Below are positions 1-24,908 of a stretch of DNA of 24,908 bases, in pieces. The notes under the pieces were generated by a model that was not told where the DNA came from, ran no database searches, and saw only the letters and a program-made list of their open reading frames with translations. The DNA comes from a virus, in the IMG/VR virus record IMGVR_UViG_3300046167_000502, positions 1 to 24,908 of that record; one strand, written 5' to 3'. The position numbers were made by a program, and so were the translations under genes. The stretch's first letter is position 1, and each line of letters begins with the position of its first letter.

Positions 1-567
1 AACACCCCATCTGTTTAACCAATCAAGTAATTCACTACGAGTAATTCTACGACGCACTTCTTTAACTTCTTGTAGCTGTCTAGTGTTAACTCTTACAGAA
101 CCTGCAGCTCTACATAGTCTACTTAAATCTTTAACTGAAGTATCGTTAGGTATATTATTGTTAGACAATACTTTGTATATTGCATTAACTACATTAGGAT
201 ATTCTTGTTTAGTAAATCCTTCTTCAACAGAAATGATTGCATGATATGATTTACCACCAGACCATAAGAGTGTTGCATACGGTAGGTCTACTTCCTGAAA
301 CCATTCTAGTTGTTGCTCTTTCGGCACAGGTTTCTTTACACCACTACCATCATTATAATCATCTATCTCTACTAAAATATTTCTTAAAGCAATAACATTA
401 TCGTTGGCTCGTGTACTCTGAGGTTTCATAGGATTAATAGAAAACAATTCGCAGTCTTCTTTCAAACCTTTTAGATGTACTGGATATGTTGTAGTACCAA
501 ATTTGTTAGGTGCAAAACATGTCCATTCATCTTCATTAAATAATACTTTATAAAACTCTTTAGTCAT
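1..567 (-). CDS. Archaeo-eukaryotic-type primase (AEP/RepB-primase-like), N-terminal part, runs off the window
   Basis: The minus-strand reading frame is open from an ATG at 567 to base 1 (189 codons, no stop). It shows the three marks of the AEP primase superfamily in order. An acidic motif VEIDD lies at residues 66-70, an SxH motif (S107-Y108-H109, preceded by LLWSGGK) follows, and then an Asp (D147) before SRLCR (149-153), which resembles the 'D..RLxR.pG' motif of RepB-type primases. The expected role is primer synthesis for phage DNA replication. The start overlaps the end of the upstream acetyltransferase-like gene by 8 nt (ATGACTAA), suggesting translational coupling. The C-terminal part is not in this piece; the open frame at the right edge (24566-24908) may be it. 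The superfamily call is fairly secure; polymerase versus primase activity cannot be told. Confidence 0.72.
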   Translation of the reverse strand, partial: MTKEFYKVLFNEDEWTCFAPNKFGTTTYPVHLKGLKEDCELFSINPMKPQSTRANDNVIALRNILVEIDDYNDGSGVKKPVPKEQQLEWFQEVDLPYATLLWSGGKSYHAIISVEEGFTKQEYPNVVNAIYKVLSNNNIPNDTSVKDLSRLCRAAGSVRVNTRQLQEVKEVRRRITRSELLDWLNRWGV

Positions 568-1213
568 TGGCCAGTAATTCTTTTTTAAAAGCTTCTCCTT
601 CTGCTCTAAGTGCATCTGTTATTATAAACTCCATTTCTGCACCTAAACCTTCGCCGGTAAGGGTAAAGTCATTCTTTTCATAAAACTTTATTAAACGGAA
701 TGTATGACGCGCTAGTGCTTGTTTATACTGCTTAAACTTTCTATGTCCGTTAATAGTTTTAGTGTCAACACCCATTTTATCATATAACTCTACAGGTACT
801 GCTCTTAACTTAATATCTAAGTCATTAACGATACCAGCTAGTTTAAACATTGATAATGCTTTACTACCAATATCATTACCTCTTAATTCTTTAGCAACAG
901 CTAGATTAAAAATAAATATTGTATTATCTTCAATATAAAATGAAGTACTTAATGTAGGATGTAATGTAGTAACATAAACACGGTCAGGTGTTTTTTCTGT
1001 GTGTGCAAAGTATTTACCTTGATAAATACCTTCAATGTTTTCAGCAGGGAATCTAAGACATACTTCTTGTGGTTGAATACCTAAAGACATATATAGTCCT
1101 CGTATCATACCACGTACTTGTCCTTGCTCGTGTGTTAACATAATTTCTGAAGCTTCCATAGTTTCGTTTAAATTGTTAAATGCGTGTGAATCTAATCTTG
1201 ATTTATTTTTCAT
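560..1213 (-). CDS. GNAT-like acetyltransferase
   Basis: This is a 217-aa protein. Residues 103-127 look like GNAT motif A: a beta strand with F-N-L-A-V, then RGNDIGSKAL at 111-120, which fits the Q/RxxGxG/A acetyl-CoA pyrophosphate loop and its helix. Residues 174-183 (LIKFYEKNDF) match the C-terminal 'L..FYek.GF' signature of the family. GNAT enzymes move an acetyl group from acetyl-CoA to an amine; the substrate here is unknown. The gene lies in the early block directly before the primase and overlaps it by 8 nt, so it is probably expressed early and could modify a host protein or a small molecule. The N-terminal 90 residues are not recognised. The ATG at 1213 is preceded by an AT-rich stretch (TATATTAT) without a Shine-Dalgarno sequence. 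Confidence 0.6.
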   Translation of the reverse strand: MKNKSRLDSHAFNNLNETMEASEIMLTHEQGQVRGMIRGLYMSLGIQPQEVCLRFPAENIEGIYQGKYFAHTEKTPDRVYVTTLHPTLSTSFYIEDNTIFIFNLAVAKELRGNDIGSKALSMFKLAGIVNDLDIKLRAVPVELYDKMGVDTKTINGHRKFKQYKQALARHTFRLIKFYEKNDFTLTGEGLGAEMEFIITDALRAEGEAFKKELLAND

Positions 1214-1255
1214 ATTTATAATATACGTATTTTTTTTGACATAAAAAAGTTTTTA

Positions 1256-1603
1256 TCAAAATATTTGTTTATAATAAGCCTCCAATGAAACTTGGTACTC
1301 ATAACCAAATATGTTACGCATCTCTTCAATTGAATCTAAAATTCTTTGTTTAGCTTCTTTGTACTCTGCGTTAAGCGCAATCTCTACTTGTTCTTGTTTC
1401 CAAAGCTGTGTGTTTACTTTAGCTTCATCTTCTCTGTGTTTTAGTAGCTCTGTAGATACTTTAGTTCTACGGCCCATGCCCTTGCAACCCTCTAAGTGAT
1501 GTGATATCATTTTATTACCTTGTCCAATTGAACCGCAATCGTAGCAGTAATAAACTTTCTGTGAGGCGTTGTAGCCGCCTTCTGCTTTTCCTTCGTGTGC
1601 CAT
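1256..1603 (-). CDS. Small putative zinc-binding protein, early region
   Basis: This 115-aa protein has a cysteine/histidine cluster near its N-terminus: C20-x2-C23, H35-H36 and C40. It could bind one zinc ion as a C2HC-type finger. The rest (about residues 45-100) is rich in charged residues, Gln and Ala and is probably a long helix or coiled coil. It starts 4 nt after the preceding 70-aa gene, so the two are likely co-transcribed. Such small zinc proteins are common in phage early regions, but no specific function is recognised here. It could be a DNA-binding or host-interaction protein. Confidence 0.6.
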   Translation of the reverse strand: MAHEGKAEGGYNASQKVYYCYDCGSIGQGNKMISHHLEGCKGMGRRTKVSTELLKHREDEAKVNTQLWKQEQVEIALNAEYKEAKQRILDSIEEMRNIFGYEYQVSLEAYYKQIF

Positions 1604-1607
1604 AATC

Positions 1608-1820
1608 TTACTTGTTTAATATTTTTGTTAATAATTCGTTTGTTGTAGGTTCTTTGTAATACTCGATAGTCTTACCTTCTGCATTGTAAAACTCACATAT
1701 CCATGCGTTTTCTTTAATAAGATATCCGTAATCGAATTCTAAACCTTTATTCTCAGCATGCATAGCAATGAATGGGAGAATGTTTTTGACTTGTGTAGTC
1801 GCTTCTTTGTTTGTTAACAT
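1608..1820 (-). CDS. Small hypothetical protein, first gene of the early block
   Basis: This is a 70-aa soluble protein with no recognised domain. The middle looks like a beta meander (EFDYGYLIKENAWICEFYNA) and the C-terminal part a helix. It is the first gene after the long control region and sits about 16 nt downstream of a promoter-like TATATAAA box, so it is probably the first early gene to be transcribed. The ATG at 1820 has only AT-rich sequence before it. No function is assigned. Confidence 0.6.
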   Translation of the reverse strand: MLTNKEATTQVKNILPFIAMHAENKGLEFDYGYLIKENAWICEFYNAEGKTIEYYKEPTTNELLTKILNK

Positions 1821-1835
1821 ATTGTTTTAATTTAA

Positions 1836-1868
1836 TTTATATACCTATTATAGTGTATATCTCCAAAA
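1836..1868 (-). promoter_or_regulatory. Candidate early promoter (Bacteroidota type)
   Basis: On the minus strand, TTTTG (1868-1864) is followed after 20 nt by TATATAAA (1843-1836), close to the Bacteroidota -33 TTTG / -7 TAnnTTTG arrangement. The ATG at 1820 would lie only about 10 nt downstream of the expected transcription start. The -7 match is partial (TAnn present, TTTG not). Confidence 0.4.
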
Positions 1869-1968
1869 TGTTTCATTTTAAGATAATGTTTTCTTTTAAT
1901 GTGCATCTCAGATAAATTATATACCTGTAGTACAAGATGCATTTGCTCAAAAAATGAATTATAGTGTA
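1837..1968. repeat. Short direct repeats in the early control region
   Basis: A 10-nt direct repeat TTATATACCT (plus strand) lies at 1837-1846 and 1917-1926. An 11-nt repeat ATTATAGTGTA lies at 1847-1857 and 1958-1968, with a degenerate third copy around 1974-1986. They flank or contain the promoter-like boxes of the early block and could be tandem promoters or regulator binding sites. Confidence 0.4.
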
Positions 1969-1987
1969 ATATTATAATAGTGTGTAT

Positions 1988-2021
1988 AAAAAAAGAGACC
2001 CTACCAGAACGGTAAGGTCTC
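1988..2021 (-). terminator. Rho-independent terminator at the end of the late block
   Basis: On the minus strand, GAGACCTTACC pairs with GGTAGGGTCTC (11 bp, one U-G wobble) around a 5-nt loop, followed directly by seven T. The wobble pairs only in the minus-strand RNA; the plus strand would have an A-C mismatch. This shows the direction of use and fits the end of the structural-gene transcript. Confidence 0.9.
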
Positions 2022-2157
2022 CCAAAACAAATAATAATAAAAAATATTATGAAACGGGTAAACAAGCCCGCGAACCTTTTTAACTGTTGTTCAGCAGTAA
2101 AACAAAACTAATACAATTATTATATGTAAGTGTTTAGCAAATGTTTCAAAAAAAAGA

Positions 2158-2463
2158 TTATTCTCCTAAAACTTTTGTAGTAGAAATCCCAACACTTGAT
2201 AATTTTGTCATCTGTGCATCGTGAGCAAGGTCAAGAACGTCAACGCCGTCAGCGTCTCTGTTATAATCAACTTCAACGTATGCTAATTCTGGCATATTAA
2301 ATGGTTGAGCGTTTGCAGTGAATGCAGCCTCTGACGCATAAATGTCCAAACCACATTGTAGTGTTGTACCGAATTTTTGATCAGCAACAGAAATTCTTCC
2401 GTATGCATTTGAAATTTCAACACCATTAGGTGTCATAATTGGTGTGTTAAATATTAAAGCCAT
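2158..2463 (-). CDS. Hypothetical protein, last gene of the late block
   Basis: This 101-aa protein has no recognised domain. Its composition (few Lys, mixed beta-type sequence, one Cys) suits a small structural or fibre-associated protein. It is the last gene before the terminator at 1988-2021 and follows the YadA-like tail fibre. A poly-A/T leader (AAAAAATCT on the minus strand, about 2490-2499) lies upstream of its ATG, the same kind of leader found before the capsid and tail-tube genes. This hints at high expression. It could be a tail-fibre accessory protein or chaperone, or a virion decoration protein; none of these is shown. Confidence 0.6.
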   Translation of the reverse strand: MALIFNTPIMTPNGVEISNAYGRISVADQKFGTTLQCGLDIYASEAAFTANAQPFNMPELAYVEVDYNRDADGVDVLDLAHDAQMTKLSSVGISTTKVLGE

Positions 2464-2496
2464 GTTAATGTTATTTTAATTATATATTTAGATTTT

Positions 2497-3324
2497 TTAG
2501 TATACGATTTTTAATGTACCGTCTGTGTGATATACACCACCAACTGGAACTCCACCAGTCACTGCAGCTGCTTGGTCAGCAAAGTTTAGGTTAGCAACTT
2601 CAGTAAATGCTATTTGTGGAATTGTTAAAGCATTTGCCCATATTGCAGTTACTTGATATCCCATTGCCATACCCTTTGCAATATTAGAAGGTACCTGAGT
2701 TTCGCGGCCAATAGCAACAGAATACGCAGGACTTGCAAGTGTATTAAATCCACCTATTGAAACTGAACTTTCACCATTTGCATTTCCATCGCCTAAACAA
2801 ACTGCAGCAAAATTATTAGCCTGAGAAGAAAACCCTACAGCTGCAGCTCTTGAACTTACACTTATAGAATCTGTTCCAATTGATAAACCTCTGTTACCAT
2901 TTGCTCTAGCATTAAATCCTACAGCAACATTTTGCTCTTCGAATGCATAACTAGAAGTTCCAATTGCAATACAATTACGGTCAAAATTAGTAGCACCCAA
3001 AGCACGTGCATTACTTCCAATTGCAATGTTTCCACCTGATGTTGCTGATGCAGCTGTTGTAGTTAAACTAGCAGCAGACACCATTGAGTTTGCTACATCA
3101 CCCTGTACTAAACCTGGTGCTCCACCTGGTAAACCAGTCACTGTAGCAGCTGATAAATCAAGTGCACCTGTGAATGATGCTGATGCTGTACCTACGGATA
3201 GCGTAGAAGCGTTTCCAGCGCCGTCTGTCAAGTTCTTTTCAGTAGCGCCTATTGCAGCGTTATCTGTTGTTTTTAATAAGCCTAGGTAGCTAGTACCTAC
3301 GCTATTACCTGTTAATGTTGCCAT
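2497..3324 (-). CDS. Tail fibre / adhesin with YadA-head-like repeats
   Basis: This is a 275-aa protein. Residues of about 95-210 consist of degenerate repeats of the form 'xxIAIGxxAxA' (NIAIGSNARALG, NCIAIGTSSYAF, NVAVGFNARANG, SVSIGGFNTL, SVAIGRETQV). This is the hallmark of the left-handed beta-roll of trimeric adhesins (Hep_Hag/YadA head). The N-terminal 60 residues resemble those of the neighbouring fibre at 3507-4619 (short polar segment, then 'LTDGAGN...F-T-G'), so they are probably the virion anchor. The C-terminus (GGVYHTDGTLKIVY) is a compact motif often seen ending Bacteroidota-phage fibres. Expected role: trimeric side or tip fibre binding the host surface. Start ATG at 3324 is 1 nt after the stop of the preceding small gene. 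Confidence 0.75.
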   Translation of the reverse strand: MATLTGNSVGTSYLGLLKTTDNAAIGATEKNLTDGAGNASTLSVGTASASFTGALDLSAATVTGLPGGAPGLVQGDVANSMVSAASLTTTAASATSGGNIAIGSNARALGATNFDRNCIAIGTSSYAFEEQNVAVGFNARANGNRGLSIGTDSISVSSRAAAVGFSSQANNFAAVCLGDGNANGESSVSIGGFNTLASPAYSVAIGRETQVPSNIAKGMAMGYQVTAIWANALTIPQIAFTEVANLNFADQAAAVTGGVPVGGVYHTDGTLKIVY

Positions 3325-3325
3325 A

Positions 3326-3502
3326 TTATAGTTTTTCTTTTAATTTTTGTATTTCAGTATAAATAGTAATTAACTGAGCTTCTTTCTCAGCAATTAATTC
3401 TTCGTTAGATGGTCCATCAACTTCGACATCTATATCAGACACTAATTCCATAGTACCATCTTCTAGCTTTCTCCAAGTCTTTATGTTTTCAGTTCTTGTC
3501 AT
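3326..3502 (-). CDS. Small coiled-coil protein between the two tail fibres
   Basis: This is a 58-aa acidic protein starting MTRTENIKTW. The last 25 residues (EELIAEKEAQLITIYTEIQKL) form a probable coiled coil. An upstream in-frame TTG at 3514 would add four residues and overlap the previous gene; the ATG at 3502 is preferred. It lies between two fibre genes (1-4 nt spacing on both sides) and so may be a fibre-assembly chaperone or trimerisation factor. No family is recognised. Confidence 0.6.
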   Translation of the reverse strand: MTRTENIKTWRKLEDGTMELVSDIDVEVDGPSNEELIAEKEAQLITIYTEIQKLKEKL

Positions 3503-3506
3503 AATG

Positions 3507-4619
3507 TTATGCAAATTTTAATCCGTATATTGGAAAGTCTGTTGCTTTTTGCCAAAGACTGCTTTCTCCAATGTTTGTTGGTAGTGTTGTGTAGGTTCTT
3601 GCAAATGTTGTTCCTCTATATGCTGTACTTGCATACATTGACATATGCGAAACTAAACCTGACATATTAGTTGAACCACACGCTTGGACACCAACATTAC
3701 TACCAGAGTTATTCCAAATAGCTAAGAAATATGTATTATCAACAGTTGCACCTAATGTATGTGCAGCACCACTAATAACTTTTAATCCTGTAGTTGTAGC
3801 ATCAATATCACCGAATTCATATTCAATATCACCACCTACTAAATTACCAGAAGCACCTGTAGCTGCTTTATATAATACAGCTTTAATAGTTCCACCTGCT
3901 GTTGCTGAAGTAATGTAAACACCAAAGGCACTCACATCTTGGCCAGTAATTAATGGCATTGCAACAACTTTCATTTGATTGTTATTTATAGTAGTTGACG
4001 CTGTTCCGTATGTGTCTGGTACGTATGTTGTTTTGAATAAATCGTGAGATGTATTTACACCACCATTCATATTAACTCCTCTTCCGGTAGTTAATAGAGT
4101 AGCTTCCATACCACCACCACCACCACCTGCAGCGTCAATAGTAAATGTATTTGAACCGTTATCTGTTAAAGTAATGTTGGTACCAGCTTGCATAGTTACA
4201 ACATCGTTAGTTGTATCTGAACCTGTTAAAGCGATGTTAATATTACCCGCTGCTCCAACTGCACCATAATCATATGTAGTGTCTGTAACTGTGCTATCAA
4301 TACGTGCACCAGCTGATGTAGCTACAAGGTCAATACCAGTCCCTGGTGATATAGCAATTGATGTTAATGAAGTATCTGAACCATTTAGGTTAAAACTCAA
4401 TGCTGAACCTACATAAGATTTATCTAATGTATATGTTGTATCTGGTGTACCTGTAACGGTTCCTGTAAAGTTTACAGCACTTGTAGATATTTCAACTGGT
4501 AAAGTCTGACCAGAGCCGTCTTGTAGTGGTCTTAACGTACCATCAACTGGTTCGTCAGTTCCTGTTTGAATCAGAGCGTCATACGTCTGACTAATAAGTT
4601 TATTCTGTAAGTTTCCCAT
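3507..4619 (-). CDS. Tail fibre / receptor-binding protein
   Basis: This is a 370-aa protein rich in Thr, Gly, Asn and Ser with little Lys or Arg, typical of phage fibres. The N-terminal region (about 1-55) resembles the start of the YadA-like fibre next door. Residues 60-165 contain repeated beta segments with 'TLTDNGSNTFTIDAA'-type ends. A glycine run (AAGGGGGGG, around residue 165-171) acts as a hinge before a C-terminal domain of about 200 residues that looks like a beta-sandwich. That domain would be the best candidate for host-receptor binding. The gene follows the 18-residue-repeat protein at 4621-4974 with 1 nt spacing. Confidence 0.7.
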   Translation of the reverse strand: MGNLQNKLISQTYDALIQTGTDEPVDGTLRPLQDGSGQTLPVEISTSAVNFTGTVTGTPDTTYTLDKSYVGSALSFNLNGSDTSLTSIAISPGTGIDLVATSAGARIDSTVTDTTYDYGAVGAAGNINIALTGSDTTNDVVTMQAGTNITLTDNGSNTFTIDAAGGGGGGMEATLLTTGRGVNMNGGVNTSHDLFKTTYVPDTYGTASTTINNNQMKVVAMPLITGQDVSAFGVYITSATAGGTIKAVLYKAATGASGNLVGGDIEYEFGDIDATTTGLKVISGAAHTLGATVDNTYFLAIWNNSGSNVGVQACGSTNMSGLVSHMSMYASTAYRGTTFARTYTTLPTNIGESSLWQKATDFPIYGLKFA

Positions 4620-4620
4620 A

Positions 4621-4974
4621 TTATACTATTGCTTCCCAGTTTCTTGTTTCCGCTTCCCAATTATCTGTAATTAACTGCCACTCAACTTCTGATGGAGGCG
4701 TAGGTGACCCTGCTTGAGATAGCGCATACCACCAAGTTCCATTTAACGGAGCTGTGATACCATAGTAGTTAGCTAAAGCTATTGTCCATGAACCGTATAA
4801 GGGTGCTGTGATACCAAAATGAATACAAAGCGCTTGTAACCACGATGCATTTACAGGTTCAGTAACCCCTAAAAATTCACAGTATGCTTGTAACCAGTTA
4901 CCATTTACGGGTTCTGTAACCGCTCCTGATGTTTGATTAAACACATATGTTTGTATAACTGATTGAATTATCAT
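4621..4974 (-). CDS. Small protein with four 18-residue tandem repeats
   Basis: Residues 18-89 are four repeats of about 18 residues with the pattern '(V/I)T-x-P-(V/L)-x-G-x-W-xxAL-xx-(F/Y)(F/Y)G' (units starting at about 19, 37, 55 and 73). A Trp-rich tail with 'W-x6-NWE-x3-NWE' (about 99-114) follows. Each unit resembles a short helix-turn packing around one Trp. The gene stands between the holin-like gene and the tail fibres, so a fibre-attachment or fibre-tip role is reasonable, but no function is known to me. The start is preceded by CTATATTTATTATT, an AT-rich element also seen upstream of other starts here. Confidence 0.65.
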   Translation of the reverse strand: MIIQSVIQTYVFNQTSGAVTEPVNGNWLQAYCEFLGVTEPVNASWLQALCIHFGITAPLYGSWTIALANYYGITAPLNGTWWYALSQAGSPTPPSEVEWQLITDNWEAETRNWEAIV

Positions 4975-4990
4975 AATAATAAATATAGAT

Positions 4991-5179
4991 TTAGTCTATG
5001 TTGTTTTTAAGCTTGCCCACAATCTCATAGAAGCCAACCATGCCAACATAAGCTGTAGCAAGTATTGTCCAATCACTTGAGTCTAGGGTTCCTGAGAACA
5101 GCCCGAATGAAGCCACAACAAATACCATTAGTTTTCTACTAACCCATTTACTTAGTAGTGCGTCTATCTTTTGTCTCAT
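4991..5179 (-). CDS. Small membrane protein, holin-like candidate
   Basis: This 62-aa protein has a basic N-terminus (MRQKIDALLSKWVSRK), a hydrophobic segment at about 17-30, a short polar turn with D33-S-S-D36, a second hydrophobic segment at about 38-55 and a Lys-containing tail. Two short membrane spans, a charged end and placement at the junction of head and fibre genes fit a holin or other lysis protein. No endolysin was found beside it, so this is an inference from topology and place. Confidence 0.5.
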   Translation of the reverse strand: MRQKIDALLSKWVSRKLMVFVVASFGLFSGTLDSSDWTILATAYVGMVGFYEIVGKLKNNID

Positions 5180-5223
5180 TACTTAAATATATTTTTAACT
5201 TCTTAATGTTGCTAGCAGTTGAT

Positions 5224-5808
5224 TTAGTTACAGCTGCTACAGTCGGGGTCGCAGTCTGTCCCGCAATCTGCGTAGATCCATAAGTCATTTCTTCGTAAAG
5301 GTATGTTTGTTTGTAAGCCACTAAAATAAGGTGTTTGTTTGTTAGGATACATTCCGTCAGTACCTGGGTTTGTATATGTAGCAAACATTCCAGGGTTATC
5401 CTTTAAGAACTCTAACATTCTTTCATTGTAAAACTGTGCTGTGTCCATTGCTGATTCACGCAAGTATTTCATTTCATCTAACGTAGTAGGTTGTGTTTCT
5501 TCAGATGTACCGTTAAGTATACCTTTTTCAACCATCTTATACTTTAAACTAGGTAACAGTAAGTAAAGTGCATATTGAATTAAACAAGGTCCTACATAAT
5601 CTTTTAAGAATGCAGACTCGTTAGATGTTAAATCATTTGCAACAACACCTGCTTTTAATCTTGTGTAAAAAGCTGTGCCTAGCGTATCTTGAATGTAAAT
5701 ATCCTGTGCTTGTAAAATAGACGGTGTTAATACATCAATACGAATATTGTTATCTAACGAAGTCCATTGCTTCATTCTTTGCTCAGATACTAATAATACT
5801 GTGTCCAT
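5224..5808 (-). CDS. Head-tail adaptor (DUF6712-like) with cysteine-rich tail
   Basis: This is a 194-aa, mainly helical protein directly after the portal gene, overlapping it by 1 nt (TAATG). Length, position and the N-terminal pattern (L-V-S-E-x-R-M-K ... ILQAQDIYIQDTLGTAFY) resemble the adaptor/connector proteins that follow the portal in Bacteroidota phages (DUF6712-like). It would form the ring below the portal and connect head to tail. The last 13 residues hold four cysteines at C182, C186, C190 and C193 (DCxxDCxxDCxSC), an unusual end that could bind metal or make disulfides. Family assignment is from memory and moderately sure. Confidence 0.6.
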   Translation of the reverse strand: MDTVLLVSEQRMKQWTSLDNNIRIDVLTPSILQAQDIYIQDTLGTAFYTRLKAGVVANDLTSNESAFLKDYVGPCLIQYALYLLLPSLKYKMVEKGILNGTSEETQPTTLDEMKYLRESAMDTAQFYNERMLEFLKDNPGMFATYTNPGTDGMYPNKQTPYFSGLQTNIPLRRNDLWIYADCGTDCDPDCSSCN

Positions 5809-6944
5809 TATAGTGATTCTATATTTGATTGTGGTGTTGTATCTTCTACCTCTTCTTCGTTAACTAATTTGTTAGGTCTAACATTTAAGGCTACGTTGTA
5901 ACCTGCTAATCTTAACATGTAACCAAATGAAGATAGAATCTTCTTTCTTTTAGGTTCAACTACAGTGCCCTCGAAGTGAGCGTACGCAACTTTAATTTCG
6001 TCTGCGTTTGAGCTGAATCCGGTGCTGTCCTTGATACCCAAAAGTAATGGGGATGTAATCCTATGGGCAGTAAGAATTCGTGAGCTTATACGCTCTTCTA
6101 ACAACAAATAGTAATCATCATTAGCTGAATCAATTGGTACAACTTCTACTTCTTTACCTGGTTCTGAGAACGTTAAAAAGAAACGACCTGCATTTTCTGT
6201 ACCGGTAAATGTTCTTTCAATCTCTTTGTAAACCTCTCTGCGTTCTTCTGGGCTTGGTACACCATTACGAAACTTCAATATCATACTAGGTGCTAAACCA
6301 TTTGCAATATTGTTTGCGTGAAAACGCGAAACTTGTGCATCTAATGAAATATCATTTAGTGCTGCAACGTATTCTGGAAGAGGGTAAACCTGATTGCCTG
6401 GTGTGTAACCGTAGCAATAGTAAATTTGTGAAGCGTTATCACCTTTATTATCAGTAGCATCGAATGCTCTGTATGTTTGGTAAGGATACTTTCTTAAATT
6501 TGCCCAGTCTGCTGAGTACATGTACTCATTAACTTTATCTTCTTCGTCTGGTTTACCTGACCTTACATTGTTAAATGGTAAATGGTAAATTTCAGTAATC
6601 TTGTTTCTCTCTTTATTCCAAATTACATTTAGTGCATAACCTGCATATAAAGTGTAATCTAATGAAATCTTTTCATATAACTCATCAACAGTTTCACCGT
6701 TTGCGTTAATGTATTCATCACCAATAGTTTCAATACCATCACCTACAATACCTGCAGTAATCGCAGTAATACAAGTGTGATGCATTGCTGATGTATCATA
6801 TAATTCAATTAATGAACCTGGGAATAAGTTCTTTTCACCATAGTACATAAATTCTTTACCACGTACTTCGTGAATTGTTGGTATGTTAACCGCTTGAAAC
6901 TGTGCGCCGTTAATTGCGTAAATACCTTCTGGTGTACTTCTCAT
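5808..6944 (-). CDS. Portal protein
   Basis: This is a 378-aa protein. The N-terminal segment 'GEKNLFPGSLIELYDTSAMHHTCI' and the later 'LYEKISLDYTLYAGYALNVIWN', 'HLPFNNVRSG', a middle helical part with 'SRFHANNIANGL', and the 'EERISSRILTAHRITSPLLLGI' helix are all typical of portals (HK97/SPP1-like fold). Portals form the dodecameric ring through which DNA is packaged. At 378 aa it is short but within range. It lies after the tail-tube-like gene and before the adaptor, separated from terminase by about 12 kb of tail genes, which is unusual. The C-terminus is acidic and probably flexible. Confidence 0.85.
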   Translation of the reverse strand: MRSTPEGIYAINGAQFQAVNIPTIHEVRGKEFMYYGEKNLFPGSLIELYDTSAMHHTCITAITAGIVGDGIETIGDEYINANGETVDELYEKISLDYTLYAGYALNVIWNKERNKITEIYHLPFNNVRSGKPDEEDKVNEYMYSADWANLRKYPYQTYRAFDATDNKGDNASQIYYCYGYTPGNQVYPLPEYVAALNDISLDAQVSRFHANNIANGLAPSMILKFRNGVPSPEERREVYKEIERTFTGTENAGRFFLTFSEPGKEVEVVPIDSANDDYYLLLEERISSRILTAHRITSPLLLGIKDSTGFSSNADEIKVAYAHFEGTVVEPKRKKILSSFGYMLRLAGYNVALNVRPNKLVNEEEVEDTTPQSNIESL

Positions 6945-6952
6945 ATCTTATT

Positions 6953-7324
6953 TTAATAATTAGGTCTAAAGAATACGTCTGATACTCTTTCTTCTGTTTC
7001 TGGAGTACTCGTGTAGTTAGTAGTTCCTAAATCACCACCTGGTTCTGTAATAATCTTTACTAAACCTTTGTCTAACGATTCTGTTAGCGTACTCATATCG
7101 TAATTATATATTCCGTTTTTATGTGAGTCACCAAAACCTACTGGAAATTGGACTTCAAATGTAGTATATCTTGCATTTGAAACAGTTGCAGTTGCATCAA
7201 TCGCTAATGGTTGATGGCTGTACTGGCTTGTTAACGTAAATACATAGCCTGAACCTAATGTTAAATTCGTTAGGTTTAAGCTAAATTCAAGTGTTAAATT
7301 ACTTTCTGGTACTAATAAAGTCAT
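6953..7324 (-). CDS. Hypothetical beta-sandwich structural protein
   Basis: This is a 123-aa protein rich in Thr, Ser, Leu and Asn with alternating hydrophobic residues, suggesting an all-beta fold. The centre contains 'FEVQFPVGFGDSHKNGIYNY', a turn-rich stretch. It is the first gene after the terminator at 7387-7415 and has the 15-nt conserved element just upstream, so it begins a transcription unit that continues into portal and adaptor. A virion role (head decoration, connector or tail-associated) is likely from position only. Confidence 0.55.
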   Translation of the reverse strand: MTLLVPESNLTLEFSLNLTNLTLGSGYVFTLTSQYSHQPLAIDATATVSNARYTTFEVQFPVGFGDSHKNGIYNYDMSTLTESLDKGLVKIITEPGGDLGTTNYTSTPETEERVSDVFFRPNY

Positions 7325-7348
7325 ATAATTGACTGTTTTTACTGTCTA

Positions 7349-7385
7349 TACTATTAAATATAAAAGTAGCTTGAGTTGTAACCAA
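7349..7385 (-). promoter_or_regulatory. Candidate promoter containing the 15-nt conserved element (copy 1)
   Basis: The plus-strand string TACTATTAAATATAA at 7349-7363 recurs exactly at 9574-9588 and 13181-13195. On the minus strand it contains TATATTTA (7362-7355), a 7-of-8 match to the TAnnTTTG -7 box, with a TTG at 7385-7383, 20 nt upstream. It lies between a terminator and the start of the gene at 7324. Confidence 0.5.
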
Positions 7386-7386
7386 T

Positions 7387-7415
7387 AAAAAAAGGGCACC
7401 CGTTAAGGTACCCTT
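7387..7415 (-). terminator. Rho-independent terminator after the tail-tube-like gene
   Basis: On the minus strand, AAGGGTACC pairs with GGTGCCCTT around a 6-nt loop, with seven T overlapping the stem end. The only non-Watson-Crick pair is a U-G wobble that forms only in the minus-strand RNA. Confidence 0.88.
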
Positions 7416-7437
7416 CTCTATCTATACAAAAGTAATA

Positions 7438-7956
7438 TTACGCTTCTACAATTGTAGATGTAACTTCGAAAATTGGAGAAGGCTCTAAACCACCTAAAAC
7501 AATTTCATATCCGTTTCTGTCGCCGTAAGCTGTACCAGAAGTTGCTGAGCCAGATACCATGAATGCACCTTTTTCAACACCGATTGACCAGTATTTACCG
7601 TTACCGTCTTTTGCAACAATAACCATTGAAGTAGCCTGAGCCATTAACAATAGTTCGTTTCTCTTAGTAGCTTCCAACTTATTGAAAACCATAGTGATTT
7701 GTTGGTCAAAGAATAAAGTTCCGTTCTCTTGTGAAACTGTTGAAGTTTCAGTTAGAGATGAAGTTTGACGAGGAGTTTCGAATACAAAAAAGTCTGAAGG
7801 TACCATAGCGCTTCCACCTACAGTAATAGCAGTAATTACTCCTGCTGATTCTGTAATTGATTGAACTGGTCCGTTACCGATAAAGATTTTCTCAATACCA
7901 CCCGTGCTGTCGTTACACAGGTCTAAAAAACCAGCTGTGATTGCTGAACATGCCAT
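7438..7956 (-). CDS. Probable major tail tube protein
   Basis: This is a 172-aa protein. After an N-terminal 'DLCNDSTGGIEKIFIGN' there is a beta-rich body ending in 'KYWSIGVEKGAFMVSG ... GDRNGYEIVLGGLEP'. This resembles Bacteroidota-phage tail-tube proteins, in which the region around the 'D-x-NGY-x-(I/V)-x-L-x-G' strand is conserved. It follows the capsid gene and is bounded by two terminators, so it has its own short transcript, as expected for a protein needed in many copies. The leader contains TAAAAAAATCT like the capsid and scaffold genes. A head-decoration protein is the main alternative. Confidence 0.55.
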   Translation of the reverse strand: MACSAITAGFLDLCNDSTGGIEKIFIGNGPVQSITESAGVITAITVGGSAMVPSDFFVFETPRQTSSLTETSTVSQENGTLFFDQQITMVFNKLEATKRNELLLMAQATSMVIVAKDGNGKYWSIGVEKGAFMVSGSATSGTAYGDRNGYEIVLGGLEPSPIFEVTSTIVEA

Positions 7957-7984
7957 ATATTTTAATCAGATTTTTTTAGTTAAT

Positions 7985-8009
7985 AAAACTAGAGGCCGAA
8001 GCCCCTAGT
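7985..8009 (-). terminator. Rho-independent terminator after the capsid gene (UUCG tetraloop)
   Basis: On the minus strand, ACTAGGGGC and GCCTCTAGT pair around the loop TTCG, closed by C-G, an extra-stable C(UUCG)G tetraloop, followed by TTTTATT. One G-U wobble is only possible in the minus-strand RNA. The U-tract is short (4), so it may be leaky, letting part of the transcription reach the tail-tube gene. Confidence 0.82.
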
Positions 8010-8024
8010 CTAAATTTGTTTGGC

Positions 8025-8924
8025 TTACGCCATATCGTTTGTTGCGAAGACGTTAACTTCACCAACACCAACACCTAGTCTCCACGCTGCACGGAATTTC
8101 ATTACGTCAGCAGCTTCGTCGTAGAAGAATCTGAATGAATCTAGTTCATCAGTTAAACCAGTTGCAGCAAGAATCATCTTACCTGGACCAGCGAATTTGT
8201 AGTTAGAACCTACAAGACCTGAAGACTTGATAACAGTTACGTTAGTACCTGGAAGAATCATGATGTCGTTAGATTCAACTGAATTGAAGTGGTAAAGGTT
8301 CTGAGCAACTAAAGCTCTTACCAATGCTCTGTAAGCATCAGGAGAAACTACCATAATCAAATCATCTCTGTCTTTTACAGACTCAGCGATTGCATCATAA
8401 AGGTCTAAAGCTTGTTCATAAGCTGAACTTGCATCCCATGCAACTGGAGTACCAGCTTGTAGGTTTGCACCTTTAGCAGAAGTAATTTGTCCTTTAAGAC
8501 CTAAAGTAGTACCGAAACCGTTGATTAGGAAACCTTCGTTGTACTTTCTTAATTTGTCTGTGTACGATTCAGAGATAACTGATTCGAAAGGAATGAAATC
8601 GTTACCAGTACCTGCATTCATGAATGCTGATTGGTATACTGAACGTAAATCTTCTACACACATTTCTGTTTTAGATTGTAGAGATTCGATTGTAACTGGA
8701 ACCTGCGTGTAAGTTACCTCACCGTCAGAAGTCCAACCACATGATAGAGCTGATACAGGTAAGTCTGCGTCAACTAAGTTAATAGATACAGTTCCAGAAG
8801 TGAAACCTGATCTTAGGTCTACGTAGTCAAGTAGATCCGTTTTTAATACAACCTTCGAGATAAGGTCCAACGACTGCTGGTCCGTATATGCTGGTAGTGC
8901 TGTAATGTCAAAGCCAAATGCCAT
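8025..8924 (-). CDS. Major capsid protein (HK97-like)
   Basis: This is a 299-aa protein. The pattern of an N-terminal arm, a long helix region ('SESYTDKLRKYNEGFLINGFGT'), a P-domain/A-domain segment ('DLIMVVSPDAYRALVRALVAQNLYHFN') and a C-terminal 'FRFFYDEAADVMKFRAAWRLGVGVG' is characteristic of HK97-type phage capsid proteins, where the last strand is the 'R.aW.lG' end of the fold. It is placed after a scaffold-like gene and followed by a strong UUCG terminator. No separate protease site is visible. The start is supported by the A-rich leader TAAAAAAACTAAATTTAA upstream of the ATG. Confidence 0.85.
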   Translation of the reverse strand: MAFGFDITALPAYTDQQSLDLISKVVLKTDLLDYVDLRSGFTSGTVSINLVDADLPVSALSCGWTSDGEVTYTQVPVTIESLQSKTEMCVEDLRSVYQSAFMNAGTGNDFIPFESVISESYTDKLRKYNEGFLINGFGTTLGLKGQITSAKGANLQAGTPVAWDASSAYEQALDLYDAIAESVKDRDDLIMVVSPDAYRALVRALVAQNLYHFNSVESNDIMILPGTNVTVIKSSGLVGSNYKFAGPGKMILAATGLTDELDSFRFFYDEAADVMKFRAAWRLGVGVGEVNVFATNDMA

Positions 8925-8950
8925 AATTTTAAATTTAGTTTTTTTAATTG

Positions 8951-9538
8951 TTAATTTTTGCGGATTGCTCTTAGAGCTTCCATTCTTGTTGCCAACATTT
9001 CATCCTTAATAGCTTTGTTCTCAGAGAACGTATTACGGATTGGTGTTGCTGCAGGTTCGTCTGCAATTTTGTTGAAACGAGCTTTAAGTGCCGTAACCTC
9101 TTCAGTTAATGCTGCAATCTCTTCAGTGAAAGGGGCAATCATTTCTGCAATACCTGTTAACAACTCTTCAGTTGCAGGGATAGCTTCTTCAGATACTGGA
9201 ACTTCTACTTCTACTTCTTCCATCGCTTCTTCAACGATTTCTTCTTCAGTAGTAGCAGCTTCTTCAGCAACTTCTGATATTTCCATAATCTCACCGTTAG
9301 GACCAACACCGATTAACTTGCCGTCAGTTGTCTCGTGAATACCTTCGGGTGCATATGGTGATTCTTCGCCTTCTTCTGTTTTAATTAGAAGAGTAGCGCC
9401 AACCATTAGTTCGCCTTCAGTATAAACGACCGTACCATCAACTAAATTCACATCGGTGAATTGAGTTTCAGTTACAACAACTTCTTGATCAGCTGCGAGC
9501 ATAACTCTTAGCTTCTTAACCATGTCTTGTACTGTCAT
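8951..9538 (-). CDS. Scaffold-like protein upstream of the capsid gene
   Basis: This is a 195-aa acidic protein. Residues about 85-125 are a Glu/Ala/Val-rich low-complexity tract, followed by a predicted coiled coil (about 128-165, heptad-like 'IAALTEEVTALKARF') and a basic C-terminal end ('MLATRMEALRAIRKN'). An acidic, coiled-coil protein of about 200 aa with a basic end directly before the capsid gene is the usual picture of a capsid scaffold whose C-terminus binds the capsid shell. It starts its own unit, downstream of the 15-nt element and the palindrome at 9557-9574. The domain at 15-85 is not recognised. Confidence 0.6.
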   Translation of the reverse strand: MTVQDMVKKLRVMLAADQEVVVTETQFTDVNLVDGTVVYTEGELMVGATLLIKTEEGEESPYAPEGIHETTDGKLIGVGPNGEIMEISEVAEEAATTEEEIVEEAMEEVEVEVPVSEEAIPATEELLTGIAEMIAPFTEEIAALTEEVTALKARFNKIADEPAATPIRNTFSENKAIKDEMLATRMEALRAIRKN

Positions 9539-9556
9539 AATTTATAGATTTTTTTA

Positions 9557-9574
9557 ATCTGGATATACCCAGAT
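9557..9574. promoter_or_regulatory. 18-bp palindrome, candidate operator
   Basis: ATCTGGATATACCCAGAT reads as ATCTGG / CCAGAT arms around an almost symmetric centre (TATA with one mismatched pair beside it). It has no U-tract in either direction, so it is not a terminator. It sits just downstream of the candidate promoter of the scaffold-capsid unit and between divergent genes, the place expected for a repressor or autoregulator site. Confidence 0.45.
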
Positions 9575-9609
9575 ACTATTAAATATAATTTGTATTTAAA
9601 CCGACAAAA
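9574..9609 (-). promoter_or_regulatory. Candidate promoter of the scaffold-capsid unit (15-nt element, copy 2)
   Basis: This is the second exact copy of TACTATTAAATATAA (9574-9588). On the minus strand TTTTG (9609-9605) precedes TATATTTA (9587-9580) by 17 nt, similar to the Bacteroidota -33/-7 layout. The predicted start falls at or inside the palindrome at 9557-9574. Confidence 0.5.
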
Positions 9610-9650
9610 GTTATTTATGAAACAAAATAGTGATATGTTGTATAATATAC

Positions 9651-9872
9651 ATGACATTAATACACTACAAACAAAAAGTAAAGGATAATATAGTCCATCA
9701 CCCTGCACCACAAGATTGGCGTCTTAAGCAATGGGTAAACAACGAAACCGTACAGGTACGTCGTTTAATAAAAGATATGGAGCGCGAAGGTTTAATCACA
9801 ATAGAACATGTGCATGAACCTTCAGGTAGAGTACTCAGAATACTGACCAACAAGAATGATATACTAGTTTAG
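9651..9872 (+). CDS. Winged-helix regulator-like protein, only plus-strand gene
   Basis: This is a 73-aa protein. Residues about 25-70 look like a winged helix: 'WRLKQWVNNETVQVRRLIKDME' as helix-turn-helix, then 'REGLITIEHVHEPSGRVLRIL', where 'REGLI' and the following two strands fit the wing of MarR/ArsR-type domains. It lacks a long effector domain. A GTG at 9630 would add seven hydrophobic residues; the ATG at 9651 is preferred. It is divergent from the scaffold gene, and its stop codon overlaps the stop of the minus-strand gene ending at 9869 by 4 nt. The nearby palindrome could be its target. It may repress or activate the capsid unit; direct proof is lacking. Confidence 0.65.
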   Translation: MTLIHYKQKVKDNIVHHPAPQDWRLKQWVNNETVQVRRLIKDMEREGLITIEHVHEPSGRVLRILTNKNDILV

Positions 9873-10033
9873 TCTTGCTTGCGTTTGCGTATTTCAACAA
9901 TGCGGATAACGTTAAGTACTATACCTGTTAGTATAAGCACCATTGTTAATACTTCGTTCCAGCCAATTACCATGGCACCTGTTCCTGCTATTGTTGTCAA
10001 ATTTGCTACGCTATCTTTTGTTGTGTGTATCAT
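9869..10033 (-). CDS. Small membrane protein, second holin-like candidate
   Basis: This is a 54-aa protein. A polar N-terminus of about 10 residues is followed by hydrophobic segments at about 11-24 and 26-46 ('VLTMVLILTGIVLNVIRI') and a strongly basic tail (EIRKRKQD). It starts within the stop of the protease-fusion gene (TAATG), so it is translationally coupled. The size and topology fit a small holin or other one-span or hairpin membrane protein. It converges with the plus-strand regulator gene and the two stop codons overlap. It could equally be a membrane protein for superinfection exclusion. Confidence 0.55.
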   Translation of the reverse strand: MIHTTKDSVANLTTIAGTGAMVIGWNEVLTMVLILTGIVLNVIRIVEIRKRKQD

Positions 10034-11391
10034 TAGTTCTTTACTACTTCAAGAAATGAACCTTCTACTGAAAAACCGTTAAGTTCACCAGCTTTAATCT
10101 TGTTCCAAGTTTCTTTATTGTTTATTTTCATACTTGTCATCCAGGTACCTTTAGGCACGTTAAACCCTAAAGCTGATGCTTTATCCTTTTCAGGATTTTC
10201 AACAATCCAAGATTCAAGTAATGTATTTTCAGTTACTACATCACCGTTATGATTAATGTCAGTATTGTGTGTGTTGTTATCTGCTAAGAATTTGCGCGCA
10301 ATCTTTTCAATAGTTTCTTCAGTAAAATATACGTGAAACATATTACCTAACTCATCCTTTCTTGCGATAAGACTTCTTGGTATCATCGCTGGACCTGTAA
10401 TAATCATTTTATCATCCGATGAAAATGACCAGCTTTGACTCATTAAGTATGCGTTATTGCTAACAGAACCTTCAGGTGATTGGTCTGAACGGTTGTTTGA
10501 TTCACCAGCGTTACCTCTTGCAGGACCTAAACTAACTAATACGTTTCTACCGTTATCATTAAACTGTGCAAGTTCTTCCCAGTAGTGTCTGCAATTAGGT
10601 CCGCCTTTATAATCAAAGACTGAATAAGATGCGCTACCGTTTGCACCAAAACCTGGATTAAAGAAGTTCATTCTTGTAATCTCTTCGCGTGTGTATACTT
10701 TATTAAGTGCTTTTAGTGTTGCACAAAATGTACGTTGACCTGAAGGGCCAGCATATCTGTATACTGTTTTAGCTTGTTGATTTCTTGCTTCATCAGTTAG
10801 GCCCTCTAAAATATCAAGAGCTCTGATACCTTGAAGAACTTCGCTAACTGTAGCAAAGCTTTCTTTACTTGCATCAACATAAATAATATCTGTAGGGTCT
10901 ATAACTTCACCAACCTCTTTAGCTACTTCAAGTACATTAGATTCAAACGCTTGCATCTTTTCGTTCTCAATCTGCTTTAGTTTGCGTTGTGCCCATGCAA
11001 TACCTTCATCACCACCCCAGGCGTCCCACATTAGCTTACCACAACCTTCACCGTATGGAGTACCAGAATTTTGTCTGTGTCTCTCAAACGAAGCCATACG
11101 AGCTATAGTGTCACGTGAGATGTTTTCACCTTTAGCTAATTGATTTGCTCTTTTCTTTCCAGTTGCTTCACCGCAAGAACCCCAACCTTCTTTTTCTGCA
11201 TAATCTAGTGCTCTTTGTGCATTTGCTTTCGCAGCTTCTGGGTAATCGTTATATGTTTCAAACTCGTGTTCTGCAAATGCCATCCATTCTACTTCAATTG
11301 CTGGCTTATCTACCAATGAAAGAATCTCAACACCTAGGTCTTCAAATTCAAACTCTTCTAAGTTAATTACTAATTCTACTATCTTATTCAT
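10033..11391 (-). CDS. XkdF-type prohead protease fused to other virion domains
   Basis: This is a 452-aa protein from the ATG at 11391, 1 nt after the tape-measure stop; an in-frame TTG at 11406 is less likely. The N-terminus 'LGVEILSLVDKPAIEVEW' and the C-terminal 170 residues ('ITGPAMIPRSLIARKDELG', 'FTEETIEKIARKFL', 'LLESWIVENPE', 'PKGTWMTSMKI', 'KIKAGELNGFSVEGSF') match the XkdF-like phage serine protease family, with a probable catalytic His at about 381 and Ser at about 441. In between, residues about 50-140 carry a Cys-rich segment ('GWGSCGEATGKKRANQLAKG', 'YGEGCGKLMWDAWGG'). Residues about 210-285 hold 'GQRTFCATLKALNKVYTREE' and 'FDYKGGPNCRHYWEEL', reminiscent of the C-terminal motif of MuF-type minor head proteins. 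It would cleave scaffold and capsid precursors. Confidence 0.68.
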   Translation of the reverse strand: MNKIVELVINLEEFEFEDLGVEILSLVDKPAIEVEWMAFAEHEFETYNDYPEAAKANAQRALDYAEKEGWGSCGEATGKKRANQLAKGENISRDTIARMASFERHRQNSGTPYGEGCGKLMWDAWGGDEGIAWAQRKLKQIENEKMQAFESNVLEVAKEVGEVIDPTDIIYVDASKESFATVSEVLQGIRALDILEGLTDEARNQQAKTVYRYAGPSGQRTFCATLKALNKVYTREEITRMNFFNPGFGANGSASYSVFDYKGGPNCRHYWEELAQFNDNGRNVLVSLGPARGNAGESNNRSDQSPEGSVSNNAYLMSQSWSFSSDDKMIITGPAMIPRSLIARKDELGNMFHVYFTEETIEKIARKFLADNNTHNTDINHNGDVVTENTLLESWIVENPEKDKASALGFNVPKGTWMTSMKINNKETWNKIKAGELNGFSVEGSFLEVVKN

Positions 11392-11392
11392 A

Positions 11393-13180
11393 TTATAATC
11401 TTGCAAGGTTATTTATTTTAGCATCTGCTTCTTGTTGCGATGTAACATCACTTGATATAACATAAGCTTTTACTACTGGCTGGTTATTCACCGTTGTTGT
11501 TTGTGCTTCTGGTGTAAATACATTATCTCCACCTTGTACTCCAGCTTCCGGATTAAATGCAGGTCCTGTAGGTACGTTAATATTTGGTGCTGGTGTGTCT
11601 GTACCAGGTATTTCAATTGATGCAATCTTACGAGCATTGGCTAAACCTGCTGCCACAGCTACACCGGCCGCGATAGGTGCAAGAACAGGACCAACGACTG
11701 GTATACCTACTGTAGACTTATAAGCTGCCGTAGCGGACGCGTATGTGTCTATAGCATTTTGTGCTTGCGCTGCCGCTTTTGCTGCAGTTGAACCTTCTCC
11801 AAGTAAACCAACAATTGAACCAAGTATTTGGCTACCAGCTGCTAATGCATTGTCAACATCTTGTTCACCAAGCGCTTTCTTAAAGTCAGCGTTTTCTTGT
11901 TCAAGTTGTCTAGACTTGTTTGCATACTGTGTATTTATTCTTGCAATTTCTTCAGCTGTTGCACCGGCTGCAGTAATCTTTGCAATATCAGCTTGACGTT
12001 GAATCTCTAATTCTGCTTGTGCTCTATCGTATGCACTTGTAATTAAATCAAGGTCAGCTTGTAGTAACATGTCAGCTACCGTCTGAGCATCTGCTATTTT
12101 CTTTAGACGAGCCTTTTCATCTTCAGCTGCTTTTTTATCTGCAGCGGCCTTTGCATCTGCTGCGGCTTTATCTGCAATAGCTTTAGCATCTGCTGCTGCT
12201 TTTTCGTCTAATGCCTTTTTCTTATCGGCTGCATCCTGGTCAGCTTTTTGCTGTTGTAGTATGAAACCATCCTTTTGGTTTTTAAGCTTGACTAGCGCAG
12301 CCTCAGTCTCTGCTATGGTCGCGTCAGCTTCCCCTGCAACCTCTTCCGGGTCGAATAAGAAACTTGCAGTACCCATTGCATAATTTGTAGCTAAATTTGT
12401 AGCTTCAACACCTAAGCCTGGTACCTTTGAAAGCTGTGCAGTAATTAAATCGACTGTACCTAAAATAGCTGTAAGTGGTAATGTTAAGAATGCAATAATA
12501 CCAGCAGCAATCTTTTGGTTTCTTTCAGCTGCATCTATTTGTGCTGCTTTAGTAGCCCTTTGCTGTTGTAACTGTAACTCAGTTGCTTTAATTACTTCTT
12601 TAGTTTGCGCAATCTTTAACTGACGTATTTCGTCTTCTGATTTACCTGCTAAACGTAATGAGTTTTCTTGTGCTGAAATAGCATCTAAAGCATTCTGTTG
12701 TGCTGTAACATTTGCCTCGGCTTCTGCATTAAGTTTCTTTTGTTCTGATGTAACACCAGATACTAAACCTTTAATGTCGTCCCAGTACGCTACAATCAAA
12801 CCTAACGCAACAACTAAGGCACCGATACCTGTAGATATTAAAGCTTTCTTAAGTGAGCTTGCACCTTGTACACCGGATTTAAATGAGGCTTTAAGGGCTT
12901 TACCCATTTTACCTACACCAGTAATTACATTCTTGAATCTACTTGCAAGACCACCTGTAGCTTCGTCAAGTACTGATATAGCACCTTCACCGGCTTCACC
13001 AGCATCTTTAGACGCATCGCCTAACTTATCAAAGTCATCAGCGGCGTTGTCAGCTGCATTACCTGCTTGCTTAGCTTGCGACTCTAATTGTTCGAGTGCT
13101 ACCTTTGCGTCGTCAATGCTAGAGACTGACTGCTCGAGGCCGTCAATCTCAAAGGTTATTTTAACTACTTTATCTGCCAT
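11393..13180 (-). CDS. Tape measure protein
   Basis: This is a 595-aa protein with all the usual features. There is an N-terminal helical part with 'DAKVALEQLESQAKQAGNAA', hydrophobic spans at about 113-132 and 224-250, and an Ala/Lys/Asp/Glu-rich coiled coil at about 310-365 ('AADKKAAEDEKARLKK' type repeats). A further helical stretch and a hydrophobic Ala/Gly/Val segment near 490-530 follow. Tape measure length sets tail length (roughly 1.5 angstrom per residue), so about 90 nm is expected, a siphovirus tail. The 15-nt conserved element lies right before the start. It precedes the protease fusion, not the tail-tip genes, which is unusual. Confidence 0.88.
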   Translation of the reverse strand: MADKVVKITFEIDGLEQSVSSIDDAKVALEQLESQAKQAGNAADNAADDFDKLGDASKDAGEAGEGAISVLDEATGGLASRFKNVITGVGKMGKALKASFKSGVQGASSLKKALISTGIGALVVALGLIVAYWDDIKGLVSGVTSEQKKLNAEAEANVTAQQNALDAISAQENSLRLAGKSEDEIRQLKIAQTKEVIKATELQLQQQRATKAAQIDAAERNQKIAAGIIAFLTLPLTAILGTVDLITAQLSKVPGLGVEATNLATNYAMGTASFLFDPEEVAGEADATIAETEAALVKLKNQKDGFILQQQKADQDAADKKKALDEKAAADAKAIADKAAADAKAAADKKAAEDEKARLKKIADAQTVADMLLQADLDLITSAYDRAQAELEIQRQADIAKITAAGATAEEIARINTQYANKSRQLEQENADFKKALGEQDVDNALAAGSQILGSIVGLLGEGSTAAKAAAQAQNAIDTYASATAAYKSTVGIPVVGPVLAPIAAGVAVAAGLANARKIASIEIPGTDTPAPNINVPTGPAFNPEAGVQGGDNVFTPEAQTTTVNNQPVVKAYVISSDVTSQQEADAKINNLARL

Positions 13181-13195
13181 TACTATTAAATATAA
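13181..13195 (-). promoter_or_regulatory. 15-nt conserved element (copy 3) before the tape measure gene
   Basis: This is the third exact copy of TACTATTAAATATAA, ending directly at the ATG of the tape measure gene (13180). On the minus strand it holds TATATTTA, but no clear TTTG lies at the expected distance upstream. It could be a promoter giving a near-leaderless transcript, or a translation element. Confidence 0.4.
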
Positions 13196-13212
13196 ATTAT
13201 TTTAATTCTGTA

Positions 13213-15939
13213 TTACTGTTCGCAACTAAAACAGTCAGGGAATATCTCGAGTACTGTAGCGTCATTACCACCAGAACTATAGTCAATAACCGTAAAACAT
13301 ATGTCAAGATTAGGGCTACCTGAAATCTTAACAGCATCTCCTAATTGTAAAACCGTTTGAGATGTTACGTATTTAACGTTAGTTCCAGTATCACAGTCTT
13401 CAAGAATGTAATAAGTATCGGTACCTGTACCACCCCATGGTACATCAGTGTCACCATATTCTGTATCAGTATCACCCCATGAACCATCAAGAGGTCCAAC
13501 ACAATCTGCACAATCAATATAAATGCTATTGACATCAGCTTGTTTAGGTTCAAGTGATACAGCAATTACTTCAAAACATGCGTCAGGATTATAAATACCA
13601 CCAACAACTTTTATAGCTTGACCGATGCTAAGTGCAACAGATGATTCAACAATTAGGTAAGCACCTGGTACATCACAGTCTTCAACCTGGTATTTAAATA
13701 CAGGTGGGTTATTGTTTGCACCGCCGCCACCAGTTACATCTACATAATCAATACCTCCACCGTTACCAGTTGGGTTACCAGGGTTTGATGCTATTCTGTA
13801 ATCAAGTAATTTAACTAAGTCAACTTTAACGGTTGCTGTTTCTGTTAAGGGTGCATCATAAACCTTAAGTACTCTGAAGTATGCATTCTTAATAAAGATA
13901 ACATCATCAAATGAAAGCGTGTAAAGGTCTTGTGAATCAATGTTAAAGTAACCTGTAAATATTCTTGCAAAAGGAGAATACAACTCTTGTATGTAAACGT
14001 TCCAATACTTTTCATACATACCTTCACCTAAGTTAGGGTCTACGAAATACGGTGTATCTCTGAACCAGTTAAGGTTTATAGTAGTAGCTACCGATGGAAA
14101 CTCAGAGTACTGTGTAAACCTTGGGTAGTCTGTTGTATTGTGTACATCTGTAGCTCCATCAGTATAGTACCAATCTTCACCAGTACCTTGAGCAGCTAAG
14201 CCGTTCCACCAAAGTAATCTTGGCTTGATACGTAACGGTAGCTTTTCAGGTGCATTATGTTTTGTTAGATTTGCAGGGTCTTCTTTACAAAAGAATGGAA
14301 CTACGAAATCAGATGTCTTTGGGAATCCAGGAACAACATCAACAGGCGTAGGCGCGAATAGTGTATCAATAGTACGTGAATCTTTTAACAAATCATTCTG
14401 GCTATCAAACTGTAACTCACCGTAACCTCTTGAGTTTAACTCTTGGAACGGTTTGTTCTTCATGTCTTCATCTGGCTGGTCTTTGAAATCAATCAATTGT
14501 GATTGCTCAAAGAATATCGGCTTTAGTACAACATCTTTATTAACATCAAGCTTTTCAGTCCAGTCAAAGTTCTGACCGCTACCCATATAATCTTTCCATG
14601 GTTTAATTACAAACTCAAATTCATTTGTAGGTGAAGGTGCCATGATTAACTTAAACTTAGTTAAGATAGACTTTAAGAAGTCTACACACTTAACATCATA
14701 TCTAAGTAGTGTTGAAATATTTACAGTTGGGTCTGGTGTGTTTGTACACTCAAATACACCGTCTGCTAAAATTTCATTGTTACCATTACTATCTTCAACA
14801 TACACTTGAACGTTAACTTGTGAGCTTGAACCCGTTGATTGTTGTAGGGCGCCCGTATAAGAAAGAGAGATAGGTATTGTAATACTACCTATACCTTGAG
14901 GTACTTGAACTAATCCAGTAGTTGCCAGTTCTGTGTTCCCTACTAATATACGTGCTAAATACTTTGGCTTTTGATTAAATAAACCACGACCCATTTCAAA
15001 ATCAAATGAAGTGCTGATAGTATAAACACCATCTGCTGGTACTGAGTATCTACTACTTAGTGGAAAGTAACTGTTAGACGGGTCATTGATTTCGTTAGGA
15101 AACTTTATATAGTCACCACCCTGCGAGTACTGTATGTATTGTCCACCTTGTGTTCTTGCTTCGAATATACCGTCTGTTTCCTCAATTTGTGCTTGTGCTT
15201 CTGTAATACCATCAGTGTAGAGGTTGTAAAAGTAAAGCTCATTAAAAATACTATCAGATGAATATGTGTAACCTGTTTGTTCAAAGATAGCATCGATAAT
15301 AGCTTTAACTCTAATAGTAGGTGTAAGCTGGCTAATGTCTAATGGGTGTGCTGATTTTTGAAATGAAGCATTACCTGAATGTTCGTCTTTTTCTGCAATC
15401 TCAGAGTTTTGTATAACATTACCAACGTCATCGTAATCATAACCTCTGACTGCTAATGCATATCTGATATCACCGCCCTTAAGGGTGCCTATCCAAGAGT
15501 CTTGAACATTTTGAAGTGTTAGTTCATGGTTAAGTCTAGTTAAGTCTAACTGGTCAATTGTAATCTCTCCAATTCTACTTGCAAAGTCTCTGGTCTCTCC
15601 AAAGAATATTACACCTAAATCAATATTAGATGTTTGCTCATTTACGAATGCAGCATTTATACGAATGTGACCTGACTTGTAAAACTCGCCGTCAACGTAC
15701 AATTCGGCTACCACACGCTGCGTAATATCAAAGTCTACAGTGTTAACCTCGTACCACCATTTAAAGACCCTAGAGTTGTTCTGTGTAGCTGGTATACGAA
15801 ACTCTTTACTGAATGCCGAGTTAACAGTTGGAATATCCTTAATGTCTTCTATCGATAGCGTTAGCTTAAGTGGCTGTTCTTCGTACAGGTCCAATTCAAA
15901 CTTGGCGCCCGTACTATCGTATACGTATATTTGTAGCAT
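13213..15939 (-). CDS. Large tail protein (baseplate/tail-tip type) with C-terminal Cys-containing repeats
   Basis: This is a 908-aa protein. The N-terminal 130 residues ('DIKDIPTVNSAFSKEFRIPA', then 'DGEFYKSGHIRINAA') are typical of large tail proteins in Bacteroidota siphoviruses that I would place at the baseplate or tail tip. The central part alternates beta domains, including 'LLRYDVKCVDFLKSILTKF' (about 410-430). The C-terminus has two related modules, at about 748-813 and 843-907. Each reads like '(Y)xxEDCD...L.(I/L)G.A(I/V)K...P..CF.VI...DC..C' and both end in a Cys-x2-Cys pair. It overlaps the preceding gene by 1 nt (TAATG). Exact role, hub or distal tail protein, is not clear. Confidence 0.6.
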   Translation of the reverse strand: MLQIYVYDSTGAKFELDLYEEQPLKLTLSIEDIKDIPTVNSAFSKEFRIPATQNNSRVFKWWYEVNTVDFDITQRVVAELYVDGEFYKSGHIRINAAFVNEQTSNIDLGVIFFGETRDFASRIGEITIDQLDLTRLNHELTLQNVQDSWIGTLKGGDIRYALAVRGYDYDDVGNVIQNSEIAEKDEHSGNASFQKSAHPLDISQLTPTIRVKAIIDAIFEQTGYTYSSDSIFNELYFYNLYTDGITEAQAQIEETDGIFEARTQGGQYIQYSQGGDYIKFPNEINDPSNSYFPLSSRYSVPADGVYTISTSFDFEMGRGLFNQKPKYLARILVGNTELATTGLVQVPQGIGSITIPISLSYTGALQQSTGSSSQVNVQVYVEDSNGNNEILADGVFECTNTPDPTVNISTLLRYDVKCVDFLKSILTKFKLIMAPSPTNEFEFVIKPWKDYMGSGQNFDWTEKLDVNKDVVLKPIFFEQSQLIDFKDQPDEDMKNKPFQELNSRGYGELQFDSQNDLLKDSRTIDTLFAPTPVDVVPGFPKTSDFVVPFFCKEDPANLTKHNAPEKLPLRIKPRLLWWNGLAAQGTGEDWYYTDGATDVHNTTDYPRFTQYSEFPSVATTINLNWFRDTPYFVDPNLGEGMYEKYWNVYIQELYSPFARIFTGYFNIDSQDLYTLSFDDVIFIKNAYFRVLKVYDAPLTETATVKVDLVKLLDYRIASNPGNPTGNGGGIDYVDVTGGGGANNNPPVFKYQVEDCDVPGAYLIVESSVALSIGQAIKVVGGIYNPDACFEVIAVSLEPKQADVNSIYIDCADCVGPLDGSWGDTDTEYGDTDVPWGGTGTDTYYILEDCDTGTNVKYVTSQTVLQLGDAVKISGSPNLDICFTVIDYSSGGNDATVLEIFPDCFSCEQ

Positions 15940-17273
15940 TATCCTCTTTGTATCTTTTGATTGTTTGCAAATTCAACTTGTACATCGTGTTGGAACAGTT
16001 GGTTTCTTGCGTAGGTCTTTTGCGTATAATTACTTGTTAGTATAGTACAAGGCTCCCATCTACCGTCAATGTATATATTAACATTTGTAGACTGGTAAAG
16101 TTCTTGTAGCCATTCTGATACTTCGTCTGACATCCAATCTGATTGCATTGTAACGGTTGTTGTAGCTGTTGAACTGAATGTAGTTTTACCTCTACCGTGC
16201 GATGAGATTGTGAATGAATCAGCACTCCAAGTACCTAGAGTTTTAACAAAGGTATTCTTCTGTGTAGTTACCTGCTCAGTGTTACGTTTATCAAATGTAA
16301 AGTAATCTTTAGCACCCCATTGGTTAATGAAAGATAATTGTATTGGCTCAAAGCGCTGGCATATCTCATCAGTAACTGTAAATGACTTTTGGAATATTAG
16401 GTCGCCTATGTAACCGTCGCTAAATATTTCACCATAGTCAGTACAGTCTGCAATTGTAGTGCCCACACATACATTATAAGAATAGACGCGAACCTGGTAA
16501 GCATCGTAGTTGGCTGCAAGTAGTGTTGAAAGGTTTTGTGGCCCTGCACCTACAGTAGCTATTCTATTAGCATCTGTGAAGCTATCAGTTGCATCATTAC
16601 AATCTGTTCTAACTGAGTTACCATTAGTTTGTGATATAGAGTATACAATGTCTTCAGCTGGTGCACCATTAAGTGTTGTAGTTATACGTACCCAGAACGG
16701 CGCTTGATTATACTCTATATTGTTAGTCTCTACGTTTGGCGCCATGTTAATAAAGCTAAGCGTATGCCAATCTGTTGAACTTACAGGTATTGTGCCCGGA
16801 TAGTTTGTTAAGAAATCGTATGTTGTCGGATACGATACATTAAGGTCTTGTGTAGTCTCACAATCAATAGTATTCGGGTTTGGTATATACTGAGTTAAAT
16901 CTGAATTTAAGGTTCTCCAGTTGTCGTAAGCATTTATAACATTGTACGTAATACCCGGTACACTAAGTGCTATGTTCGTGCCAGTCTCTGTTCCATATGC
17001 AACACGGTACCTGAATAGGGCGCCTGGAGTATCTGCAGCTTTAGCAGTCTCTTCAATAAACAACTGTGAGTTTAAGTAAGATTGTAGTACTCTCTGTACA
17101 TCAAAGATACCAACACCCGCTGCGTTAGGCGGTTGCTTGAAAGTACTTAGGACTTGATTGCTTTCAGTACGTACTTGAAATACGTAACGGTCTGCTGAGC
17201 CGATGCCGTCGACTACAAATACATTCGGTACGTATGCCGAATTGAATGTGTTAGGTGTTTGTGTTAGTGCCAT
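15939..17273 (-). CDS. Structural tail protein, beta-rich
   Basis: This is a 444-aa protein with 'VNAYDNWRTLNSD', 'FEPIQLSFINQWGAKDYFTF' and a C-terminal 'WMSDEVSEWLQELYQSTNVNIYIDGRWEPC' segment. The last part resembles the second half of conserved tail proteins found next to the tape measure region in Bacteroidota phages. Ten cysteines or so are scattered through it. It lies between a gp10-like tail-completion gene and the 908-aa tail protein with 2 nt and -1 nt spacing, so it is likely part of the tail shaft or the distal tail. I do not recognise a named family. Confidence 0.5.
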   Translation of the reverse strand: MALTQTPNTFNSAYVPNVFVVDGIGSADRYVFQVRTESNQVLSTFKQPPNAAGVGIFDVQRVLQSYLNSQLFIEETAKAADTPGALFRYRVAYGTETGTNIALSVPGITYNVINAYDNWRTLNSDLTQYIPNPNTIDCETTQDLNVSYPTTYDFLTNYPGTIPVSSTDWHTLSFINMAPNVETNNIEYNQAPFWVRITTTLNGAPAEDIVYSISQTNGNSVRTDCNDATDSFTDANRIATVGAGPQNLSTLLAANYDAYQVRVYSYNVCVGTTIADCTDYGEIFSDGYIGDLIFQKSFTVTDEICQRFEPIQLSFINQWGAKDYFTFDKRNTEQVTTQKNTFVKTLGTWSADSFTISSHGRGKTTFSSTATTTVTMQSDWMSDEVSEWLQELYQSTNVNIYIDGRWEPCTILTSNYTQKTYARNQLFQHDVQVEFANNQKIQRG

Positions 17274-17275
17274 AA

Positions 17276-17701
17276 TTAAAAGTCTTCGGTAAAGCTTGCG
17301 ATACCGTCTGTAATTGTATTTAAAATATTGTCGTAGTCAAAGAATTTACGTGCTGGTAAACCAAAGCTTCTGTTTCTAAAACCCATACCAATACCGAATG
17401 GTGATACTGTAGGTTGTGTTATACTGCCAAATTCATTGCCAAACGGTTTATGGTAACTTGAAGTGTTGTAGCTTGGTAGCACACCGTAGTTTTGAAAGAA
17501 CCCGTATTCTAACATAGCGAATTCAATTGTGTTTCCATTTACCACATAACCAATAGATTGCTTTAAGGCTCCTGTATCAACGGGAACGTTACGCTTCATA
17601 CTCTCAGTTATTTCACTACCTAACTCTGTAAGTATTGATTGAGGGTCTGAAAGCTCTTCACCTATCTGGCCAAGTTCGGCTGCTAGTTCTTGTGGTGTCA
17701 T
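17276..17701 (-). CDS. HK97 gp10-like tail completion protein
   Basis: This is a 141-aa protein. The stretch 'ESMKRNVPVDTGALKQSIGY' followed by 'FAMLEYGFFQNYGV' and 'LPARKFF' is the classic signature of HK97 gp10-like neck/tail-completion proteins ('vPvDTG.Lr.Si... yg.yve.G....PArpfl'). Such proteins cap the tail and join it to the head connector. The start overlaps the upstream gene by 4 nt (ATGA), so translation is coupled. Confidence 0.78.
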   Translation of the reverse strand: MTPQELAAELGQIGEELSDPQSILTELGSEITESMKRNVPVDTGALKQSIGYVVNGNTIEFAMLEYGFFQNYGVLPSYNTSSYHKPFGNEFGSITQPTVSPFGIGMGFRNRSFGLPARKFFDYDNILNTITDGIASFTEDF

Positions 17702-18168
17702 TTAGCTATTGGTGTGATACAATCGTTTAGTGGTGTTGGTACTTGAATAGTAATCGTTGCCGTCATACCTGCAAGTTCGTCTTGGTACTTTTCCTTGAAT
17801 GGTGTGTAAGTAATCCCAGTTAACTCAATCTCTGGTTGGTCCTTGTAATAGTAGTAAAGGTTTGCTAACACATCATCAATGTATTGTTGGCAGTCAGACT
17901 GAATGCTAATGTAGTTATCGTATACATCACCCTCTTCAGTACGACTCATATCCATTATTATCATGTTGAATGAGTAATTCATTACAGGTCCCTGTCTGTT
18001 GTGTGTCTGAGGTAACAAGAATAAGTAAGGGTAATCTACATGTTGGTCTTTTACACCTAACTGTGATTGTGTCTTTAAGTCTGATAGTTGACCGTAGCCA
18101 AATGATTGCAACATGTAGTGGTCCTCAGTAACTGTTCTGAATCTGTTTATAATTTCTTTATAGGTCAT
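17698..18168 (-). CDS. Neck/tail connector-type structural protein
   Basis: This is a 156-aa protein. 'SFGYGQLSDLKTQSQLGVKD' followed by 'VDYPYLFLLPQTHNR', 'YSFNMIIMDM' and 'DDVLANLYYYY' recalls connector or tail-terminator proteins of about 150 aa seen beside gp10-like proteins. It overlaps both neighbours by 4 nt (ATGA at 18165-18168 and 17698-17701). A tail-terminator role is plausible from size and place; family not certain. Confidence 0.5.
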   Translation of the reverse strand: MTYKEIINRFRTVTEDHYMLQSFGYGQLSDLKTQSQLGVKDQHVDYPYLFLLPQTHNRQGPVMNYSFNMIIMDMSRTEEGDVYDNYISIQSDCQQYIDDVLANLYYYYKDQPEIELTGITYTPFKEKYQDELAGMTATITIQVPTPLNDCITPIAK

Positions 18169-18831
18169 GATTGTCTATTTCTAATTTTACGGGCTTCTTC
18201 TGCAGCCTTCAATGCTTTTTCTTTTTTAATCTGTAGGAAAGTAAGAACCTTTTGTAGTGGCTCCTCTGTTACAATATCCATCTTAAGTATATCTTCACCA
18301 GCCAAGTCTACAATTACTTGATACCAACCTCTACTAACTTCTCTAGGGTCAAATACCTCATCAGTACTTTCAGTTACTTCAAAGTCTGAGTCTTGCAATC
18401 CAAACAAACCAGAGTACTGTTTGTATATGGTGTTACGCCATTTAATAAACTGTTCTATACTGGCCAACCCCTCATCTGCCCAAGGTGTATCTACTTTAAG
18501 TATCTCAAGTATTGCATCTATGTGCTTCTCAACGCCAAGTGCTAAGTAACAATCAAGGTCTACAAACTGACCGAAGTTTAAACTGTTAAAGTCTGGTTGA
18601 TGTACTAGTGTTCTTTTATTAACGGCCGATATAACAAAGCCCATGAAACAATTGCATTGCATCTTCCTCAGCACCATAAAACTCTTCAACAGGAATACCG
18701 CTAATAGCATTTACGACATAAGGCCAATGTTGTTCATTAGTTACATCCCATTTCTGTATAGCAACCCACTCCTTTATAGTTACCCTTTCAGGTATCTTAA
18801 ACCTTATATCGTTTACATTCGCTGTTATCAT
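18165..18831 (-). CDS. Conserved structural-module protein read through a +1 frameshift
   Basis: The frame starting at 18831 encodes 62 residues ('MITANVNDIRFKIPERV' to 'EEDAMQLF') and then runs into a stop at 18619. The next frame continues with 'MGFVISAVNKRTLVHQPDF' to 18165. The join is at TTG TTT CAT GGG (about 18651-18640), where skipping the C at 18645 gives ...QLF-MGFV... for a 221-aa protein. The whole has 'SLNFGQFVDLDCYLALGVEKH' and 'WRNTIYKQYSGLFGL', a pattern I associate with single-chain proteins of Bacteroidota phages near tail genes, perhaps a tail assembly chaperone. An alternative is two genes, with the second starting at the ATG at 18644. A mutation or sequence error is also possible. 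Confidence 0.55.
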
Positions 18832-18863
18832 CTTTAATAAATATAGTTATGCGGGAATATGAA

Positions 18864-19280
18864 CTACACATCTTTGTAAGTCTTGTGTGTTCTAATTTGA
18901 TGTATAACATTTTTAGTTACTCCAAGTTCTGCACACAATTCTTTTTGAGTTTTATTTGAACTTCTAATATAGCGAACATTATCTGTTGTTAGTTTTCTTT
19001 TAGATTTATTGAATTCAATATTCCAATCATTCTTTCTGCCTTTATGTGCACGGCCTCCTTTTTTTAATGCAAGAGCAGCTGTGTTTGAATAAAGGTTATG
19101 GTCAACAGGGTACCCGTATTGTCTCTGTAACTCTCGTTCTCTGCGGCTAACCTCATCAATATCAGTATGTTCTTCGAGTATTTCATAGTCTCCATTCCAT
19201 TCATGTTCTGTCATACGACGTTCTACGTCTACGCTAACGCCAATCTTTCTACGTTCTTCAATGTGATAAATATAATACAT
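18864..19280 (-). CDS. GIY-YIG homing endonuclease with C-terminal helix-turn-helix
   Basis: This is a 138-aa protein. The N-terminal 'YYIYHI' (2-7) and 'KIGVSVDVERRMTEHE' (12-27) fit the GIY-YIG module (first Tyr pair, then KxGxs and Arg), with Glu at about 50 as the probable metal-binding residue and Asn62. Residues of about 112-135 ('TQKELCAELGVTKNVIHQIR') form a helix-turn-helix that would bind the target site. It is free-standing between the terminase and a structural gene, 27-32 nt from both, so it looks like a mobile gene added to the packaging region. It could cut related phage genomes that lack it. Confidence 0.8.
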   Translation of the reverse strand: MYYIYHIEERRKIGVSVDVERRMTEHEWNGDYEILEEHTDIDEVSRRERELQRQYGYPVDHNLYSNTAALALKKGGRAHKGRKNDWNIEFNKSKRKLTTDNVRYIRSSNKTQKELCAELGVTKNVIHQIRTHKTYKDV

Positions 19281-19307
19281 AATAAATCTTTACTTATTAT
19301 ACGCGAA

Positions 19308-20559
19308 TTAGTACCGATTGTTTGGGGAGCCACCTAAAGTTGCGTACGTGCCATAACTTACATTCTGTTTTCTATGGTAGTTTGCAATAGCTAAGCTCAT
19401 GACTACGTCATCATGGAGTCCACTCGGCGCGTTAAATGTGATTGACCTGGTCTTTGGAGAGTATGAATATTCATATACACTAAGTTCAAAAAGTAATGGT
19501 GGAAACAGTTCCTCTGACGGTAACGTTAAAGCACTCTCATTTAAGTCTAACACGAGACCTTCAATAATCTCTTGCTTAGATTTGTTAGAGGTGTTGAACG
19601 GGTGTGTGTCCCTCCATTTATCCTTAATCTGTTGGTGTATTACATCACCTATCGAGTTCTTCTCTACAAGCACGGTTGCGTTAAACTGTTTTATGAGTTT
19701 TAACATATCCTGCACCATCCCAGACCAATCCTTTGAGTTCTCCCTATACATACCTACTACTTGACCATTGCTGTCGATAAACGTGGCCACAGTGTAATCC
19801 ACTGAACGCCCTAAATCTATTCCACAATATACCTTTCCTTGAGGCTTCGGGTAACTGTCAAATGTTTTAGTATTGCTTAGGTCGAATACTCCACGGCCGC
19901 TATCTTCAAAGCTACCTTCATATTCCGCTGCAAAAATAGATTGTGGTAATGTTAACCTGGCATTCTCAATTTCTTGCGGGTCAACGAACGGGTTATCTGT
20001 GTAATGCATTCGACAACTTGAATAGTCTGAAGTCTCTGGGTCTGTTGATTGGCCTAAGTCATAATGTTCTTTAAACCAATTCGAACCGCGAGGCGTACTA
20101 ATAAATAAAACCTTCTTACCTCTTACAAGCATGATAGGTCTCAGTACAGCTTTCCATACTTCATCATTCATATAGGCAGCTTCATCTACAACCATGTAGT
20201 CTCCCGTGTTCCCTCTTAAGTTATCCGGTCTTTCAGCTGACTTGAAGTATATCTTCGAACCATTCTTAAACTTGATAGTTACATCTGAACGGTTAGCCGA
20301 CTTAATTAAACCTGATGGGTGTACCGCGTCATACAGTTGCTCGAATACTTTTTTAGCTTGAGCATAGATAGGGCGACACCCAGAATATTTCTGCGCCCGG
20401 TGAATTAATTGCCCAATAAAGAATTACCTGCATTGCAAGGAATGATTTACCCGTTTGACGAGGTGCCACTACCGTTACATACTTTGAAGTATCCTTAATT
20501 AAACTTACTGCTCTTAGCTGACCTTTATGTAAATCAGGTCCTTGCACTATCTTGCTCAT
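19308..20559 (-). CDS. terL: Terminase large subunit, interrupted by a +1 frameshift
   Basis: Two frames join into one 416-aa terminase. The first (20559 to about 20371) has the Walker A motif APRQTGKS at residues 32-39. It runs into FWVSP at 63, then meets a stop at 20353. Skipping the T at 20370 continues in the next frame with IYAQAKKVFEQLYDAV (adenine/coupling segment). That frame has Walker B MVVDEA at 122-127 and the nuclease domain with Asp248 (CGIDLG), Glu299 (VLVEKN) and Asp383-Asp384 (LHDDVV). It is the packaging motor that cuts and pumps DNA. The shift site is TCG CCC TAT, where CCC can slip to CCT. It may be programmed, a recent mutation, or an error; without the shift no working ATPase is made. 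An internal ATG at 20195 cannot supply the Walker A. Confidence 0.8.
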
Positions 20560-20680
20560 ACTCTCTTACTAATAAGGCACGTCCGTAATGCCTGTCTACT
20601 ATTAACCAACCTTGTTCGCCATATTCATTAATGCTCTGCAAGTCTACTCGGTCAACGAACCTATACTCATACTTCTTCAT
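20534..20680 (-). CDS. Small DUF4177-like protein between the terminase subunits
   Basis: This is a 48-aa protein starting MKKYEYRFVDRVDLQS. The 'YEYRFVD...INEYGEQGWLIVD' pattern, with a Gly-Trp pair after a short helix and a basic end, resembles DUF4177 ('YEYkvv...LNelG.eGWElv'). Its role is unknown. It overlaps the end of the small-terminase gene by 14 nt and the start of the large terminase by 26 nt, so it is tightly packed in the packaging operon. Confidence 0.62.
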   Translation of the reverse strand: MKKYEYRFVDRVDLQSINEYGEQGWLIVDRHYGRALLVREYEQDSART

Positions 20681-20993
20681 TGCGGCCCTCCGTATCATTT
20701 ATATCGGGACCAAAGTTAAATGAGATATTTTTAAATAAGTCCGAACCATCGTTGCCTACAACTTCTTGGCGAGCTAACTTAGGAATCACATACTCTGATA
20801 GTCTAATCATTATGTCTAGTGCTTTCTCTGGATTCTCTGCAGCTACGTCGGCCAACCAAACTGACATGTTATCTAAGTTGTTCTCAGTTAGCTTTTGGTA
20901 AGCCTCGCGAATCTCCTTAGTTGTTTTGTTTAGCGTTCCCTTAGGTTTGCCTGCACGGTTTATGTTTGGGTCGTCTCCTGATTTAAATGGCAT
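20667..20993 (-). CDS. Small terminase subunit candidate (DUF5681-like)
   Basis: This is a 108-aa protein. The N-terminus 'MPFKSGDDPNINRAGKPKGT' matches the start of DUF5681-type small proteins ('pf.kG.sGNP.GRPkG..nk'). The middle is a helical section ('TTKEIREAYQKLTENNLDNM') and the end is acidic. Genes of this kind usually stand directly before the large terminase and are likely DNA-recognition small subunits. It overlaps its neighbours on both sides (11 and 14 nt). Confidence 0.65.
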   Translation of the reverse strand: MPFKSGDDPNINRAGKPKGTLNKTTKEIREAYQKLTENNLDNMSVWLADVAAENPEKALDIMIRLSEYVIPKLARQEVVGNDGSDLFKNISFNFGPDINDTEGRNEEV

Positions 20994-21129
20994 CGTCTTC
21001 GTCTTTCTTTTGTTTCTTTAATCTTTTAACAGACTTCTTAAGTGCTGCTATTCCTTCTGCTACACCCTGAGGTGTTGATGATCTGACAGTATACTCTGTA
21101 CCGTTAATCGTTATCTTTTGCTTTATCAT
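20983..21129 (-). CDS. Small basic/acidic protein, 48 aa
   Basis: This 48-aa protein begins MIKQKITINGTEYTVRSSTP, a short beta hairpin ('ITINGTEYTVR'), then a strongly basic helix ('LKKSVKRLKKQKK') and an acidic end. It overlaps the preceding gene by 26 nt and the following one by 11 nt. No function is recognised; the form suits a small nucleic-acid or protein-interaction adaptor. Confidence 0.58.
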   Translation of the reverse strand: MIKQKITINGTEYTVRSSTPQGVAEGIAALKKSVKRLKKQKKDEDDAI

Positions 21130-21319
21130 ATTCAAATAGTATACGTTTTTTTACATTTTCAATACACCTACCACAACTCGTAGTTTTCTTACGTTCACCT
21201 GTAAGGCTATTGTAAAGGTTAAATATATCTTGTAGCTCTGCGGGCGAATACCTGCGGCTCGTTGTTAAGAGTATCTTGTTTTCAGTTACCCATTGTTGTT
21301 GTTCTTGTGTCATACCCAT
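21104..21319 (-). CDS. Small protein with a CxxC motif
   Basis: This is a 71-aa protein. The N-terminal 45 residues are helical and 'TTSCGRCIENVKKRILFEYD' brings a C49-x2-C52 pair in front of a basic helix. Two such small proteins in a row, together with the preceding membrane protein that also has a CxxC pair, form a cluster of short genes upstream of the terminase. An in-frame ATG six nt further in (M3) is an alternative start. The role is unknown. Confidence 0.6.
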   Translation of the reverse strand: MGMTQEQQQWVTENKILLTTSRRYSPAELQDIFNLYNSLTGERKKTTSCGRCIENVKKRILFEYDKAKDND

Positions 21320-21541
21320 TTATAAATATAGTTAGCTAGCACCGCTGAAATAGCAGAGTACAGGATACCTTCAAATCCGTAAGTAACCATCATTGGTATA
21401 ATTGAAATCCAGTAGGCCATACACATATCACAACGGAACGGTTTGTCTGGAAGTTCTGGTAGGTCTAAATGGGTTATGAAATCTACCTACAAGGTGTGCT
21501 AGGCATGCGAACCCTATAATGTATGTTAGTAATTGAATCAT
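21310..21541 (-). CDS. Small membrane protein with CxxC, read through a +1 frameshift
   Basis: From the ATG at 21541 the frame gives 'MIQLLTYIIGFACLAHLVG' (a membrane span) and then RF. Staying in frame ends after 37 aa. At AGA TTT CAT AAC (21484-21473), skipping the C at 21478 continues with 'ITHLDLPELPDKPFRCDMC' (C37-x2-C40), AYW and a hydrophobic C-terminal half of two short spans ('ISIIPMMVTYG', 'ILYSAISAVLANYIYKW'), for 76 aa. The 'KPFxCxxCxxYW' signature is one I know from small phage membrane proteins and appears only after the shift. A GTAG duplication beside the site (21483-21490) is another explanation: removing it also restores the frame. It ends 10 nt inside the next gene. Confidence 0.6.
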
Positions 21542-21560
21542 TCGAAATCTATGTTGTTAT

Positions 21561-22064
21561 TTAATAAGTTTGTTTAATGTAAGCCTTGGCTTCTTCAACG
21601 GCCTTGCTAATAGACGTTCGAGGTATTTGAGTTTGTCTTGCAAGCTCCGAGTAGTTTGGTTCTTTTATGTACATCTCAAAGAGTGTTGAACGAAACCATA
21701 GCTCGATGCTCTCGGCCTTCATGTCTTCTAAGATACCCTGGATAGCTTCTGTGGCTACATCTAACTCGAAGTCATATATGTCTGTGTCTTGCCTGTTATC
21801 GTAGCTCTCGGGTAACGAATGCATTCTACCCTTTTGTCTGTAGATAGTATGGTACTTTGATGTAGAAGAATGAAAGCTTCTGTGAATGATGCCTGATAGG
21901 AAATTCATAGCTCGACCTGAGTCTACAAGTTCTTGGCCACGTTCGTGTTCGATAAACTCTGAGATTGCAAAGTGTGCTACCTCTTCTGATTCAGGACTCG
22001 ACCTACAAATCTTACGGGCCATCGTAATAATTGCATCGTAGTTTTTGGTTAAAAAGTTATTCAA
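21561..22064 (-). CDS. Sigma-70-like (ECF-type) factor
   Basis: This is a 167-aa protein. Residues about 9-85 resemble sigma region 2 (an 'xDAxxxARKICRSSPESEEVA' helix, an acidic 'EFIEHE' turn and a 'FLSGIIHRSF' helix followed by 'YHTIYRQKGR'). Residues about 118-163 look like region 4 with a helix-turn-helix ('YSELARQTQIPRTSISKAVEE'). This is the two-domain layout of ECF sigma factors, and the length fits. It lies between replication and packaging genes, where a switch to late transcription is expected. The start is a TTG at 22064, since an ATG at residue 15 would cut into the first helix of region 2. Divergence from typical sigma factors is large, so a related HTH regulator is possible. Confidence 0.6.
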   Translation of the reverse strand: MNNFLTKNYDAIITMARKICRSSPESEEVAHFAISEFIEHERGQELVDSGRAMNFLSGIIHRSFHSSTSKYHTIYRQKGRMHSLPESYDNRQDTDIYDFELDVATEAIQGILEDMKAESIELWFRSTLFEMYIKEPNYSELARQTQIPRTSISKAVEEAKAYIKQTY

Positions 22065-22242
22065 GTATGTCTAGTATTTTTTTTAGTCTTGCACACACCT
22101 CGTACTTTTCAGCTAATGCAAATACGGCAATGTCTGCTTCAATCAGTTCCCTAGTAAACTGGGGGTCTCCTAAGTACTGGTCCCTGTAAGTAGCTAACAA
22201 TAATTGAATGTACTCTTCTTCTGTGTAATCGTCTTCTAGCAT
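22057..22242 (-). CDS. Small acidic protein before the sigma-like gene
   Basis: This is a 61-aa acidic, helical protein with no recognised domain. It begins in the stop of the preceding gene (TAATG at 22240-22244) and ends 8 nt inside the sigma-like gene, so the three genes are co-translated. The place before a sigma-like gene would suit an anti-sigma or co-regulator, but that is only a guess. Confidence 0.5.
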   Translation of the reverse strand: MLEDDYTEEEYIQLLLATYRDQYLGDPQFTRELIEADIAVFALAEKYEVCARLKKILDILE

Positions 22243-22781
22243 TACTTCTTACTCCAGTAGTCTTTACCGAAGCCGATGTTATTCATTTGACGCATGTGGT
22301 ATTTCTCAACACTGTAAGGTCTCAGGCCCGCCCACTCGCGAAGCTTGAAAGGTGCCGTCACAGGACCCTCAAGTTTTCCAAGTAGGTAGCCCCACTGAAT
22401 TATTGCAACCTCGTCAGTAATCTCAACCTCTAAGCTTGGCTTTATAAAGCTGCCCTTAGGTTTCCTTGAGTAGTACGCGTTTTGATTTGTAACTGCTGGG
22501 GTTTTGGGCCTGATGCCAATATTGTGTTCGTCTATAAAAGCAAACTCATAACACTCTAATAATACGCCAGGTACTGAATGTTTACCAAACTCTCCGTTCG
22601 GGCTAAAGTTAGCGGGCAGTGTTAAGAGTACTCTCAAGTCTGACTGGGCGAAGAATAGTAGGGTGTCCGCTGTTAAGTTCTCGTCCATATAAATCCGTGA
22701 GACAAGTGCCGCGAATACTTTTTCACCGTCTGTCATGTGGTTAACCCACTCTGAGAATCCTCTGTTAACTCTTAATTTCAT
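22242..22781 (-). CDS. Hypothetical protein after the helicase
   Basis: This is a 179-aa protein of mixed alpha/beta type. It contains 'MTDGEKVFAALVSRIYM', a central 'HSVPGVLLECYEFAFIDEHNIGIRP', and a C-terminal 'WAGLRPYSVEKYHMRQMNNIGFGKDYW'. I do not recognise a family. It follows the helicase gene with a short gap (35 nt) and precedes the 61-aa gene with a TAATG overlap, so it belongs to the replication transcript. A replication or recombination accessory role would fit. Confidence 0.55.
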   Translation of the reverse strand: MKLRVNRGFSEWVNHMTDGEKVFAALVSRIYMDENLTADTLLFFAQSDLRVLLTLPANFSPNGEFGKHSVPGVLLECYEFAFIDEHNIGIRPKTPAVTNQNAYYSRKPKGSFIKPSLEVEITDEVAIIQWGYLLGKLEGPVTAPFKLREWAGLRPYSVEKYHMRQMNNIGFGKDYWSKK

Positions 22782-22816
22782 TTGTTTGCGTTTTTATATA
22801 TATTCATTGTATTTTA

Positions 22817-24103
22817 CTACAGAGCCGGCATTTCAATCTCCGGTGCACTACGCTGAATTAAATCATGGTCTGATAGCCAATCAAATCGCATACCATCTCC
22901 TTTTCTTAAGTTACCATACTTTTGTTTCTGTACAGTTAATGTATAAGTGCCCTTTAATTTGTACGGTGAATCTGGTTCTGGTTCTAGCCCATCTAATTGT
23001 GGGTATTCAAGTTTTACAGCCCACACATAATTTACGTGGTGTGTTGCTTCATAAGCGCCTGCAACATCGTATAAATCTGGTACAGTACCTCTTTGACCTA
23101 ATGCTCGACTAGCTTCTCTGTTTAACTGAATACTTGTAACTACACAAACGTTTTCAGACATAGCTAATTCTTTTAACTCTTTAAATATTATACCAATTCT
23201 TTCCCACTCTTGTAATTGTTTTCTAGGGTCTGATATTTCTACAAGTTTACCATAGTCAACTACAACAGCATCAATTGTTGTACCTATCTCTTCTTTATGT
23301 TTTTCTAAATATAATTTGATTTGGTCTATTCTAATACCAGACCATTCAGCAACATAGATTTTACCCCAATTCTTTTCTTTAGCTAACTCAACATAACGTT
23401 TACCTACTTCTTCAAAACCATCTTTAGTTAATTCTTTATATTGTATTTCTGTGATACCTAAAGCTGTTTGGTATACTCTACGTATAGTATCTGAACTGGG
23501 TTCCTCTTGGGCCAAGTAAAGTACGTTAGAACCTGTCTTAAGTATCTGTACAGATAGCCAAGTTTTCAATACTGTTTTACCACCATTAGTTGTTGCAATA
23601 AATGAATAAAGTACTTTCTTTTTTAAGGGTACATCGTTGTCTACTAACCATGGGATATTTACTTTAATCTCTTCTTCTTCTGAGTGTGTTAAAGCTTGCC
23701 AGTTTTCTGCATTGATAGGGTCCGCGTACTGTACACGCTTTTCTTTACTTAGCTCAACTATCCTTGCTGTTAAATCACTAACATCTGTATCTGGTTCGCA
23801 AAGTGAAATCTGCTTTGTAATTTTTATAATAGCTTCGGTTCGCAAACGAAAGAGTGCAACCTGTTGACTTGCTGTATCAAGTACATCTGCATCTGCAATA
23901 CCTTTAACAACCCCCTGAAACCCGGCCGGCTGCGCGGCACGTAACTCCATCGCTACAGACTTCAGTGTAGGTTTATCTGTTAGTTTTAATTGTCGAGTGT
24001 ATTCCTTTACAATAAGTGCTTCTGTATCTGTTAATACTTCTGAGGGTATCTCTGAGAATAGTTTAGGATTTTTAAACCCTGTTTTCAATATATCGTATTT
24101 CAT
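22817..24103 (-). CDS. DnaB-like replicative helicase
   Basis: This is a 428-aa protein. The RecA/DnaB fold is shown by Walker A 'ATTNGGKT' at 170-177, 'VLYLAQEEPSSDTIRRVYQ' in the region of the DnaB H1a motif (the usual E is part of QEE at 199-201), and Walker B 'VVVDYGKL' at 280-287. The 'VVTSIQLNREASRA' strand at 321-334 is the DnaB H3 sensor. The N-terminal 130 residues are a short helical domain that is not a full DnaB N-domain. The protein would unwind the phage DNA as a hexamer. It stands 1 nt after the initiator gene at 24105-24569 (ATG at 24103), an initiator-helicase pair like O/P of lambda. Confidence 0.85.
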   Translation of the reverse strand: MKYDILKTGFKNPKLFSEIPSEVLTDTEALIVKEYTRQLKLTDKPTLKSVAMELRAAQPAGFQGVVKGIADADVLDTASQQVALFRLRTEAIIKITKQISLCEPDTDVSDLTARIVELSKEKRVQYADPINAENWQALTHSEEEEIKVNIPWLVDNDVPLKKKVLYSFIATTNGGKTVLKTWLSVQILKTGSNVLYLAQEEPSSDTIRRVYQTALGITEIQYKELTKDGFEEVGKRYVELAKEKNWGKIYVAEWSGIRIDQIKLYLEKHKEEIGTTIDAVVVDYGKLVEISDPRKQLQEWERIGIIFKELKELAMSENVCVVTSIQLNREASRALGQRGTVPDLYDVAGAYEATHHVNYVWAVKLEYPQLDGLEPEPDSPYKLKGTYTLTVQKQKYGNLRKGDGMRFDWLSDHDLIQRSAPEIEMPAL

Positions 24104-24104
24104 A

Positions 24105-24569
24105 TTATTTATGTTGGTTTTTATAAGCTTCTATTTGTTCTGGGGTTAACGTACTCAATTTAACTGGGGGAGGAGTGTTAAGCGACTCACCCTGTGTATT
24201 ATAATTATTAATATAATTATTTACCTTATCCCCTGGGGACGTACCTTTTGTTCTTTGGGGACGTACCTTTGCTCCTTTAGGGACGTACCTTAATGCTTTG
24301 TATTGTGCAGGTTTGTTACCCTTTCTTTGATACAAACGAGTTCTTTGTATTAATTCAGCGGCTACTAAACCATCAAGTGCAGCTTTCATAGTAGCTGGTT
24401 TAAATTTATAATCCCTCGCAAACGCAGTAGAATAAAAGTTAACTGTGCCTACTGTTTTTGTAAAATGTACAATACAACATAGTGCTAACCAGCTTGCAGT
24501 TTGCAAACTTCCCTTTAACCCACTAATGTACGGGTCCTTTAATAAATTGTGGTTAACACTATAATTCAT
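24105..24569 (-). CDS. Winged-helix replication initiator-like protein carrying the origin
   Basis: This is a 154-aa protein. Residues about 20-95 look like a winged helix ('SLQTASWLALCCIVHFTKT', 'YKFKPATMKAALDGLVAAELI', 'RTRLYQRKGNKPAQYK', the last as wing). A basic, low-complexity part (95-128) and a short C-terminal helix 'LTPEQIEAYKNQ' follow. It is the gene before the DnaB-like helicase and starts in the ATGA overlap with the upstream open frame. Its low-complexity part is encoded by DNA that holds three 13-bp iterons and a 26-bp A/T tract. That makes it the analogue of lambda O, a replication initiator that binds iterons in its own gene and loads the helicase; this role is inferred from arrangement and domain look. 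Confidence 0.65.
   Translation of the reverse strand: MNYSVNHNLLKDPYISGLKGSLQTASWLALCCIVHFTKTVGTVNFYSTAFARDYKFKPATMKAALDGLVAAELIQRTRLYQRKGNKPAQYKALRYVPKGAKVRPQRTKGTSPGDKVNNYINNYNTQGESLNTPPPVKLSTLTPEQIEAYKNQHK
24198..24223. other. 26-bp pure A/T tract beside the iterons, candidate unwinding element
   Basis: These 26 bases contain no G or C and hold a repeated 10-mer (AATAATTATA on the minus strand). They lie 11 bp from the first iteron. In lambda-type origins an A/T-rich region beside the O-binding iterons opens first; the order here (iterons, then A/T tract, then helicase gene) is the same. Confidence 0.6.
24235..24291. repeat. Three 13-bp iterons at 22-bp spacing inside the initiator gene
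   Basis: GGGGACGTACCTT (minus strand AAGGTACGTCCCC) occurs at 24235-24247 and 24257-24269, and once as AGGGACGTACCTT at 24279-24291. The spacing is exactly 22 bp twice, about two helical turns, so the sites lie on one face of the DNA. The copies fall into three different reading frames (encoding RYVP, KVRP and GTSP), so the repeat is kept at the DNA level and not as a protein repeat. Confidence 0.85.
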
Positions 24570-24908
24570 GACAATTTATATTGTTTAAATCCTTTTTGTT
24601 TCGCCCAGCTATAACCTTTAGTAATTACATCATTAAGAGTACCACCTCCAGCTGAACTTATATAACGTGTTCCCCATTCAAGTTCTGCAAACGAAATAGC
24701 TCTTGCTAAAGACATATCAACTCTGTAACTATTGTAACCAAACTCCATCAACCACATGTGAGCACCTGTGGACATCGTAGGTGAATAGATACCCATCTTG
24801 TTAGTACTCCACTCCTTTGCTTTATTAAACTTCGTTAGAGGTGATATATTATCGTTAGCACCTGTTGTGTAAGTACTTGGTGTTGGTGGCTTAGGTGTTT
24901 CAATTGTA
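24566..24908 (-). CDS. C-terminal part of a replication protein, possibly the primase
   Basis: The minus-strand frame is open from base 24908 to a stop at 24566 (114 codons, no start within the window except an internal ATG at 24796). After a Pro/Thr-rich linker ('TPKPPTPSTY'), residues of a helical domain follow ('STGAHMWLMEFGYNSYRVDM', 'LARAISFAELEWGTRY', 'LNDVITKGYSWAKQKGF'). They recall the C-terminal helical domain (PriCT-like) of phage and plasmid primases. The gene lies directly before the replication initiator (ATGA overlap at 24566-24569). It could be the C-terminal half of the primase whose N-terminus lies at 1-567, if the map is circular or permuted. Confidence 0.5.
   Translation of the reverse strand, partial: TIETPKPPTPSTYTTGANDNISPLTKFNKAKEWSTNKMGIYSPTMSTGAHMWLMEFGYNSYRVDMSLARAISFAELEWGTRYISSAGGGTLNDVITKGYSWAKQKGFKQYKLS

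Follow-up and report, generated by a model that had tools for sequence, protein, structure and literature searches.

A very likely phage replication origin of phased iterons and an A/T palindrome inside its own initiator gene, with copies outside that gene in relatives

The window analysed here is a 24,908-nucleotide stretch of viral DNA, positions 1 to 24,908 of IMG/VR record IMGVR_UViG_3300046167_000502. On its minus strand the gene order runs from primase through a 154-aa putative initiator to a DnaB-like helicase, with a set of DNA features lying within the initiator gene:

1 to 615, minus strand: N-terminal part of a DNA primase gene, truncated at one contig end (phrog_2597, 2e-18; collinear with relative L004)
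22817 to 24103, minus strand: DnaB-like replicative helicase gene, directly downstream of the initiator gene (PF03796, DnaB_C, 1.3e-14; phrog_19, 6e-31)
24105 to 24569, minus strand: 154-aa putative replication initiator gene (PHROG matches, AlphaFold2 winged-helix (wHTH) topology, homologs in the same place in L004, L026 and L048)
24173 to 24188, no strand: possible distal hairpin GAGT/ACTC, weak in the window, identified by its match in position to hairpins of relatives
24197 to 24223, no strand: presumed unwinding element, a tract of A and T only and the longest of its kind in the window
24201 to 24220, no strand: perfect 8-bp inverted repeat ATAATTAT-TAAT-ATAATTAT within the A/T tract
24236 to 24247, minus strand: iteron 3, an exact repeat 22 bp from iteron 2 and followed by CCCCAGGGG
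24258 to 24269, minus strand: iteron 2, an exact repeat 22 bp from iteron 1
24280 to 24291, minus strand: iteron 1, an exact repeat
24566 to 24907, minus strand: C-terminal part of that primase gene, truncated at the opposite contig end (collinear with L004)

In L004 the primase is one 297-aa gene, and its division over the two ends of the window indicates that the contig is a nearly complete genome, either permuted or a circle that has been cut. Because the halves of the gene join out of frame, a few bases must be missing or altered at the contig ends.

The motif GGGACGTACCTT occurs three times on the plus strand, with starts at 24236, 24258 and 24280 and thus spacings of 22 and 22 bp. On the minus strand, which is the coding one, this reads AAGGTACGTCCC, and within the 465-nt initiator gene the copies lie at nucleotides 279, 301 and 323, beginning in codon frames 2, 0 and 1. 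The initial annotation of this DNA had described three 13-bp repeats at exactly 22-bp spacing in three reading frames; an exact repeat count and a frame check confirm the number, the spacing and the frames, but not the length, since 12 bp are exactly common to all three copies and 15 bp to two. Within the window this is the only equally spaced triple of exact 12-mers, and the number expected by chance from base composition is about 5e-8. Because the tails of the aligned proteins contain recurrent short motifs (KVxPxxxKG, for example), the DNA repeats might be taken for a side effect of repetition in the protein. We reject this explanation, to which we give next to no weight: the 22-bp period cannot be divided by 3, each copy falls in a different frame, the observed repeat score was reached in 0 of 300 synonymous recodings of the window protein, and the intergenic copies described below are not translated within an initiator. 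The amino acids are therefore not the cause of the repeats, and recoding failed equally to reproduce the array in each of the four initiator genes compared in this study (0/300 in every case).

Beside the iterons lies the A/T tract, which had been described as 26 bp long with a 10-bp repeat of its own. The tract itself stands, at 27 bp, and the repeat is better regarded as the perfect inverted repeat listed above. The 40 nt 3' of the iterons are 80% A/T in the window, as against 77.5% in both lambda and P22. The palindrome is the only hairpin with 8-bp arms and a loop of 3-5 nt in the window, yet whole-window shuffles yield about one such hairpin by chance, so that it is the position of the palindrome that counts and not its mere existence. 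Likewise, synonymous recoding creates a palindrome in 1.5-10% of recodings, and recoding alone is thus no strong proof that it is selected. The stronger argument, drawn from comparison among copies, is that the palindrome is conserved while its arms change and that it is present in copies outside the gene. All eight copies of the element have it as a perfect stem of 8 bp, with four different arm sequences, and the two arms covary: in the L011 copy termed L011a a T-to-A change is paired with A to T, and in L026 A to C with T to G. In the window, L011, L026 and L048 it is also the sole such hairpin of the sequence searched. The distal hairpin is clear in L026, L014, L050, L048 and the L011b copy introduced below; in the window it has 4-bp arms only.

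The protein encoded by the gene is predicted to begin with a winged-helix domain (approximately residues 1-95), which is followed by a low-confidence tail whose coding sequence contains the iterons and palindrome. The AlphaFold2 model of the domain has the order helix, strand, helix, helix, wing at a mean pLDDT of 63, and we regard the predicted winged-helix fold as one of modest confidence. Foldseek returned no structure matches at E<0.001 for the full-length or the domain models; the nearest neighbours, all non-significant, were GntR/MarR-type domains and entries called initiator. Among five aligned members of the family, PHROG profiles of DnaD-like helicase loaders (phrog_186) matched all five (best 4.8e-8) and those of O-like initiators (phrog_678) matched four (best 1.7e-5), and other replication initiators were matched as well. 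Pfam matches of the aligned members were all sub-threshold (PF04492 at 0.015 in L048 and MarR_2 at 0.0028 in L026), no Pfam family could be assigned to the window protein, and profile comparison of the initiator with lambda O and P22 gp18 was not significant. The proposal of a lambda O-like initiator is accordingly favoured, weakly, by the PHROG matches, but neither by Pfam for the window protein nor by the profile comparison. The C-terminal helix at residues 143-152 could contact the helicase.

The placement of iterons and A/T tract inside the gene that precedes a DnaB-like helicase, also asserted in the initial annotation, is confirmed by the Pfam and PHROG matches of the downstream gene. 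That annotation likened the layout to lambda, and the likeness is real in part. Lambda has four iterons within gene O (spacings 20, 24 and 23), an A/T-rich tract and a distal palindrome. Two of its iterons with the adjacent A/T tract are described as the minimal unwinding-competent fragment, and three as enough for normal growth, both according to literature cited in PMC7466680. The spacing in the window, like those of lambda and P22, corresponds to about two helical turns (20-24 bp). Lambda differs in that its A/T tract is not a perfect palindrome, its O protein has 299 aa, and it depends on the loader P and host DnaB, whereas a phage DnaB-like helicase is the next gene here. No gene P is present between initiator and helicase in the window, and the module is therefore not a lambda module; the closest layout is that of P22 genes 18 and 12. 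In P22 the origin is annotated within the O-like gene 18, directly upstream of the DnaB-like gene 12, and consists of three direct iterons (20 and 24 bp apart) and one inverted copy, then an A/T-rich stretch and a distal hairpin. The P22 iteron sequence is unrelated, the 22-bp spacing of the window is exact and its A/T tract is a perfect palindrome, unlike that of P22, and the P22 initiator is a protein of 271 aa, rather than 154 aa, without significant profile similarity. The element therefore probably works like a lambda or P22 origin with the gene order of P22, and we do not claim proven O-family membership for the protein.

Three diverged relatives, whose initiators are 33-57% identical to that of the window, have preserved the triple array with its 22-bp spacing, the A/T palindrome and the order of the genes. 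L004/L011 (57% identical) carries AAGGTAYRKCCCC three times in the corresponding position, with spacings of 22 and 22 bp, and then ATAATAAT-GATA-ATTATTAT; in G001/L026 (40%) the repeat is AAGGTTGGTCC, present three times at 22 bp, then ATAATTCT-AAA-AGAATTAT; and L048 (33%) has AAAGCAGTATC three times at 22 bp, then AATAATAT-AAATA-ATATTATT. The L048 iterons begin in codon frames 1, 2 and 0, as compared with 2, 0 and 1, and their core is unlike that of the window. Across the initiator-iteron pairs, which comprise the four distinct initiators known for comparison, the repeat cores are TACGTCC, TAYRTCC, TTGGTCC and, in L048, CAGTATC. Array, spacing and palindrome are thus constant while core, amino acids and codon register vary, which points to DNA-level selection on an origin. 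This comparative check, suggested at the outset for relatives with a different protein sequence, favours the origin, the DNA architecture being kept where core and amino acids have changed. Judged from the sequences, each initiator and its iterons diverge as pairs. A parallel is found in the PLE satellite of Vibrio cholerae, where the DNA-binding domain of RepA and the iterons covary between relatives (PMC8263062); the PLE origin differs in being noncoding, and its RepA_N protein belongs to a different family.

What is new here is that the complete element also occurs outside the initiator gene in four relatives. These copies were found by a DNA profile search, the profile being built from the same copies that it delimits:

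L011:11091-11235: ectopic copy L011b, between divergently oriented genes
L026:3533-3700: ectopic copy of G001/L026, a four-iteron array starting at the terminase stop codon
L014:2222-2368: ectopic copy between structural genes
L050:9986-10151, minus strand: orphan origin element that keeps the palindrome, three iterons and what is left of the 3' end of the former gene

The sequence of L011b is present in the separate contigs L007, L009 and L015 as well, and the G001/L026 array is 98% identical to its in-gene copy over 94 nt. The ectopic copies retain the A/T palindrome, and most also have the distal hairpin with changed arms. In both two-site genomes, L011 and G001/L026, the in-gene and ectopic cores are identical to each other and unlike those of the other initiator-bearing phages, which points to one trans-acting protein reading both sites. 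No intact initiator homolog was found in the 22.5-kb contig of L050, where the replication module has apparently been replaced. Adjoining the orphan element, at L050:10280-10975 (minus strand), is an unrelated 231-aa gene with GGGGAGCACAAA repeats of its own at 21 bp. In the window itself the profile search revealed no second copy, the match at 24148-24294 standing alone and the next having E=0.59.

Iterons at two separate sites are also known from systems such as P4, in which the same iterons lie at two distant places in one genome, ori1 and crr, and the initiator is a combined primase-helicase. The present case differs in that every ectopic copy forms an entire origin element, and that the window has none. 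The ectopic copies could be second origins, partner sites like P4 crr, sites of initiator titration or exclusion, or relics. A precedent for interference comes from plasmids with lambda iterons ITN3-4 and transcribed oop, which block lambda replication, and the A/T tract is dispensable for this (PMC3349717). Since the ectopic copies have retained their A/T palindrome, a role in titration alone is less likely. It is possible, although we consider it doubtful, that they are functional second origins or initiator-capturing sites, the origin having been duplicated and moved out of the gene with its iterons matched to the phage's own initiator. Under the same tentative proposal L050 would have kept its origin after the initiator was replaced, and could use or disrupt the initiator of a co-infecting relative.

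The ectopic copies also bear on two other explanations of the array. One is that it is an operator, through which the winged-helix protein regulates its own gene and, via the ectopic copies, other phage genes. The predicted fold is nearest, non-significantly, to GntR/MarR-type wHTH regulators, and L011b lies between divergently oriented genes, as an operator might. We nonetheless find this explanation improbable, as the in-gene array sits late in the coding sequence and not at a promoter, the neighbouring genes are helicase and primase, and the ectopic copies retain the A/T palindrome and, in most cases, the distal hairpin, with one of them following a terminase stop codon. The other explanation, that the site is a partition, packaging or recombination element bound by another phage or host protein, draws on the differing places of the ectopic copies in different phages. 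It is very improbable in our judgement: the in-gene copy invariably lies within the initiator gene, beside the helicase, its core covaries with the initiator sequence, and the fixed 22-bp phasing together with the A/T palindrome best fits initiator origins.

We conclude that the site is very likely an origin, and with high probability that the array and A/T palindrome constitute a phage replication origin inside its own initiator gene, working by the mechanism proposed here. At the sequence level this reading is supported by the repeats, DNA-level selection, conserved architecture and gene order, paired divergence and ectopic copies. The original suggestion of an origin within the initiator gene is, in this way, borne out by the conserved DNA architecture of the relatives and by whole copies of the element outside the gene. 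GC skew is negative almost throughout the window and does not mark the site; it is uninformative because nearly all genes lie on one strand. In the model that we favor, the 154-aa winged-helix protein would bind the three iterons, which lie about two turns of the helix from one another, to form a phased nucleoprotein complex, and this binding would strain and melt the adjacent A/T palindrome. The opened strand would then receive the phage's own DnaB-like helicase, recruited via the C-terminal tail of the initiator, after which the phage primase would begin synthesis, with initiation at this site.

The initial annotation had taken the virus for a Bacteroidota phage. A Shine-Dalgarno-like tetramer lies within 20 nt of the start in 2 of the 26 minus-strand genes of at least 100 aa in the window, and this near absence fits such a host, which is unproven, no cultured relative having been found. 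Neither the initiator nor the 299-aa protein at 8025-8924 (presumed capsid) had a relative found among cultured phages, the helicase and terminase gave remote matches only, and scans of bacterial genomes revealed no relatives. Searched by BLAST against phages and plasmids, the element had either no match or short, poor ones.

For phages that lack cultured relatives, these findings provide a defined, cloneable candidate origin and a compact putative initiator. The most interesting features, the co-diverging initiator-iteron pairs and the ectopic or orphan candidate origins, lie outside the coordinates to which the initial annotation drew attention. The four pairs offer a natural series for studying iteron recognition by a winged-helix initiator. 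The ectopic copies raise two testable questions: what reason a phage of some 25 kb would have for a second copy of its origin, and whether the initiator of a rival is exploited or blocked by an orphan origin. If the host is one of the Bacteroidota, for which few replicon tools exist, initiator and origin together in less than 500 bp could provide a small plasmid replicon.

Most of the other triple-repeat matches (L017-L025 and L027) proved to be unrelated repeats without the A/T palindrome and were set aside. The unrelated phages L012 (10663-10717), L005, L006, L008 and L010 carry AAGGTATGTCCC repeats at 22 bp, also without an A/T palindrome. These lie between a gene resembling a primase-helicase and one of 155 aa that, judged by eye, is possibly of the HTH type, and are a similar iteron in a different setting. 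Elsewhere in the window the large terminase, a single 413-aa gene in L004, is represented by two open reading frames (19308-20195 and 20353-20559, minus strand), reflecting a frameshift, an insertion or a sequence error. Open reading frames that resemble GIY-YIG homing endonucleases by eye lie near the terminase, at 18864-19280 (minus strand) in the window and at L004:4377-4826 and L004:5226-5735.
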